DNA of 64,000 nucleotides, taken from NCBI RefSeq assembly GCF_028752835.1, contig NZ_CP087952.1, forward strand, positions 3,904,501 through 3,968,500. The letters are read 5' to 3'. The stretch comes from Desulfosarcina sp. BuS5. Lineage in GTDB: Bacteria > Desulfobacterota > Desulfobacteria > Desulfobacterales > BuS5. Positions 1-64,000 of this stretch are shown here, one piece after another (the stretch's first letter is position 1; every line of letters begins with the position of its first letter). The notes under the pieces were generated by a model. That model worked only from the letters and a program-made list of their open reading frames with translations, was not told the origin of the DNA and did no database searches. The translations under genes and the position numbers were made by a program.

Positions 1-28
1 AATCTATATAAAAAAAACTGAGGTAAAA

Positions 29-208
29 ATGAGTATACTCCCGGAAGGTGAAGATCTGCGCAAGGCTGTTAAATGGATATCAGAAGAGCGCATGAACAAT
101 CCGTCAATTAAAATAATAAAATTAGTTGAGCAGGCCAGCTTGCAGTTTAACCTCTCCCCAAAGAAGACAGACTTCTTGTTAAAGTACGTAAAGGATGAAA
201 AGCTGTAG
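29..208 (+). CDS. Small conserved-looking hypothetical protein (59 aa)
   Basis: The frame opens with ATG preceded by GAGG (20-23, 5 nt spacing) and ends with TAG 206-208, ten bases before mutL. It encodes a soluble, charged 59-aa protein beginning MSILPEGEDLRK, with predicted helices (KIIKLVEQASLQF) and no membrane segment or cysteine. I do not recognise a domain. The good ribosome binding site and the tight spacing to mutL suggest translational coupling and one operon. A short regulator-like or helical scaffold protein is possible, but nothing in the sequence decides this. Confidence 0.6.
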   Translation: MSILPEGEDLRKAVKWISEERMNNPSIKIIKLVEQASLQFNLSPKKTDFLLKYVKDEKL

Positions 209-217
209 GTTTGTGGG

Positions 218-2008
218 GTGTCCATCGTGTCAAAAATAAAAATATTACCCGAAATTCTATCAAACAAAATAGCCGCCGGTGAGGTAGTTGAAAGGCCTGC
301 TTCGGTTGTTAAAGAGCTATTGGAGAATGCGCTCGATGCCGGAAGCAAAAAAATCATAATAGAGATCGAACAGGGCGGCAGATCTCTTATTCGGATTTCA
401 GATAATGGCACGGGGATGAATTATGACGACGCGCTTTTGTCTATTGAAAGATATGCAACAAGTAAAATTTTTAACGATTCCGACCTGTTTGCCATAAAAA
501 CGCTCGGATTCAGGGGCGAGGCATTGCCGAGCATAGCATCTGTTTCCAGATTTCAGCTTATTACTCGTGATGAAAATTCACAAACCGGTACAAGTATTTT
601 TATAGACGGCGGGAAAATAACAAAAGTCACGAAAACAGGCGCTCCCACAGGGACAATGGTGACCATCAGACAGCTATTTTATAATACACCCGCCAGGCGC
701 AAATTTCTGAAAACAATCAATACGGAGATGAGTCATGTGGCGGATACTGTCGCCCGTATTGCAATGAGCCGTTATGATGTCACGTTCAAGCTCCTTCATA
801 ATAATAAACAGTTGAAAAACTGGCCGGTTGTTCAAAATCCGCTGGATCGTGCCGTGGATGTACTTGGGAGCAATATAAAAAATGATCTTCATAAAATTGC
901 AGATAGCGGCGCAGACTCTATCCTGACGGGCTGGATCTCTGCTCCGGGAATTGCGCGCAGTACAGCGCGCGGCACCTATCTTTTCGTAAATGGACGCTTT
1001 GTGCGCGACAGGATGGTTCAGCACGCTCTGTTTAAAGGATATGCCGGCAGATTAATGAAAGGGCAGTTTCCTGTGGCAGTGCTTTTTTTGAAAATTCCTT
1101 TTGATCAAGTTGATATCAATGTTCATCCTGCAAAAGCAGAGGTCAAATTTGCAGAGCAAACAAGAATTCATGACGCTATTGTAAAATCGGTATCGCAAAC
1201 CTTAAACCTGGCTGAGCGCCCCAGGTGGGCTGAAGCAAGTCCCCTATCTGCAAAGGATTCTCATATCTCAGGGATTGAGCCTGAATACGGATATATAAAA
1301 AAAAAGGAGCATTCCTCACCAAAAATTTTTATTGATAAAGAAAATGTTTCATCAATAAACAGAAAAGATGAAATTTTTTCAATACCCCAAAAAGCCGAAC
1401 AGTCTCCTTTATGGGCAAAAAGCAGTTTCAGGGATTTAAGAATAATCGGTCAGCTTCATAATACTTTCATATTATGCGAATCAGATGAAGGGCTTGTTAT
1501 CCTGGATCAGCATGCTGTCCATGAAAGGATTGTTTTTGAAAAACTAAAAGTCAGAGCAAAAGGACTGCCGACGGTGTCTCAAAAACTTTTGATTCCCGAA
1601 ACCATAGATTTATCCTACAGTGAAGCCGCAATACTTACCAGGATACTGCCGGAACTTCAAAAGTTCGGTCTTGAGATTGAACCCTTTGGCGGCAATACCT
1701 TCGTGGTTAAAGCTATACCTTCCCTTTTGGCAGACCGGGAGGCGCAGCCGCTTATTATAGAGATGGTAGAAAAACTGGCTGAAACAGGTTTTACATCAGG
1801 TGTATCCGATGCTGTTGATGAATGCCTGATAATCATGGCATGTCACGGATCCATAAGAGCGAAGCAGCGTCTTTCGGATGAACAGATACAGCGACTGCTC
1901 GACCAGCTTGATGAATGCGAGAATCCTTCCTGCTGCCCCCACGGCAGACCAACATGGTTAAGCCGGCCTATAAAAACCCTTGAAAAATCTTTCAAGCGAA
2001 TACTCTGA
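218..2008 (+). CDS. mutL: DNA mismatch repair protein MutL
   Basis: MutL couples MutS mismatch recognition to strand incision. The N-terminal GHKL ATPase motifs are all present: ENALDAG (about 36-42), DNGTGM (62-67) and GFRGEAL (97-103). The C-terminal half carries the nuclease signature DQHAVHE...E near residue 430, plus ACHGS and the late CPHGRP motif, so this is the endonuclease-type MutL found in bacteria without MutH. Length (about 596 aa) is normal. Start is GTG 218 or GTG 227; the second has GGGGTG upstream and may be preferred. It follows the 59-aa gene closely and no other mismatch repair gene is nearby. Confidence 0.97.
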   Translation: MSIVSKIKILPEILSNKIAAGEVVERPASVVKELLENALDAGSKKIIIEIEQGGRSLIRISDNGTGMNYDDALLSIERYATSKIFNDSDLFAIKTLGFRGEALPSIASVSRFQLITRDENSQTGTSIFIDGGKITKVTKTGAPTGTMVTIRQLFYNTPARRKFLKTINTEMSHVADTVARIAMSRYDVTFKLLHNNKQLKNWPVVQNPLDRAVDVLGSNIKNDLHKIADSGADSILTGWISAPGIARSTARGTYLFVNGRFVRDRMVQHALFKGYAGRLMKGQFPVAVLFLKIPFDQVDINVHPAKAEVKFAEQTRIHDAIVKSVSQTLNLAERPRWAEASPLSAKDSHISGIEPEYGYIKKKEHSSPKIFIDKENVSSINRKDEIFSIPQKAEQSPLWAKSSFRDLRIIGQLHNTFILCESDEGLVILDQHAVHERIVFEKLKVRAKGLPTVSQKLLIPETIDLSYSEAAILTRILPELQKFGLEIEPFGGNTFVVKAIPSLLADREAQPLIIEMVEKLAETGFTSGVSDAVDECLIIMACHGSIRAKQRLSDEQIQRLLDQLDECENPSCCPHGRPTWLSRPIKTLEKSFKRIL

Positions 2009-2087
2009 AAATCTATAACAAAGGGTACTCTTTTTTTGTCAGCCCCGTATAATTAAAGATATTATTGACGCGGATCTTGTAAAAATA

Positions 2088-2110
2088 TTTATAGATTTTC
2101 ACATAAATAA
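2088..2110. repeat. Half-copy of palindromic repeat family 1
   Basis: This short stretch contains TATAGATTTTCACATAAATA, the left arm of the palindromic repeat seen in fuller form at 6820, 18171, 37029, 47623 and 50791. The core and right arm are absent. It lies about 80 bases after mutL and about 65 bases before the sigma-54 promoter of pilC. It is probably a relic; chance similarity is unlikely at this length. Confidence 0.6.
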
Positions 2111-2177
2111 CCAACAGTCCGCACCCAAAATAAGAACCTGACTTTTTTCTTGGTCTATGCTCATTAAGCCCCTAATA

Positions 2178-2193
2178 TGGCACGCTTGTTGCT
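2178..2193 (+). promoter_or_regulatory. Sigma-54 (RpoN) promoter upstream of pilC
   Basis: TGGCACGCTTGTTGCT matches the RpoN consensus TGGCACG-N4-TTGCW exactly, with GG at 2179-2180 and GC at 2191-2192 separated by the required 10 bases. Transcription would start near 2203-2205, leaving a leader of about 65 bases before pilC. A PilS-like sensor kinase is encoded just downstream of pilC, and PilR-type partners of PilS activate sigma-54 promoters, so the context fits. No pilR lies in the window. Confidence 0.85.
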
Positions 2194-2269
2194 TCTATAA
2201 TCTCCAATAAACCTAAATTTGACCGTATCAAAAATAAAAACTCGAAAGTTCTATTTTCAGGGGGAAAAT

Positions 2270-3478
2270 ATGCCTGTTTATCTTTGGGAAGGTAAAGATA
2301 AAAGAAACGAAATTCAGAAAGGGGAGATGGAGGCTGCTAATGAAGACGCTATCCGGGCTAATCTGCGCAGACTCAAGATAAATCCCTCAAAAATTAAACA
2401 AAAACCAAAAGATCTTTTTGAAAATATTGCTTTTTTCCAACCGAGCGTCACAATTAAAGACGTTATTCTCTTTTGCAGGCAATTCTCCACAATGATAGAT
2501 GCGGGGCTTCCAATAATTCAGTGTCTGGACATACTTTATGGTCAGCAGGACAACGCCACGTTTAAAAAAATTCTAAAAAAAATAAAAGTAGCTGTAGAAG
2601 GTGGAGCAACACTTGCTGAAGCGTTAAAAAAATATCCCAAACAGTTCGATGATCTTTTTGTCAACATGATTGCAGCCGGTGAAGCAGGCGGTATCCTAGA
2701 CACAATTCTTCAGCGCCTTTCCGCCTACATGGAAAAAGCCGCCAAACTTAAAGCCAAAGTAAAAGGCGCCATGACCTACCCTGTTATAACAATGATAATA
2801 GCAGTAATCGTTGTAGCGGTGATCATGGTATTTGTTATACCGGTTTTTCAGGGTATGTTCAACGATATGGGCGGATCGCTTCCTGCCCCGACTTTAATTG
2901 TTGTGGCGATGAGCGATTTTGTCAGACATAATATTGCATATATCATTGGCGCAATTGTCATTTTCATATTTGCCTACAAAAGATTTTATAAAACCATAAA
3001 AGGAAGGGCTATCCTTGATGATCTTTTTCTTAAATTGCCCATGTTCGGCATATTGATCAGGAAAGTAGCCGTAGCCAAATTTACACGAACAATGGGGACT
3101 ATGCTTTCAAGTGGAGTCTCTATCCTGGATGCTCTCGACATTGTTGCTAAAACAGCGGGCAACGTAACTGTTGAAAAGGCAATTTATAACGTCAAAACAG
3201 GGATTTCACAAGGTCAGACCATGTCTACACCCCTGGCTGAAAGCGGAGTTTTTCCGGCTATGGTATGCCAGATGATTTCGGTTGGAGAATCAACAGGAGC
3301 TCTCGATTCCATGTTGACAAAAATCGCAGATTTTTATGATGAAGAAGTTGATCAGGCCGTAGAAAACCTGACTTCCATGATTGAGCCGTTTATGCTGGTT
3401 TTTCTAGGTGTCGTAATCGGAGGCCTGGTCATTGCTATGTATCTTCCTATCTTCACCATGGCATCGGCGGTCGCATAG
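2270..3478 (+). CDS. pilC: Type IV pilus inner-membrane assembly protein PilC (GspF family)
   Basis: PilC is the inner-membrane platform of type IV pili and works with the PilB/PilT ATPases. The start ATG 2270 (MPVYLWEGKDKRNEIQ) has a strong GGGGG ribosome binding site six bases upstream, giving 402 aa, the usual family length. Two T2SSF repeats are visible: the first around CRQFSTMIDAGLPI, the second around TRTMGTMLSSGVSI. The hydrophobic segments fall near YPVITMIIAVIVVAVIMVFV, around IAYIIGAIVIFIF, and at the C-terminal GVVIGGLVIAMYLPIF. A consensus sigma-54 promoter precedes it, and a PilS-like kinase follows. pilB, pilT and pilin genes are not in the window. Confidence 0.95.
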   Translation: MPVYLWEGKDKRNEIQKGEMEAANEDAIRANLRRLKINPSKIKQKPKDLFENIAFFQPSVTIKDVILFCRQFSTMIDAGLPIIQCLDILYGQQDNATFKKILKKIKVAVEGGATLAEALKKYPKQFDDLFVNMIAAGEAGGILDTILQRLSAYMEKAAKLKAKVKGAMTYPVITMIIAVIVVAVIMVFVIPVFQGMFNDMGGSLPAPTLIVVAMSDFVRHNIAYIIGAIVIFIFAYKRFYKTIKGRAILDDLFLKLPMFGILIRKVAVAKFTRTMGTMLSSGVSILDALDIVAKTAGNVTVEKAIYNVKTGISQGQTMSTPLAESGVFPAMVCQMISVGESTGALDSMLTKIADFYDEEVDQAVENLTSMIEPFMLVFLGVVIGGLVIAMYLPIFTMASAVA

Positions 3479-3500
3479 TTAATTATAAATTATGAATTAT

Positions 3501-3541
3501 GAATTGAGAATTATGAATTTGTAATTTGTAATTCTCAATTC
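3501..3541. terminator. Hairpin downstream of pilC
   Basis: GAATTGAGAATTA (3501-3513) pairs perfectly with TAATTCTCAATTC (3529-3541), a 13-bp AT-rich stem with a 15-base loop. There is no clear U-tract after it. It directly abuts the MITE at 3542, whose target duplication CTCAATTC is part of the right arm. It may be a weak terminator or a landing site for the element. Confidence 0.4.
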
Positions 3542-3735
3542 GGTATCCTTCATTTATGCCTAAAAGTAGTTAACACTTTTTTAAATGCCGGAATCAATAT
3601 TTTACCGCAGAGTTCGCAAAGAACGCTGAGATATTACATTCAAAACCAAGCAGTTCCCTCTGCGCTTTTTGCGTTCTCCGCGGTAAAATTTAATTTTTTA
3701 TAGAAAATCAGTGTAAACTAAATTTGAAGGATGCT
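3542..3735. mobile_element. MITE-like element, family 2 copy 1 (194 bp) with 8-bp target duplication
   Basis: The ends GGTATCCTTCA (left) and TGAAGGATGCT (right) are imperfect inverted repeats, followed inward by related AAAGTAGTTAACACTTT / AGTGTAAACTA segments. CTCAATTC occurs directly before (3534-3541) and directly after (3736-3743), a perfect 8-bp duplication. The core holds a second imperfect palindrome, TTTACCGCAGAG ... CTCCGCGGTAAA (about 3601-3687). It encodes no protein. The second copy at 49255 shares the ends but not the core. It sits between pilC and the pilS-like gene. Confidence 0.75.
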
Positions 3736-3755
3736 CTCAATTCTTAATTAATAAC

Positions 3756-5114
3756 ATGAACAGGCAATTGATAAAATCAGAAAGCAGCCTTTATTATAAG
3801 CTTAAACTGCTTATGCTTATCCGGCTGGTTTTTACCACGCTCCTGTTAGGGGCTACTATATTCCTGCAGATTGAAAAAAACAGTTCCCTTGTTGATAAGC
3901 CCCTATTGTTCCTTTACGGGCTTACAGGAGGGATCTTTCTCCTCGCTTTTTGCTATACCCTTATCCTTTACCATGTAAAACGGGAACTGCTGTTTGCATA
4001 TTGGCAAATCATATTCGATACATTTATCGTTACCTTGATAGTATATATTACCGGATGTTACTCAAGCAGTTTTGTATTTTTCTATCTTGTTGTAATTATA
4101 TATTCAAGCATGCTCCTTTTCAGACGGGGGAGTATGATAATGGCAGCTATGTGCAGTATTCAGTATGGTGTTATGATAGACCTTGAATACTATGGCATCC
4201 TGAAGCCCTTTATAATAGAAGAGACTCTTTTGACCGCCAATCATGACTGGAACCATGTTCTGTACAAAATAGTATTTACCATGGGAGCCTGTTTTGCAGT
4301 CGCCTATTTGAGCAGCATACTATCGGAACAGGCCAAAAATACGAAAAATCAGCTTGTGGCCATGGAGGATCATGTCAAGAGGGTTGAAAAAATGGCGGCA
4401 GTTGGAGAAATGGCGGCCGGTCTGGCGCACGAACTTAAAAATCCCCTCGCTTCCCTTACGGGTTCAATCCAGTTGCTAAGGGAGGATACACAATTTAATT
4501 CATATCATGATAAACTTATACAGATATTTTTACGTGAAGCAGGCAGGCTAAACGATCTGGTCAACAATTTTCTTATGTATGCAAAGCCTCCTTCCAGGGG
4601 ACAGGCCAAAGCAACTGAAGTCCGCAAAGAACTGGCTGATACAATAAGGCTTTTCGAAAAGGATAATCTTTGCAAAGAACGAATCAGAATTATAAACAAC
4701 CTGAACGAAGATATATGGACTGAAATTGATCCTCGCCATCTTCGCCAGATACTCTTGAACCTGCTATTAAATGCGGCTGAATCTATTGAGGATACCGGCA
4801 TGATAAACATAAAAATATTCAACACCTCAGGCCATAATGCAGCTTTAGAGATTTTCGATACCGGTTGCGGTATGACCGATGATACGATTCAATCTATCTT
4901 TGATCCATTCTTTACGACAAAGCAAAAAGGAACCGGCCTTGGCTTATCGATTGTTCATAATATACTTGAAGCCTATGGCAACCGTATAGATGTCAAAAGC
5001 ACTATTAACAAAGGAACGACATTCATAGTGCATTTTAAAAAAATCGATCCGCCCTTACTTCAAATGGAATGCTCCAAAGTATACAAAGACTTGCCCTCTT
5101 TGGCGCACGGCTGA
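3756..5114 (+). CDS. Membrane sensor histidine kinase, PilS/NtrB-like
   Basis: The N-terminal ~185 residues form about six hydrophobic segments (LLMLIRLVFTTLLLGATIFL first), followed by a short coiled linker. The H-box GLAHELKNPLASL places the phospho-accepting histidine near residue 226. The ATPase domain has the N-box (LLLNAAESI), G1 (DTGCGM, near 367) and G2 (GTGLGLSIV, near 392). This architecture matches PilS, which phosphorylates the sigma-54 activator PilR. Its place beside pilC and that gene's sigma-54 promoter supports a pilus role, but no cognate pilR follows, so the partner must be elsewhere. The 452-aa length is usual. Kinase assignment is sure; the PilS name is inference. Confidence 0.88.
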   Translation: MNRQLIKSESSLYYKLKLLMLIRLVFTTLLLGATIFLQIEKNSSLVDKPLLFLYGLTGGIFLLAFCYTLILYHVKRELLFAYWQIIFDTFIVTLIVYITGCYSSSFVFFYLVVIIYSSMLLFRRGSMIMAAMCSIQYGVMIDLEYYGILKPFIIEETLLTANHDWNHVLYKIVFTMGACFAVAYLSSILSEQAKNTKNQLVAMEDHVKRVEKMAAVGEMAAGLAHELKNPLASLTGSIQLLREDTQFNSYHDKLIQIFLREAGRLNDLVNNFLMYAKPPSRGQAKATEVRKELADTIRLFEKDNLCKERIRIINNLNEDIWTEIDPRHLRQILLNLLLNAAESIEDTGMINIKIFNTSGHNAALEIFDTGCGMTDDTIQSIFDPFFTTKQKGTGLGLSIVHNILEAYGNRIDVKSTINKGTTFIVHFKKIDPPLLQMECSKVYKDLPSLAHG

Positions 5115-5574
5115 GTTATTTTCAAAGATAACCGGGTAAAATAAAAAACCAAAAGAATAAATCTGTACCCTTACTTTCAGCTCCCGTTTGCTCGTCCCTC
5201 CACCGGAACATGGGAACGATAATCTCTAAACTGTAAACTATTTTTTTTATCTTACTCAAGGATGCCACAAATTTTATTTTTTTTGTTGATGCTAATGATG
5301 GGCACAACTTAAAAACATAGAATCTGTCCTTGACATCGGATACGCTTTAATGAAAAGAATGAATCTAAACTTCAAGTAAACAATGAAAATCAAGTTTCTC
5401 GAAGTTTTTATTTTTGTTGCGCTTCAAATGCAAAAAGGTCATATGCTTTTGTTCTGGTTCCCTTTCTTGGTACAAAATTAAAGGGTGGTCAAGGTTACTA
5501 TGTGAAATGAAAAGAAATAAAAAACATAGGTAAAAACTTCCAATTAATAATTTCGGAATTAAGGGAGAGAGATA
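5115..5574. other. Intergenic region without a recognised gene
   Basis: These 460 AT-rich bases between the kinase and the TPR gene contain no convincing ORF, tRNA or known repeat. A TTGACA at about 5331 lacks a matching -10 at 17 bases. The last bases hold the ribosome binding site GGGAGAG of the next gene. Confidence 0.5.
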
Positions 5575-6822
5575 ATGAAGAAAGAGAGTAAAGTTCTATC
5601 TAATATAATAAAACTTGTACAGGAGCTTACTTATTCTTCTGATGTTGCAGAAAAATTGATACAAATTGTGTGTAGCTGGCAGGATGAAACCAGTCAGGGA
5701 AAACCTTTTATCGTTTTCTGGTATGATATTCTCCAACAAATGAAAGAGAAGCATGATAAGGGAAAAATTTCATTTGTAAAGTTAACTGAGATTGAGCAAG
5801 TCATTATTAGAAATATGAGTGTAATGATAAGAAGGGCTTTCGAGTTTGATGAAGAAGAAAAATGTTTTGATTTAGCTGAGGTTGTTAAAGATAAGAAGGC
5901 CCAGTGCCTTAGCTATACGGCCCTGGTTTATATCCTGGGCGTATCTCTGGGCTTTTCTGTTCTTCCTATTGGCGTAACCGAAATAGTTCTCGCTGATGCA
6001 TTGCCGGTGGGAAAATTTCATTGTGCCTGTCTCTTTAAACTTGTTGATGGACGGATGATGATGGTGGATCTGGCTGTGGGACCTATTATCAGTAAGCCAT
6101 TTAATTTGGAAGAAACTTTTATGCACAAAGGAGAGTATTGGGAATTAATTGATGACCAGAATCCCTTGTTGATTAATAGAAGATTTACAATTACAGATCA
6201 AAAGGGTATCATTTCCTTTATTTGTTTAAACAAGGGGATATTGGCTGATAGTGAACAGTCTATTCAATATTATAATCAGGCCCTGAAATTAAATCCAAGA
6301 TATCCTGAAGCATTCAGTAATAAAGGGCTATCCTATGAAAAATTAGGGCAGTTTGATGATGCTGTTGCATGCTATGACAAAGCCATTGAAATTAATCCCA
6401 AAGATGCAAGAACCTACTATAATCGTGGAGGCGTAAGAGCCCAACGAAAACAGTGGAATAAGGCTGTAGATGATTATAATAAGGCAAATTACTATCATAA
6501 GAAATTTCCTGAAGCTTATTTGAATATAGGCGCTATTTACGCTAACCTGGGGAACTATGAGGAAGCTATTTTTGAATATAACAAAGCCATTGAATTAAAC
6601 CCGGATTACGCAAAAGCTTATTTTCACAGGGGAATGACCTTTATTTCTTTAAGATTATATACAGAGGCAATAGCGGATTTGACCCGAGCTATAGAGATAT
6701 CTCCGGATTTTGCCGAAGCATTACATAATAGAGAGCTTGCCTATAACAAACTAAAGGAAGCGTCAAAAGTTAAGAAAGATTTGGCTACGGAGGTCGAAAT
6801 CGACACAGATAGTTTGATGTAG
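5575..6822 (+). CDS. Transglutaminase-like / TPR repeat protein
   Basis: Residues about 90-175 resemble the transglutaminase-like fold of the SirB1 type. A plausible Cys-His-Asp triad is visible: C111 in KAQCLSYTALVY, H149 in GKFHCACLF and D165 in MMVDLA. Residues about 205-400 are tandem TPR units of 34 residues (for example YPEAFSNKGLSYEKLGQFDD, then AYFHRGMTFISLRLYTEA). No signal peptide is seen, so it is probably cytoplasmic. The start ATG follows GGGAGAG. The gene stands alone, is more AT-rich than its neighbours, and its stop codon lies inside a palindromic repeat. The substrate is unknown; peptidase-like or scaffold functions are both possible. Confidence 0.8.
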   Translation: MKKESKVLSNIIKLVQELTYSSDVAEKLIQIVCSWQDETSQGKPFIVFWYDILQQMKEKHDKGKISFVKLTEIEQVIIRNMSVMIRRAFEFDEEEKCFDLAEVVKDKKAQCLSYTALVYILGVSLGFSVLPIGVTEIVLADALPVGKFHCACLFKLVDGRMMMVDLAVGPIISKPFNLEETFMHKGEYWELIDDQNPLLINRRFTITDQKGIISFICLNKGILADSEQSIQYYNQALKLNPRYPEAFSNKGLSYEKLGQFDDAVACYDKAIEINPKDARTYYNRGGVRAQRKQWNKAVDDYNKANYYHKKFPEAYLNIGAIYANLGNYEEAIFEYNKAIELNPDYAKAYFHRGMTFISLRLYTEAIADLTRAIEISPDFAEALHNRELAYNKLKEASKVKKDLATEVEIDTDSLM

Positions 6823-6922
6823 ATGTTCACATAAGTAATTTCACTGCGTTATCGGTCGTCGAAGTATTAAAATACGCCTTCCTCCCTCTGGCCTTGTGAA
6901 ATTCATTATGTGGCAATCCATA
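6820..6922. repeat. Palindromic repeat family 1, copy A
   Basis: The left arm TAGATGTTCACATAAGTAA opens with the stop codon of the TPR gene. The core reads TCACTGCGTTATCGGTCGTC, then GAAGTATTAAAATACGCCTTCC, and the right arm GTGAAATTCATTATGTGG closes it. Folding the arms gives a long imperfect hairpin. The same arms and core recur at 18171, 37029, 47623 and 50791, and partly at 2088, 49395 and 60356. It may serve as a terminator for the TPR gene. Confidence 0.8.
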
Positions 6923-6967
6923 GTCCACGTTCCTAAAGAGACATTATTAAAAATTAAGAATAGAAAG

Positions 6968-6996
6968 TTGACATTTATGATACTTTAATATATCCT
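6968..6996 (+). promoter_or_regulatory. Candidate sigma-70 promoter for rpsF operon
   Basis: TTGACA (6968-6973) is followed after 17 bases by TATCCT (6991-6996). Transcription would start near 7003, about 105 bases before rpsF. This fits a long regulated leader, as is common for ribosomal protein operons. The -35 is perfect and the -10 moderate. Confidence 0.6.
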
Positions 6997-7044
6997 TATC
7001 AATTTTATTGTTTTATAGATTTTCAATCAAAGTATGTATAGGTT

Positions 7045-7085
7045 GGATTCTACATAATCCTTGCTCAGGCATTATTTTCCTGGGC
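7045..7085 (+). promoter_or_regulatory. Leader hairpins upstream of rpsF
   Basis: Two adjacent hairpins are visible in the leader: GGATT-N6-AATCC (7045-7060) and GCTCAGG-N9-CCTGGGC (7063-7085). The S6:S18 complex is known to autoregulate rpsF-rpsR leaders in many bacteria, so these could be part of such a site. I could not match the known S6:S18 motif securely. Confidence 0.35.
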
Positions 7086-7108
7086 TTTATTATCCATAAG
7101 GAGTTTAT

Positions 7109-7603
7109 ATGAGACGTTATGAAACTATGATTATTTCCGACCCTGATCTTTCAGATGAAGATCGGGGTCAACTTTTTGAAAGGATCACAGATCCGATTGC
7201 GCATGGGGACGGGTTCCTTGTTTTTTTAGATGAATGGGGTGATAAAAAATTAGCCTATGATGTCAAGAAAAAGAGCAGAGGCTTTTACGTTCGTATCGAT
7301 TATTGCGGCAATGGGGAGCTTGTTAATGAAATTGAAAGATATTGCCGAATCAACGACAACGTCCTCAAATATATGACTGTATTACTTGACAAAGATGTTG
7401 ATGTTGATGCAGTTCAAGAAGAGATAAAGAACAGAAAAGCAGCAGAGGCTGAATCTGAAAAGATAGATATGGATAAGGAAAGTGACCCGGGAAATGATAA
7501 GCCGGATTCTGTGACAAGGGATGAAGAAAATTCATCCGACGCTCCGGAACCAGTAGCTGCAGATAATGAAGCAGAAGAAACCGAAGCTGACGAAAAGGAG
7601 TGA
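7109..7603 (+). CDS. rpsF: 30S ribosomal protein S6
   Basis: S6 binds S18 and 16S rRNA in the platform of the small subunit. The N-terminal ~95 residues are the ferredoxin-like S6 fold ([15 protein letters not shown] ... [12 protein letters not shown] ... YMTVLLD). Residues after about 105 form a strongly acidic tail (rich in D and E, ending [11 protein letters not shown]) that makes this 164-aa protein longer than the usual 95-135. The start ATG follows AAGGAG. The stop is four bases from rpsR, whose ribosome binding site lies inside the end of this gene. Confidence 0.96.
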
Positions 7604-7607
7604 CACT

Positions 7608-7877
7608 ATGGCTTTTAAACCAAGAAGAAAGAAAACCTTCAGTAAAAAGAAGGTCTATCATCGGCGCAAGGTCTGCAGTTTCTGTGCTGATTCCAGCCTT
7701 GATATTGATTATAAAAATTCTTCACAATTAAAGTATTTTGTTGCCGAGAGAGGCAAAATTATACCTCGCCGCATATCCGGGACATGCGCCAAGCACCAGC
7801 GAGCGCTTATGCGCGCAATAAAACGTGCACGTACTATTGCACTATTACCTTATGTAGGCACTAGTAAGGGCCTTTAG
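7608..7877 (+). CDS. rpsR: 30S ribosomal protein S18 (zinc-binding form)
   Basis: The 89-aa product has the S18 core [22 protein letters not shown]-type region and the basic N-terminus [17 protein letters not shown] near residue 23 and CAKH near 63 give a complete zinc-ribbon set, so this is the C+ paralogue type. ATG 7608 has AAGGAG at 7595-7600, overlapping the rpsF stop, so the two are translationally coupled. It is followed by a large imperfect palindrome. Confidence 0.96.
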
Positions 7878-8037
7878 GGAACTGGAAGGAAATAATCTAC
7901 ACATATCGTGCAGAATTTTTGTTCGTCTTCAAGGCGTGGTAACAGTTGCATAGTGAACTATACAACTGTTACCGCAACGTAGAAGACGGACAAAAGGGCA
8001 AGCAGGATGCGTAGATTATTTTCTGTAAGTTCCCTTA
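7876..8037. repeat. Large imperfect palindrome after rpsR
   Basis: The stretch folds on itself. Outer arms AGGGAACTGGAAGG / TAAGTTCCCT and AATAATCTAC / GTAGATTATT enclose inner arms GTTCGTCTTC / GAAGACGGAC, and the centre TGGTAACAGTTG ... CAACTGTTACC. It lies between rpsR and the DUF2232 gene and begins at the rpsR stop codon. It codes for nothing obvious and is unlike the other two repeat families. It could be a terminator/attenuator or a MITE; only one copy is in the window. Confidence 0.65.
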
Positions 8038-8059
8038 GCAAGAGAGAGGGTCAAGATCT

Positions 8060-9010
8060 GTGCATCATAGTGCCCAAGGAAGAATATCCGGGGATATTGC
8101 AAAGGGTATTGCCGTTATCACCCTGATGTTCGCTGCATCTGTTTATGTGCCTTTTATAGGGTTCGTATGCGCCATGCTGATACCGTTGCCCGTCCTTTTT
8201 TATCGTTCAAAGCTCGGCCGGCAGGCCGGGATGATGATTTCAGGACTGGCAATAATTGTAATGATTATTTTGCTTGGCAATATATCCTTTGATCTGTTTT
8301 TGTTAATTGAACTTATGTTGCTCGGTTTTGCATTAAGCGAAATATTTGAACTTGATCTTTCTATTGAAAAAACAGTTCTATATTCATGTTGCATAGTTCT
8401 ATTTACAGGTTCCATAGCGGTGATTTTTTACTGTAACATGTCTGATATAAACCTTTATAATGTTGTATCTGAATATGTTAAACAAAACCTTGAGCTTACC
8501 ATTGCCCTTTACGAAGATATGGGGTTGCCCGAAGAGAGTCTGTATGCTATTTCGAGTACCGTTGATACTATTCAGTACATACTGGTGCGAATCATTCCAG
8601 CTTTGATTGTAGTGTCGACATTGTTTGTAAGTTGGGCATGCATATTGCTTTCAAAGCCTTTGTTGAAGGCAGGAAAACTCTTTTACCCTGACTTTGGCTC
8701 TCTGAATATATGGAAGGCTCCCGAATTTCTGGTATGGGTTGTCATTTTATCCGGCGTGATGCTGCTTTTACCTTACACTTATTTAAAGATTTTGGGACTT
8801 AACGCTTTAATAGTACTTATGAGTATATATTTTTTTGTGGGGATAGCTATTATTTCTTTTCTTTTTGAAAAAAAAGGACTTCCCCGCATGCTCAGGTTTA
8901 TTTTGTACAGCATCATGGCCTTTCAGCAGATAATTCTTATCCTGGTGATCGGGCTTGGGTTTTTTGATACATGGCTGAACTTCAGAAAACTGGAAATCGG
9001 AGAAAGTTGA
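8060..9010 (+). CDS. DUF2232 family membrane protein
   Basis: This 316-aa protein has about eight hydrophobic segments, spread from AVITLMFAASVYVPFIGFVC at the N-terminus to LRFILYSIMAFQQIILILV near the end. Proteins of this kind (DUF2232/YybS-like) lie between rpsR and rplI in many deltaproteobacteria and Firmicutes; their function is not settled. The start is GTG 8060 with GAGAGGG nine bases upstream. It sits in the rpsF-rpsR-X-rplI-dnaB operon, which supports the family call by context. Confidence 0.85.
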   Translation: MHHSAQGRISGDIAKGIAVITLMFAASVYVPFIGFVCAMLIPLPVLFYRSKLGRQAGMMISGLAIIVMIILLGNISFDLFLLIELMLLGFALSEIFELDLSIEKTVLYSCCIVLFTGSIAVIFYCNMSDINLYNVVSEYVKQNLELTIALYEDMGLPEESLYAISSTVDTIQYILVRIIPALIVVSTLFVSWACILLSKPLLKAGKLFYPDFGSLNIWKAPEFLVWVVILSGVMLLLPYTYLKILGLNALIVLMSIYFFVGIAIISFLFEKKGLPRMLRFILYSIMAFQQIILILVIGLGFFDTWLNFRKLEIGES

Positions 9011-9038
9011 TTTTTTATAAATGGAAGAGGTTGTTTAA

Positions 9039-9485
9039 ATGAAATTAATCTTAAAAGAAACAATAGAAACTCTTGGCATTATCGGGACCCAGGTGGATGT
9101 TGCCAACGGTTATGCCAGAAATTATCTTTTGCCGCAAGGCAAGGCTGTTCTTGATACGCCTCAAAATCATAGGATCCTTGGGCAGCAGAAAAAGAAATTT
9201 GATTTGCAGATAGCCAAAGAAAAGAAGATAGCGGAGGATATGGCTGAACAGCTTAAAGACGTCTCTTGCAGAATAACCGCGCGAGTTATTGATGAAGATA
9301 ATCTATACGGCTCGATAACATCTCGTGATATTGCTAAAGCGCTTGGCGATCAGGATATCCAGGTTGAAAAGAGGATGATTCTTCTTGCTGAGCCGATAAA
9401 GCAGATAGGTTCCTACAAGGTGCCCATAAGGGTTTATGCTGATGTTGAACCTGAAATAACTGTTGAAATAGTGCCGGAGAAATAG
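9039..9485 (+). CDS. rplI: 50S ribosomal protein L9
   Basis: L9 binds 23S rRNA near the L1 stalk and helps maintain reading frame. The N-terminal signature GIIGTQVDVANGYARNYLLP is clear, followed by the long central helix and the C-terminal domain (LYGSITSRDIAKAL). The 148-aa length is standard. ATG 9039 follows AGAGG. Confidence 0.97.
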   Translation: MKLILKETIETLGIIGTQVDVANGYARNYLLPQGKAVLDTPQNHRILGQQKKKFDLQIAKEKKIAEDMAEQLKDVSCRITARVIDEDNLYGSITSRDIAKALGDQDIQVEKRMILLAEPIKQIGSYKVPIRVYADVEPEITVEIVPEK

Positions 9486-9522
9486 GGCGCTTTTATTAAG
9501 AGATGGGCATTTGGGTGTGGTT

Positions 9523-10890
9523 ATGGAAAAGGATACTTCTTTATATAAACTGCCACCGCAGAATATTGAATCCGAGGAGAATATTATAAGTGCGATTCTC
9601 CTTGATAATGATGTGCTTCATGATGTTGTCGAGATTGTGGCGCCTGATGATTTTTATAGGTCATCTCATAAAGTGATTTATGAAGCCATTACCGAGCTTT
9701 ATTCTAAAAACGAACCTGTAGATCTCATAACACTTACAAATATTCTTAAAGAACGTGGAAAGCTTGACGAAGTGGGTGGCGCTACATATATCGCCGGTAT
9801 AGTCGATACGGTGCCTCTTGCTGTAAATGCCCAGTATTACGCCAAAATCATTCATGACAAGGCATGCTTGAGGCGTCTTATTGAAAAAGCTAACGAAATT
9901 TCCAGGCGGTGTTACGAGGACAGGGGTGATGTCGATGAAGTGATAGGTTTTGCCGAAAAATCAGTTTTTGAAATAGCTGAAAATAAAATAAGACCTTCAT
10001 TCTTTTCCATAAGCAGACTTGTCGATGGCAACATTGCTGCTCTTGAAGAACAGCAGGGAAATAGAGCTTTTCTAACAGGAGTGCCATCGGGATTTAAAGA
10101 ATTTGACAAGCTGACCTCGGGATTCCAGGGCTCGGATCTGATAATTTTAGCCGCGCGGCCCGGCATGGGCAAGACAGCCCTTGCTCTTAACATCGCAAGG
10201 AATGCTGCTGTCGAAGGGAATATATCGGTAGCCGTATTTTCACTTGAAATGTCAAAAGAACAGTTATCCATGCGTTTGCTATGTTCTGAAGCAAGGGTGG
10301 ATTCTTCCCGTGTGCGGGGCGGTTTTTTAGGTGATGATGATTGGTTAAAGCTTACAGATGCAGCCAGCGTTTTGACTTCGGCTCCAATTTTTATTGATGA
10401 TTCACCCGATATTACATCGTTATCCATAAGAGCAAAGTCCCGCAGGCTCAAAATGGATAATGATTTGGGCCTTGTCGTTATAGATTATCTTCAGCTTATG
10501 AGGGGTAGTTCTCCGGCCGAGCGGAGGGATCTGGAAATTTCGGAAATTTCAAGATCATTAAAGGCCCTGGCAAAGGAGCTTGACATTCCGGTGGTTGCCT
10601 TGTCGCAGTTGAACAGAAAGCTGGAAGAACGGGGCGACAAGCGGCCCCTGCTTTCCGATTTAAGGGAATCCGGCGCCCTGGAACAGGATGCCGATCTGGT
10701 AGCATTTATTTACAGGGACGAAGTATACAACAAGGACGAAAATAATCCTAAACAAGGCACATCCGAGATTATACTCGCCAAACATAGAAACGGGGCGATA
10801 GGCAAGGTGAATTTGACTTTTTTGAGCGCCTATACCCGCTTTGAAGATATGGCTTTTGAGCATGATTTCGGAAGCGGCTATGTACAATAG
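9523..10890 (+). CDS. dnaB: Replicative DNA helicase DnaB
   Basis: DnaB unwinds DNA at the fork as a hexamer. The N-terminal domain (PPQNIESEENIISAILLD) is followed by the RecA-like core with Walker A ARPGMGKTALALNIA near residue 211, SLEMSKEQLSMRLL, Walker B VVIDYLQLM, and SQLNRKLEERGDKRPLLSDL with the ESGALEQDAD end. There is no intein. ATG 9523 is chosen over upstream TTG/GTG codons, giving 455 aa. It overlaps coaBC by 11 bases, implying coupling. Confidence 0.97.
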   Translation: MEKDTSLYKLPPQNIESEENIISAILLDNDVLHDVVEIVAPDDFYRSSHKVIYEAITELYSKNEPVDLITLTNILKERGKLDEVGGATYIAGIVDTVPLAVNAQYYAKIIHDKACLRRLIEKANEISRRCYEDRGDVDEVIGFAEKSVFEIAENKIRPSFFSISRLVDGNIAALEEQQGNRAFLTGVPSGFKEFDKLTSGFQGSDLIILAARPGMGKTALALNIARNAAVEGNISVAVFSLEMSKEQLSMRLLCSEARVDSSRVRGGFLGDDDWLKLTDAASVLTSAPIFIDDSPDITSLSIRAKSRRLKMDNDLGLVVIDYLQLMRGSSPAERRDLEISEISRSLKALAKELDIPVVALSQLNRKLEERGDKRPLLSDLRESGALEQDADLVAFIYRDEVYNKDENNPKQGTSEIILAKHRNGAIGKVNLTFLSAYTRFEDMAFEHDFGSGYVQ

Positions 10891-12124
10891 TATTCAGAAT
10901 AAAAATATAGTACTATGCGTATGCGGCGGCATTGCCGCCTACAAGGCTGTCGAACTTTTAAGGCTTCTTGTAAGGCATGGGGCGGCTGTAAGGGTTGTAA
11001 TGACGGAAAATGCCGTGGAATTTGTCGGGCGGCTGACTTTTGAAGCCATATCAGGCAGACCTGTTTGTACTACCTTTTTTGGCCGGGCCGCCGATCCTTC
11101 CATCAAACATATTGTATGGGCTGAAGAAGCGGATGCTGTTATAGTAGCGCCTGCCACTGCCAACATCATAGGTAAATTGGCAAACGGTATAGCAGATGAT
11201 GCTATCAGTACATTTATGCTTGCTGTTACCTCTTTCAAAATCATATGTCCCGCCATGAATACCCACATGTATGAAAACAGGGCTGTTCAGAGGAATCTTG
11301 ATATACTGGAAAGCGACGGTTTTTTTATTATGGAACCTGAATCAGGGGATCTCGCATGCGGGACCACAGGCCCCGGGCGTCTTCCGGACCCTGAAAGTAT
11401 AATTGACCGGCTCAACTCCCTGATTACATCAAAGGATTTTTCAGGTCGCAAGGTGCTGGTCACAGCCGGCCCCACACGAGAACCGGTTGATCCGGTCAGG
11501 TTTATCAGCAACCCCTCATCAGGCAGAATGGGCTTTGCCGTGGCAAAAGCAGCGGAGCAGAGAGGAGCTGAAGTAGTGTTGATCACCGGCCCGGTAAGCT
11601 TGCCCGACCCGCCCCGAATCACCACACTCAGAGTAAATACAGCTATGGAAATGGCAGACGTTGTGTTTGAGTACATGGATAAATCGGATATAATAATAAA
11701 AACGGCTGCTGTTTCTGACTACAGACCTGTTGATCCGGCGGAGCACAAAATAAAAAAAGGTAAAGAGACTATAACTCTTTCTATGCAGAAAACCCGGGAT
11801 ATCCTGAAAGAACTCGGGAAAAATAAAAAAGACCGTATTCTCGTCGGCTTTGCAGCTGAAACAGAAAATCTTGAGCAATACGCACAGCAAAAACTCCGCG
11901 AAAAAAATCTCGATCTTATAGTCGGAAATATAGTAGGCTCTTCCTCATCATCAGGCTTTCAGTCAGAAACCAACAAAGTGACTCTATTTTTCAAGGATGG
12001 CGCAAAACAATCTCTGCCTCTAATGGAAAAAGAAGACGTTGCGAATGCCATCCTGCAAAGCATCCTTGATCAAAAGTTTGCAAGCCAGGTCTATTCCCCG
12101 CCTCTTTTTAAACCCGTGAAATGA
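10880..12124 (+). CDS. coaBC: Bifunctional phosphopantothenoylcysteine decarboxylase / phosphopantothenate-cysteine ligase
   Basis: CoaBC performs two steps of coenzyme A synthesis. The CoaC half has the flavoprotein start IVLCVCGGIAAYKAVELLR, the catalytic His in KHIVWAEEADA, and PAMNTHMYEN, the PxMNxxM motif. The CoaB half begins at about residue 190 (KVLVTAGPTREPVDPVR) and holds NPSSGRMG and the loop KIKKGKE. ATG 10880 lies inside the dnaB end, preceded by GGAAG; length is 414 aa. The 3' end overlaps the convergent mtaB by 17 bases. Confidence 0.96.
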   Translation: MYNSIQNKNIVLCVCGGIAAYKAVELLRLLVRHGAAVRVVMTENAVEFVGRLTFEAISGRPVCTTFFGRAADPSIKHIVWAEEADAVIVAPATANIIGKLANGIADDAISTFMLAVTSFKIICPAMNTHMYENRAVQRNLDILESDGFFIMEPESGDLACGTTGPGRLPDPESIIDRLNSLITSKDFSGRKVLVTAGPTREPVDPVRFISNPSSGRMGFAVAKAAEQRGAEVVLITGPVSLPDPPRITTLRVNTAMEMADVVFEYMDKSDIIIKTAAVSDYRPVDPAEHKIKKGKETITLSMQKTRDILKELGKNKKDRILVGFAAETENLEQYAQQKLREKNLDLIVGNIVGSSSSSGFQSETNKVTLFFKDGAKQSLPLMEKEDVANAILQSILDQKFASQVYSPPLFKPVK

Positions 12125-13430
12125 TCCTGCCGCTAGTGGAATTGTTTTTTAATTGCACTATCCTTGCTTCTACTATTGAATTTTTCAGATCATCGCCACC
12201 ATTTACATGAACCGGTATATAATTTGAAGTCAGCCCTTTTAATTCTCCGTTTTTGGTTCTTTTCCCCTCTATTATGATTTTCACTTTTTTTCCGATAAAT
12301 CCGGAGTAGAATTCTTTTTTTTTCAATGCTCCCAATTCACGCAGCATGCCGGTTCTGAGCTTTAGCGTTTGCGGAGAGATTTGATCCGGATATCCGGCGG
12401 CCGGGGTGCCTTTGCGGGGTGAAAATGGGAAAACGTGCAGATAAGTCACCGGCAGTTCATTTATCAGGGAATATGTATTATAAAAAGCTTCTTCCGTTTC
12501 ACCTGGAAAACCTGCAAGTATGTCTACTCCTATGGCGGCTCCAGGAATCGATTTATGAATTTTTAAAACCAGTTTCCTGAAAAGTTCTCTGTCATATGGT
12601 CTGTTCATTTTTTTGAGAATGAAATTATCGCCGCTTTGCAGTGGTAGATGAAAATGGCGGCAGAAAACATTCGATTGTTCCACAAGTTTTACGATACTCC
12701 CTGTCAGCTCTCGGGGCTCTATGGAACTTAATCGTATCCGGCATTCCGGTTTTGCTTTTTCTATCTTTTCCAGTAATTCAGAAAGGCTGCTTGCAGGTTT
12801 AAGATCCAAACCGAAGACTCCAAGGTGTATGCCGGTAAGGACAACTTCATTAAAACCTTTTTTACTGAATTTATTGATTTTTTCCAGAACCTGATCGGGT
12901 GACATGCTTCTGCTGCGCCCCCTGGCATAAGGGACTATACAATAAGTGCAGAAAGCATTGCATCCGTCCTGTATTTTTAAGAACGGCCTGGTTCTTTTTC
13001 TCGAATCCGGCTCCGTTAAAAGTACTTGATTATCAGACTCTATTTTTTTTTGATGATCCGATTCTGTAAAATGAGACTTAAGCTCAGAGTCTGAAAGGAT
13101 AATTTCCGGTATTTTCTTTTTGGAGTTGGCGATAACCGAGTGAACCCCGTTTATTCGGTTTATTTCATCCGGTTCAGTTGCAGCGTAACATCCTGTTACA
13201 ATTATTCTTGCTTCAGGATTGGCGCGGATGGCTTGTCTGATTGCCTGCCTTGACTGCATGGATGCCTTTTGTGTGACAGTGCATGTATTTATAATGCAAA
13301 TATCTGAATTCTGCCGGCATGCCACAGGTGATGTTTCCTCCATGCCCGCCTTTTTCAAGGCATCCGCAATATCTTCGGATTCGCATTGATTAACTTTGCA
13401 GCCAAGTGATTTAATTGAAAAACGTAGCAT
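12108..13430 (-). CDS. mtaB: tRNA (N6-L-threonylcarbamoyladenosine37-C2) methylthiotransferase MtaB
   Basis: MtaB converts t6A37 to ms2t6A in tRNA. The N-terminal UPF0004 domain has its cysteines (LGCKVNQCESE, NTCTVTQKA, GCYAATEP). The radical SAM cluster motif CNAFCTYC follows near residue 155, then GIHLGVFGLDL, RLSSIEPREL and PLQSG. The C-terminal TRAM-like region (GKKVKIIIEGKRTKNGELKG) completes it. CKVNQCESE distinguishes MtaB from MiaB and RimO. It is convergent with coaBC. Confidence 0.95.
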   Translation of the reverse strand: MLRFSIKSLGCKVNQCESEDIADALKKAGMEETSPVACRQNSDICIINTCTVTQKASMQSRQAIRQAIRANPEARIIVTGCYAATEPDEINRINGVHSVIANSKKKIPEIILSDSELKSHFTESDHQKKIESDNQVLLTEPDSRKRTRPFLKIQDGCNAFCTYCIVPYARGRSRSMSPDQVLEKINKFSKKGFNEVVLTGIHLGVFGLDLKPASSLSELLEKIEKAKPECRIRLSSIEPRELTGSIVKLVEQSNVFCRHFHLPLQSGDNFILKKMNRPYDRELFRKLVLKIHKSIPGAAIGVDILAGFPGETEEAFYNTYSLINELPVTYLHVFPFSPRKGTPAAGYPDQISPQTLKLRTGMLRELGALKKKEFYSGFIGKKVKIIIEGKRTKNGELKGLTSNYIPVHVNGGDDLKNSIVEARIVQLKNNSTSGRIISRV

Positions 13431-13608
13431 TCTATTATTATAATACCCAGATGGATTCTATTATATCAAGAAGTTAAACCTTTATTTATGCCATACTTCC
13501 TCATTTTTTTAAAGGGTTTTTTATTAAACAAAATCTACGCGCAAAATTATAAAAGAAAAAATACCATAATTATAATTTCTGTTTTTCTGTTTTATGTTGA
13601 ATTACTTC

Positions 13609-13637
13609 TTGACACGGAATAGAGTCTTTGGAATACT
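13609..13637 (+). promoter_or_regulatory. Sigma-70 promoter for the kinase/GAF/Usp operon
   Basis: TTGACA (13609-13614) and AATACT (13632-13637) are separated by exactly 17 bases. The predicted start is near 13644, about 67 bases before the first ATG at 13711. The intergenic space between mtaB and this operon is otherwise AT-rich and featureless. Confidence 0.7.
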
Positions 13638-13710
13638 TTTTTTAAAAAATATTGAAATTTCTTGTTGATATGCATAAAGAATTAACGGAGCATATAAAAA
13701 AGGAGGAGTC

Positions 13711-14382
13711 ATGAAAACAAAGAATCGTTCCATAGGGCAGATCGTAGAAGAACAAGTTCAGAAATGGCATGTTTCGCAGATTGAGAAGGCTGACGAAAAA
13801 GAGGCTCTCCCCATAGTTACTATATCCCGGGAGCCAGGCAGCGGTGGAAGTATAGTTGCAAAGAAACTTGCTGAAAAACTTGAATTTGATATCTTTAACA
13901 AGAGTTTCGTTCAAGATATGGCTGAGGGCACTAAAATCAGCGAGAGATTCTTTGAGACAGTAGATGAGAAAGGAGTCTCCGTTTGGAATGAATGGATATC
14001 ATCTCTTGTGGATTACAGACATCTCTGGCCTGATCAGTATCTCAAGCATCTGATGCAAGTTATTGGTACAATCGGTAAACATGGACGAGCCATAATAGTT
14101 GGAAGAGGAGCTAATTTCGTACTCCCCCCTTTAAGACGGTTTAGAGTACGCATCGTGGCGCCGGAGAAAAAAAGGATAGAAAAAATATCTATCGATTACG
14201 GGATCTCTTTAAACGAGGCTAAACGACGCATCATAAAAACCGAATCTGATCGGCGGGCTTTTATCAGGAAATATTTCAATGCAGATATCAAAGATCCCGC
14301 AAATTATGATCTTGTGATAAATACGGGGGCCATTAGTTTAGATGTCGCAGCTGACGCAATAAAAGGCGCGTTGGGGGCATAA
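13711..14382 (+). CDS. Cytidylate kinase-like family protein (AAA_26 type)
   Basis: The protein has a P-loop-like start, IVTISREPGSGGSIVAKKLAE, near residue 33, followed by an LID-like basic segment (KRRIIKTESDRRAFIRKYF), as in the cytidylate-kinase-like family common in sulfate reducers. It is not the housekeeping Cmk: the nucleotide-specific motifs differ and it starts a signalling operon. ATG 13711 follows AGGAGG. The four genes to 16384 run on one strand with short gaps, ending in a universal stress protein. The true substrate is unknown. Confidence 0.8.
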   Translation: MKTKNRSIGQIVEEQVQKWHVSQIEKADEKEALPIVTISREPGSGGSIVAKKLAEKLEFDIFNKSFVQDMAEGTKISERFFETVDEKGVSVWNEWISSLVDYRHLWPDQYLKHLMQVIGTIGKHGRAIIVGRGANFVLPPLRRFRVRIVAPEKKRIEKISIDYGISLNEAKRRIIKTESDRRAFIRKYFNADIKDPANYDLVINTGAISLDVAADAIKGALGA

Positions 14383-14445
14383 GTTTTTATAAGGCTGTAA
14401 AAGCTATAGATTACCTCTTGTCTTTGGTAATCAGGAGAAGCTGTA

Positions 14446-15012
14446 ATGAAACAGAAGAATAATAGAAAATTTTATTTACGGGAATACAGGGCCATCAGTC
14501 ATGCTATTTCAACATATGAAGACATGAACCTGCTGTTTCAGCATCTTGTTGAAGGGCTTTGCCGCACATTCGGTTTTAAAGGCAGCAGTATCCTGCTTTA
14601 TGATGATAAAGAAAAGGAATTGTTTCGCATAAGCAGTTATGGATTAAGCGATGAATATTTAGCTAAAGGATCTCTGTATGTGGACGACGAGCTTGATGAG
14701 TTTATGAAAGGGGAGATAGTCTTGTATGCAAACATTAAAAATAGTCAAAGAGTACAATATGCTGATGCAGCAATAAAAGAAGGGATTGTATCCATATTCT
14801 CGGTGCCTATTAAATGCAGAAATACAGTTATCGGGATACTTAAAGGTTATCAGAACAAACCTATATTGATGCATGAAGATGATATTGAATCGATTAAAGT
14901 GCTGTTACAGCAACTGGGACTGGTAATCGAAAGCAATGGAATGAAAAATTTTATGGACAGCGTAAAAGCAGCCATGTCCAATCTTCCGCTTTATATTACA
15001 GAAGGACATTAG
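14446..15012 (+). CDS. GAF domain protein
   Basis: Residues about 20-165 form a single GAF domain (MNLLFQHLVEGLCRTFGFKG ... VSIFSVPIKCRNTVIGILKG), with no output domain, in a 188-aa protein. GAF domains bind small ligands or act as dimer partners. ATG follows AGGAGAAGC. The stop is three bases before the next gene, so it probably works with that kinase-like protein as its sensor partner, which is inference from position. Confidence 0.85.
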   Translation: MKQKNNRKFYLREYRAISHAISTYEDMNLLFQHLVEGLCRTFGFKGSSILLYDDKEKELFRISSYGLSDEYLAKGSLYVDDELDEFMKGEIVLYANIKNSQRVQYADAAIKEGIVSIFSVPIKCRNTVIGILKGYQNKPILMHEDDIESIKVLLQQLGLVIESNGMKNFMDSVKAAMSNLPLYITEGH

Positions 15013-15015
15013 CAG

Positions 15016-15921
15016 ATGGCTGACCGTATCATCACGGATACGACCGGTTTTTATGATATAGGCTATAACGATTTAATATTACTTGGCAATAAACATTATA
15101 AAGTCATAGGAAACGCAAAGGAGCTTAGGTTCGGTATTGAGGACCCAAAATTTTGGGTCAAAAGGGTGATAGATACCGAGACCAATGAGAGAAAGATCCT
15201 AAAGCTGGTTTTTTATGAAACCTTTGACACTACACTTGGTGGAGTTAAAATAAAATGTTTCAGAAATCCTGAAAAAGAAGCGGATATTTTAAAACTGGTA
15301 GAACAGCATCCTTTTTTTATGCACGGTACTTCAACCAGGGATTCAGAAGGGAATAATGTCAGGATAATTGATGTTGTACGTGGAACCAATCTTTTTGTTT
15401 ATATCGAATCCTTGAATATGAAACACGAGGACTATTTTCAATCATTTCTTCCTGTTATTATTAAACGACTGGCAAAGGCTTTCGAAGCGATCCGTTTTCT
15501 TCACATAAACGGCTTCAGGCATGGAGATGTCAGAAATGATCATATTATAATTGAACATAATACCGGAAACTATGTGTGGATTGATTTTGACTATGATTAT
15601 TCTGCCCCGGAAAATCCGTTCAGTTTAGATCTCTTCGGGATGTGCAACATTCTACTATATGTGATCGGTAAGGGTTTTCATATTTATTATGCAATAATGC
15701 ATGATGCTTTACAATACGGGGACTTGAAGGATAGAATAACCGTAGATGATTTTTCGCTTCTTGATCCGTCCAGGCTGTTAAATCTTAAAAAATTATATCC
15801 TTATATGCCAAACAGGCTTAATGATATTCTCATGCATTTCTCCGGTGGCTCAAGTATATTTTATGAAACTGCAGATGAATTAATTGAGGATTTAAATAGA
15901 TGTATATACACAATTTTTTAA
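15016..15921 (+). CDS. Atypical protein-kinase-like protein
   Basis: The 301-aa protein shows a kinase-like fold. A catalytic-loop-like HGDVRNDHI lies near residue 175, with the candidate catalytic Asp, and IDFDYDY replaces the usual DFG near 195. A candidate ATP lysine is in ERKILKLVFYE. The glycine-rich loop is not obvious, and DFG is altered to DFD, so it may be an atypical or weak kinase. The usual helical lobe follows (PFSLDLFGMCNILLYVIG). It lies between a GAF protein and a Usp, suggesting a stress-signalling module. Confidence 0.72.
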   Translation: MADRIITDTTGFYDIGYNDLILLGNKHYKVIGNAKELRFGIEDPKFWVKRVIDTETNERKILKLVFYETFDTTLGGVKIKCFRNPEKEADILKLVEQHPFFMHGTSTRDSEGNNVRIIDVVRGTNLFVYIESLNMKHEDYFQSFLPVIIKRLAKAFEAIRFLHINGFRHGDVRNDHIIIEHNTGNYVWIDFDYDYSAPENPFSLDLFGMCNILLYVIGKGFHIYYAIMHDALQYGDLKDRITVDDFSLLDPSRLLNLKKLYPYMPNRLNDILMHFSGGSSIFYETADELIEDLNRCIYTIF

Positions 15922-15937
15922 TTATCCGGAGGCGATT

Positions 15938-16384
15938 TTGAAAAATACAATTCTCGTACCTTTAAATGAGTCTATTATATCACAGATGGTCATAGATTAT
16001 CTGATTAATATCGGATTTGACCCTGAACAGGTTGATATTACGCTGCTTCATATATTCCGAAAGCCATCAGCCGAAGAAGAGCTTATGGGGAAGAAGTTCG
16101 CAAAGGAAAGGATTCCCAAGATAAAAAAATTTTTAAACCGGATCAGAAAAAAACTTGTTGATAATGGTTTTTTTGAAGCTCAGACAAAAATAAAGATACT
16201 AACAAAACAGTACTTAAGTGTTACTGACGGAATTATCGATCAGTTCAAAAAGAATCAATATAAAATGGTAATGATCGGCAGAAGAAGGATGTCCAAATCT
16301 GAAGAGTTTGTGCTGGGTGATATCAGTATTAAACTTGTCAGGGCTCTTGAGGAAACGGCTGTGGTGGTGGTAAAGTCAAAATAA
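15938..16384 (+). CDS. Universal stress protein (UspA family)
   Basis: This single Usp domain (148 aa) starts NTILVPLNESIISQMVIDYL and ends with the family-like segment MIGRRRMSKSEEFVLGDISI and AVVVV. The nucleotide-binding motif G-x2-G-x9-G(S/T) is only partly kept, so ATP binding is uncertain. The start is TTG 15938, five bases after CCGGAGG. It is the last gene of the operon from 13711. Confidence 0.85.
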   Translation: MKNTILVPLNESIISQMVIDYLINIGFDPEQVDITLLHIFRKPSAEEELMGKKFAKERIPKIKKFLNRIRKKLVDNGFFEAQTKIKILTKQYLSVTDGIIDQFKKNQYKMVMIGRRRMSKSEEFVLGDISIKLVRALEETAVVVVKSK

Positions 16385-16470
16385 CCCGGATAGTTTTAAC
16401 CACTTAATTATAATATTGTAGTTTTATAACATAATGTTACTATAACCTGCCTTTTTAGTATCTGCTTCTC

Positions 16471-18174
16471 ATGCTCCTGGAACTATCAATAAAAAATTTT
16501 GCCATCATCGATGATCTGCATATTATATTTTCTACTGGCCTGACGATCCTCAGCGGTGAAACCGGCGCCGGTAAATCTATTATTATAAATGCCGTCAATC
16601 TTTTGTTAGGCAGCAGGTCTGTGCCTGCACTGATACGCACAGGCTCGGAAAATGCTGAACTAGAGGCCTTATTTCAAATCGCCCCGGATAGCTATGCGGC
16701 CAGGGTACTTGCCGACCTGGGATTTGACACAGATGAAACACTTTTGATCAGAAGGATTATATCACGTAATAATAAGCACAGAGTTTATATCAACGGGCAT
16801 ACAGCAACTATCCGGATGCTGCATTCTGTAACAGCTAATATTGCCAGTATATCGGGACAGCATGCACATCAAAGACTTTTAAAAGAAGAAGAGCATTTAT
16901 TAATTCTAGATCAGTTCGGGGAACTTGCGGCACTTCGAGAGAATCTGTCAAGGCGTTTTAATGAAATATTGCCACTGATTAAAAGGTTGCATGATTTTAA
17001 ACTTTCCCAAGCCCGGCAGGCTGAACAGATAGAACTGCTTGAATTTCAAAAAAAAGAAATTTTGGAAGTTTCCATAAAAATCAATGAAGACACAGATCTG
17101 GAGCAGGAAAGGATGCGCCTTAAAAACATGGCAGAGCTGCTCAAGTCTGTTAACCATGGGCTGGAAGTGTTATATACGGGTGAAGGCGCTGTTGTAGAAA
17201 GGCTTATGGAAGTTGAAAAGGATTTAAGCAAACTGCGCAGTATTGATGAAAGCCTGTCCATGCAAGCCAAAAGGTTAGCAAGCGCTGCATTGCAGGTTGA
17301 AGATATAGTGGAAGAACTTCGATCTTATCTTGCAGGTATTCATACAGATGAGAAGCGTCTTGAAGAAGTGGAAGAGCGGATTGATTTACTCCATAAACTG
17401 AAGCGCAAATATGGCGGCACACTTGAAGCTGTTTTTTCTTTCCTCGGCAATATAGATAAAGAACTGAATGAAGCTAAAAATATATCGGGCAAGATAGTTG
17501 ATACAGAAAAAAGAGTAGCAGAACTTCACGAATTGCTGGTAGCGATGGCAACTGAATTATCCGCAAAAAGGAGAATAGCGGCTGAAGGACTGGCCAGGGA
17601 AGTGGAGGAAGAACTATCCACTTTAAAAATGGATAATACAAGGTTTAAAATTTTTTTGGAAATAATTGGAGTTGATGCCGGCAGAGACTCTTTTCTTTCA
17701 GTTGACGGTAAAGCCATAACTGAAACAGGAGTGGACAAGGCTCTCTTTTTTATCGCTCCAAATGTCGGGGAAGCTCTTAAGCCTTTATCAGGCATTGCCT
17801 CCGGCGGAGAGCTCTCAAGGATAGTTCTTGCATTAAAGGCTATAATGGCAAAATCGGAATCCGTCGAAACAATAGTGTTTGACGAAGTAGATGCCGGTAT
17901 CGGAGGGGGTACAGCCGAGGTTGCCGGCCAAAAGCTCGCTTTGCTTGCCCGTCATCACCAGGTTATTTGCATTACTCACCTGCCTCAAATAGCAAAATTC
18001 GGTAACCATCACTTCAGGATATACAAAGAGGTCAAAGACGATCGCACCACCACGGTCATTAAGCCTGTCAAGGGGAAAGACCGTCTGAATGAGATAGCCA
18101 GAATGCTGGGCGGTGAAAAAATTACAGCAGCAACCCTTGAGCATGCCAGGGAAATGCTGAAGCAGGCATTATAG
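16471..18174 (+). CDS. recN: DNA repair protein RecN
   Basis: RecN is an SMC-like ATPase acting in double-strand-break repair. The Walker A GETGAGKSIIINAVNLLLG lies near residue 30, followed by SGQHAHQRLL, a long central coiled-coil region, then the signature-type SGGELSRIVLALK and Walker B VFDEVDAGIGGGTAE. The 567-aa length is normal. Its TAG stop lies inside a palindromic repeat copy. Confidence 0.96.
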   Translation: MLLELSIKNFAIIDDLHIIFSTGLTILSGETGAGKSIIINAVNLLLGSRSVPALIRTGSENAELEALFQIAPDSYAARVLADLGFDTDETLLIRRIISRNNKHRVYINGHTATIRMLHSVTANIASISGQHAHQRLLKEEEHLLILDQFGELAALRENLSRRFNEILPLIKRLHDFKLSQARQAEQIELLEFQKKEILEVSIKINEDTDLEQERMRLKNMAELLKSVNHGLEVLYTGEGAVVERLMEVEKDLSKLRSIDESLSMQAKRLASAALQVEDIVEELRSYLAGIHTDEKRLEEVEERIDLLHKLKRKYGGTLEAVFSFLGNIDKELNEAKNISGKIVDTEKRVAELHELLVAMATELSAKRRIAAEGLAREVEEELSTLKMDNTRFKIFLEIIGVDAGRDSFLSVDGKAITETGVDKALFFIAPNVGEALKPLSGIASGGELSRIVLALKAIMAKSESVETIVFDEVDAGIGGGTAEVAGQKLALLARHHQVICITHLPQIAKFGNHHFRIYKEVKDDRTTTVIKPVKGKDRLNEIARMLGGEKITAATLEHAREMLKQAL

Positions 18175-18294
18175 ATTTCCAGGGCAATAATTTCATTACA
18201 TTATCGTCACAACCTGCGGTAGACGAAATACCAGTACGATTCCTTCAAATTTTTCACTCGGTCTTTGTGAAATTCATTATATTAAAATCTATAG
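18171..18294. repeat. Palindromic repeat family 1, copy B (diverged)
   Basis: It begins ATAGATTTCC, containing the recN stop TAG, and ends GTGAAATTCATTATATTAAA then ATCTATAG. The arms match the family, but the core is altered (CGTCACAACCTGCGGTAGAC). It lies between recN and the moeA-like gene and could terminate recN transcription. Confidence 0.7.
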
Positions 18295-18346
18295 TCGAGC
18301 ATATAAAAACAAGAAGCTGTATGCTGTAAAGCGGAGCGAGGAGCTA

Positions 18347-20290
18347 ATGGTAACTAAACGCAATGTTTATTTAAACATGAAGACACTGCAAGAGGCAAAA
18401 AAAATTTTGATGGAAAATTTTCCAACAGGGGGCTTGCTTTCAAAGGAGATGATTCCTGTGCCGGATGCAGTCGGCCGGGTGCTGTCTGAACCTGTGACGG
18501 CGAATTTTTCCTCTCCGGGCTTTCATTCTGCTGCAATGGATGGAATAGCCGTAAAAGCGAAACAGACCTTCGGAGCCGGCGAAATGAAACCTAAAAAATT
18601 AGCGGTCGGCAAGAATGCTTTTTTCGTTAACACCGGCCATGTAATGCCGGATAATACGGATGCGGTCATTATGATGGAGCATCTCAATATTATAGATGAT
18701 GATATAATTGAAATAGAGGCTCCGGCTTTCCCCTGGCAGAATGTTCGTAAAATGGGAGAAGATATCGTTGCTACTGAGCTGATTTTTCCCAGAAATCATC
18801 TTGTGACGCCATACTGTGTCGGAGCCTTGCTTTCAGGAGGCATATTTTCCGTTTCTGTCAGGACGAAGCCGAAAGTGCTTATAATACCTACTGGTTCCGA
18901 GCTGCTTGACTGGCAACCGGAAGAGTTCCAAATCAGCCCCCTGGAACATCTAAAGCCCGGCCGGGTGATTGAGTCCAATTCGTTTGTGCTTGGCAAAATG
19001 GCGGAAGCCTGCGGCGGAGTGTTTGTGCGGCACAACATATTGAAAGATGACAGGGAAGTAATAAAAAAAATCGTAAAGGATGCCTGCAGCCGGGATTTTG
19101 ATATAATACTCACTGTCGGCGGTTCTTCCGCAGGATCAGAGGATTTTACCAAATGGATCGTAGAAAATATCGGCCGGGTTCTGGTTCACGGTGTCACAAT
19201 CATGCCCGGCAAACCGATTTTAATCGGTAAAATTAAGGATAAGCCATTTTTCGGCATTCCGGGATACCCGGTATCCGCCATCATCGCCTTTGAAGAGTTT
19301 GTACAGCCCTTGATCTGCAAAATGCTTGGGCGACCTGAAGAAGACAGGCCTGAAGTTCAGGTGGAACTGACAAGAAAGGTTCCTTCAAAGCTCGGAATAG
19401 AGGAATTTTTGCGTGTTAAATTAGGAAGAGTAGGGGATAAGATTTCAGCCATTCCTCTGCCGGGAGGAGCAGGATGCATAACTACCATAACCGAGGCGGA
19501 CGGTATCATCCGCATTCCTAACCATGTAGAAGGATTGACGGATAAGAAACAGGTCACGGCGAAACTGCTTCGTCCTCTTGCTTCTGTTGATAATACTATT
19601 GTAGTTGTGGGCAGCCATGACAATACCCTCGATCTGCTGGCTGATCAAACCAAGGCCAGTCATGCCGGTCTGACGCTTTCATCAAGCCATGTCGGCAGCA
19701 TGGGCGGGCTGATAGCAGTAAAAAAGGGGGTTTGCCATCTGGCCGGATCGCATCTGCTGGATACGGAAGACGGATCATACAATATCTCGTATATAAAAAA
19801 ATTTTTGCCTGATATGAAGATTAAACTGGTCAATCTTGTAATACGTGACCAGGGCCTGATTGTACCGGCAGGCAATCCCAAAAAAATTAAAGGTATTGCA
19901 GACCTTGCCGGGGATGATATAGTTATTATCAACAGACAGTCAGGTTCCGGCACAAGAATACTTCTTGATTACAGATTAAAAGAATTGGGGATCAACCCGC
20001 AAAATATTAATGGATATAAGAACGAGGAATATACTCACATGTCTGTGGGCGTTGCCGTTCTCAGTGGAACAGCAGATGCCGGCCTCGGTATTTATGCCGC
20101 TGCCAGGGCGTTAAAGCTGGATTTTATTCCTGTTGTAACTGAACAGTACGATCTTGTTATTCCGGAAGAATATTTTGAATCTGAAAAGATCAGGGCGCTG
20201 CTCGAAATTATCAATACAAAAGAATTCCAAAAAAGGGTCGCGGCCCTGGGGGGATACAGCACCGAAAAAACCGGGGAGATTATTTTGTGA
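18347..20290 (+). CDS. MoeA-type molybdopterin molybdotransferase fused to a PBP-like domain
   Basis: Residues about 1-405 are MoeA, the enzyme that inserts molybdate into molybdopterin: PGFHSAAMDGIAVK, VIIMEH-like TDAVIMMEHL, PTGSELLDW, TVGGSSAGSED, and PGKPILIGKIKDKPFFGIPG. Residues about 415-640 form a periplasmic-binding-like domain of the type found in LysR/ModE-like proteins (SHDNTLDLLADQTK, RQSGSGTRILLDYRLKELG). The fusion is known in anaerobes and archaea and may sense molybdate or tungstate. GAGGAG precedes ATG 18347. The last 42 coding bases are part of a 45-bp direct repeat also found at 28030. Confidence 0.92.
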   Translation: MVTKRNVYLNMKTLQEAKKILMENFPTGGLLSKEMIPVPDAVGRVLSEPVTANFSSPGFHSAAMDGIAVKAKQTFGAGEMKPKKLAVGKNAFFVNTGHVMPDNTDAVIMMEHLNIIDDDIIEIEAPAFPWQNVRKMGEDIVATELIFPRNHLVTPYCVGALLSGGIFSVSVRTKPKVLIIPTGSELLDWQPEEFQISPLEHLKPGRVIESNSFVLGKMAEACGGVFVRHNILKDDREVIKKIVKDACSRDFDIILTVGGSSAGSEDFTKWIVENIGRVLVHGVTIMPGKPILIGKIKDKPFFGIPGYPVSAIIAFEEFVQPLICKMLGRPEEDRPEVQVELTRKVPSKLGIEEFLRVKLGRVGDKISAIPLPGGAGCITTITEADGIIRIPNHVEGLTDKKQVTAKLLRPLASVDNTIVVVGSHDNTLDLLADQTKASHAGLTLSSSHVGSMGGLIAVKKGVCHLAGSHLLDTEDGSYNISYIKKFLPDMKIKLVNLVIRDQGLIVPAGNPKKIKGIADLAGDDIVIINRQSGSGTRILLDYRLKELGINPQNINGYKNEEYTHMSVGVAVLSGTADAGLGIYAAARALKLDFIPVVTEQYDLVIPEEYFESEKIRALLEIINTKEFQKRVAALGGYSTEKTGEIIL

Positions 20291-20293
20291 TTG
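20249..20293. repeat. Left 45-bp direct repeat at the moeA 3' end (attL-like)
   Basis: The 45 bases from 20249 to 20293 recur exactly at 28030-28074. The left copy encodes the last residues of the MoeA fusion (GGYSTEKTGEIIL and stop). Integration at a gene 3' end that leaves a short exact duplicate is typical of site-specific islands. The enclosed region holds only broken defence-type genes and an IS, with no integrase. Confidence 0.8.
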
Positions 20294-20333
20294 ACATTGC
20301 CTCGGGTGCAATCCAAAAAAGTTACACTCATTA

Positions 20334-20360
20334 AGGGCTCGGCAAAAAATATCGAGCCCT
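20334..20360. terminator. Hairpin just inside the island left end
   Basis: AGGGCTCG (20334-20341) pairs perfectly with CGAGCCCT (20353-20360) around an 11-base A-rich loop. No U-tract follows on either strand, so it is at best a weak terminator for moeA or for the opposing helicase remnant. Confidence 0.4.
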
Positions 20361-20396
20361 AAGCTGCCTGCTAACGGCAAGTCCTCAATTGTGTTG

Positions 20397-21855
20397 TTAA
20401 ACATCTCGTTTTTGTTCATAACCTTTATAGGATCTGATTTTCACATAATCCGGCTTTATGGTTTTTCCATCACCTGTCTTCCATATAATCTGGTCAATCC
20501 TAAGCTGATATAAATATGTTTCCTGATTATCCCTGTTTTTTTCAGTTGTTTCCTTCAGCCAGCCTGCTTCTGCCAGCAGTTTTAGTAATAGTTTTATAAA
20601 GCCCCTGTAAGTTTTATTGTTGAAAACAATTCCCTTGCGGTTAGCTTCATATTTAAGATATTTTCCCAAAGCACTTGTTGGCCCTATACTTTTCCAGAAA
20701 ATCCTGGAACCTCTTTTTAATGGTTCATATGCCATTCTGACCGGAGTTGCTATTTTTTCGTTTTCATCAAATTTCCATGGGGATTTTAACCTTTCTTTAA
20801 TTTCCTTGTACTTTTCATTAATAGCGTTTTGAGTTAAATACTCCTCACTGGACAGTGCATAAGATTTCCTGAAAAATTCCAGAATTTCAGAAACAATATC
20901 TGTCCGCTCTTTATGTGGAAAGGTCCTCAAGAAACGGCACGCCTTGCCAACTTTCATCAGACGTGCAGTTCTCATTGAGATGTTTGTAGTCAATGCCTAA
21001 AAGAGCGCATTGCTCAAGGTTGGGAAGAACAACCCGCCAGCCGCGTCTTAAATCATAGAGGGCACGATACATTAAATAGTTTTTTAATGCATTTTCATTA
21101 TCCTTTATTGCTCCAGGAAATTTTGTTGCGGGATTAGCAGCATATTCTTCAGGAGAAAGATCAAGTGCCTCGAATATGGCCTGATCCAGATTTGTAAAGT
21201 CCCTTTCTTTGTGTTTAATAAGAGCCTGACAAATTGCTGATCTAAGCTGAACAACTTTTAATGAATCATTGAAATGGCCTGACTGAAGGGCGGCATCCTG
21301 CCTGTTATCTGTAAAACTTAATAACTTCTGGTCTTTTGGCTTAAATCCATGTCCCTCAAGTTGAGTTAAAACTGAATATGACAACACTGTTGTTGACGTG
21401 CTGCGGCCTTCACTGCCCAGCCTTGTGAGTTTCGTTGATTCACTTGTTTTTGGATCGTATTGCGCCCCGCATGTAGGATCGAATAAAAGCTTTGCCGGCA
21501 TAAACCAGCCTTCAAATTCATATTCGTTTCTGCTTGAAAAATTTCCTTTTTGATCAAAATATATTTTTTGGGGTAATCTGTCCTTATATCTTTTTTGAGG
21601 CTTGTAATTGCCCGATTTGTCAACTTTAACCCAGGCAGGAGGAAGCTGTTCAATATCTGTATCAGGATTCCACACATTCGTGCCTTTAATAATATATCCT
21701 GATGTAATGTCTTCTTCATCGCTTAAAATTTCTCTGAACTCACGTGACTTTAAAACTTCATTATCAAGATCTTTATTCACACAGATAAATTCATGGCCTG
21801 AAATCCTTGAGAATACTGTCGGAAATAATGGAATTCTGTTGTCACCATGGCCCTT
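20397..21855 (-). pseudogene. Truncated, frameshifted SF2 (DEAD/DEAH-type) helicase remnant
   Basis: Two overlapping minus-strand frames together form one polypeptide segment. The first (ending at 20911) holds LSFTDNRQDAALQSGHFND, the SF2 motif typical of large YprA/MrfA-like or DISARM-type helicases. The second (20397-20993) continues from PHKERTDIVSEILEFFRKSY. The switch near 20910-20930 is a +/-1 frameshift. The N-terminal helicase core with Walker A is missing because the IS at 21856 cuts the gene, and the C-terminal half is also absent near the island edge. It must be inactive. Which defence family it came from cannot be decided from the piece. Confidence 0.75.
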
Positions 21856-23164
21856 CAGTAGTGTCCGGTTAAGTTTTTGCATATAGCATTTGCTCTTTGA
21901 TAATCAGATTATCAGACCATACGTTTTTTTCGTCAGTACGTAATTCGTTCTGGATGGTATTTCTAAGCTGACGAATCCTCTTTATTGATACAGGTTCATT
22001 AAACTGTTCATGGCAGTATATGGCCATAAGCAGGTAGGTTATTAACCCCGCAAGGATTTGAACCATCAGGCCATATCTACTGTGAGCAATCAAGTGGTAC
22101 ACTTTTAAATGTTTCTTCCACCATTTGAAAAAAGTTTCGATATCCCATCTAAGCTTATAAACGGTTGCAACCTGCTCGGCTGTAAGGTCATAACGATCAG
22201 TTGCCACAAAATATTTGACACCGGCAATTTTATAACCAACCAGTCGAACCGGCTTTCTGGTCTGGTTTACCCCAGGAGTGCCAAGAAGAACCACAGCATC
22301 ATAAAAAATATAGCTGTCGGGATCAACAGGCTGCTCTTTGATAATAGTTCTTGTTGTTTTCGCTTTGATGCGGCAAACAAAATGTTTTTTTTCATCCTGA
22401 AGAAGATCAAAATCCTTATGTGATTGATACCCCCGATCCATGATTCCTGTTTGGCCTTTTGTAAGGATAGACCTGACAAAGGGGCGTTCAGCGCCATTTC
22501 CATTTGTCAGATGAATTTTTATAGGAATCTTGCGATTGACATCAAAGCCGAAATGGCCTTTTGCTTTTTTAGCGCCTTTTCTGTAATCAGCCCAGTACAT
22601 GGACAGAACTGCATCAATTAAAGATCCATCAATGGAAACGAGTTCACCGAGATCTGAATAATTTGATGGTAAAGCATTTTGTGCCTGGCTGCAAAGAGCT
22701 TGAAAAACATATTCAAGCTGTTCAAGCCCTCGAGAATTGATAATTTCGGAAAAACTGCTACGACTGATCCCTCCATCTGGAGCGACACATTCTTTGGCAA
22801 AATCGTCTTCTTTAAGGTGTTGAATAAGATCACGAGCTGATTCATGTTCTTGTAGATGGAAAAATATCAGTGCGTGAAGCTGATCTTCAAAAGTCATTTT
22901 CAATGGCCTGTGACCTCGGGATTTAAGCTGTGGCGTGTCAGGAAAAATCTTTTGCAAAGGTTTGAGAAATCGAGCATGAGATTGGGGATTAAAATTCTTT
23001 TTTGGGATATTGAATATGTCCATTTTTGTCTTAACTCCTTGTTATAATTATAATTTTATAACAAAACGATAAAAAATTTTTATTTGGTTTGTCAAGTAAA
23101 AAATGAACATTTTTCTAATTTTTTTATCCCATATAACATGCAAAAACCTAACCGGACACTACTG
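21856..23164 (-). mobile_element. IS4-family-like insertion sequence, complete (1309 bp)
   Basis: The ends CAGTAGTGTCCGGTTAAG (from 21856) and the complement of its near copy ending 23164 form 27-bp terminal inverted repeats with one mismatch. The element encodes one full transposase on the minus strand. The left flank is the helicase remnant, the right flank is a half copy of the same element in opposite orientation, and no target duplication links the two flanks. This suggests an adjacent deletion or inversion after insertion. Confidence 0.88.
21869..23023 (-). CDS. IS4-family-like DDE transposase
   Basis: The 384-aa protein has the DDE acid residues in ELVSIDGSLIDAV, GIMDRGYQSHKDFD and YKLRWDIETFFKWWKKHLK, the last being the YREK-like region of the IS4 group. 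The N-terminus (RGHRPLKMTFEDQLHALIFF) fits the helix-turn-helix-like lead domain of this group. The stop lies inside the left inverted repeat. It is intact, so the element may still be mobile. Confidence 0.9.
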   Translation of the reverse strand: MDIFNIPKKNFNPQSHARFLKPLQKIFPDTPQLKSRGHRPLKMTFEDQLHALIFFHLQEHESARDLIQHLKEDDFAKECVAPDGGISRSSFSEIINSRGLEQLEYVFQALCSQAQNALPSNYSDLGELVSIDGSLIDAVLSMYWADYRKGAKKAKGHFGFDVNRKIPIKIHLTNGNGAERPFVRSILTKGQTGIMDRGYQSHKDFDLLQDEKKHFVCRIKAKTTRTIIKEQPVDPDSYIFYDAVVLLGTPGVNQTRKPVRLVGYKIAGVKYFVATDRYDLTAEQVATVYKLRWDIETFFKWWKKHLKVYHLIAHSRYGLMVQILAGLITYLLMAIYCHEQFNEPVSIKRIRQLRNTIQNELRTDEKNVWSDNLIIKEQMLYAKT

Positions 23165-23660
23165 AGAACTATTATCAAAGAGCAGCCTGTTGATCCCGAC
23201 AGCTATATTTTTTATGATGCTGTGGTTCTTCTTGGCACTCCTGGGGTAAACCAGACCAGAAAGCCGGTTCGACTGGTTGGTTATAAAATTGCCGGTGTCA
23301 AATATTTTGTGGCAACTGATCGTTATGATCTTACAGCCGAGCAGGTTGCAACCGTTTATAAGCTTAGATGGGATATCGAAACTTTTTTCAAATGGTGGAA
23401 GAAACATTTAAAAGTGTACCACTTGATTGCTCACAGTAGATATGGCCTGATGGTTCAAATCCTTGCGGGGTTAATAACCTACCTGCTTATGGCCATATAC
23501 TGCCATGAACAGTTTAATGAACCTGTATCAATAAAGAGGATTCGTCAGCTTAGAAATACCATCCAGAACGAATTACGTACTGACGAAAAAAACGTATGGT
23601 CTAATAATCTGATTATCAAAGAGCAAATGCTATATGCAAAAACTTAACCGGACACTACTG
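23165..23660 (+). mobile_element. Half copy of the same IS, opposite orientation
   Basis: These 496 bases repeat, in reverse complement, positions 21856-22351 of the complete IS, with at least one base change (VWSDN becomes VWSNN). They contain the transposase C-terminal half, from TIIKEQPVDPDS to the stop, and one terminal repeat ending at 23660. The 5' half is missing, cut exactly where the complete element ends. An apparent ORF crossing the junction is a chimera. Confidence 0.88.
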
Positions 23661-24515
23661 ATTAATTTACGCAATGATAACTATCAATATCAAGATGGCC
23701 TTTTCATGCTGACTATTCCTTCTTTCAACGAAGCTGTTATTCGTGAGGCTATCCTCAACGCTGTCAGTCATAGGGATTACCGCCTTGCCGGTTCGGTTTT
23801 TGTTAAACAATATCCTTCAAAAATCGAAATTATCAGTCCTGGTGGATTTCCTCCAGGAATAACGGCAGAAAACATATTATGGAAACAGTATCCCCGTAAT
23901 CGTCGCATTGCAGAGGCATTTGGCCGATGCGGTTTGGTGGAACGGTCTGGTCAGGGAGCCAACCGAATGTTCGAGCAATGCGCCAGGGAGAGCAAAATCC
24001 CCCCTGATTTTTCTTGGACAGATGATTACCAAGTGTTTCTCACGTTAAACGGTAAGGTGCAAGATCCCCAATTCTTGCGCTTTCTAGAAAAAATAGGACG
24101 AGAGCGGCAGGTATCATTTGATTCGACCGACTTTATCATTTTGGATTTAATCAACAGGGAGCAAAAGCTGCCCCAATGGGCCAAAGATCAAGTCTTCGTT
24201 CTGATTAAATCAGGCGCTGTTGAGCGTGTTGCTCGCAAATATATTCTTTCCAGAAAATTTTATGAATTCATGGGCAAAAAAGGCGTGTACACCAGGAAAT
24301 GCGGATTGGACCGCGAAACCAATAAGCAATTGTTGCTCAAGCACATTAAAGACAATAAAAATCAGGGGAGCCAATTCCGTGATTTAAAGGAGGTATTACC
24401 CTCACTCTCAAGGGATCAGGTGAAAAAGATACTTGCTGAAATGAAAGGGGGGAAAATGATATGTGTTGTCGGCAAGACCAGCGCAGCCAGATGGTATCCA
24501 GGTACTGGTGATTAA
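23661..24515 (+). pseudogene. N-terminally truncated RecG-like/AlbA-associated (Schlafen-type) ATPase fragment
   Basis: The remaining ~285 residues show REAILNAVSHRDYRLAGSVF and ISPGGFPPGITAENIL, the GHKL-like ATPase segment that follows an AlbA/Schlafen domain in RecG-like proteins. The C-terminal part (RDLKEVLPSLSRDQVKKIL) is a winged-helix-like region. The AlbA domain is gone, replaced by the IS end: the current reading frame starts inside the terminal repeat. Such proteins are frequent in restriction and defence loci. Probably nonfunctional. Confidence 0.75.
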
Positions 24516-24738
24516 TTCAGAAAGATACTGATTTTGGCCTAAGTTTGGCCTAAGTTTGGCACAATCTAATCCGTTAACTATTTGTATATACAATTATTTT
24601 GCTATTTTTAATAATTGCGATAGATATAATTAAGGCGCAAGTTTGGCGCAAGTTAAAGTGCAAAATTCCGAAACAGTGTCTCGGAATTTAAGCAATAAAG
24701 ATTTGAAGGAAATTACTATACAATTAAAAATTATTGAA

Positions 24739-27700
24739 ATGAAATACACAACCATACGCATAGAAGGCGCGATACTTTCAGCAGATATCCTGGACAAGAT
24801 CGAGCAGGGAGATATTGGCGGCCAGCTTACCAAGAATTTTGGCTTTGATACAAAAATAAAGGTCAAGGATGAAATCGCAAGGGCATGGGCGGATGCCCAG
24901 GATCTGTGGAGAATATTCAAAAGGCAGAAAGAAAAAGTTGCTGAGCAGAAATACGGAACCACGGAAACAAGAAAGTTCTGGATGATCCCCCTGCTCGGAT
25001 TGTTAGGATATGATGCCCAGCTATCAAAGGCGGAAACCGTTCATGGTAAATCGTATGCAGTAAGCCACCGCGTAACCAATCTTGCCGGATTCCCGATTCA
25101 TATAGTGGGGTTTAATGACAGTCTTGATAAAAAGCGGACAGACAGCGGACCCCGCATGTCCCCACATGCCCTTTTGCAGGAATATATAAATCTTACCGAA
25201 CATCTTTATGCAATTATTACAAACGGCATTCATTTAAGGCTTCTGCGAAACAGCAGCAGGCTTATCAGGCTGTCATTTATCGAGTTTGATCTCGAAACAA
25301 TGATGGAGGAAGAACATTATGCTGACTTTGCCATAATGTTTCGCCTTCTCCATTCAAGCCGCATGCCTGCAAAAAGGGATCAGGATGCAGAGAGCCTGAT
25401 TGAAAAATACCATCAGGACGCGCTGGATTCAGGATCAAGAATTCGAGAAGGCTTAAGTAATGCCGTAGAATATTCCATACGTTCTCTTGCAAACGGTTTT
25501 CTGGAACATGCAGACAATGAAAATCTCCAGGAAAAAATTGATAACGAGAATATTTCAGCATCTAAATTTTATCAATACCAGCTTCGCCTTATATACAGGC
25601 TTTTATTTTTAATGGTTATTGAAGAAAGAAACCTGATTTTTCCTGCCAATGCGGATAAAACCAAAAGAGAAATCTACTATGAATATTACAGCGTAAACCA
25701 CCTCAGAAGGCTTTGTGAAAAACCCTATCTTGCCGACCAGCGGTTTAACGACCTTTGGATTGCACTTAAAAATACATTTCATCTTTTTGAAAGTGAAATA
25801 AAAGGGAAGCATCTGGGGCTAAGCCCCTTGGCCGGCGACCTGTTCGGATATAATGCAATTGGCATATTAAACAACTGTAATCTTGATAACAAGATACTTC
25901 TGGAGTGCCTAAGGAACCTAAGCGTATTCATCAATAAAAAAACAGGCCAAAAGATGCGTGTGAATTATGCCTCCCTGAATGTTGAAGAGTTTGGATCGGT
26001 TTATGAGGGCCTGCTTGAATATGATCCGGTGATTACAAAACAGGGCGGGGTTTTTCAATTTGATTTTGTTAAAGGGTCAGGCCGGTCTTCATCCGGTTCC
26101 CACTATACGCCTGATGAACTTGTTCAGCCGCTTATAAAGCATTCTCTGGATTATGTAATTAAAGACAAGCTGAAATCGCCTGACGAAAAAGCAGAAAAGG
26201 AAAAAGCTTTATTATCCATTAAGGTTTGTGATGTTGCATGCGGCAGCGGACATATATTGCTTAATGCAGCGAGAAGAATCGGAGCTGAACTTGCAAAGGT
26301 CAGGACAGGAGAAGATCAGCCTTCCCCTGCGCCTTTGCGGTTGGCGATCAGGGATGTGATTAAATCGTGTATTTATGGCGTGGATAAGAATCGTCTCGCT
26401 GTTGAGTTATGCAAAGTTTCCCTGTGGCTTGAGGCGCATAATCCAGGAGAGCCATTAAATTTTCTTGATCATCATATCAAATGTGGTGATGCCATTGTCG
26501 GGCTTGCATATAAGGAGGAGCTTGAAAACGGAATTGCCGACGAGGCGTTTAAAAAGATGCCTGGTGATGACAAGGATATAAGGGCTGCGCTGGCAAAGAG
26601 AAATAAAGGAGAAAGGAAAAGCGCTGAAAAAAGAAAAATTTTCTATGAACATATGGTCTGGAGCTGCTGAGGTCGTAGTGTCTCTTGTTTCCATATTTAA
26701 GGGAACATGGAAGGGCCAAGTCGTTTTTGGTAATGAAAAAGTATCGTCAATTAGCACTCTATTAAGAACAGGGGATACTTTAGAGAACCCACATCCATTG
26801 GTCGCAAATAGTAATAGAAGCTTTATTGGCAATTATGTCTTAGGTACTGGGTTTATCTTATCTATTGATGAAGGTAATACTTTATTAAAAAGAGATAAAA
26901 AGAATGGTGATGTTATATATCCTTATTTAAATGGTAATAATTTTAATTCCAACTTCGATCAGAGACCAAATAGATATGTAATCAACTTCTTTGACTGGTG
27001 GATTGAGAAAGCAAAGGAATATGAAGAATGTTTCAGTATTGTGGAGACAAAAGTAAAACCGGAACGGCAAAAAAAAGCGGATAAATCATGTAGAGAAAAA
27101 TGGTGGCAACATGCCAGAATAAGGCCTTATTTATATAGTGCAATAAAAGGGTTACATAGGGTTCTCGTAGTAGCACAGGTTAGCAAAACGGTTGCCTTCG
27201 TTTTTGTGCCCATAAATCAGGTTTACGATTAAAAATTAATTGTATTTGCTTTTGATAAATATAGCCAATTTGCTGTATTACAGTCAAATATGCATGTCAA
27301 TTGGGCCTGGAAATATTGTACTACTATGAAGACAGACTTGAGTTATGGGCCAAGCAGAATTTTCGAGACATTTCCCTTTCCACAAAATGTAGGACAACTG
27401 GCTGAAAGTGAATTGGATGAAATTGGGGAGAAATATCATGAGTTGCGCAGCCTAATAATGTTCAAAACGAAAATTGGACTCACCAAAACTTACAACCTGT
27501 TTAACAAAGACGACCTAACAGTTGAGGATATCGTAAAAGGAAGTAGGCAATGCCAAGAAGATTGTAAAGATGCCCACAAAAACATTCTAACTCTCCGCAA
27601 TTTTCATAAACAAATGGATGAAAAAGTTATCAGTGCATATGGCTGGGAGGATATAAAGCTTGCCCATGATTTTTACGAAGTGGATTATCTCCCGGAAAAC

Positions 27701-27886
27701 GACCGTATTCGATATACAATTTCACCCGATGCCAGAAAAGAAATCTTAAAACGCCTCTTAAAGCTAAACCACGAAATCCATGAACAGGAAGTCAAAGCCA
27801 GCCTGCTCGCAAAAGAAAAAACCAAAAAGAAAAAAATAAAAAAGAAACAAAAAACAGGCACGCCAAAACAAATGGAGATGTTTTAG
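24739..27886 (+). pseudogene. Broken Eco57I-like N6-adenine DNA methylase / type II-like restriction-modification protein
   Basis: The N-terminal part (ATG 24739, MKYTTIRIEGAILSADIL) runs to the SAM-binding motif I DVACGSGHILLNAARRIG. It continues to about 26640, where the frame changes and homology jumps straight to the target-recognition region (IWSGAAEVVVSLVSIFKGTW). The NPPY catalytic motif and a large middle segment are missing. An in-frame TAA at 27230-27232 then splits QVYD from KLIVFAFDKY; the same frame resumes to 27886 (RIFETFPFP, ENDRIRYTISPDARKEIL). With a deletion, a frameshift and a nonsense codon, it cannot methylate. An upstream TTG at 24643 could extend the N-terminus. Confidence 0.85.
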
Positions 27887-28029
27887 CCTGCTGGGCCAGC
27901 CCTATATTAAAGCATTATCGATCCACTTCAGGCTGACCTAAGATTGACACGTCCCCATAACACCAAATTCAAGGGTAAATAGTTAAATAATTTTACATAA
28001 AATATTTTTGGGCGTATATTGCTGCCATA
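27887..28029. other. Island right edge without gene
   Basis: This AT-rich stretch lies between the dead methylase and the right direct repeat. Just before the repeat, the reading frame of the moeA end continues upstream as IAAIGGY, compared with VAALGGY in the intact gene. This hints at a short region of older similarity beyond the exact 45 bases. Confidence 0.45.
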
Positions 28030-28074
28030 GGGGGATACAGCACCGAAAAAACCGGGGAGATTATTTTGTGATTG
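28030..28074. repeat. Right 45-bp direct repeat (attR-like)
   Basis: This is an exact duplicate of 20249-20293, including the codons for GGYSTEKTGEIIL and the stop. Here it has no gene in front of it. It marks the right edge of the island, about 7.7 kb from the left copy, and is followed at once by the promoter region of the prkA cluster. Confidence 0.8.
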
Positions 28075-28227
28075 GAAGCTGGAGATTATGGTATTATAAT
28101 ATGGTAGGGTATTTGTTTTTCAAGGCATGTTTTTTTGCCTTTAATATTTTAGCATATTTTAGTTTGATTTTCCGTTTAATAGTTTCAAAACATACATTAA
28201 TCCCATCAAACGAATATGGGAGGGAAC

Positions 28228-30300
28228 ATGGCCGATTTAAAAGAGATTAAACCGAACCGAACTCTTGAGTATCATCTCAACGCAGTAAAAGAGGGGGAAC
28301 GATCCTTTGAAAATGCCTTCCAGGCTGTTTCTAGGATGATTTTGGAGGATGAGATCGAAAAAGTTGTCGTAAAAGGTATAACCACTTATAATTATAAAAT
28401 TTTCAACCGCGGGGCAAAGCATATAATAGGCATGTATGATGAGATCAATAGTTTTGTATCCTTTGTCAAGGATGCCGCTGAAGGAGGCTCTTCCAAAGAA
28501 ATGGCTTATGTTCTTGTGGGTGAGCCGGGCAATGGCAAGACTTTTTTTGTGGAATTTTTATGCTCCTTGTACCGCAAATTTCTCTCGAACGACAAAAATC
28601 GCAAATATTCTTTCAAATTACATAATCTTGACAAAGTCGGTGGTTATGGAAGGATTCCCACGATTGAATCACAGACATACGAAGATCCGATGATTCTTGC
28701 GATGAATCTTTATGAAGATCCTGACAAAAACAGAAATTTTTTATCCGAAAAAATCGGTTTTTCCGATTCGGAAATCGAAAAGCTTTATGAAAACTACCGA
28801 CCCCTGGGCGCGTGCACCGGATATATCTGGAATGATATCCAGGTTTATATGGACGGCAATATGGATGATATGTTGAAATGCATAGAGATCGTGCCGGTTC
28901 CGCTTATTGAAAGTCTGGGAACCATTACAGGTAAATATCCTGCCAAAGATAAAATAACCTCTTCATCCGTGGACCTTCTAGGGGAAGAGTCTATCCAGCG
29001 CCTGCTTCATATTACAGATACAAGTAATCCCTATCGTTTTGATCTTAAACGCGGTGCGCTTGCACGGGTGGCCGGCGGCGGAATTCATTTCAGCGATGAA
29101 ATTTTCAAGAATAAGAGAGACCTGGTGCAGGTCTACCTTGGTGTTATCCAAAACCGGAACATTGAGATAGACGGCTTTAAGTGGCCTATAGATACCCTTA
29201 TAGTAGCCACCAGTAATAATTCGGAATTTAACCGGTTTCTGGCTGAAAAGGAGGAGGCCCCCATTGTTGACAGGTGTCGTATCTCCCATGTTTCCCACAA
29301 CACCGATTACAAGCTGCAGGAGAAACTTACCTCATATGCCATAGGCAGTGAAACAAAAACCACCCTGGATAATGAGAAACTGCATCAGGACCCCAACCTT
29401 AACTACGCAGCTTCTTTGGCTGCTGTTCTTACTCGTCTCCCAAGATCGGAAAAACTTACTCCTATTGAAACGATGAAACTGGCTGCGGGTGAAATCGCAG
29501 GTGAAAAAAGCATCAAGGCCCTGGCCGAAGTTATAGATACATTAAACCAAGACCCTGAAATCACCAACAGATTCGGCCAAAAAGGGCTTGGTCAGCGTAA
29601 TCTTGGAAGAGCCATTCAACTTATGCTCGAAAGCTCTGAAACAAATGAAGGCAAGTGTATGTTCGCATATAATGTCTTTAAGGCGGTTGAGAGGATTATC
29701 CTGGATTATGTATCAGAAGCCAATGACAGGGCAAAATACCTTGAAGATCTTAAAACAGCCAAGGGCTTGTATCGCGAAAGGATCATGACCGAGATGTTCA
29801 ATGCCTATATGGATGAACCCCATGCCATTAAAAAGGATGTTATGAACTACGTCAACATGATAATAGGTATAGACGCTGAAAACCTGGGGCCGGACAAGAT
29901 GTGGAAATATAAAGACCCCCAGACCGGCGAACTCAAGGCCATGAAAATTGATGAGCGCTATATCAAGAGCGTGGAAGAGCAACTGGGGCTCAAGACCGAG
30001 GAGCAGCGGAGTACATTCCGGACGACTATTCGAAAGATTTACGGTCAAAAACTTTCCGTAGATCCTGAGTATGATTTTATGGACAACCTGGAGCTGGTAA
30101 AAGCTGTAACTGATGTCAGGCTTAAATCGGATATATCCGGAGCGGGAAGCCTTATCGGTGCGCTTGCAAACAGAACCAACGAGGAGAACCAGAAGCTATA
30201 CGACCGGATGATAGATACAATGCTTACAAAATTAAACTACTGCAAGACTTGCGCTCAGAAAACCATAGAATACTTCTGCACCCAGGAGGATGAAAAGTAG
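28228..30300 (+). CDS. PrkA/YeaG-family serine protein kinase
   Basis: PrkA proteins combine an AAA+ ATPase fold with a C-terminal kinase-like part and act in starvation and stress responses. Walker A GEPGNGKTFFVEFL lies near residue 98. Other family segments are FRxxxRGAL-like FDLKRGALARVAGGGIHFSD and the C-terminal QKTIEYFCT. ATG 28228 is chosen for the GGGAGG five bases upstream, giving 690 aa. It heads a four-gene operon with DUF444, SpoVR and a second PrkA-like gene, a grouping known from E. coli yeaG-yeaH and ycgB. Confidence 0.93.
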   Translation: MADLKEIKPNRTLEYHLNAVKEGERSFENAFQAVSRMILEDEIEKVVVKGITTYNYKIFNRGAKHIIGMYDEINSFVSFVKDAAEGGSSKEMAYVLVGEPGNGKTFFVEFLCSLYRKFLSNDKNRKYSFKLHNLDKVGGYGRIPTIESQTYEDPMILAMNLYEDPDKNRNFLSEKIGFSDSEIEKLYENYRPLGACTGYIWNDIQVYMDGNMDDMLKCIEIVPVPLIESLGTITGKYPAKDKITSSSVDLLGEESIQRLLHITDTSNPYRFDLKRGALARVAGGGIHFSDEIFKNKRDLVQVYLGVIQNRNIEIDGFKWPIDTLIVATSNNSEFNRFLAEKEEAPIVDRCRISHVSHNTDYKLQEKLTSYAIGSETKTTLDNEKLHQDPNLNYAASLAAVLTRLPRSEKLTPIETMKLAAGEIAGEKSIKALAEVIDTLNQDPEITNRFGQKGLGQRNLGRAIQLMLESSETNEGKCMFAYNVFKAVERIILDYVSEANDRAKYLEDLKTAKGLYRERIMTEMFNAYMDEPHAIKKDVMNYVNMIIGIDAENLGPDKMWKYKDPQTGELKAMKIDERYIKSVEEQLGLKTEEQRSTFRTTIRKIYGQKLSVDPEYDFMDNLELVKAVTDVRLKSDISGAGSLIGALANRTNEENQKLYDRMIDTMLTKLNYCKTCAQKTIEYFCTQEDEK

Positions 30301-30309
30301 GGGGACAGC

Positions 30310-31686
30310 ATGGACCCAAAACTCTTGAAATATTTTGACAGGATAAAAGACAGGGGCTTTACACCAGAGCGGGAAAAGAGAATCCTCAAGGAACTGCATG
30401 ACAACCGCACCCATGATGATCCCGGCGGTTTGCAAAATATCACTTCCGCATCACCTTCATCCATCGGCTTTTACGGCTATAATGATCTATTAATGCTTCA
30501 GGCCTTGTCGGAACCCTCGTCTTCATATGCGCTCAGGCTTAAATCCCTGGATGAACTCCTGGAACGTGATAAACAGCGGGAAGAAGACGGGTTCCCCCGC
30601 AAGATCAGGGTGGGCCGGTTAATTAAACCCGGGAAAGGCGGCAAAGATAAAATTGTGGTTGTGCCAACAACTGTTGAGGAAAAATTTTTGCACGATTCTA
30701 TCCGTGAAACTTCGGAAGAAGAGTCCTCTTCCGGAGGATCAGGGGAAGGTGAAGAAGGAGAGATTATAGGTGAGCAGCCGGTGCATGAACAGGATGGTTC
30801 AGGAAGCGGCCCCGGTGAAGGAGAAGGAGGCCCCCACGAAATGGAGTCGAATGCTTATGATATTGGAAAAATTCTGTCTGAGCATTTTGAACTGCCGAAT
30901 CTTAAAGACAAAGGGAAAAAACGTTTTCTGTCCCGTTATACATATGACATGACCGACAGAAATCGTGGCTTCGGCCAGTTTCTAGACAAAAAAGCCACTT
31001 TGCGTCAAATTGTTGAAACCAATATAAGCCTTGGAAATATTCCTGATCCGGGAAATATCGATCCCACCGGTTTTCTGATTTCACCAAGGGACAAGATATA
31101 TCGGATACTCTCACGGGAAAAGGATTATGAGTCCCAGGCGATGGTCTTTTTTTTAAGAGATTACTCCGGTTCAATGAGCGGTAAACCAACCCAGCTGGTA
31201 GTGGCGCAGCATGTCCTGCTTTACAGTTGGCTGCTCTATCAGTATGATAAACGGGTGGAGTCGCGGTTTATCCTGCATGATACTGATGCTACTGAGGTTC
31301 CTGATTTCTACACCTATTACAACTCGAAGGTGGCGGGCGGCACAAAGGTTTTTTCTGCTTTCCGGCTGCTTAACGAAATAGTGGAAAAGGAGAGTCTGGC
31401 CCGGGATTATAATATATATATATTTTATGGAACCGACGGCGACGACTGGGATACAGGGGGCAAGGAGGCTGTTCCGGAATTAAAAAAAATGCTGACCTAT
31501 TCCAACCGGGCCGGAATAACCATAGTGGAACATTCCTACGGCTCGAGCGGGAACACGGAAGTTGAAAAATACGTTAAAAAATCGGGCTTTCTTGAAAAAC
31601 ATCCTGACCTGCTCCGTATGGACGTTATGAAGTCGGATGCGGATGAGCCGCGTTTGATCGAAGGCATCAAAAAACTTATCTCATAA
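30310..31686 (+). CDS. DUF444 (YeaH-like) VWA-type protein
   Basis: The 458-aa protein has an acidic, glycine/serine-rich linker (about residues 137-175) and a C-terminal von Willebrand A-like domain with MIDAS motif DYSGSMS near residue 284, then GGTKVFSAF and FYGTDGDDWDTGG. DUF444 proteins accompany PrkA kinases, and their function is poorly known. ATG 30310 follows a GGGGG site ten bases after prkA. Confidence 0.92.
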   Translation: MDPKLLKYFDRIKDRGFTPEREKRILKELHDNRTHDDPGGLQNITSASPSSIGFYGYNDLLMLQALSEPSSSYALRLKSLDELLERDKQREEDGFPRKIRVGRLIKPGKGGKDKIVVVPTTVEEKFLHDSIRETSEEESSSGGSGEGEEGEIIGEQPVHEQDGSGSGPGEGEGGPHEMESNAYDIGKILSEHFELPNLKDKGKKRFLSRYTYDMTDRNRGFGQFLDKKATLRQIVETNISLGNIPDPGNIDPTGFLISPRDKIYRILSREKDYESQAMVFFLRDYSGSMSGKPTQLVVAQHVLLYSWLLYQYDKRVESRFILHDTDATEVPDFYTYYNSKVAGGTKVFSAFRLLNEIVEKESLARDYNIYIFYGTDGDDWDTGGKEAVPELKKMLTYSNRAGITIVEHSYGSSGNTEVEKYVKKSGFLEKHPDLLRMDVMKSDADEPRLIEGIKKLIS

Positions 31687-31696
31687 TAGGAATGTT

Positions 31697-33349
31697 ATGG
31701 AACTTATTGATCAACATACCAAAAAAATTATGGAAGGCTGCAAGGAGAGAGCTCGGGACGCGGGCCTCAAGTTTCAGGATGAAACCCTGGAATATATTGT
31801 AACCAACCGGGATTTACTGGAACTGTCACCGAAAATAATGATTCCAACCCTTTATGATTACTGGGTCCATGATGTGGAGGTCCTTAAAGAAAAAGGAAAA
31901 TACGAACTATATCCCGGCAACCCGTATGAAACAGTCATCAATACCCGCCCGGCTATCTCTTTTTACAATGACAATAATCCGGATTGGCTCAACGTTATGA
32001 TATTCTATCATGTTCTGGCGCATATAGATTTTTTTCAGAACAACCTGTTTTATCGTCATACATGGGACTACGATTTTGCAGGTCAGGCTCTTTCGGATAA
32101 ACGCCTGATCGCAAAACTGAGATCCGAACACGGCCGCTGGGTGGATTATGTGATTGAATTTTCCAGGGGAATAGATAACCTGGCAGGATATTATTATGAA
32201 CTATCAAGACTTAATCGTAAGGAGAATGCGGGCTGGTCAAATCAGATCGATTTTTATTTTGATGTATTTATACAGAAAATAAACAAACTCAGCGTACATG
32301 AGTATATTAAAGAAATCGAAAGATATAATGAGTGTTTGAAGGAATCCGGCGATTTGGGAGAAGAGACCTTCATGGCTGAAATAGATTCACAACATCCTGA
32401 ATTTAAAGAGCTCTTTCGCAAGAGCCTGGAGGAGAAACCGAAGAGCAAGCAGGATCTTATACAATATTTAATGGAGCATTCCGAATTTTTGAATAAGGAA
32501 AAAAATAAGTGGATGAACTCTGTTTTACAGGTTGTCAGAAACACTTCGATTTTTTTTCAGCCCCAGATCCGGACAAAAATAATGAATGAAGGCTGGGCCA
32601 GTTACTGGCACGAAACCCTCTTCCTGAGCGATGACCGGATAGGCGGCCATGAGGTTGACTTTGCCAGGCTGAATGCCGGGGTCACATCGATGCCCAGGGT
32701 CGGCCTGAATCCATACGCGCTTGGAATGCGTCTTTTTTACTATATTGAAGAGATAGCTGATAAGGGAAAGTTAAGCTTTGAATTTCAAAAAGTTGCCAAT
32801 GCCGAGGAACGGAAAACATTTGATCGTAGTACAAAAAATGGAAGATCTTTTATTTTTAGTGTCCGTGAAAACTATTCGGATTTTATGTTTATCAATAAAT
32901 TTCTTGATCAGGATTTTGCTACCCGGAACAGGCTTTTTGTTGCCGGAAGGAGATTGAACCGGGCCAAAAAGGTTTATGAGTATTACATAAAAAGCCGGAA
33001 ACTCGAAGACTACCGGGCAATGGTGCTGGATTCACTTTATCATCCTCCGCAGATTGAGATCGATACCGAAAAGATGAAAGACAACTCACTTTATCTCACC
33101 CACACTTTTGAAAACAAACCGCTGGTTAAAGAGTTTATTTCCAATACCATGGTGGGAATCGAGTACCTGTGGGGCTCTCCTGTGCATCTTGAGACCCATG
33201 AAGTCGTAGCAGCGCGGTCTGTTCCCAGCCAGGATTTGACACTTCTGGGGCCCACCCCGACAGGAGATGAGACTGCAGCACCGGGAATTAAATGGCAGAA
33301 AGTTTTGTATTCCATGAAAAATCGAAAACTTACCAGAAAAATTTTATAA
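31697..33349 (+). CDS. SpoVR family protein (YcgB-like)
   Basis: The 550-aa protein matches SpoVR: YPGNPYETVINTRPAISFY-like region, FYHVLAHIDFFQNN, and MNEGWASYWHETL, with His and Glu residues placed like a metallo site. It is required for spore cortex formation in Bacillus, but most carriers, as here, are not spore formers. It is eleven bases from the DUF444 gene and is followed by prkA2, forming one unit. Confidence 0.93.
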   Translation: MELIDQHTKKIMEGCKERARDAGLKFQDETLEYIVTNRDLLELSPKIMIPTLYDYWVHDVEVLKEKGKYELYPGNPYETVINTRPAISFYNDNNPDWLNVMIFYHVLAHIDFFQNNLFYRHTWDYDFAGQALSDKRLIAKLRSEHGRWVDYVIEFSRGIDNLAGYYYELSRLNRKENAGWSNQIDFYFDVFIQKINKLSVHEYIKEIERYNECLKESGDLGEETFMAEIDSQHPEFKELFRKSLEEKPKSKQDLIQYLMEHSEFLNKEKNKWMNSVLQVVRNTSIFFQPQIRTKIMNEGWASYWHETLFLSDDRIGGHEVDFARLNAGVTSMPRVGLNPYALGMRLFYYIEEIADKGKLSFEFQKVANAEERKTFDRSTKNGRSFIFSVRENYSDFMFINKFLDQDFATRNRLFVAGRRLNRAKKVYEYYIKSRKLEDYRAMVLDSLYHPPQIEIDTEKMKDNSLYLTHTFENKPLVKEFISNTMVGIEYLWGSPVHLETHEVVAARSVPSQDLTLLGPTPTGDETAAPGIKWQKVLYSMKNRKLTRKIL

Positions 33350-33378
33350 CGGCGCCGGTGCTTGTGAGAGGATCAAAT

Positions 33379-35670
33379 ATGAAAAATATCGAGAAAGCTT
33401 TGCAGCTTCTGAACAAAAGCACAAACGGACCGACGGAAAAAGCTCTATTGCCATTTGAGGAGTGGATTAAACTGGCGCATGACAAGCCTGAATCAGCTAT
33501 TCGGAATGTGTTCCAGATTTTTCATGATATGGTAAAGAATTATGTTGATCAAGGTATTGACGAATATCCGGATGATCCGGAATCGATTCATTTCCTTGAC
33601 TATGATTGCAGCAGACTTTTTGTGGAGGATTCCGACCGACCCTTCCTTGCAGACCGGCCGTTTGCCAACCGGCTGCTTAGACAAGTGGAAGCGCTGAAGC
33701 GGGGAGCACAGCAAAACAAGATCTATATTTTCTATGGGCCTCCCGGATGTGGTAAAAGCACATTCTTAAATAATCTGCTGAAAAAATTTGAAGAATATGC
33801 CAATATAAAAGAAGGTTTGCGCTATGAAACGGTCTGGCGGCTTGACAAAAAAATCCTGGGAGATTTTCGACACCATACTAAAAATACTTTGATAATGAAA
33901 TTATGCAAGGCGCTTGAAGCTCCCATTGAAGGGGAGGACGCTTTGCCGGATGAAGAGGACTTTATTGATACTGAAACCGATTACATTGATATCCCCTGCC
34001 CGAGTCATGACCACCCTCTTCTTATGATTCCCAAAATATACCGCCGGGATTTTTTCGATGCCCTTTTTGATAATGATGAATTCAAAGAAAAACTTTTCAC
34101 TGGAAAAGAGTATGAATGGGTATTCAGTGACAAACCATGCACTATCTGCAGTTCAATATATCAGGCGCTTTCAGGTGTCCTGAAAAGCCCTGGTGAAGTC
34201 TACAAGATGATATATGCGCAACCGTACAGGTTCAACCGGCGCCTGGGAGAAGGGATCAGCGTTTTTAACCCGGGCGATAAACCGCTCAAACAGAACATCC
34301 TGAAAAACGAGATGATTCAAAAGAGAATCAACAGCCTTTTTAAAGAAAGAAATACTATTCAATATATTTATTCAAGATATGCCAAAACAAACAACGGTGT
34401 TTATGCCCTGATGGATATCAAATCACACAATACCGACCGCCTGATCGAACTTCATAATATCGTCAGTGAAGGAGTGCATAAGGTTGAGGATATTGAGGAG
34501 AATGTCAATTCACTGCTGGTGGCCTTGATGAATCCTGAGGATAAAAAAAATATCCAGAATATCCAGTCCTTTTCTGACCGGATTGAATATATAAATATTC
34601 CTTATGTCCTGGATCATCATACAGAGGCTGAAATTTATCGGAATATTTTCGGCAAGCAGATAGATGAAAGTTTTCTCCCCAGAATACTTCATAATTTTGC
34701 CAGGGTGGTTATATCGACACGCCTGAACAAAAAATCCGAAGGTATGCTGGAATGGATCAAAAATCCTAAAAAATACAGCCTCTATTGTGATGAAAATCTG
34801 CATCTGCTTAAGATGGCGCTTTACACCGGCTTGATTCCCACCTGGTTATCCGAAGAAGACCGGAAGAGATTAACTGCCAAACGGAGGCGAAATATCATAA
34901 GCGAATCTGAAAAAGAAGGAGCAAGTGGATTTTCAGGACGGGATTCCATCAGAATATTCAACGAGTTTTATTCACCGTACGCAAAAGCGGAGCGGCCGAT
35001 TAATATGTCTAACTTATGTGATTTTTTTACAAAATTCCATAGCGATCTTAAAAAAACGATCCCTGAAGGTTTTCTTGACTCCCTGCTCCGAATGTACAAT
35101 TATACGGTTTTGCAGGAAGTAAAGGAATCATTATACTACTATAATGAAGAACAGATTTCCAAAGATATTCAGCATTACGTGTTCGCCATAAACTTTGAGA
35201 TCGGATCAGTGGAAACATGTAATTTCACCGGCGAGAAACTGGAGATCACCAATGGATTTATTCAAGACATAGAGAACCGTCTGCTTGGCGCTGGCAGCTC
35301 CGAGCAGAAACGAACAGATTTCAGGAATGTAACCCAGAAGGAGTATACCTCCAAGACATTGACAAAAGAGATCATGCTGGAAGGTAAACCGATTGTTGAA
35401 ACAGAGCTATATCAAAACCTGTATAGTCAATATGAATATAATATTAAGGAAAAAGTGCTGGACCCCTTCCTTGAAAACGAAAATTTCAGACGCGCTATTA
35501 AAGATTACAACAAGGATGATTTTAAAACCTACGATGAAAAGATCAGGAATGATGTAACGTTTCTCATGAATAATCTTTGTAAGAAATTCAATTATACTGA
35601 GAAGGGAGCCCAGGAAGTATGCATATATGTTATAGACAATGAACTGGCGAAGAGTTTTTCCAATACTTAG
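33379..35670 (+). CDS. Second PrkA-like AAA+ serine kinase
   Basis: This 763-aa paralogue has Walker A GPPGCGKSTFLNNLL near residue 120, after a longer N-terminal segment. A Cys/His-rich insert (PCPSHDHP, then KPCTICSS about 45 residues later) may bind zinc and is absent from the first PrkA. The C-terminal region (TGEKLEITNGFIQDIENRL) fits the PrkA C-terminal part. GAGAGG precedes ATG 33379. The pair brackets DUF444 and SpoVR, suggesting two kinases in one stress module. Confidence 0.85.
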   Translation: MKNIEKALQLLNKSTNGPTEKALLPFEEWIKLAHDKPESAIRNVFQIFHDMVKNYVDQGIDEYPDDPESIHFLDYDCSRLFVEDSDRPFLADRPFANRLLRQVEALKRGAQQNKIYIFYGPPGCGKSTFLNNLLKKFEEYANIKEGLRYETVWRLDKKILGDFRHHTKNTLIMKLCKALEAPIEGEDALPDEEDFIDTETDYIDIPCPSHDHPLLMIPKIYRRDFFDALFDNDEFKEKLFTGKEYEWVFSDKPCTICSSIYQALSGVLKSPGEVYKMIYAQPYRFNRRLGEGISVFNPGDKPLKQNILKNEMIQKRINSLFKERNTIQYIYSRYAKTNNGVYALMDIKSHNTDRLIELHNIVSEGVHKVEDIEENVNSLLVALMNPEDKKNIQNIQSFSDRIEYINIPYVLDHHTEAEIYRNIFGKQIDESFLPRILHNFARVVISTRLNKKSEGMLEWIKNPKKYSLYCDENLHLLKMALYTGLIPTWLSEEDRKRLTAKRRRNIISESEKEGASGFSGRDSIRIFNEFYSPYAKAERPINMSNLCDFFTKFHSDLKKTIPEGFLDSLLRMYNYTVLQEVKESLYYYNEEQISKDIQHYVFAINFEIGSVETCNFTGEKLEITNGFIQDIENRLLGAGSSEQKRTDFRNVTQKEYTSKTLTKEIMLEGKPIVETELYQNLYSQYEYNIKEKVLDPFLENENFRRAIKDYNKDDFKTYDEKIRNDVTFLMNNLCKKFNYTEKGAQEVCIYVIDNELAKSFSNT

Positions 35671-35671
35671 A

Positions 35672-35706
35672 AAATAGGACGAAATAACTTCTCGTTTCTC
35701 CTATTT
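35672..35706 (+). terminator. Hairpin after prkA2
   Basis: AAATAGGA (35672-35679) pairs with TCCTATTT (35699-35706), extended by GAAA/TTTC across a one-base bulge. It lies just after the prkA2 stop. There is no strong U-tract after it, so the strength is uncertain. Confidence 0.45.
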
Positions 35707-35808
35707 AATGTAAAACAATCATAAAAAGGACTCGATCGGATTAATTTATTCTTTACATTCTATTTGTATTATATTATTAAATAATGTTCAAAAAGAAAGG
35801 GTTCTGTT

Positions 35809-36171
35809 ATGAAAAAAGAAGATATTAAATATTTCCGTGACTTGCTTACTGAACGTCTTGAAGATCTACTTGCCAGGGCTGACGATACGGTTTCAAACAT
35901 GACTTCTCATATGGAAAATTTTCCCGACCCTACTGACAGAGCATCGTTAGAAGAAGATCGTAATTTTATGCTTCGGATGAGGGACAGGGAAAATAAGCTG
36001 ATCAAAAAAATTAAGAAAGCTCTGGAGCGTATTGACAACGGCACATTCGGAAATTGCGAAGCCTGTGAAGAAGAGATTTCCATAGAGCGACTCAAGGCCA
36101 GACCGGTTACAACTTACTGCGTTGACTGTAAGACCAAAGAGGAGGCTTCCGAGAAAGCCCTTGGATTGTAA
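35809..36171 (+). CDS. DksA/TraR-family zinc-finger transcription factor
   Basis: The 120-aa protein has the DksA coiled coil (DRENKLIKKIKKALERIDNG) and the C4 zinc finger CEACEEEISIERL...YCVDC. DksA binds the RNA polymerase secondary channel with ppGpp. The tip acid pattern DRASLEED resembles DksA's DxxDxA only partly, so full equivalence is uncertain. It overlaps the next gene by about 11 bases. Confidence 0.9.
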   Translation: MKKEDIKYFRDLLTERLEDLLARADDTVSNMTSHMENFPDPTDRASLEEDRNFMLRMRDRENKLIKKIKKALERIDNGTFGNCEACEEEISIERLKARPVTTYCVDCKTKEEASEKALGL

Positions 36172-37033
36172 TAATGGAACCATCGACCTTCACATTCATT
36201 CCACCGCATCCGATGGAACGCTGACCCCGGTCGAAATCCTCGCCATGGCTCGCAGCCTCAAACTGGCTGCCATAGCAATTACCGATCATGACACGATTGA
36301 TGGTTCAAAAGAGCTTATTGCGCACGGCATACCTTCCGATATTCAATTTTTAACAGGAGTCGAAATAAGCGCATCCTGGCCGTCGAATTTTTCTAGAATC
36401 GGTAGTTTGCACATTTTGGGTTATGGCATACGACTCAACGACCATCTACTTAATCAGACCCTCGATGCTCTTCAGGAGGCCAGAAAGAACCGAAACCCAC
36501 AGATAATAAAACGTCTCAACAATTTTGGGTTTCATATATCCATTGATGATATAATAAAAGAGGCCGGAACAGATGGACAGATCGGAAGACCGCACATTGC
36601 CCAGGTAATGATAAAAAAAGGTTTTGTCGCATCCATTAATGAGGCTTTTGATCAATACCTTGGGACAGGCCGGCCGGCCTATGTTGACAAATATCGCGTC
36701 GAATGTTCAAGGGCTATAGAAATTATACAATCTGCCGGCGGTATTCCGGTGCTTGCCCACCCCGTTCTTATGCAAATGGAAAGCAAGGAACATTTAGAGA
36801 AATTTGTTATCGCTTTAACCGAAATGGGCATGAAGGGTATTGAAGTATATTACCCTGAACATACGCCGGAGAATACCGCTTTTTATAAAAGAATAGCAAA
36901 AAAAAACGGATTGATGATGACAGGCGGTTCTGACTTTCATGGTTCATTAAAGCCTACAATAAAAATGGGCTCGGGCAAGGGCAGCCTGTCCGTGCCTTAT
37001 GCACTGTTTGAAAAATTAATCAGCGTTATATAG
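36161..37033 (+). CDS. PHP-domain metal-dependent phosphoesterase (TrpH/RnmA-like)
   Basis: The metal-binding motifs of the PHP fold are all present: DLHIHSTASDG, ITDHDT, GVEISA, LAHPVL and GSDFHG. Relatives act as 5'-nucleotide phosphatases or 5'-3' RNA/DNA exonucleases. No ATG lies in frame near the start; TTG 36161 inside the dksA end gives 290 aa, which suits the family. The TAG stop lies inside a palindromic repeat. Confidence 0.88.
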   Translation: MDCNNGTIDLHIHSTASDGTLTPVEILAMARSLKLAAIAITDHDTIDGSKELIAHGIPSDIQFLTGVEISASWPSNFSRIGSLHILGYGIRLNDHLLNQTLDALQEARKNRNPQIIKRLNNFGFHISIDDIIKEAGTDGQIGRPHIAQVMIKKGFVASINEAFDQYLGTGRPAYVDKYRVECSRAIEIIQSAGGIPVLAHPVLMQMESKEHLEKFVIALTEMGMKGIEVYYPEHTPENTAFYKRIAKKNGLMMTGGSDFHGSLKPTIKMGSGKGSLSVPYALFEKLISVI

Positions 37034-37158
37034 ATTTCCATATAAATATTTTCACTGCGTTATTGGTCGTCGGAGGTAGGGGTTCAAGATTTTGAACCCC
37101 TACCTCCCTCTGGCCTTGTGCTAAATTTTAAATGGGTAATTATTTGAAAATTTATATA
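37029..37158. repeat. Palindromic repeat family 1, copy C
   Basis: Left arm ATATAGATTTCCATATAAAT includes the PHP stop TAG. The core TTCACTGCGTTATTGGTCGT leads into a central perfect palindrome GTAGGGGTTC...GAACCCCTAC, then CCCTCTGGCCTTGTG and a degenerate right arm ending AAAATTTATAT. The central palindrome is shared with copy D only. Confidence 0.8.
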
Positions 37159-37177
37159 ATATTTATAACTGTGAAAA

Positions 37178-37885
37178 ATGTATGATAGCAATATTTCCAA
37201 ATTAACAAAAAAGCTTCATTATAAATTTAAGAATATCGCTCTCCTCGAGGAGGCTTTAAGGCATCGTTCCTATGTTAATGAACAGGATATTGATATGAAC
37301 GATAATGAGCGATTTGAATTTTTGGGAGATGCTGTGTTAAGCCTTGTGATCGGCAATATTCTGATGCTCCGCCATCCGGAATTCAAAGAGGGCGACCTCT
37401 CTATGATTCGTGCCGATCTTGTAAATGAAACACAACTAGCCGGCATTGCCCGTTCTTTGGATGTGGGCCGGCATGTGCAGCTTGGCAAAGGAGAGGCGCA
37501 GACAAAGGGCATGGATAAAAACTCTATTCTTTCAGATACTTATGAAGCCATAATAGCCTCGGTTTACTTGGACGGCGGCTATTATGCGGCATACCGTATG
37601 ATTGAATATCATTTTTCGTTTTTGTTTGATTCGATATCCGCACGCAGCACAAATCATTATTACAAAAGCCAACTTCAGGAACTTGTTCAAACTACAACTC
37701 ATCTGATACCCGTTTATAAAGTCATTAAGGAGAGGGGGCCTGATCACGATAAGACCTTTACCGTGCAACTGAATGTGGGCAGTATAGTCACTATAGGAGC
37801 AGGAAAAAGCAAGAAGCTGGCTGAACAGGATGCGGCAAGAAAAGCCCTTGATATTCTTGAAAAGAAAAATCTTGGCAGCATCTGA
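37178..37885 (+). CDS. rnc: Ribonuclease III
   Basis: RNase III cuts double-stranded RNA, including rRNA precursors. The signature NERFEFLGDAVLSLVIG is clear, the second catalytic acid region is SDTYEAIIASVYLDGG, and the C-terminal dsRNA-binding domain (YKSQLQELVQTTTHLIPVYK ... GAGKSKKLAEQDAARKAL) is complete. The 235-aa length is standard. It precedes a radical SAM gene, an arrangement common in this group. Confidence 0.96.
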   Translation: MYDSNISKLTKKLHYKFKNIALLEEALRHRSYVNEQDIDMNDNERFEFLGDAVLSLVIGNILMLRHPEFKEGDLSMIRADLVNETQLAGIARSLDVGRHVQLGKGEAQTKGMDKNSILSDTYEAIIASVYLDGGYYAAYRMIEYHFSFLFDSISARSTNHYYKSQLQELVQTTTHLIPVYKVIKERGPDHDKTFTVQLNVGSIVTIGAGKSKKLAEQDAARKALDILEKKNLGSI

Positions 37886-37906
37886 AAAATTTTCCTTTTA
37901 CTTACA

Positions 37907-38938
37907 ATGCCAAAACCTTTTATTATACCAATATTCATCCCGAATGCCGGTTGCCCACACTATTGCGCCTTTTGTAACCAGAGATCCATAACAGGCGCTG
38001 GTGATCAACTGATATCTCCTGAAAAAATCGGGGTGATTGCAAACGAATTCCTGGATTTTAAAAAAGAAAATCGCGGTGCCGTTCAAATCGCGTTTTACGG
38101 GGGCAACTTTCTCGGCCTGCAAACCGTCTATATGCTATCTCTTCTTAATGAGGCGGAAAAACTAGTAAAAAAAGGCTTGGTGGAGAGCATACGCTTCTCA
38201 ACAAGGCCTGATACAATAGTAAAGGAAAAAATAGATCTCATAAGCCGGTTTTCTGTATCGACCATAGAAGTCGGTGTTCAGTCCATGGATAATCAGGTGC
38301 TTAAAAAAGCCGGACGCGGGCATACCTGTAAAGACACGGAACGGGCGTTTTCTATGCTGAAAGAACGTAAATACAGCAATTATACAACAGGCGCTCAACT
38401 AATGGTGGGTTTGCCGGGTGATGACGAGACCAAGTGCCTTGCCTCATGCCGTAGTATTGCAAATTTGTCTCCGGATTTTGTCAGAATCTATCCTACCCTG
38501 GTAATTGATGGTTCTCTGCTTGCAAAATGGTACAAAAAAGGCGAATATAATCCTCTGCCTCTCGACATAGCTGTAACCCTTGTAAAAAAAATCTACCTTT
38601 TTTTTACAAAAAGGAAAGTCAAGGTTATCAGAATGGGACTGCAGGCTTCGTCGGACCTTGAAAAAGATTCAACAGTTTTGGCAGGGCCTTACCATCCGGC
38701 ATTCGGTCATTTGGTTTTTTCCGAGATTTTACTGGATCATGCGGAAAAGATAATTAATATGAGAAACGGGCTGCATGATGATATTCTCATCAAAGTTCAT
38801 CCTAAGAGTGTTTCAAGAATGAGAGGCTTAAAAAACCGGAATATAGAGATATTAAAGCAGAGATATAAAATAAAAACCATAAAGATCATCCCTGACCCCA
38901 GTACAAAAAACGATGACTGTTCGATCATATTTCAATAA
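37907..38938 (+). CDS. Radical SAM protein, Elp3/TIGR-type (YhcC-like)
   Basis: The N-terminal FIPNAGCPHYCAFCNQRSIT holds the CxxxCxxC iron-sulfur motif. The SAM-binding region follows (FYGGNFLGL), then VGVQSMDNQVL and MVGLPGDDE, and a C-terminal radical-SAM-associated domain (IYPTLVIDGSLLAKWYKKGEY). Related proteins lie beside rnc in many bacteria; their substrate is unknown. It is 21 bases from rnc, likely cotranscribed. Confidence 0.88.
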   Translation: MPKPFIIPIFIPNAGCPHYCAFCNQRSITGAGDQLISPEKIGVIANEFLDFKKENRGAVQIAFYGGNFLGLQTVYMLSLLNEAEKLVKKGLVESIRFSTRPDTIVKEKIDLISRFSVSTIEVGVQSMDNQVLKKAGRGHTCKDTERAFSMLKERKYSNYTTGAQLMVGLPGDDETKCLASCRSIANLSPDFVRIYPTLVIDGSLLAKWYKKGEYNPLPLDIAVTLVKKIYLFFTKRKVKVIRMGLQASSDLEKDSTVLAGPYHPAFGHLVFSEILLDHAEKIINMRNGLHDDILIKVHPKSVSRMRGLKNRNIEILKQRYKIKTIKIIPDPSTKNDDCSIIFQ

Positions 38939-38965
38939 AATAGTCTGAACCGGTTCCTTCTTTCC

Positions 38966-38994
38966 TTGACAAAGTCGAGCTACAGTCTTAAGAG
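38966..38994 (+). promoter_or_regulatory. Candidate sigma-70 promoter for gerM-fusA2
   Basis: TTGACA (38966-38971) is followed after 17 bases by TAAGAG (38989-38994). The -35 is perfect but the -10 weak. It lies about 50 bases upstream of the GerMN gene. Confidence 0.4.
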
Positions 38995-39044
38995 ATTAAA
39001 TCCCATGAACAACGGAAGATGAACACTATTGCCCGTTTAAAATT

Positions 39045-39608
39045 ATGACAAGTTTGAAAACCATATTATCAGTGCTCATAGTTGTTCTCTTGACAGTATT
39101 AATTGTGGTTTTTAATAAACCGGAAGGACAGAATAATCAGGATAAAGATAATACTTTACAGGTAGAATCTTATAATGATCAATCTGAATATCAGGAAATA
39201 CACCTCTATTTTGCCGACAGGAAACAGTTATTTTTAAGGGCTGAAAAAAGGCGTCTTGCATCTCTATCCGACCCGGCTGAAGCTGGAGAAAACATTCTAA
39301 AAATGCTGATTCAAGGTCCTGCTCAAGGTCTGATGCGGACAATACCGGAAGGTACCAAAATTTCAGCTTTTTATATAACTGATGCTGCAACCGCTTATGT
39401 AGATCTGTCGGAAGAGGTAAGAGATAATCAACCTGGAGGAGCAACAACTGAACTTTTAACCATATATTCAATTGTAAATTCACTAATTCTTAATATTCCT
39501 GAAATTAACAGGGTAAAGATATTAATATGCGGACGCGAATCAATGACTCTTGCAGGACATATTAGTCTGCGGCCGCATTTTAAAGCCGACATGCTTTTGA
39601 TACGATGA
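39045..39608 (+). CDS. GerMN domain protein, membrane anchored
   Basis: An N-terminal hydrophobic anchor ([19 protein letters not shown]) is followed by a GerMN domain ([13 protein letters not shown] ... [17 protein letters not shown] ... [12 protein letters not shown]). GerMN domains occur in Bacillus GerM and in many non-sporulating bacteria, often near envelope functions. It overlaps the EF-G gene by four bases (ATGA), so they are coupled. The biological role is unknown. Confidence 0.85.
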
Positions 39609-41638
39609 AAAAAACTGACCAAATAAAAAAAATACGAAATATCGGTATTATTGCACATATTGATGCTGGAAAAACTACGGTGACTGAGCGGATTCTCTAC
39701 TATACCGGCCGATCTCATAAAATAGGAGAAGTCCATGATGGCGAGGCTGTAATGGACTGGATGCTGGACGAGCAGGAACGTGGAATTACAATAACCTCCG
39801 CTGTTACAACCTGTCACTGGAAGGGGGGTGAAATTCAGATAATAGATACTCCAGGTCATGTCGATTTTACTATCGAGGTGGAGCGCTCACTAAGAGTGTT
39901 AGACGGTGTAGTTGGTGTTTTTTGCGCTGTTGGAGGAGTCGAGCCTCAGTCCGAAACCGTTTGGCGCCAGGCTGATAAATATTTTGTCCCCAAAATAGCA
40001 TTTATCAATAAACTGGATAGAATCGGCGCAAATTTTTTTAAAACCGTAGAAATGATGAAGAAAAAACTTAATGCCGAACCTCTTATAATTCAACTGCCGA
40101 TCGGATCAGAAGACGATTTTATCGGTGTAATCGACCTTCTGAACATGAAACAGATACTCTACCATGACGAGACCAGGGGTGAAACTTTTACAATAGAAGA
40201 AATCTCATCAGATTATATCGAACGCGCCGAAGAGTACCGTGAGAAACTTATAGAATTGCTTGCCGAATATGATGACGATATAATGGAAGCCTATCTATCC
40301 GAAGCTCCCATCGACAACACCATACTTCTTGCTGCTATACGAAAATCTGTCATTGATTTAAAGCTCGTTCCTGCTTTGTGCGGCAGCGCATTAAAGAACA
40401 AGGGCATACAGCCTCTACTGGATGCGATTAATTTTTTTCTTCCAAGCCCCTTGGATGTGCCGCCGATAAAGGGGATTAATCCTGAAACGGAAGAAATAAT
40501 TGAATGCAGGGCCAGTGATAAAGAACCCCTTGCCGCTCTTATCTTTAAAGTGTCTATGTCAGAAGGAAGAAAGCTTTCTTACCTTCGGATATACAGCGGA
40601 AATATCAAGGTTAAAGAGGATCTTTACAATCCGGTTCGCCAAAAAAAAGAGAAGCTTACCAGGATTCTCAGAATGCATGCGAACAAAAAAGAAAGGATAG
40701 ATAGGGCGGGTGCAGGCAGCATAGTCGGGATTGTGGGATTAAAGGAATCTTCCACCGGGGAGACCCTATGTTCCGAAGAACACCCTGTTCTCCTGGAAAA
40801 AATAGATTTTTACGAACCTGTCATTTCTATTGCAGTTGAACCAAAAACCCATGCGGATCAAGAGAAAATTGACGATGTGATAGAAAAATTTATCGCCGAA
40901 GATCCAACCTTAAGATGCAAAAAAGATGAGGATACCGGCCAAATTATTCTGTCCGGAATGGGTGAACTTCACCTGGAAGTAATAATAAGCCGTATGCAGC
41001 GTGAATTTAAAACATCTGTTAATGTCGGCAAACCACAAGTGGTTTACAGGGAGTCGATAGAGCGGGAAGTTAAAGCCTCAGCGGTTTTCGATAAGGAGGT
41101 TGCCGGCCGGCACCATTTCGGCGAGGTCACAATAAGGCTTAAGCCATTACCAAGAGGAAGTGAGACTATATTCATATCAGAGCTGCCCGAAGATAAAATA
41201 CCGAAAATTTTCCTGCCGGCCATAAAAAAAGGTGTAATGGAAGCCCTGGATAGCGGAGCATTAATGGGTTATCCTGTGGTCGATGTTGAGGCAGTACTCA
41301 CTGGAGGTTCTTACAAAGAATCTATGGGTACGGAACTTGCATATAATGTTTGTGCCTCCATGGCCGTCAAGAAGGCCCTGCAAGACGGAAGAGCGTTTCT
41401 ACTTGACCCCGTAATGAGTGTTGAGGTCTTTGTGCCTGAATCCTTTACCGGAGATGTTATTGGCGACCTTAATTCACGAAACGGCCAGATAGAATCGGTT
41501 GAACATCAGATCGGATCACAGGCCATAAAGGCCTCTGTTTCACTTGCTAAAATGTTCGGGTTTTCAACATCATTAAGATCCGCCACCCAGGGCCGAGGAA
41601 CTTTTACGATGCAATTTTCTCATTTTGATAAAAGATAG
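39605..41638 (+). CDS. fusA: Elongation factor G-like translational GTPase (EF-G paralogue)
   Basis: The GTPase motifs are clear: [25 protein letters not shown] and NKLDR. Domains II-V follow in EF-G order ([17 protein letters not shown] ... [14 protein letters not shown] ... [17 protein letters not shown]-like end). At 677 aa it is slightly short, and it lies outside the str operon, next to GerMN, so it may be the EF-G2 type that handles recycling or translocation only. Sequence alone does not decide this. Confidence 0.93.
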
Positions 41639-41750
41639 CCCGTCCGGGAACAGTTATGGATAAAATTGTCAATTAATTGACATTGAAATACTATAATCTG
41701 CAAGCAACCTTCAATATATAATCCACAACCCGCAAACCATAATCAAAATT

Positions 41751-42848
41751 ATGACTCCTTTTTTAATAAAGCGTAAAAAGACAAAAGAGATTTATGTGGG
41801 CAAGGTAAAGATCGGGGGCTTTGCGCCCGTTGCGGTTCAGTCCATGACCAATACACCCACAGAGGATGTCCAGGCAACTGTTTCGCAGATCAAACGCCTG
41901 GAAGAAGCCGGTTGTGAAATCATACGTGTGGCGGTTCCTGATATGGAGGCTGCAACAGCTATCGTAAAGATCAAAAAAGAGATTTCCATCCCTTTGATAG
42001 CAGATATACACTTTGATTATCGCCTGGCTGTTGCCGCAGCAGAATCAGGCGCTGATGCTCTCAGGATAAACCCGGGGAACATTGGAGGCAGAAAAAAGGT
42101 CAAAGCAGTTACAGATGCCGCGAAAAATTTTAATATCCCCATAAGAATCGGTGTGAATGCCGGTTCCCTGGAAAAGGAATTTTTGGAAAAACATGGCGGT
42201 GTAACGGCCGAAGCAATGGTTGAAAGCGCCTTGAGGCACGTTGACCTGTTGGATTCGCTCGGTTTTCATGAAATCAAGCTTTCCTTAAAAGCGTCTGATA
42301 TACCAAGGACACTGGATGCATACAGGCTGCTTTCCTGCCATACAGATATTCCTCTTCATGTCGGCGTAACAGAGGCCGGAGGGCTTTTCCCCGGGATAGT
42401 CAAATCGTCCGTTGGCATAGGCATGCTTCTTGCAGAAGGTATTGGTGACACCATACGCGTATCATTGACCAGGGATCCTGTGGAAGAGATTAGAACCGGT
42501 TTTGAGATTCTGAAAGCCCTTGGAATGCGAAAACACGGACCGGAAATAATTTCGTGCCCGACTTGCGGAAGATGCAAAATCGATCTCTTTAATATTGCGA
42601 AACAGGTAGAGAAGGCGCTTTTAACATCATCAATGCCTTTAAAGATTGCGATCATGGGATGCATAGTAAACGGGCCGGGAGAAGCCAGGGAAGCGGATAT
42701 AGGTATTGCCGGAGGGAAAGGCGCAGGCATTCTATTCAAAAAAGGTAAGGTTGTTAAAAAAATCCCGGAGGATAGATTAGTTGATATTTTGTTGAAAGAG
42801 ATCAAGGAATACGAAAAAAATTACTTGGAGGGTGGTAAATTACAATGA
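41751..42848 (+). CDS. ispG: (E)-4-hydroxy-3-methylbut-2-enyl-diphosphate synthase IspG
   Basis: IspG is an iron-sulfur enzyme of the MEP isoprenoid pathway. The TIM-barrel start VAVQSMTNTPTEDV, ADIHFDYRLA and RINPGN are present, and the 4Fe-4S cysteines lie in SCPTCGRC and MGCIVNGPGEA. The 365-aa length is normal for the bacterial short form. Its stop overlaps the ATG of the GrpE-like gene. Confidence 0.97.
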   Translation: MTPFLIKRKKTKEIYVGKVKIGGFAPVAVQSMTNTPTEDVQATVSQIKRLEEAGCEIIRVAVPDMEAATAIVKIKKEISIPLIADIHFDYRLAVAAAESGADALRINPGNIGGRKKVKAVTDAAKNFNIPIRIGVNAGSLEKEFLEKHGGVTAEAMVESALRHVDLLDSLGFHEIKLSLKASDIPRTLDAYRLLSCHTDIPLHVGVTEAGGLFPGIVKSSVGIGMLLAEGIGDTIRVSLTRDPVEEIRTGFEILKALGMRKHGPEIISCPTCGRCKIDLFNIAKQVEKALLTSSMPLKIAIMGCIVNGPGEAREADIGIAGGKGAGILFKKGKVVKKIPEDRLVDILLKEIKEYEKNYLEGGKLQ

Positions 42849-43591
42849 TTGAAAATCATCTAAATGACCCCGTTTTTTTTGAAAAAGAACAAACACAGGC
42901 CATACCTTCGGAGGACTCCGGAGAAATCCTGGAACTTACTGAAATTTTCCAGCCTGCTCATAACGATTTTAAAGCGATTGCAGCAAAAGTTGAAAGGGAC
43001 TTTGATCAACCGGATTTCGGCGCATTTGTCGGTGAAGAGAATCAACTTGAAGATGCTGCTGATATTATTGAAGATGACGGGATTGACCTCACAATCCTAA
43101 AACTGGAGAGTCTTGAAAAGCAGATAGAACAGTTATCCAATGAGTTTACAAGCAAACTGAAATATGATGCTCATAAGGAAAAAATAATAGATGATCTTCA
43201 TCATGAACTCCAGCAATACAAAAATGATATTATAAAAAAGCAGTCAATGGCCATCATCCTGGATATGATAAAAGTTGTCGATGGGATCAGAAAATTTTTA
43301 GCGTATCATAAAGATAAAGAACCTTCCGATTCGGAGTTCGGGAAACTGCTTGATTTTATTGAAAGCATCCCTTCAGATATAGAAGATGTTTTTTTATTGC
43401 AAGGTGTAAATACTTTTACCTGCAACAATGAGGTTATCGACCCCGCCAGGCAAAAAATAGTAAAAAAAACAGCAACAACAGATAAATCAAAAGATAAAAT
43501 GGTAACAGCCACCATATCTCACGGCTATGAATGCGACGATAAGGTAATCCGCCCGGAAATGGTTCAAATTTTAACATACAAAAATTCTTAA
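42845..43591 (+). CDS. Divergent GrpE-like nucleotide exchange factor
   Basis: The 248-aa protein has a long acidic N-terminal extension (about 95 residues), a coiled-coil segment (LEKQIEQLSNEFTSKLKY, then HHELQQYKNDI) and a beta-wing C-terminus (QKIVKKTATTDKSKDKMVTA ... SHGYECDDKVIRPEMVQI). The last segment is the GrpE signature. It is followed 14 bases later by an Hsp70. It is not the housekeeping grpE, as length and sequence are unusual. Confidence 0.85.
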   Translation: MIENHLNDPVFFEKEQTQAIPSEDSGEILELTEIFQPAHNDFKAIAAKVERDFDQPDFGAFVGEENQLEDAADIIEDDGIDLTILKLESLEKQIEQLSNEFTSKLKYDAHKEKIIDDLHHELQQYKNDIIKKQSMAIILDMIKVVDGIRKFLAYHKDKEPSDSEFGKLLDFIESIPSDIEDVFLLQGVNTFTCNNEVIDPARQKIVKKTATTDKSKDKMVTATISHGYECDDKVIRPEMVQILTYKNS

Positions 43592-43605
43592 AATGGAGAT
43601 CCGCG

Positions 43606-45285
43606 ATGAGTGAGAAGATGAAAAAAGTTTTTGGCATAGATTTAGGCACCACATATTCGTCTATAGCTTATGTGGATGAATACGGAAAACCTGTTATTCT
43701 GCCTAATGTTGAAAACCAGCATCTTACCCCTTCAGTGGTTTTCTTTGATGAAGGCAACATAGTTGTCGGTGATGTGGCAAAAGAAAGCTCAAAAATTTAT
43801 CCTGATGAGGTGGTTAGTTTTGTAAAACGGTCCATGGGTGAGCCTAATTTTCTCTTCGAGTATGATTCAAAGATGTACAGGGCCGAGGAAATTTCGAGTT
43901 ATATTATAAGAAAAGTAGTCCAGGATGCGGAACAGAACCTGGGTGAAAAGATTACCGACGTGGTAATCACATGTCCTGCATATTTCGGGATTAATGAACG
44001 TGAGGCAACTAAAAAAGCCGGTGAGATAGCAGGATATAATGTGCGCCAAATTATAAATGAACCGACCGCCGCCGCCATTGCATATGGAACTGTCGAATCA
44101 TCCGAAAGAAAAACCGTACTTGTTTACGATCTAGGAGGCGGGACATTTGATATAACAATGATAGAGATTAAACCCGATGCAATCGAAGTAATATGCACAG
44201 GAGGAGATCATAACCTGGGAGGAAAAGACTGGGACGATAGAATTGTATCATACCTTGTTGAAAAATTTAAGAATAAGACAGGAATTGAAGAGGATATTCT
44301 CGATGATCCCGACACCTGCCAGGAACTGCAGCTTTCGGCTGAAAAAGCAAAAAAAGTCCTCTCCCAGAGGGAGAAGACCCCGATTGCCATCACTCACGGG
44401 GGAGAAAGAGTTAAGGTTGAACTGGAACGAAAAAAGTTTGAAGAGATTACAACGGATCTACTTGAAAGAACGATCGCTTTTATCCATGATATGCTGGAAG
44501 AGGCAAGAAAAAAAGGTTATGATAAATTCGATGAAATCATACTGGTAGGCGGAGCCACACGCATGCCGCTGATAATGAAACGTATTAAGGAAGAGTTCTC
44601 CATGGAGCCCAAGTCCTTCGATCCTGATGAATCCATAGCAAAAGGCGCTGCAATATATGGATGTAAACTTGTTCTTAATGATGGCCTGATTAAAAAAATT
44701 TCCGAAAATACAGGTAAAAAAATAAAGCCATTTGATGACCTTATTGAACTGACAGACGCGGTTGATGTGACTCCTGCGCAGATCCAGGAAGCTGCCCGGC
44801 AGGTTGCAGGTGAAACAGGATATACTCTTGCCGCGGTTGAGCGGTCTGCCGTAAAGGTTAAAAACGTCACTAGCAAGAGCTTTGGAGTTATAGTAAGAAA
44901 CAGGCAGAACGAAGAGCTTGTATTTAATCTCATTACACGAAACACATCTGTACCTGTAAACACCAAAAAGGCCTTTTTTACAGGGATCGCTGATCAGGAG
45001 ACAGTCCTGATCCGGATCATGGAGAATGAAACCAGTGAAAAGACTCTTCCTCCGCAATATGCAATAGAGATCGGAACCGCTGTCCTCGATCTACCTGACG
45101 GTCTTCCGGCCGATCTCCCAGTTGAAATCACTTTTAATCTGGATATGGATGGCTGTCTGCAAATTAATGCTGTAGAAACTTACAAATCTCGATGTGTGGA
45201 TGTTACCCTGAATACATGCGCTGTAATAAATGGAGAGGAACTTGAAGAAGCCAAGGCAAGGTGCAATAATCTGTTTGTTCACTAA
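43606..45285 (+). CDS. Hsp70-family chaperone, short (HscC-like)
   Basis: The ATPase motifs FGIDLGTTYSSIAYV, VYDLGGGTFDIT, NEPTAAAIAYG and LVGGATRMPLI are intact. The peptide-binding part is present (ITRNTSVPVNTKKAFFTG) but the helical lid is very short, giving 559 aa against about 640 for DnaK. This length resembles HscC, which works with membrane J-proteins in E. coli. It lies between GrpE-like and J-like partner genes, making a self-contained system. Substrates are unknown. Confidence 0.93.
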   Translation: MSEKMKKVFGIDLGTTYSSIAYVDEYGKPVILPNVENQHLTPSVVFFDEGNIVVGDVAKESSKIYPDEVVSFVKRSMGEPNFLFEYDSKMYRAEEISSYIIRKVVQDAEQNLGEKITDVVITCPAYFGINEREATKKAGEIAGYNVRQIINEPTAAAIAYGTVESSERKTVLVYDLGGGTFDITMIEIKPDAIEVICTGGDHNLGGKDWDDRIVSYLVEKFKNKTGIEEDILDDPDTCQELQLSAEKAKKVLSQREKTPIAITHGGERVKVELERKKFEEITTDLLERTIAFIHDMLEEARKKGYDKFDEIILVGGATRMPLIMKRIKEEFSMEPKSFDPDESIAKGAAIYGCKLVLNDGLIKKISENTGKKIKPFDDLIELTDAVDVTPAQIQEAARQVAGETGYTLAAVERSAVKVKNVTSKSFGVIVRNRQNEELVFNLITRNTSVPVNTKKAFFTGIADQETVLIRIMENETSEKTLPPQYAIEIGTAVLDLPDGLPADLPVEITFNLDMDGCLQINAVETYKSRCVDVTLNTCAVINGEELEEAKARCNNLFVH

Positions 45286-45297
45286 AAATGGCCTATA

Positions 45298-47643
45298 ATG
45301 GGAAGAAAAAATTTCTATATACTGCTCGATTTGTCAATCGATCCCCCTGAAGAGGAGCAAAAAATAATTGAGCTGGCGATTAAGCAAAAGCAGGCTGAAT
45401 GGAGCCGCTCCCGCAATCATCCCACCAAGGGCTTAAAAGCTAAACAGTATATCGGCCTGCTTCCTGAAATCCGCAGGATCATGGGTGATCCGGAGCTGCG
45501 GAAAACCGAAGCCTCAAATGCGGCAACAATCCTTTCAAAAAAAGCCGGCGAAAAATTTTTGGTGATAGACAGGCATATTGCCATCTGTATGAGCAAGGGT
45601 TTCATAACCGACGAAGAAATTTTTAATCTGGCCAAACGCCATTCTGTTAAAGACAATGAAATCAGAAAAAGGGTAAAGCAAAGGGAAGATGCAAAAAATG
45701 CGGAGATAAACAAGCAGGTTAAGTTACGCTCCGCTAAAGGATACATAACTAAAGACGAGCTGTTAGAGCTTGCGAAAATTCACTCTGTAAGCGCCAAAGA
45801 GATCCGCAAGAGAGTAACCTGCCCCATCAAAAAAAGCTTACAAAAATCAGCAAAAAAGCCCAAACCTTTAGATAAAGCTATAGAAAAAATTATAACTGAT
45901 AATCTTAAAATCGTAGGAAAATCATCTCTTTATCAATTCCTTGATCTTCCTTCGGACTCCAGTCTGGAATCCTTGCAAGAAAAATCAAAAAAAAGAGAGT
46001 CCGAATTACACAAAAGAGGTAAAAAAGACGCTCTTGGCACAGCCGGAATAGCCTTGGCAGGGCATTGTCGAACGATTTTCAAGACTGAAAACACCCGCAA
46101 CTCGTATGACATGACCAATGCCCGCTCTCTTCTTAAAGGTCTGGATTCAGATATTGATGTGGCGGGGATGGATGGTACAATAAGAACGGAATATTATAAT
46201 GCTCTGGTCGATTCCGCCGTCAAATTAGGCATGAACAGAAATGAAGCTCACAAGTATATTAGAGATTACTCCAGGAAAAAAAAATGGAAAATTGAGACTA
46301 AAGCAAAAAGGCCGGGCTGGGTTCTGTATGCTGTAGTCATTGCTGCATTGCTGTTTATAGGCGCCGGCACTGGAATATATTTACATATAAAAAATGAAAG
46401 CAAGCTGAAAAAAGAATATCAGCAGGTGCTTGCTGGTATAGAAAATGATAATGATCTGCAAAAAAAGGTGCGGGTATTCAATAATTATATCAGCACACAT
46501 AAAGAGAGCGACCGTACTATTGATGCTGTAAAACGGCTGGAAAAGTTGCGCCTTGCCATAGATGAGCTGAAAGCAAAAGAGTTCACTGCCGATGCGGATA
46601 AATTATTGGCGGAAAAAAAATATCAAAATGCTCTGGCAATTTACAAGGAGTTTATAAGGAGATATCCGAAAAGCCTTTACGCGGATAAAATTAAAAAAAA
46701 AATCGAGGAATTATCGGTGCTGCTTGATGATATTGATTACAAAGAACTGGACAGGTTACACGGCAAGCTGGTGCAGGTAAGAGCATTGGCATATTCCGCA
46801 TATTTAAAGGAACATCCAAAAGGTAAAAATATCAAAAATGCAAAAAAAATCCTATCGAACATACGCGAGGAATATTACCTGACTCTGCTTAAGGAGATTG
46901 AGAAATGTGCAAAAAATGAGGACTGGGAAAAAGGAGTGCTCTCATGCGATGACTTTATTAAAATATATAATGGGCATCAACGTGCTGTAGAAATTAAAGA
47001 ACAACAGGATATTCTACGCACCCGCTTATGGGAAAAAGAAACTTTCGCCCGGATGCTGCAAAAAGTAAATGCTAAAGGGGGGGATTACCAGGCCGGAAGA
47101 CAAATTTTTATTGATTATTTAAATGCTTATCCCGATTCTTACATAAATGATAAGATAAAGGTGGAACTGGCCAATCTGGACAAAAAGGAATTAATGGCAA
47201 AAACTGCCGCTAAAAAAGAACGTCTGATAAGGTTAATTAAAAAATCCGGCAACCGTTTTATTCTCAACAGTAATGATACTGTAAGGGACATAAAGACCGG
47301 CCTGACATGGTGCGTGGCTGATTCCCTGCTCGATACGGATGATTGTCTAGACTACGACTCTGCAATAGAATATACTAATAATTTAAAGACAGGCGGATAT
47401 AACGACTGGCGCCTGCCGACTGTCGTTGAACTGGCTCAGCTCTATAAGCAAAAGCCTTTTTTTCCTCAAGGTGAATCTGAATGGTACTGGACATCAAAAA
47501 ATTATTCACGCTATGCTGACGGCTGGAGCAAAGTGGTTGACATTGTAACTTCTAAAAATGAAGTTATGTGGGAAAAGGAGGAGAGAGATTCGCGGGACTG
47601 CGGATCCGTACGTGCGGTAAGGTATAGAGCTTCACATAAATAA
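45298..47643 (+). CDS. Membrane-anchored J-like co-chaperone with DUF1566 domain
   Basis: Residues about 4-75 look like a J domain (NFYILLDLSIDPPEEEQ ... GDPELRKTEAS), but the essential HPD is HPT (in RNHPTKG). A second J-like stretch (SSLYQFLDLPSDSSLESL, near residue 205) lacks any HPD. A transmembrane helix (WVLYAVVIAALLFIGAGTG) lies near 340. TPR-like helical repeats follow (AKEFTADADKLLAEKKYQNA), then a C-terminal DUF1566/Lcl domain (DIKTGLTWC ... YNDWRLPTVVELAQLY) near 660-775. The function is likely to couple the Hsp70 to the membrane. The stop TAA lies inside a palindromic repeat. Confidence 0.8.
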   Translation: MGRKNFYILLDLSIDPPEEEQKIIELAIKQKQAEWSRSRNHPTKGLKAKQYIGLLPEIRRIMGDPELRKTEASNAATILSKKAGEKFLVIDRHIAICMSKGFITDEEIFNLAKRHSVKDNEIRKRVKQREDAKNAEINKQVKLRSAKGYITKDELLELAKIHSVSAKEIRKRVTCPIKKSLQKSAKKPKPLDKAIEKIITDNLKIVGKSSLYQFLDLPSDSSLESLQEKSKKRESELHKRGKKDALGTAGIALAGHCRTIFKTENTRNSYDMTNARSLLKGLDSDIDVAGMDGTIRTEYYNALVDSAVKLGMNRNEAHKYIRDYSRKKKWKIETKAKRPGWVLYAVVIAALLFIGAGTGIYLHIKNESKLKKEYQQVLAGIENDNDLQKKVRVFNNYISTHKESDRTIDAVKRLEKLRLAIDELKAKEFTADADKLLAEKKYQNALAIYKEFIRRYPKSLYADKIKKKIEELSVLLDDIDYKELDRLHGKLVQVRALAYSAYLKEHPKGKNIKNAKKILSNIREEYYLTLLKEIEKCAKNEDWEKGVLSCDDFIKIYNGHQRAVEIKEQQDILRTRLWEKETFARMLQKVNAKGGDYQAGRQIFIDYLNAYPDSYINDKIKVELANLDKKELMAKTAAKKERLIRLIKKSGNRFILNSNDTVRDIKTGLTWCVADSLLDTDDCLDYDSAIEYTNNLKTGGYNDWRLPTVVELAQLYKQKPFFPQGESEWYWTSKNYSRYADGWSKVVDIVTSKNEVMWEKEERDSRDCGSVRAVRYRASHK

Positions 47644-47736
47644 TTTCACTGCGTTATCGGTCGTCGGAGTAGGGGTTCAAGATTTTGAACCCCTACCACC
47701 TCTGGCCTTGTGAAATGAATTATGTGAAGCTCTATA
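47623..47736. repeat. Palindromic repeat family 1, copy D (best preserved)
   Basis: TATAGAGCTTCACATAAATA on the left and ATTATGTGAAGCTCTATA on the right match over 25 of 27 arm positions. Between them are TCACTGCGTTATCGGTCGTC and the central palindrome GTAGGGGTTC...GAACCCCTAC. The arms differ from other copies (GAGCTTCAC against GATTTTCAC) but both arms changed together. The TAA stop of the J-like gene lies in the left arm. Confidence 0.85.
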
Positions 47737-47748
47737 GTGGCCAAAAAA

Positions 47749-48378
47749 TCAGGTTAGAAATTTATCAGGTGACTTGATATGCTTTAATACTATCGTCTCC
47801 CACAATATATGAAGAATATTTGTAATAAAGGTCACCTGACCGACCTTACGCAAATCCCTGATGATATCCTGCTCGCCTGCTTTTACTATTCTGTCCGCCT
47901 CATCTGCAATTGTTGCCATAAGCTCATCAGCATCCATTGCATCTCTGAAAATTCTTGTTAACGCAAGCCTTACCTTCCCGGATCTTGGAAGCCCAAGCTG
48001 GTCCATAGCCTGCCTGAACATTTTGGAGTCGACTCCCTGAAGCTCTTCAATAACCGCTTTTGCGCCCTTGTGGTGAATATGGTAAACTCCAGTATTTTTT
48101 TTTAATGTAATCATTGCATAGCAGGCATGAGTGTCGCTGGTGCATCCGAACATAGCGGTTTGTGCTGTTTCGTGTTTATGACTGCCGACGGACAGACTCT
48201 TGAACAACTTTTTAATATCAATTTCGGGGTTTGTAATATAAAAATCGGCAGCAACATTCGGTGTTTTTGCATGCTCAAGGGAGAGCCTTATTCCATGTTC
48301 AAACTTTTCAACACCGATCCCCCGTTTTTGAAGGATTTGTTGTATTTTTTCTATTTTTATAGCATTACCCTGTTTCAT
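47749..48378 (-). CDS. Hypothetical protein
   Basis: I do not recognise this soluble protein of about 209 residues (ATG 48378; an upstream TTG at 48399 would give 216). It has a Cys/His-containing central segment (KHETAQTAMFGCTSDTHACY) followed by YHIHHKGAKAVIEEL and a helical C-terminus. No transmembrane segment is seen. It is transcribed away from the DUF4388 gene, with which it shares a very short promoter region. No function is claimed. Confidence 0.6.
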   Translation of the reverse strand: MKQGNAIKIEKIQQILQKRGIGVEKFEHGIRLSLEHAKTPNVAADFYITNPEIDIKKLFKSLSVGSHKHETAQTAMFGCTSDTHACYAMITLKKNTGVYHIHHKGAKAVIEELQGVDSKMFRQAMDQLGLPRSGKVRLALTRIFRDAMDADELMATIADEADRIVKAGEQDIIRDLRKVGQVTFITNILHILWETIVLKHIKSPDKFLT

Positions 48379-48449
48379 ATGCTGTAAAATAATTGACAAG
48401 AATTATAATGGGATATACAAAAAATTATAAACAATTTAAATGGAGTAAA

Positions 48450-49247
48450 ATGTCACTCACAGGCAATATTAATACTATCGACCTTGCAGACTTATTGCAA
48501 CTTCTATGCAATGATCAGAAGACTGGAATTCTTAAAATAACAAATGAAAAGAATGAAGTCAAAATTATTATTAAGGATGGCTCCATTATATACGCCACAA
48601 GTTCACAAAAAGAATTCCGCTTAGGAACTCTTATGGTTAATGAAGGAATCATAACCTATAAGCAGCTGATGGATGCAATTGCTGAAAGCAAAAAGCAAAA
48701 CCTTGCCATCGGCAAATTTCTTGTAATAAAAAAACATATTACCACCGATATTCTAAAACAATTCAGCAACAAGCAGGTGGAAGAGATTCTTTATAACATC
48801 TTCCTGTGGAATGAAGGTAATTTTGAATATAAAGACCAGGCGCATAATTTTGACGAAATGATTGTTGCTCCGTTCAACACAATGAACATAATCCTTGAAG
48901 CAGCGCGTCGCATAGATGAAATGTCAATTTTTAAAAAAAAGATCAATAACGAAAAAATGGTCTTTAATATAACTGAAAAAATACTGGATAATGAAGGTAT
49001 AATACTTCAATTAAATGAATGGCGGATGCTCTCATTTGTCGACGGAACATGCTCTGTTGAAGGAATAATAAAAAAAAGCGGTTTTGATAAATATTCAGTC
49101 TATAGAATATTGTACTCCCTGATTTCATATGGCCTGGTTGAAGAATGCGCCGCGGGACAGGTGGAAGAAAAAGATACTGTTAATTTTTCTGCTATTATAT
49201 GCGAATATTATAATATTCTGCAGACAGTCAGAAGTTGTTTTATATAG
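48450..49247 (+). CDS. DUF4388 (PatA-like) domain protein
   Basis: The start SLTGNINTIDLADLLQLLC and GILKITNEKNEVKIIIKDGS mark an N-terminal DUF4388/PATAN domain. A middle helical region (RLGTLMVNEGIITYKQLMDA) follows, then a winged-helix-like C-terminus (CSVEGIIKKSGFDKYSVYRI). Such proteins often act in gliding, polarity or response-regulator outputs. ATG 48450 with GGAG four bases upstream gives 265 aa; upstream starts at 48393 and 48408 are less likely. A MITE is inserted directly after its stop codon. Confidence 0.8.
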   Translation: MSLTGNINTIDLADLLQLLCNDQKTGILKITNEKNEVKIIIKDGSIIYATSSQKEFRLGTLMVNEGIITYKQLMDAIAESKKQNLAIGKFLVIKKHITTDILKQFSNKQVEEILYNIFLWNEGNFEYKDQAHNFDEMIVAPFNTMNIILEAARRIDEMSIFKKKINNEKMVFNITEKILDNEGIILQLNEWRMLSFVDGTCSVEGIIKKSGFDKYSVYRILYSLISYGLVEECAAGQVEEKDTVNFSAIICEYYNILQTVRSCFI

Positions 49248-49254
49248 ACTTTAA

Positions 49255-49380
49255 GGCATCCTTCATATCACTTCAAAAGTATTTTACACTTTTTTTAACA
49301 AATAAACCTATCTGTGTTTATCTGTGTGCATCTGTGTCCCATTGTTGTTTCAAAAGTGTCAACGACAAATGAAGGATGCC
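49255..49380. mobile_element. MITE-like element, family 2 copy 2 (126 bp) with 8-bp target duplication
   Basis: The ends GGCATCCTTCAT (49255-49266) and ATGAAGGATGCC (49369-49380) are perfect 12-bp inverted repeats. GACTTTAA lies on both sides (49247-49254 and 49381-49388), a perfect 8-bp duplication. The inner AAAAGTATTTTACACTTTTT resembles the copy at 3542, but the core (TCTGTGTTTATCTGTGTGCA) does not. It codes for nothing. Confidence 0.8.
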
Positions 49381-49394
49381 GACTTTAATATAAA

Positions 49395-49445
49395 AATTTT
49401 GGGTGCGTTATCGGTCGTCGGAGTATTATAATATGCCTTCCCCAG
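49395..49445. repeat. Palindromic repeat family 1, half copy G
   Basis: This stretch carries GTGCGTTATCGGTCGTCGGA and TATTATAATATGCCTTCC, matching the left core of the family, but lacks the right arm. It contains the stop codon and last codons (EGIL) of the minus-strand acyltransferase. Confidence 0.65.
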
Positions 49446-50299
49446 CTGCTTTCTGCATAATACTTTTTGAAGGTAGATCATCGTCAAAATTGATTTTTAT
49501 CTTGGCAGAGATATCCTGCTGAATTTTAGGATGTTCCATAAACCGGTTTATTTTTAGAGGTTCTCCGAATCTAATATCTACATCTACACCCGAAAAAAGC
49601 ATCGTTCCTTCGATCATTATCTCTTCCAGCAGACGTTCCTCTATCTCCTCCAGTAGATAGCCGGCCAATTTGCTTAATATGTTTGCCATGGCTCTTACAG
49701 GATAATAGGTTATGTTGACAGGAACAATGTATGTATCTCTTTTTAAAACATATTCTATCGAATCTATTCCAAAAAGATCCATGATACGCTTTGCTTCCCC
49801 AGGTTTGGTTTTTACCATAGCCCTGAGCCTCTGTCTATAAAATTCTGTTCGGAGAGCAAGTGTTGCGGCACCGGAATGGAGTTTATGCTTTTTTCCGGCA
49901 TATGAGACCATGAAACTGCCTTTTGTAAAATTTTTTTATTTTTAACCATCCGGCCTTCAGGATAAATAATCCAGTCCGCCTCACCGGTGAGAAGGGCCTT
50001 TACGATTAAAAGATCCCTGTCAGGATCCATGGTCGAGACTGTGCCCACTTTTTCCGGATAAGCTCCGGGAAGGCCCCTTGAAAAAGTCTATTATCAGCCA
50101 AAGACCATATGGGAATACCTGTAACCCTAAAAATGTTATATGGCAGGAAAGGGGTTTCCATCATAGTGGAATGATTTGTAACATATATTATTGAGCCGTG
50201 GGGGATATTCTCTTGACCATGAAGTTTTGTTCCGGCTTTTGACAGGTTTGAAATGGTCTGTATGGCAAGGACTGTTAATAGATAGGCAAAGCAGTTCAT
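49426..50299 (-). pseudogene. PlsC-like acyltransferase with two frameshifts
   Basis: Three consecutive minus-strand frames form one acyltransferase: VTNHSTMMETPFLP (motif I, HX4E rather than HX4D), then DPDRDLLIVKALLTGEADWI and YPEGRMVKNKK (motif III), then SYAGKKHKLHSGAATLALRT. The frame is lost at 50049-50053, where an A5 run (minus strand) would need A6, and at 49921-49924, where A4 would need A5. Both are single-base losses in homopolymers, so they may be real mutations or sequencing errors. The gene lies downstream of rpsI. Confidence 0.75.
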
Positions 50300-50356
50300 A
50301 ATTGAAAATTATTCAAACAGGCGGGAAGAGGTCCAGCCTGTTTGAATAAAAAATAT

Positions 50357-50752
50357 TTACCGTTTTGAGAACTGGAAGCGCGCGCGTGCCCCTTTTTGGC
50401 CGTATTTCTTTCTTTCTTTAACCCTGGAGTCGCGTCTTACAAAGCCGGCTTTTTTAAGTGCTGTCCTAAGGTCGGGGTCGACGAGCATAAGCGCCCTGGT
50501 TATACCGTGCCTTATAGCTCCGGCCTGACCCGTACTTCCGCCCCCCTTGACTGTTACTACTACATCATATTTACTTAAGTTATCAGTTAAGACTAAGGGC
50601 TCAGCCATAATATCCATAAGAGATTTAACTGAAAAATAATTGTCTGCCGATCGTTTGTTAATTGTAATGTTGCCTGTCCCTGATTTCAGCCAGGTTCTGG
50701 CAATAGCTTTTTTCCGTCTTCCTGTTGCGTAATAAGTATTTTCTTGTTCCAT
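50357..50752 (-). CDS. rpsI: 30S ribosomal protein S9
   Basis: S9 sits in the head of the small subunit with its tail in the P site. The start [19 protein letters not shown] and the end [20 protein letters not shown] with the terminal SKR are typical. The 131-aa length is normal. It would normally be cotranscribed with rplM, but a repeat element lies between them. Confidence 0.96.
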
Positions 50753-50790
50753 TTAATTGTCCGTTAGTGTCTTGGTTATAAATATTATTA

Positions 50791-50895
50791 TATAGATTGT
50801 CACATAAATAATTTCACTGCGTTATCGGTCGTCGGAATATTACAATACGCCTTCCTCCCTCCGGCCTTGTGCAATTAATTATCTGAAAATCTATA
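50791..50895. repeat. Palindromic repeat family 1, copy E, between rplM and rpsI
   Basis: TATAGATTGTCACATAAATA, TCACTGCGTTATCGGTCGTC and GGAATATTACAATACGCCTTCC are followed by CCGGCCTTGTG and the right arm AATTAATTATCTGAAAATCT. It fills most of the 138-base rplM-rpsI gap and contains the rplM stop codon (minus strand). A hairpin here could cut S9 expression relative to L13. Confidence 0.8.
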
Positions 50896-51325
50896 ATTCT
50901 AAGGCTTCAGGCTGCTGGGCGTCATGGGGATGACTATTTCCCGCATATACCTTCAACTTTTTAAAGAGTTTTGACCCGAGCCTGTTCTTGGGAAGCATTC
51001 CCTTTACAGCAAAACGGATAAGATCTTCAGGTCTTTTCTCAAGCAGTTTTTCAGCAGAAATAGATTTGAGTCCACCAATGTAGCCTGAATGTCTATAATA
51101 TTGCTTTTGCTTTAATTTTCTACCGGTAAGCCGTATCTTCCCGGCATTAATCACTATAACTGAATCCCCCATATCAACATGCGGAGTAAACAGGGGATTA
51201 TGCTTGCCTCTCAGACGGGAGGCTACATTAGAAGCCAGTCTTCCAAGGATGGCCCCATCCGCATCTACCACAAGCCACTTGTTCTGATTGTCTTTTGTTT
51301 TTGCGCTGTATGTATATTTTTTCAA
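50891..51325 (-). CDS. rplM: 50S ribosomal protein L13
   Basis: L13 is an early assembly protein of the large subunit. Residues such as [36 protein letters not shown] and [16 protein letters not shown] are family signatures. The start is TTG 51325 with AGGAG eight bases upstream. The stop TAG lies inside a palindromic repeat. Confidence 0.96.
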
Positions 51326-51357
51326 AGTGTCTCACTCCTGATTTTATAAATCAAATT

Positions 51358-51386
51358 ACAATAAACGGCATAACTACCGATGTCAA
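51358..51386 (-). promoter_or_regulatory. Sigma-70 promoter for rplM-rpsI
   Basis: Read on the minus strand, TTGACA (51386-51381) is followed after exactly 17 bases by TATTGT (51363-51358). Transcription would start near 51351, about 26 bases before the rplM start. Confidence 0.65.
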
Positions 51387-51656
51387 TATAAATTATCTGT
51401 ATTTGTAATTTTTTAAAACATACCATTTTGTATTTTAAATTGTCATATAAAACAAATTAAAATTTATATTTTTCAAATGCATTTACCAGTCCTTTTCGGT
51501 TTTATACTTGAAAGAAAGGCTTCTGTATATTATTATAAATATTTTGCAACATTGTAGTGGTAATGGTTTGCCCCTGCCTGCTACTTTGTATTGATTAAAT
51601 GAAAAAAATTAATTATCTGAAATTTTTATATAATACATGGAAGGGAAGAAAATACA
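51387..51656. other. Divergent intergenic region between rplM and cooC
   Basis: The region is very AT-rich. It must hold the cooC promoter, but no strong -35/-10 pair is seen on the plus strand. The GGAAGGGAAG before 51657 supplies the cooC ribosome binding site. No small gene or repeat is evident. Confidence 0.45.
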
Positions 51657-52403
51657 ATGACATATTCCATTGCTTTGGCCGGCAAGGGTGGCACCGGGAA
51701 AACCACCGTGGCTGGTATGCTTATTAAATATTTGGTAAATAAGGAAAAGACTCCGATTATAGCCGTAGATGCCGACAGTAATGCAAATCTTAATGAGGTA
51801 CTGGGGCTTGAAGTAACTGAAACTATAGGAAATGCCCGGGAAGAGATGAAAAAAGGGGTAGTGCCGGGCGGAATAACCAAGGATGTATTTATGTCGATGA
51901 AACTGGAACAGGCTGTGGTAGAAACCCCGGATTATGATTTAATTGTAATGGGACAGCCTGAGGGTCAGGGATGTTATTGTGCGGCAAACACTTTGCTGAC
52001 CGGTTTTATTGAACGTCTGACGGATAATTACCCTTATCTTGTGATGGACAATGAGGCCGGTATGGAGCATATAAGCCGCCTGACAACTAAAAATGTTGAC
52101 ATACTTCTTATTGTTTCTGATACTTCCCGGCGTGGCATCCTGGCAGCCGTAAGAATAAATGACCTTGCAAAAAATTTGAGCATCGGGGTTGGTAAAACAT
52201 ATCTTATTGTAAATCAGGTCAAAGAGGAACTCTCCGGTACTGTGCTGGAAATGTTGGATAAAGCAGACTTGGAACTTGCCGGTACAATCCCGGAAGATAA
52301 AACGATTTATGAATATGACCTGAACGGGCGGCCTACAATTGAGATTTCTGATGATAATCGGGCGATAAAGGCTGCTTTTGCAATATTTGATAATATAATT
52401 TAA
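51657..52403 (+). CDS. cooC: CooC/AcsF-type nickel insertion ATPase for CO dehydrogenase
   Basis: The MinD-like start IALAGKGGTGKTTVAGMLIK is a deviant Walker A (GKGGTGKT). VDADSNANL and the pair of cysteines in GQPEGQGCYCAANTL are the CooC signature that binds metal at the dimer interface. CooC/AcsF loads nickel into CODH. The 248-aa length is normal. CODH itself is not in the window, but the RACo-like gene downstream supports a Wood-Ljungdahl accessory cluster. Confidence 0.9.
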   Translation: MTYSIALAGKGGTGKTTVAGMLIKYLVNKEKTPIIAVDADSNANLNEVLGLEVTETIGNAREEMKKGVVPGGITKDVFMSMKLEQAVVETPDYDLIVMGQPEGQGCYCAANTLLTGFIERLTDNYPYLVMDNEAGMEHISRLTTKNVDILLIVSDTSRRGILAAVRINDLAKNLSIGVGKTYLIVNQVKEELSGTVLEMLDKADLELAGTIPEDKTIYEYDLNGRPTIEISDDNRAIKAAFAIFDNII

Positions 52404-52424
52404 TTGGACAATTTTTACGAATAA

Positions 52425-53246
52425 ATGCACAAGCCATATAAAGACCTTTATATATATTATCTTGAGGGCTGCATGGAACATGGCACAGATATTTCCTTCA
52501 GTGGATTTATCGGCAACTGGGAAGAGGATGGTTTTTCCTTTCTCTTTTTTTCCAGGCCTTCCCATGCAGAGGTGGAGGAACTACTGAAAAAGCACCCTTC
52601 CTTGACCCTTATAGATAAATATAATATGACTTATGATGAGTGGCAGGGAGGAGCAGTTGCTCCCTTCCGGGCGGGAGGTTTCCTGATAGAGCCTCCCTGG
52701 CACACTGAATCTGAAAGGTCTCTCAAGGATAAAAAGATCATACTCGATCCGGGTATTGTTTTCGGCACAGGAACCCATCCCACAACAAATGATTGCCTTG
52801 AGGCGCTTGAAATTGTATTTTACAGGAAAGACGTAAAATCCGTAATCGACCTAGGTACCGGCACAGGTCTGCTTGCGCTTGCCGCAGCGGGTTTGGGATG
52901 CAGTAAGGTCCTGGCCGTTGATTTTAATTTGCTGGCCGTAAAGACTGCAAGGAAAAATATAGAGTTAAACGGATTTGAAGACAGACTGTTGGCTGTGCAC
53001 GGCAGAGCCGAGGATTTGATTTTTTGTCCCGCTGATCTGGTGATTGCTAATATTCATTATGATGTCATGAAGCGCCTTATCTATTCTGAAGAGTTTTTGA
53101 ATAAAAAAATGTTTATTATCTCTGGTCTGTTACGGAGTCAGGCCTTAAATGTACTCTCCATATTGTCACAATATCCTGTTAAGATTATTAAAAAATGGGA
53201 ACGGGAAGGTGTCTGGCATACTTATTTGGGAGAAATAAGCGTATAA
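52425..53246 (+). CDS. prmA: Ribosomal protein L11 methyltransferase (PrmA-like)
   Basis: The SAM-binding core LDLGTGTG-like IDLGTGTGLLALAAAGLG is clear, preceded by LDPGIVFGTGTHPTTNDCLE, which is the PrmA signature, and followed by ADLVIANIHYDVMKRL. PrmA trimethylates L11. At 273 aa the substrate domain is a little short. It lies 22 bases after cooC. The gene could in principle act on another target. Confidence 0.85.
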   Translation: MHKPYKDLYIYYLEGCMEHGTDISFSGFIGNWEEDGFSFLFFSRPSHAEVEELLKKHPSLTLIDKYNMTYDEWQGGAVAPFRAGGFLIEPPWHTESERSLKDKKIILDPGIVFGTGTHPTTNDCLEALEIVFYRKDVKSVIDLGTGTGLLALAAAGLGCSKVLAVDFNLLAVKTARKNIELNGFEDRLLAVHGRAEDLIFCPADLVIANIHYDVMKRLIYSEEFLNKKMFIISGLLRSQALNVLSILSQYPVKIIKKWEREGVWHTYLGEISV

Positions 53247-53263
53247 TTTTAAAGGGTTGGTGA

Positions 53264-54103
53264 ATGCTTATCAAATGCTGGGGTTCCAGGGGGTCAATCC
53301 CTGTTTCCGGTAACGAGTTTATGAAATACGGGGGCGACACAACCTGTATAGAGATAAGAACTAAAAGCGATGATATCATTATTATCGATGCCGGAACCGG
53401 AATTCGAAGGCTTGGCAACAGCCTAAGCGCGGAAGGACGTTATAAGTATAACTTTATCATCACCCATGCTCATTGGGATCACCTGATGGGGTTTCCTTTT
53501 TTTAAACCACTCTATGATGATAGAACCGAAATTCATATGCACAGGTCTCCCTTTCCCAAAAAATTTATGGAAAATATGATCTCAAAAGTAATGACTCCTC
53601 CCAATTTTCCTGTAAGATATTCAGAATTGAAGGCCAGATTTTTATATAAAAATGGCCACCCGGATAAATTTCAGATAGGATCGATTACAGTGGTTCCCAT
53701 ACCTTTAAGTCACCCCAACAAAGGAATAGGATACAAGTTTATTGAAGATGGAAAGGCTTTTGTTTTTCTTACTGATAATGAACTAGGCTATATCCACCCC
53801 GGTGGAGCCTCCTATGATGAATATTGCGGATTCGTATCATCTGCTGATCTTCTTTTTCATGACGCTGAATATACAGCAGATGAATATGAAAGCAGAATCC
53901 TTTGGGGCCATTCCATATATATGGAGGCGGTCGAACTGGCAATAGAGGCCGGGGTAAAAAAGCTAGGTCTGTTTCATCATAATCAGGATAGAACAGATCA
54001 GGAAATTGATGAGATTGTTGATATATGCAGGATGCATATTTCGGAAAAAGGAAGCACTCTCGAATGTTTTGCCGTGGGTTGTGATATGACCTTTGAGTTG
54101 TAG
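53264..54103 (+). CDS. Metallo-beta-lactamase-fold hydrolase
   Basis: The metal-binding motif THAHWDHLMG lies near residue 66, with SHPNKGIGYKF, VFLTDNELGYI, LFHDAEYTADEYE and WGHSIYMEAVELA completing the fold. The family includes phosphodiesterases and RNA-processing enzymes; the C-terminal FHHNQDRTDQEIDEI resembles the MBL-fold group often linked to response regulators or cyclic nucleotides. It is 18 bases after prmA. Confidence 0.85.
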   Translation: MLIKCWGSRGSIPVSGNEFMKYGGDTTCIEIRTKSDDIIIIDAGTGIRRLGNSLSAEGRYKYNFIITHAHWDHLMGFPFFKPLYDDRTEIHMHRSPFPKKFMENMISKVMTPPNFPVRYSELKARFLYKNGHPDKFQIGSITVVPIPLSHPNKGIGYKFIEDGKAFVFLTDNELGYIHPGGASYDEYCGFVSSADLLFHDAEYTADEYESRILWGHSIYMEAVELAIEAGVKKLGLFHHNQDRTDQEIDEIVDICRMHISEKGSTLECFAVGCDMTFEL

Positions 54104-54126
54104 ACCTTTGAAAAAGAGAAAATATT

Positions 54127-54870
54127 ATGGATAAACTGGTTAAAAGAGCGGCGGATGATATAGGAAATGCCGGTAATGTCGCAGCCCTCACCGGGGCCGG
54201 GATTTCAGTTGAGAGCGGCATTCCTCCATTCAGGGGAAAGGGTGGAATATGGGAGAAAATCGATCCCATGGAGTTTGCCCATATAGATACATTTATGCGG
54301 GATCCTGTTAAGGTTTGGGATGTTCTGCTAAAGGATATGAAAGAAATTATAGACAAAGCAAAGCCTAATGCAGCCCACCTCGGCCTGGCAAAACTTGAAA
54401 AAATGAATAAACTGAAGACTATTATCACCCAGAATGTAGATGGGCTTCACCAGATGGCCGGCAATACTGATGTGATTGAATTTCATGGCAATTTTGCGTG
54501 GCAGAAGTGTATGAAATGCGGCAACAGGTGCGAAACCGGTAAGGTGGATCTGTCCCGGATTCCTCCAAAATGTAAATGTGGCGGCATGTTCAGGCCTGAA
54601 TGTGTTTTTTTTGGCGAAATGATACCCCCCGATTATCTTGCACGCTCTCAACAGGCGGCTGCCCGGTGCGATGTGATGCTGGTGATAGGGACATCAGCAT
54701 TGGTGCAGCCCGCATCATATATACCTGTAATTGCAAAAGAAAACGGCGCCAAGGTTATAGAAATAAACCCGGAAAGGACGCCATTGACAAGCAGGGTCAG
54801 CGATTATCTGGTCAAGGGAAAGGCTGGGGACGTAGTAACTGATATTCTGGCAGCAATGGAGAGTAGCTAA
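54127..54870 (+). CDS. cobB: Sir2-family NAD-dependent protein deacylase
   Basis: TGAGISVESGIPPFRGKGGIW, TQNVDGLHQMAG and EFHGNFAWQKC hold the NAD-binding and catalytic (His in FHG) residues. The zinc site is CMKCGN with CKCGG. The product removes acyl groups from lysines, for example on acetyl-CoA synthetase. It is four bases from the ASKHA gene, which places protein deacylation next to acetyl-CoA-pathway accessory genes. Confidence 0.93.
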   Translation: MDKLVKRAADDIGNAGNVAALTGAGISVESGIPPFRGKGGIWEKIDPMEFAHIDTFMRDPVKVWDVLLKDMKEIIDKAKPNAAHLGLAKLEKMNKLKTIITQNVDGLHQMAGNTDVIEFHGNFAWQKCMKCGNRCETGKVDLSRIPPKCKCGGMFRPECVFFGEMIPPDYLARSQQAAARCDVMLVIGTSALVQPASYIPVIAKENGAKVIEINPERTPLTSRVSDYLVKGKAGDVVTDILAAMESS

Positions 54871-54873
54871 CGA

Positions 54874-55971
54874 ATGGATGAAGGTAAAAACGGCGGATGG
54901 GTCAGAAATATAGAATTAACGCCTCCAACCCTGCAGGATAATACTGCGGATGCAGACCGGCTTGCCGGCGCTTTAAAAAAAGAGCTTGGCGCTGAATCGA
55001 TTGATATTGAGTTTGATCTTTTAAAAAGGCTGCCTCAAATCCTTAGAGAATCCGGGTATAAGATCAGGTGTATTCTTTTTAAGCAACACGGACGCTGGCT
55101 TCTTTTGGACGCTGCCGGGTGTGATGATAATACAATAATTGCCGGGCTTGCCGTTGATTTGGGCACAACCAGAGTGGTGTTACGGCTCATTGATCTTGTC
55201 TCGAATAAAACTCTTGGCGAGACTTCTTTTGATAATCCGCAAATATCAGTGGGGCCGGACATATTGGCCAGGATACATTTTACGGACCAGGAAGGAGGCC
55301 TTGAGAAAATAAACAGGCTGATTATTGACGGTTTGAATAAGGAAATAGAAAATCTGTGCGACCTTTGCGGCCCCAGGCCCGCTGATATTTATTTATTGTC
55401 TGTCGCAGGAAATACTGCCATGACCCATCTTTTCATGGGCATTAATCCCAGGTGGATAATACGTGAGCCTTATATTCCGGTAGTAAACAGCCCTGATGTT
55501 GAAAAAGCCTCGACACTTGGGATCAAGGTTAATCCCCTTGCCCGGGTCCTTATTTTTCCGAATATAGGCAGCTATTTTGGAGGAGATTTAATTGCCGGGA
55601 TTCTTTTTTCAGGCTTAAACAAGAGTAATGATACGGCAATTCTTGTCGATGTGGGGACAAACGCCGAAGTTGTGCTGGGAAACAGAAACTGGCTGATGGC
55701 CTGCGCCGGAGCAGCAGGGCCGGCTCTTGAAGGAGGAGTGACAAAAATGGGGATGATGGCCGGCCCCGGAGTAATAGACCGGATTTCCATAGAGCCCGAT
55801 TCATCCATATTCCACATACATACAATTGAGAATAATACTCCCCGGGGAATTTGCGGCTCCGGGCTTATCGATCTTGCGGCCCATCTTTTTCTTTCCAAAA
55901 TGATCGATATCAGGGGACGATTCGTATCGGACATGTGTAATAATAAAATTAGGGAGATCGATGGGATTCCA
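54874..55971 (+). pseudogene. ASKHA-domain (RACo-like, DUF4445) corrinoid protein activase, 5' part
   Basis: RACo-type proteins use ATP to drive reductive activation of the corrinoid protein. The ATPase features GLAVDLGTTRVVLRLIDL, SVAGNTAMTHLFMGI, LVDVGTNAEVVLG and GICGSGLIDLAAHL are clear. The N-terminal 2Fe-2S domain is missing: the protein starts with the linker domain. The frame runs to GIP (55971), where a minus-strand group II intron begins; the rest of the gene resumes at 58235. Joined, the parts give about 515 aa. Because the intron is antisense, the mRNA cannot be spliced. Confidence 0.85.
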
Positions 55972-58234
55972 GGTAGGAGCATCGGTTACCCGACGCCCCC
56001 CCTACAGACCCGTACGTGAAGATTTCCCTCATACGGTTCCTCGGTTCAAATCCTTTTTACCGGATTATCAACCAAACAGGCGACACCCCGTTTGGCGTAT
56101 AACTTTGCAGCCCTTACGGCATCAAATATTATGGACTATTCTGGGTAATGGCAGTGGGTATGTTGTGCGCAAGTCCTCGAACATTACTTCGCCCTTGTGA
56201 CTTCTTCGGCTTAACCATCGACGCCATGCTTTCTCAGTATATTCAAACACAACTTCCAGCACTTTGTAGTTACTTATTACTCCAAAGTACTGGTAAAAAC
56301 CTCGCAGTTTACTGCAAAGAATCTCATACTGCTCGGCCATTGGCTTATGACGGTTATCCTTGCACCATATCCATATTCTCTTCATAAAACGGCTTGAACG
56401 CTTTCTTGCCGTCTTTTTCTTTATTACCATGTACCCTTTTAATGATTTTGACCAGTAAAATGTAAACCCTAAAAAATCAAACGTCCCGTTTCCCTTTCCG
56501 CTAATGCGTTTGGAAAATCGAATCAGTTTTGTCTTTTCCGGGTGAAGTGACAGCTCGAACTGTTCGAACCGCCTGGGTAATACATCCATGACACGCAATG
56601 CGTCTTTTTCATACTCGAACCCGAGGATGAAATCATCCGCCCAGCGTATGATGGAGCATCTCCCTTTCATCCGGGGGATCACTTCTTTCACGTACCAGTC
56701 ATCTAAAACATAATGAAGAAAGATATTACTGAGCACAGGGGAAATTACTCCTCCCTGTGGAGTGCCCGTTTCAGAGTACGTCAGGTTGCCTTCCTCCATT
56801 ACGCCTGCATTCAACCACTTCCCTATCAGGCGAATCATTCCGCCGTCACTTACTCTCCGACGTATCATGTCTTTAAGTAACTCGTGATTAATATTGTCAA
56901 ATAGTCCTGTAATATCTGCGCTTACTATCCAGCTGATATTCTGCTTCAAGCATTGCTCACGTAAATCTTTGATTGCCATGTGTTGGCTCCGACCTTTTCT
57001 GAATGCATGGGAAAAATTGTAAAAATTCCTGTCAAATATGACATTCAATATGGCTGCTGCTGCTTTCTGGACAATTTTATCCTCAAGTACAGGTATGCCA
57101 ATTGGACGCTTTTTCCCTCCTTCCTTGTCTATCCAGATACGCTTTACAGGAGACGCAACGTACTGTCCTCTCCGCAGTCGTTCATACAGATTATAGAGGT
57201 TTTGATCAAGATTTTCGGCATACTCCTTTGCCGTAACCTTGTCCACTCCTGCAGATTTGCTTTTCCGAATTTTACGAAAGGATTGTTTCAGTAAATCAAA
57301 GTCTATCCGATGGACTACTGATGTAAATACCAGTTCAGGATTACTTTGAGCAAGCAGCTCGATTTTGATAAGGGATGACCCACCTGTTAACACCGGTGGT
57401 TGTCCCCATTCTATCGGTCTGGAATTGCAAGCGACCGTTCTTGCAATTTCTCGGCTTTTTGTTGATATGGTTTGTGACATCTGTGTATCTCCCATAATTC
57501 CTGCCAAAAAAACGTTATACCCTGCTTCACCTTCCCTGCAGTGGGTCGCTTGGGCATCACTTCCCCACCTTTCCGATCAAGATAGTTCAATTCTTAATCA
57601 TCGGTACTATGATCTGCTAAGACTTCCGAATGTTTATCTCAGGTTCGTTCGCTCTTCGCTATCCTCCCCTGATACCTTGTATCGCCCATCTTTTAATGTT
57701 TGTGTTTCTGCCAATGGCAGACTCGTTGCAAGGCGGGACATTCCTATGCAACGCCGGGATTTCGCTTGCGCTGGATTTCCTGTTACCGTTCTTTTTACCC
57801 AAGGAAACATCCGGGTCTCCCAAGTTCCCGAGCTACCCCTTTGAGTACATGCCCTGGTCTAAGACCCCGGTGGTGTCCTGAATACTTGCCTTAGCATATT
57901 CAGGACTGCTGCCTTCCGCTGTCTCCAAAGCGTCGGCTTTTTCCTGCAAGCAGGATTATCACAATGACCACAACCATACATTTTTCGGGGCTCAATACAG
58001 AGCCTGCAATCTTGCTCCGTCCAGCTCCAGACTCCCGTTACCGGGTTTACCTGTGGACTTCGCTACTGACCTGCTGGTTAGTCTTTAGTCAGGTGGGACT
58101 ATCTTAACATCAATGCCAGAGCAAGCCCTGCAGAGATGAAGGAAACAAACCGTTTCCCGAGCACCCACTTGGTAACAATATCGAGTTTCAAAGACCTTGT
58201 GTCTTATCCCAACGATTCGGATTTATCTTGGCAC
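55972..58234 (-). mobile_element. Group II intron with RT/maturase, inserted antisense in the ASKHA gene
   Basis: On the minus strand the element starts GTGCCAAGATAAATCC (GTGYG-like 5' end, at 58234) and ends near GATGCTCCTACC at 55972. Domain V is visible at about 56043-56008 (GAACCGTATGAGGGAAATCT, then CACGTACGGGTC) and domain VI at 56007-55973. Positions 57500-58234 hold domain I-IV RNA sequence, which explains the gene-poor stretch there. Removing 55972-58234 joins GIP to EKHLVVV in frame. A one-base uncertainty remains at each end. Confidence 0.85.
56122..57495 (-). CDS. ltrA: Group II intron reverse transcriptase/maturase
   Basis: The RT domain shows KSAGVDKVTAKEYAENLD, ISWIVSADITGLFDNINHE, TGTPQGGVISPVLSNIFLHY and the active site RWADDFIL (a YADD variant) near residue 280. 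The maturase (GIIM) part follows (FDFLGFTFYWSKSLKG, then LRGFYQYFGVISN). No HNH endonuclease domain is present. ATG 57495 with AGGA upstream is preferred to a TTG at 57507. The enzyme looks intact. Confidence 0.92.
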   Translation of the reverse strand: MGDTQMSQTISTKSREIARTVACNSRPIEWGQPPVLTGGSSLIKIELLAQSNPELVFTSVVHRIDFDLLKQSFRKIRKSKSAGVDKVTAKEYAENLDQNLYNLYERLRRGQYVASPVKRIWIDKEGGKKRPIGIPVLEDKIVQKAAAAILNVIFDRNFYNFSHAFRKGRSQHMAIKDLREQCLKQNISWIVSADITGLFDNINHELLKDMIRRRVSDGGMIRLIGKWLNAGVMEEGNLTYSETGTPQGGVISPVLSNIFLHYVLDDWYVKEVIPRMKGRCSIIRWADDFILGFEYEKDALRVMDVLPRRFEQFELSLHPEKTKLIRFSKRISGKGNGTFDFLGFTFYWSKSLKGYMVIKKKTARKRSSRFMKRIWIWCKDNRHKPMAEQYEILCSKLRGFYQYFGVISNYKVLEVVFEYTEKAWRRWLSRRSHKGEVMFEDLRTTYPLPLPRIVHNI

Positions 58235-58684
58235 GAAAAGCATCTTGTTGTGGTGCCTGAAGCAGAGTCGGCCACAGGCGAGGATCTTACAATAAGTCAG
58301 GTTGACCTTGACAGTTTGATCAGGTCCAAGGCTGCCATGTACACAATCCTGGAGACGATTACATTATCAGTCGGTATTCTTTTGAATGAACTTTCGAAGT
58401 TTTATGTTGCAGGAACATTCGGTTCTTTTATAGATCCCGGATCTGCAATATCTATCGGCATGCTTCCAGATCTGCCCATAGATACTTATCAGACTCTCGG
58501 CAATAGTTCCCTTGGTGGCGCTTCTATGGCGCTTACTTCATGCGAGCATATTGATGAGATTTATAGCATAAGGGACAGCATTACTTACCTTGAACTCAAT
58601 GTTAATCAGGATTTTATGAACCGTTTCAGCGCAGCCAGGTTTCTCCCCCATACCAACAGGGCGCTTTTCCCTTCCGTGTCATAG
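58235..58684 (+). pseudogene. ASKHA-domain protein, 3' part
   Basis: The frame continues from GIP with EKHLVVVPEAES, then GEDLTISQVDLDSLIRSKAA and FYVAGTFGSFIDPGSAISIG, the C-terminal half of the DUF4445 activase. It has no natural start; an ATG at 58136 belongs to intron sequence. It ends at the TAG-equivalent TAG/TAA at 58682-58684 (PSVS then stop). Confidence 0.85.
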
Positions 58685-58732
58685 CTGATTTATAAAAAAT
58701 AATAATAATTTATAACAGTTAGAGGGGTAACC

Positions 58733-59482
58733 ATGAAAAAATATACGTTATTATCGATTTTAACAATTAGCCTGCTTATTTCTGCGGGCTGCTCCAAGGC
58801 CTATAAAGTTAAACCAATGCCATTTAAAATTCCTGCTTCGTACGGAAATAGTGTAGATGTTGCGGGTGCTGAGATTGCTGCCGAAGCATTCACCGATCCA
58901 GTTAAAACAAAAGATGCCTTTGGATTTGATATACTCGGCGCAAAAATGCTTCCTGTCCAGGTTGTATTCGATAACCAGGGACCCCACGCGCTGGAAATTG
59001 ATGGCGCGCAGACTTTTCTTGAGGATGCAAAGGGCAATTTATGGCCGATTTTAAGCAGTGAAATCGCCCATGAAAGAGCTACAAAATATGCCAAAACAGG
59101 GCAGATAGTCAAAGAGGGAGCATCAAAAAGCCTGTGGGGCGCAGCAGCCGGCTCTATCATAGGCGCGGCTGTGGGAATAGTAACCGGTGACAATGTGGCC
59201 GAGGCTGCAGGCATAGGCGCTGCCGTGGGAGCCGCGGCAGGCGCCACCGCAGGTGGAATGGTCGGTTACAGTTCGGATGACGCTCGAAGAAAAATTGCAA
59301 CCGACCTGCGCGTGAAATCACTGCAAAACAGATCTATTGAACCGAAAAATCTTGCCTATGGATTCCTGTTTTTTCCTGGTGAAGCTAATTCGGCAATTAA
59401 ACTTCGCCTAAGGCTGGTTGAAGAGGATACCGGAGATGGGCATGTAGTTGTTTTGGGGTTCAGGAAAAGAACCGAAAAATGA
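58733..59482 (+). CDS. Glycine-zipper lipoprotein
   Basis: A lipoprotein signal (LLSILTISLLISAGC) with a lipobox ISAGC near residue 20 leads an N-terminal beta-rich domain. A glycine-zipper stretch follows (SIIGAAVGIVTG, then AAGIGAAVGAAAGATAGGMV), able to span or pack in a membrane. It is likely anchored in the outer membrane. It overlaps nfo by four bases. No known function. Confidence 0.8.
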   Translation: MKKYTLLSILTISLLISAGCSKAYKVKPMPFKIPASYGNSVDVAGAEIAAEAFTDPVKTKDAFGFDILGAKMLPVQVVFDNQGPHALEIDGAQTFLEDAKGNLWPILSSEIAHERATKYAKTGQIVKEGASKSLWGAAAGSIIGAAVGIVTGDNVAEAAGIGAAVGAAAGATAGGMVGYSSDDARRKIATDLRVKSLQNRSIEPKNLAYGFLFFPGEANSAIKLRLRLVEEDTGDGHVVVLGFRKRTEK

Positions 59483-60360
59483 ATATAATAGTACCAAAAT
59501 CTATTTTAGGGGCGCATCTCTCCATTGCCAAAGGTTTGCATACGGCAATTTATGAAGCAGAGAAGCTTAATTGCAACGCTCTTCAGATTTTTACAAAAAA
59601 TGCAGCAACCTGGAAGGAAAAGCGCGTAACCCCTGATGATATTGATCTATTTAAACTTGCCATGACGGAAACCGGGATCAAACAAATAGCCTCCCATACA
59701 TCCTACCTTATCAATCTTGCGGCCACAGACAAAAAAAAACATGCCATGTCACGCAAGGCTCTTCAGGATGAGCTGATAAGATCCTCCTTCCTCGGCATTC
59801 CGTATGTTGTACTGCATCCGGGATCACATATGGGAAGCGGTGAACAAAAAGGAATAGAACAGATATCGGATTCCATAAATGAAATTTTTTCCGGTATTCC
59901 TGATTTAAACACACGGCTCCTGCTTGAAACTACTGCCGGCCAGGGTTCCGGCATTGGACATAGCTTTGAACAGATTGCATCAATTTTAGAGAAAATTGAA
60001 AATATAAATAAAGCCGGGGTCTGTCTTGATACCTGCCATATTTTTGCAGCCGGCTATGATATTAGAACCGGGGAAGTATATAATGAAACAATTAAAATAT
60101 TTGATGAAATTATAGGCCTTCAGCAACTATATCTGATGCATCTGAATGACTCAAAAAAAGAGCTGGGATCAAGGGTCGATCGCCACGAGCAGATCGGCAA
60201 GGGATTTATAGGATTAAAGGCTTTTGAACTGATTATGAACGATAACAGGCTCCGAAATATCCCCAAAATAATCGAGACCCCCAAAGGTAAGGAAGGGAAT
60301 AAAATGGACCGGATTAATCTGGATACCCTTGTCGGCCTTATTTATGAACGCCCATTATAG
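59479..60360 (+). CDS. nfo: Endonuclease IV (AP endonuclease)
   Basis: Endonuclease IV cuts abasic sites in base excision repair using three metal ions. LGAHLSIAKGLHTAI, HTSYLINLA, VVLHPGSHMGSG, LLETTAGQGSGIG, VCLDTCHIFAAGYDI, HLNDSKKELGSRVDRHE and IIETPKG are the family motifs. At 293 aa it is normal. Its TAG stop is inside a half repeat element. Confidence 0.96.
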   Translation: MNIIVPKSILGAHLSIAKGLHTAIYEAEKLNCNALQIFTKNAATWKEKRVTPDDIDLFKLAMTETGIKQIASHTSYLINLAATDKKKHAMSRKALQDELIRSSFLGIPYVVLHPGSHMGSGEQKGIEQISDSINEIFSGIPDLNTRLLLETTAGQGSGIGHSFEQIASILEKIENINKAGVCLDTCHIFAAGYDIRTGEVYNETIKIFDEIIGLQQLYLMHLNDSKKELGSRVDRHEQIGKGFIGLKAFELIMNDNRLRNIPKIIETPKGKEGNKMDRINLDTLVGLIYERPL

Positions 60361-60428
60361 ATTTTTACTTAAATAATTTCAATGCGTTATCGGTCAAAAC
60401 CTGCGTAGGGGCACGATGCATCGTGCCC
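60356..60428. repeat. Palindromic repeat family 1, partial copy F with a different centre
   Basis: TATAGATTTTTACTTAAATA (with the nfo stop TAG) and TCAATGCGTTATCGGTCAAA are the left half of the family. It then switches to a perfect 20-bp palindrome, GGGCACGATGCATCGTGCCC (60409-60428), instead of the usual centre, and has no right arm. The dsbD coding region ends right after it. Confidence 0.65.
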
Positions 60429-60429
60429 A

Positions 60430-62070
60430 TCAGTCTACATCCCTAATAGGTTCCAGGATCAGAAAAGTCGGAAGCCCCATCACTCCAAAATAATCCAAAA
60501 CTTCTTTTATTTCTTTTGAATCCGGCCGTTCAGCCCGGAATTTAAGCTTGATAAAAGGTTTTAATTTTTTATTCACCAGCTCGTTCTTCAAGGTCGTTTT
60601 GTCCATTGCCGTACAATTTTTGCACCAGCTTGCCCAGAAATCGATTAATAAAGGTTTTTTTTCTTTGTTAGCAATTCCCAAAGCCCGGCCAAGATTATCA
60701 TGCCAACCTTTATAATCAATCCTGATGGTTGAATGCCAATAAAATGTTTTATTCGGGTCCTGCGCCGTTTTATAGATGCCGTAGGCAAGATGGCCGTAAT
60801 AAAATCCTGAAAGCAGAATGATTACAGCAAATATTTTTTTTATAACAAGCATCCATTTTCCAGGCCTGGGCAGTAAAGATAATCCCGCGCCGGCAAACGG
60901 CCAGGGGCTGCCCATGCCTATGCCTAAAAAAAACGGCATAAAAATACCAATAAAATTGCCCTGCGAATAGACCTGGCTTGCAAAAACAAGCATCGCAATT
61001 ACAACCGGCGCAACACAGGCGCCCGCAAGCAACGCTGACACGCCTCCCATAAAAAATACTATAAAAAAACCCTTGTTTTTATTTAAACGGCCGGCAGGTT
61101 GAAACCTTGAAAAATCTATAGTTAAAATATCGAACATCGCAAGGGCAAGGATAATAAAAATTAAAGCTATTCCCAGATTAAACCATGGATTTGAATTCAG
61201 CGCACCGAATGTGGAGCCCGTTATTACAACAATCCCTCCGATAATTCCATACGCAAGAGCTATCCCGCAAGCATAAACAAGACCTATGGAAAAACCGCGG
61301 ATTTTGGAACCGGCCTGCGCACCTGCACCTATTATCGCAATATTAACCGGAATCATCGGCAGCACACAAGGGGTTAAGTTTAAAGCCAGCCCGCCCAGCA
61401 AAATCAAAATAAGAGCAAGCTGGATACCCCCTTGGTTAAAACGTTCCAGAAGGCCGGAGCTGCTGCCGGCTGCATCTGCTTTTGCAGGATCAATAAAATT
61501 TAGAAATTCATCGGCATCAGTATACCCGACCAGCCTTTTACTGATTTTAAAAGAACCGGCGAGTTCTTTCCAATCTAATTTTTTGTCAGGCTCTACCGCC
61601 TTGAAGTCTTTTAAAACATCTTGCGATGAGCGGCTTTTTTTCAACAGGGTTAATTGAAACCTTTTTGATGCCGGCATAAAGCAGAGTTTCCGGTCGCATC
61701 CCTGATAAGATACTTCAATATTCAGATGTTCATTATTATCCAGGTTTTTGACTTTATATCTAACAAAAAAATTTTCCGTATATACTAAAAGTATTTTGTT
61801 GAAAAACGGATCAGTTTTTTTAATCGGTTCGGGGATATTATCCGGCACAAGCAGAACATCGGGAGGTTGTTTCACGTCTACTTTAATTTTATCCGCATAT
61901 ATATAATGGTCACTCGGAACAGAGAAATTTATAACAAGAATTTTTTCCGTTCCTTTTTCCGCCCGGAGCGCGGCCGATATATCAACACCATCCCGGCATA
62001 ATCCGGATCCGACGGAGTTAAAACAAGATACTAAAAATATGAACGCACAAATTCTTACGGCAAAATTCAT
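60430..62070 (-). CDS. dsbD: Thiol:disulfide interchange protein DsbD
   Basis: DsbD moves electrons from cytoplasmic thioredoxin across the membrane. A signal peptide (ICAFIFLVSCFNSVG) leads the N-terminal DsbD-alpha domain (SYQGCDRKLCFMPA). The central part has about eight membrane helices with the redox cysteines in NLTPCVLPMIP and LAGACVAPVV. The C-terminal thioredoxin domain has FWASWCKNCTAMD. The 546-aa length is normal. Confidence 0.94.
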   Translation of the reverse strand: MNFAVRICAFIFLVSCFNSVGSGLCRDGVDISAALRAEKGTEKILVINFSVPSDHYIYADKIKVDVKQPPDVLLVPDNIPEPIKKTDPFFNKILLVYTENFFVRYKVKNLDNNEHLNIEVSYQGCDRKLCFMPASKRFQLTLLKKSRSSQDVLKDFKAVEPDKKLDWKELAGSFKISKRLVGYTDADEFLNFIDPAKADAAGSSSGLLERFNQGGIQLALILILLGGLALNLTPCVLPMIPVNIAIIGAGAQAGSKIRGFSIGLVYACGIALAYGIIGGIVVITGSTFGALNSNPWFNLGIALIFIILALAMFDILTIDFSRFQPAGRLNKNKGFFIVFFMGGVSALLAGACVAPVVIAMLVFASQVYSQGNFIGIFMPFFLGIGMGSPWPFAGAGLSLLPRPGKWMLVIKKIFAVIILLSGFYYGHLAYGIYKTAQDPNKTFYWHSTIRIDYKGWHDNLGRALGIANKEKKPLLIDFWASWCKNCTAMDKTTLKNELVNKKLKPFIKLKFRAERPDSKEIKEVLDYFGVMGLPTFLILEPIRDVD

Positions 62071-62110
62071 AAATAACCTTTTTTACGTTCCGTTGGGAAA
62101 TATATCTTTT

Positions 62111-62299
62111 TGGCCTTGATCATCGTTTCGGCCACAGATCCGGCTCAGACGCCTTGAAACTTCGCAGGAATGATGGTGAGCAAAGTTTTAAGTGTTACGT
62201 GGTGTATTTCTTAAAACTTAAAACCTAAAACTTTTATTTCTTACATGGACAGTCGGGCTGACAGCATTTGCTACCTGGCCGAAACGATGATCAAGGCCA
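62111..62299. repeat. 24-bp perfect inverted repeat downstream of the integron integrase
   Basis: The 24 bases 62111-62134 (TGGCCTTGATCATCG...) are exactly complementary to 62276-62299. They enclose about 140 bases rich in TAAAACTT-type repeats with no ORF. It lies between the dsbD start and the intI stop. It could be the footprint of a small mobile element or a large terminator stem. Confidence 0.65.
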
Positions 62300-62313
62300 T
62301 CTTTTATTGTCAA

Positions 62314-63309
62314 TCACCACTGATCCAATGGACTCTCTATCGCGTCAATATCTTTTTTCATCACATGGGTATAAATTTCTGTGGTTTTTACATCAGCGTG
62401 ACCCATCAATGTTTGCAATACTCTGATATTTATACCATTTTCCAACATATGCGTTGCAAAACTATGACGAAGGGTATGACATCCTGCTTTTTTATGAATT
62501 CCCGATTGAGTCACTGCCCGTTTTACCGCTTTTTGAAGTCCTGTTTCTAAAACATGATGACGCATTTCCCTACCTGACCGAGGATCAATTGATCGTTTTT
62601 TTGCGGGAAAAACATATTGCCATCCCGTTTCCCTTGCCGCATTCGGATACTTCCTGTCCAGTGCGTGGGGCAAGTAAACCGCCCCGAATCCTTCCACCAG
62701 ATCCTCGTGATGCTGCACAATCACTCGATCAATATGGAAACGTAATTCATCCCGAATATTTTGTGGAAGCACGCTCAGCCTGTCTTTTCCTCCTTTTCCT
62801 CCTCTGACATAAATTTTGTTTTGACCAAAATCGACATCCTGAATCCTTAATCGAATACATTCCATCAAGCGTAACCCGGCGCCATACAACAGTTTTGCCA
62901 TTAACAAATGGGTTCCTTTCAGTTTTAAAAACATGCCTTGAACTTCCTCTTTCGTCAAAACCGTTGGAGGATGTACCTTTTTCTTTGAGCGTATAGGCAT
63001 CATTTCTCCCTCAATAGGCATATCCAAAACCTCCCTATAAAGGAAAACCAGGGCATTTAAAGCCTGACGCTGTGTGGATGCCGCCACATTTTTTTTACCC
63101 ACCAGGTTTGACAGAAAGGCTTCAACTTGTTGTCTCCCCATTTCTCGTGGATGGGTCTTTCCTCCATAATAGTGGATATACCGCACAATCCATTGACAAT
63201 ACGTAACTTCTGTGCGATATGCATAATGATGGTAACGTAAAACTTCTTTGACTTGATCCATTAATTTTGCTTTTGGATCAGGACGGAATCTGCGTTTATT
63301 CTGCATCAT
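62314..63309 (-). CDS. intI: Integron integrase IntI (tyrosine recombinase)
   Basis: The C-terminal domain has the catalytic set: R in GAGLRLMECIRLR, HTLRHSFATHML (H-x-x-R), and HADVKTTEIYTHV with the nucleophile Tyr. The IntI-specific extra segment is present: GAVYLPHALDRKYPNA with YVFPAKKRSIDPRSG, which distinguishes IntI from XerC/D. ATG 63309 (MMQNKRRFRPDP) is preferred to a TTG at 63348; length is 331 aa. Cassettes are expected to its right, as found. Confidence 0.93.
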   Translation of the reverse strand: MMQNKRRFRPDPKAKLMDQVKEVLRYHHYAYRTEVTYCQWIVRYIHYYGGKTHPREMGRQQVEAFLSNLVGKKNVAASTQRQALNALVFLYREVLDMPIEGEMMPIRSKKKVHPPTVLTKEEVQGMFLKLKGTHLLMAKLLYGAGLRLMECIRLRIQDVDFGQNKIYVRGGKGGKDRLSVLPQNIRDELRFHIDRVIVQHHEDLVEGFGAVYLPHALDRKYPNAARETGWQYVFPAKKRSIDPRSGREMRHHVLETGLQKAVKRAVTQSGIHKKAGCHTLRHSFATHMLENGINIRVLQTLMGHADVKTTEIYTHVMKKDIDAIESPLDQW

Positions 63310-63348
63310 ATTTACTTTAATATCGTAATAAGTGTAAAAATTGGTCAA

Positions 63349-63471
63349 TAAATGTAATATGTGTACTAAATATATATTTTATGCGGATTTTGTTGTTTAA
63401 TATAACAATATGCGTAAAAAAGCGCAACCTATATGCGAAAATAACATGTACTTTTTTACACTTATTGCTCT
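63349..63471. other. Putative attI / Pc region of the integron
   Basis: These AT-rich bases separate intI from the first palindromic structure, as attI and the cassette promoter do in known integrons. I see no unambiguous attI core or Pc promoter. Confidence 0.4.
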
Positions 63472-63520
63472 GATAAGTTGACCGTGAGCTCCGCTGCGCT
63501 ACGCACACGGTCAACTTATC
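63472..63520. repeat. Strong 15-bp stem hairpin before the attC-like site
   Basis: GATAAGTTGACCGTG (63472-63486) pairs perfectly with CACGGTCAACTTATC (63506-63520) around a 19-base loop rich in CTCCGCTGCGCT. It directly adjoins the attC-like structure and may be the remains of a first cassette or part of attI. Confidence 0.6.
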
Positions 63521-63679
63521 GCCGGCTGTCGAGTTCCTCGAACGTCCTTGACAGGTTCCGCTCACGCTCCACCTATCAAGGGCGTTCGAGCCGACTGCGA
63601 TTCTCGACACTGAATGAAAAAAAACCGCCTTTTTCATTCAGTGCCTGCGATTCTCGCGGCTCAACAGCCGGCGTTAGCG
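63520..63679. other. attC-like recombination site
   Basis: Outer arms CGCCGGCTGTCGAG (63520-63533) and CTCAACAGCCGGCG (63660-63673) pair and lead into the core GTTAGCG (63673-63679), which fits the R' consensus GTTRRRY except the last base. Two more hairpins lie inside: TCGAACG...CGTTCGA (63539-63589) and CACTGAATGAAAA...TTTCATTCAGTG (63608-63643). The opposite R'' box is degenerate (ACTTATC). Confidence 0.6.
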
Positions 63680-63736
63680 TATAAGGATATATAATTTAGA
63701 CTATTTTTTTAATAAAGTTAAAAAAGGGTAAAATAA

Positions 63737-63916
63737 ATGGAATTAAAAGAAAAAATAAAAAAAGAAATTGACTCTATCCCAGAAGAATATTTATTTCAGT
63801 TAGAAAAATATATTAAAATTTTAAAAAATAACATTCAAAAGGAAAAACGAATAAAAACTCTTCATTTACAAGGAAAATTTGACAAAGTAAACATAAGAAA
63901 AATGGCATATGAGTAA
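63737..63916 (+). CDS. Antitoxin-like protein of a toxin-antitoxin cassette (59 aa)
   Basis: The 59-aa protein (MELKEKIKKEIDSIPEEYLF ... FDKVNIRKMAYE) resembles small VapB/DUF2281-type antitoxins, whose ends often read GKFD...R..AYE. AAGGGT precedes ATG 63737. It overlaps the toxin gene by eight bases. It is the first cassette gene after the attC-like site. Confidence 0.75.
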   Translation: MELKEKIKKEIDSIPEEYLFQLEKYIKILKNNIQKEKRIKTLHLQGKFDKVNIRKMAYE

Positions 63917-64000
63917 TTCTATATTAATAGACACAAATGTTCTTATTTACGCAGTTGATGCTGATTCTCAGTTTCATAACCGAGCATGGAATATTTTATT
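63909..64000 (+). CDS. PIN-domain toxin (VapC-like), truncated by window end
   Basis: The visible 30 residues include ILIDTNVLIYAVDADSQFHN, the PIN-domain start with the first metal-binding Asp. PIN toxins cut RNA and are neutralised by the preceding antitoxin. The gene continues past the window edge. Confidence 0.8.
   Translation, partial: MSNSILIDTNVLIYAVDADSQFHNRAWNIL

Follow-up and report, generated by a model that had tools for sequence, protein, structure and literature searches.

The original prediction placed a divergent GrpE, an Hsp70 and a J-like membrane protein, here named JL, together after ispG in the window, the 64,000 nt stretch of the Desulfosarcina sp. BuS5 sequence analysed here. 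All three ORFs were found as predicted, on the + strand and closely packed: ispG and grpE overlap by 4 bases, 14 bases separate grpE from hsp70, and 12 bases separate hsp70 from JL. The features, in window coordinates, are as follows.

41751..42848, + strand: ispG (GcpE), the upstream gene (PF04551, E 9.6e-155)
42845..43591, + strand: grpE, 248 aa (PF01025, E 2.7e-15; GrpE domain at residues 86-242)
43606..45285, + strand: hsp70, 559 aa (PF00012, E 3e-109); lid almost absent, catalytic residues intact
44047..44049, + strand: Gln codon aligned with E. coli DnaK R167 (Hsp70 residue 148)
44656..44658, + strand: Tyr codon aligned with E. coli DnaK Q378 (Hsp70 residue 351)
44680..44850, + strand: insertion of ~57 residues separating the nucleotide-binding domain from the interdomain linker, which is VKVKN where DnaK has VLLLD
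45298..47643, + strand: JL, a membrane protein of 781 aa that combines two J-like segments with an Lcl_C (DUF1566) domain
45298..45522, + strand: J-like segment 1 (J1, JL residues 1-75), by profile comparison and conservation
45418..45426, + strand: HPT motif (JL residues 41-43) in the place of HPD, by alignment
45553..45822, + strand: two helical repeat units (JL residues 86-175) with no Pfam family, by alignment, units by eye
45883..46152, + strand: J-like segment 2 (J2, JL residues 196-285); second profile match at 207-229, score 27.3
46021..46029, + strand: KKD (JL residues 242-244) in the J2 loop, by alignment
46309..46392, + strand: single hydrophobic span (JL residues 338-365)
46396..47262, + strand: TPR-like region (JL residues 367-655; TPR_6, E 7.2e-06)
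47278..47550, + strand: Lcl_C (DUF1566 type) domain (JL residues 661-751; PF07603, E 4.7e-15)

The GrpE scores 56.9 bits against its family (PF01025, cut-off 25.8). Its residues 1-85 contain 23 D/E and only 4 K/R, so the long acidic N-terminal extension singled out in the original prediction is present. However, as its length and sequence vary among aligned homologues, we take it to be unremarkable. The Hsp70 subfamily retains the catalytic residues K70, P143, E171, T199 and D201 in 38/38 aligned sequences, and D8 and T11 in 37/38 (one row is gapped). The substrate-binding beta sandwich is also present, with F426, T428, Q433 and I438 in all 38 sequences and V436 in 34. In the 38 aligned rows the chain stops approximately 20 residues past E. 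coli position 505, and the Hsp70 is indeed short-lidded, with nearly the whole lid gone; the alpha-helical lid is not treated here as essential for membership of the Hsp70 family. The subfamily linker, preceded by about 50 extra residues, is mostly V/I/L-K/R-I/V-K/R-N/D, compared with VLLLD in DnaK. The L390 and L392 positions are mostly K/R and D148 is I in 38/38, and with both the linker and D148 altered, the allostery of these Hsp70s may differ widely.

In JL, J1 reads R-N-H-P-T-K at residues 39-44 and the matching loop of J2 reads K-K-D-A. Among the 51 J1 segments read, the motif is HPT in 48 and HPI, HPS and HST in one each. HPD, the ordinary form that the original prediction held should be missing from homologues, was found in 0/51. 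R39, N40, H41, P42 and K44 are identical in all 40 aligned JL sequences and T43 in 39 of them. No part of JL is better conserved than J1 (mean pairwise identity 0.61; 0.38 for JL as a whole), and the J1 motif is not decayed. J2 had been described as having no motif; HPT in J1 was borne out, but the J2 loop keeps an aspartate in 37/40 aligned sequences. Judging by charges, the membrane span probably leaves the TPR-like region outside the cytoplasmic membrane. Lcl_C was present in 9 of the 10 JL homologues scanned, the exception being the paralogue at L125.

JL matches were found in 52 of the 194 genomes of the order, as was the Hsp70 subfamily (E <= 1e-20), and 51 of the 53 genomes that have either have both. 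In 395 genomes of the phylum, JL and the Hsp70 subfamily occur in the same 8, where the Hsp70 matches score at least 164 bits and the other matches listed at most 54. JL lies downstream of hsp70 on the same strand for 46 of the 50 JL genes with surroundings read, at gaps of 12 to 438 bases. This count leaves out the JL genes of G165 and G179; L009 was also not counted, as its contig is equal in length to that of L048 and the two are probably one record. One genome, G038, contains grpE and an hsp70 with Gln/Tyr at the R167 and Q378 positions, and no JL was found. Loss of JL to a contig end was rejected as an explanation, because hsp70 is followed by a further 525 bases in which there is no JL. 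In G133, which is 66% complete, ispG and JL are present without grpE and hsp70 between them. Three weak matches were dropped: a J1-profile match in G080 (contig 130, E 0.005) to an ORF without a J motif by eye, and matches outside the order in G370 and G543 (E 0.002 and 0.009) that contain stops. A search of plasmid records for JL returned no match, and a contig scan with patterns from close relatives, the only search to reach beyond the phylum, found one locus. As far as these searches extend (194 order and 395 phylum genomes), the pair is restricted to one order. The co-occurrence of the pair and the uniform lack of HPD support the self-contained, divergent Hsp70 system with an HPD-less partner that was originally proposed.

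Among the contacts described in PMC8215388, DnaJ D35 meets DnaK R167 and Q378, H33 the backbone of L391, and P34 meets P419. In the Hsp70s that partner JL, the R167 position is Q in 47/49 and H in 2/49 (L064 and L065), and the Q378 position is Y in 44/49 and F in 5/49; the canonical residue was seen at neither position (0/49 each). P419 is P in 49/49, and the L391 position is I/V in 38/38 and hence hydrophobic. Thus, the residues that read the HPD aspartate have been lost from the Hsp70 and the proline contact has been retained. Position 166, which adjoins the changed 167, is Arg in 44/49 partners and His in 5/49, so that a basic residue stays close to the lost R167. Elsewhere on the interface, DnaK E206 and E217 face basic residues of DnaJ, and D477 pairs with DnaJ K48. 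The E206 and E217 positions are acidic in 35/38 and 33/38 Hsp70s, respectively. The D477 position is acidic in just 4/38, and JL positions 53 and 56, placed opposite it by eye, are not basic.

Canonical DnaKs have R167 in 30/30 and Q378 in 27/27 aligned sequences, E. coli included. The order has a second dedicated Hsp70, paired with a small J protein, that has R167 and Q378 in all 15 loci in which a J was found, with the J motif reading TPE, SPE, PPE or PPD. These comprise 13 of 17 loci together with L003 and L132; left out of the 17 were L286 (R/Q at 167/378, no J found), L297 and L301 (no Hsp70 by the filter) and L302 (K/L, a different type). E. coli HscC likewise has both residues, and its partners DjlB and DjlC read HPE; our guess is that the second pair of the order is HscC-like. 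The Hsp70s read here that have an acid-keeping J partner retain R167 and Q378. One or both residues are also absent from other Hsp70-like proteins near which no J was found: the pair of positions is R/L in 4/4 of a 770-aa type and K/M, K/L, T/Y, T/F or Q/I in others. Paralogues of the Hsp70 with Gln at 167 occur without an adjoining JL, six of them in G190 and others in G162 and G179. At L125, a JL paralogue with HPS adjoins an Hsp70 with R167 and Q378 and also one of the Gln type.

Among 169 nucleotide-binding-domain positions that are invariant in canonical DnaKs, 39 never hold the canonical residue in the JL-partner subfamily, so the chance that both 167 and 378 would fall in the changed set by divergence alone is approximately 5%. 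This comparison used 26 of the 30 canonical DnaKs (4 were missed by a start-motif filter) and dropped five partial or paralogous Hsp70s (L273-L276 and L282). In the Hsp70 tree, the 167 and 378 changes on the JL branch represent a single event, with only three independent contrasts. The change in motif and receiver is thus one correlated change rather than repeated covariation and, as the two probably changed together once, the statistics are thin. R167 and Q378 were therefore rejected as statistically outstanding on their own, and the case rests on the contact-by-contact agreement and on the contrast with Hsp70s served by acid-bearing J proteins.

Of a rewired J-Hsp70 pair tethered to the membrane and a scaffold relic, we favour the former as the reading of JL and the Hsp70, and put its probability at about one half. 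JL would be anchored in the membrane and serve the adjacent Hsp70 as its dedicated J-type partner. The His-Pro of J1 would dock at the Hsp70 linker face as in DnaJ, with the D35-R167/Q378 contact swapped on both sides, placing Thr opposite Gln/His and Tyr/Phe. Such a contact would let JL drive its own Hsp70 while keeping cellular HPD proteins off that Hsp70 and barring JL from the housekeeping DnaK. J1, J2 and the Hsp70 would lie in the cytoplasm, where GrpE would reset the Hsp70. The membrane span would join this cytoplasmic part to the outer TPR-like repeats and DUF1566-type domain, and an envelope event or client could thereby place the Hsp70 at the membrane. Laboratory work described in PMC7289447 and PMC5519331 found DnaJ D35N to be suppressed by DnaK R167H, and H is the natural residue at 167 in L064 and L065. 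We are more tentative about the fullest form of this proposal, a naturally insulated pair in which R167/Q378 and the aspartate were jointly exchanged, as a natural counterpart of that suppressor pair, and which runs a membrane-spanning station, with its outer DUF1566-type domain setting the time and place of Hsp70 action.

The original prediction suggested that a partner without HPD may act in a different way, as a scaffold or adaptor. This does not follow from the missing aspartate alone, because the Hsp70 itself lacks the R167 and Q378 that would read it yet keeps P419 and a hydrophobic residue at L391. The leading rival has the Hsp70 free of J stimulation, with J1 and J2 as J-derived scaffolds that only hold the Hsp70, or one another, at the membrane. 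It would account for the loss of both receivers of the aspartate, which have gone wholly or partly from Hsp70-like proteins with no J nearby too, and for the altered linker and D148. Pam16, described in PMC5773037 as having a degenerate J-like domain that does not stimulate Hsp70 and binds another J domain, is a precedent, and two J-like segments per chain would suit a J-J pair. However, a scaffold would not need the His-Pro conserved in 40/40 JL sequences or its contact P419 in 49/49 Hsp70s, and in the single case without grpE and hsp70 at the locus, the incomplete genome G133, the motif has become HST. We rate a rewired J contact no less likely than a pure scaffold, and consider the scaffold unlikely.

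A further rival, which we judge improbable, is that JL is a membrane scaffold in which J1 and J2 are helical domains unrelated to J domains and HPT is coincidental. The DnaJ Pfam family did not match JL at E <= 1 and matched 1 of 25 family members scanned (E 0.05). Structure models of J1 (JL residues 1-90 alone, pLDDT 51) and J2 (residues 196-340 together with one relative at 90% identity, pLDDT 62) were of low confidence; in them, predicted helices lie on either side of the HPT and KKD loops. Searched against the PDB by fold, these low-confidence models gave nothing at E <= 0.001, and no J domain was among the best 50 of 227 matches for J2 or the 1 of 1 for J1. The JL profile matched a DnaJ domain among PDB sequences at a non-significant E of 0.46, and a likeness to MazF, the top match there (E 0.015, profile positions 87-144), was also not significant and was rejected. 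Against this, when a canonical J profile was aligned with the JL profile using hhalign, the two best places were exactly J1 (28.3) and J2 (27.3), with the next at 13.6, and HPD was set on the HPT of J1. The best of 60 column shuffles reached 20.1 and the reversed profile 12.5. As the hhalign probabilities were low (15.6 and 12.2), only the contrast with the shuffles was counted; this run replaced a smaller, weak one with six J domains (probabilities 5 and 14). A helix III pattern (I-x2-I-x2-I-x3-M-x-D-x3-R) is present, and the operon partner is an Hsp70 with its GrpE. Support for a J fold in both segments comes from the profiles and not from the models, which we weigh neither for nor against it. 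It is very improbable that an ordinary cellular HPD protein serves the Hsp70 and JL only delivers clients since, although seven J-domain matches in the genome exceed the Pfam cut-off, none is in the operon (the nearest is approximately 18 kb downstream) and the R167 and Q378 that HPD proteins use in DnaK are missing.

The HPD aspartate is widely held to be necessary for J function. In the bacterial lineage described here HPT is all but fixed, and the very residues that read the aspartate are absent from its dedicated Hsp70. An active pair would mean that the HPD code is open to rewriting; it would also provide a naturally orthogonal Hsp70-J pair for dissecting Hsp70 allostery and add a membrane-tethered Hsp70 station to the bacterial repertoire. 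If J1 does not stimulate, the Hsp70 offers a clear-cut example of release from J control. No published description of the cluster was found in titles and abstract openings, a search with most subscription journals outside its scope.

The system resembles E. coli DnaK-DnaJ-GrpE in its Hsp70 fold, catalytic residues, GrpE, J-type partner, P419 and hydrophobic L391 position. It differs in the replacement of R167/Q378, the changed linker, the added residues (about 50) and the missing lid, and JL differs from DnaJ in reading HPT and in being a membrane protein with DUF1566. HscC-DjlB/DjlC and the Hsp70-small J pair of the order are also dedicated divergent Hsp70s with their own altered-motif J proteins; unlike JL, these J proteins keep the acid in third place (HPE; TPE, SPE, PPE or PPD) and their Hsp70s keep R167 and Q378. 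Pam16/Pam18 and mitochondrial Hsp70, likened here by their description in PMC5773037, also place a J-like domain, an Hsp70 and an exchange factor at a membrane, whereas JL has two J-like segments in one bacterial chain and an Hsp70 altered at the HPD site. Type IV J-domain proteins, a class defined in PMC10349383 by a modified HPD motif, share with JL, by profile similarity, a J-like domain with an altered HPD. In JL, by contrast, HPT is close to fixed throughout the order, and the Hsp70 has changed to match it.

JL, a 781-residue membrane protein with two J-like segments, J1 (residues 1–75) and J2 (residues 196–285), followed by TPR-like and Lcl_C (DUF1566) parts, is encoded by the last gene of a run of four:

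41751–42848, + strand, ispG, an ORF of the window
42845–43591, + strand, grpE (Pfam GrpE, E 2.7e-15)
43606–45285, + strand, hsp70 (Pfam HSP70, E 3e-109)
45298–47643, + strand, JL, 781 aa (Pfam Lcl_C at residues 661–751, E 4.7e-15; TPR_6, E 7.2e-06; and weaker matches)

With a four-base overlap between ispG and grpE and gaps of 14 and 12 bases further along the run, the four genes look like a single transcription unit. The BuS5 genome (4.18 Mb, 2 contigs) also encodes two full-length DnaK-like proteins and a third divergent Hsp70, and includes eight J-domain matches, seven of which are above the Pfam cut-off. Thus, grpE-hsp70-JL is an additional system. Convergent to JL is a 216 aa ORF (47749–48399, − strand) that returned no significant Pfam family; at 12 of 39 loci, relatives of it adjoin the cluster. 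A DUF4388 protein (E 3.9e-33) is found at 48393–49247, and matches to it are also present upstream of grpE in several relatives.

When the N-terminal 341 residues of JL were used as the query, matches were found in 52 of the 194 Desulfobacterales genomes. A profile of the linker and beta sandwich of the partner Hsp70 subfamily (E <= 1e-20) also matched 52 of the 194, and both proteins are present in 51 genomes. In the phylum set of 395 genomes, JL was found in eight and the Hsp70 in the identical eight, every one within this order; subfamily members scored at least 164 bits and other proteins no more than 54 among the matches listed. A JL 91% identical to that in the window is present in a metagenome-assembled Desulfobacterales contig. 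JL lies 3' of hsp70 on the same strand, with gaps of 12 to 438 bases, in 46 of the 50 JL genes whose neighbourhood was read, and grpE is immediately 5' of hsp70 in 46 of 48 loci (those where the contig permits, paralogues excluded). The system formed by Hsp70, GrpE and the J-like membrane protein is real and conserved and, as far as searched, confined to this order.

Some loci depart from this arrangement. In L052 (genome G101) and L054 (genome G053), grpE was not found upstream of hsp70, which is closely preceded by an EF-G-like gene. In genome G162, JL is separate and grpE-hsp70 is elsewhere. The Hsp70 is present without JL in G038, a genome of about 1020 contigs that is 93% complete. Its grpE-hsp70 (L268:525-2910) is of the Q/Y type at the positions of Escherichia coli DnaK R167 and Q378, and no JL was found in the 525 bases 3' of hsp70 or in the genome. 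Only G133 (66% complete) contains JL without the Hsp70. There (L277:3085-4888), JL directly follows ispG with no intervening grpE or hsp70, and its J1 motif is HST.

In J1 of the window JL, HPT (residues 41–43) replaces the usual HPD. W35, R39, N40, H41, P42 and K44 are identical in all 40 aligned J1 segments, and T43 is found in 39, with Ile in the other. With eleven further segments included, the motif is HPT in 48 of 51 and HPI, HPS and HST in one each, and HPD was found in none of the 51. J1 is also the best conserved part of JL, with a mean pairwise identity of 0.61, compared to 0.51 for J2, 0.44 for Lcl_C, 0.27 for the TPR-like region and 0.38 for the whole protein. On this sequence evidence, HPT is a kept motif rather than a decayed one.

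Comparison of a canonical J profile (27 J domains) with the JL profile placed it best at residues 1–69 (28.3, with HPD over HPT) and 207–229 (27.3); the third place scored 13.6, the best of 60 column-shuffled profiles 20.1 and the reversed profile 12.5. The two best places have low probabilities (15.6 and 12.2), and AlphaFold, given one or two sequences, yielded poor models of the J segments, so a J fold for J1 and J2 is likely rather than proved. In the window JL, the loop of J2 is K-K-D-A, and its D is kept in 37 of 40. A hydrophobic span is located C-terminal of J2 in all 39 JLs of sufficient length. Its N-terminal flank is more positive than its C-terminal flank in 29 of 38 JLs (15 residues per side, hand-counted; L053, in which the first span is a different one, was excluded), and this bias suggests that J1 and J2 are cytoplasmic and the TPR-like and Lcl_C parts are outside the membrane. 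Lcl_C is present in nine of the 10 JL homologues scanned.

The partner Hsp70s retain the catalytic residues and have no lid, with about 50 residues ahead of the linker. As a review describes the contact (PMC8215388), DnaJ D35 binds DnaK R167 and Q378, H33 meets the L391 backbone and P34 meets P419, and basic residues of DnaJ face DnaK E206, D211, E217 and D477. With numbering verified on E. coli DnaK, the R167 position is Q in 47 and H in two of 49 partner Hsp70s, and the Q378 position is Y in 44 and F in five. P419 is P in all 49, and the L391 position is I or V in all 38 aligned. Given the kept HPT, the predicted His-Pro contacts are therefore retained on both sides, and the Asp contacts are lost on both. 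Of 38 sequences, 33 have K/R at the flanking linker position L390 and 32 have it at L392. The E206 position is acidic in 35 of 38 and the E217 position in 33 of 38, but D477 in only 4 of 38; the D211 position is a gap, as it is in the canonical DnaKs of the BuS5 genome. With DnaJ K48 equated by eye with JL residue 53, the K48-D477 salt bridge is probably lost on both sides. According to PMC7289447 and PMC5519331, both citing Suh 1998, DnaK R167H suppresses DnaJ D35N in the laboratory, and PMC13012618 describes R167A with D35N. H167 occurs naturally in two loci, L064 and L065.

Most likely, J1 still docks via His-Pro and helix II onto the linker face of its partner Hsp70, and a different contact substitutes for the Asp-Arg lever. 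JL and its Hsp70 would then fit each other and mismatch the DnaK/HPD network, with nucleotide exchange supplied by GrpE. Quick client release would be expected of a lidless Hsp70. Such release may suit short repeated binding at a membrane station, where the outer TPR-like and DUF1566-type parts might provide an anchor or a sensor for something in the envelope. The main rival is that the Hsp70 is free from J control and that J1 and J2 would be J-derived scaffold domains, for which Pam16 beside Pam18 provides a precedent (PMC5773037). Under either explanation the Hsp70 lacks the receiving half of the Asp contact, so the original premise, that loss of HPD means the partner acts differently, was too simple. 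By its predicted contacts, the HPD site is jointly altered in JL and the Hsp70. A system of this kind is directly testable.

The evidence for a jointly altered site hangs together, but its statistics are thin. In a tree built from 73 Hsp70s, at least three changes are needed at each of positions 167 and 378, the JL branch being one of three, and the independent contrasts are only three; in the same tree, paralogue L275 has reverted to R167, yet has L378. Of the 169 positions of the nucleotide-binding domain that are invariant in canonical DnaKs, 39 are completely changed in the partner subfamily, which puts the chance of the two named positions both being changed at about 5%. Position 166, beside the changed 167, is basic in all 49 partners (R in 44, H in five). 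Other Hsp70-like proteins, near which a J protein was not found, have R/L (4/4 of a 770 aa type), K/M, K/L, T/Y, T/F or Q/I at 167/378, so loss at these positions is not restricted to the JL clade. Paralogues of the Q-type (the subfamily that partners JL) without JL on the stretch read include six of the seven copies in genome G190 (L117–L121) and others in G162 and G179, and their residue 378 is less uniform (F, C, M, Y, L). A 990 aa JL paralogue in G006 contig 499 (L125:2482-8979) reads HPS and has a weak zinc-ribbon match; Lcl_C was not found in it. This paralogue adjoins both an R-type Hsp70 (683 aa, R167/Q378) and a Q-type Hsp70, and the tree places the former as sister to the entire Q-type clade, with its long branch flagged.

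Canonical DnaK has R167 in 30 of 30 sequences (the top DnaK match from each of 30 relatives) and Q378 in all 27 aligned, E. coli included. Another dedicated Hsp70, of about 580 aa and accompanied by a nearby small J protein, has R167/Q378 in all 15 loci in which the J was found. An example is G000:C1:1339773-1342698 (L003, L016), with 14 further loci, and the J proteins are about 100–150 aa. Their motif is TPE, SPE, PPE or PPD, with His lost and the acid retained in 15/15. E. coli HscC keeps R167 and Q378, and its DjlB and DjlC read HPE, also retaining the acid. Judging from the aligned residues of the pairs read, those that keep the acid keep both receivers, even without His, whereas the JL pair is without the acid and both receivers.
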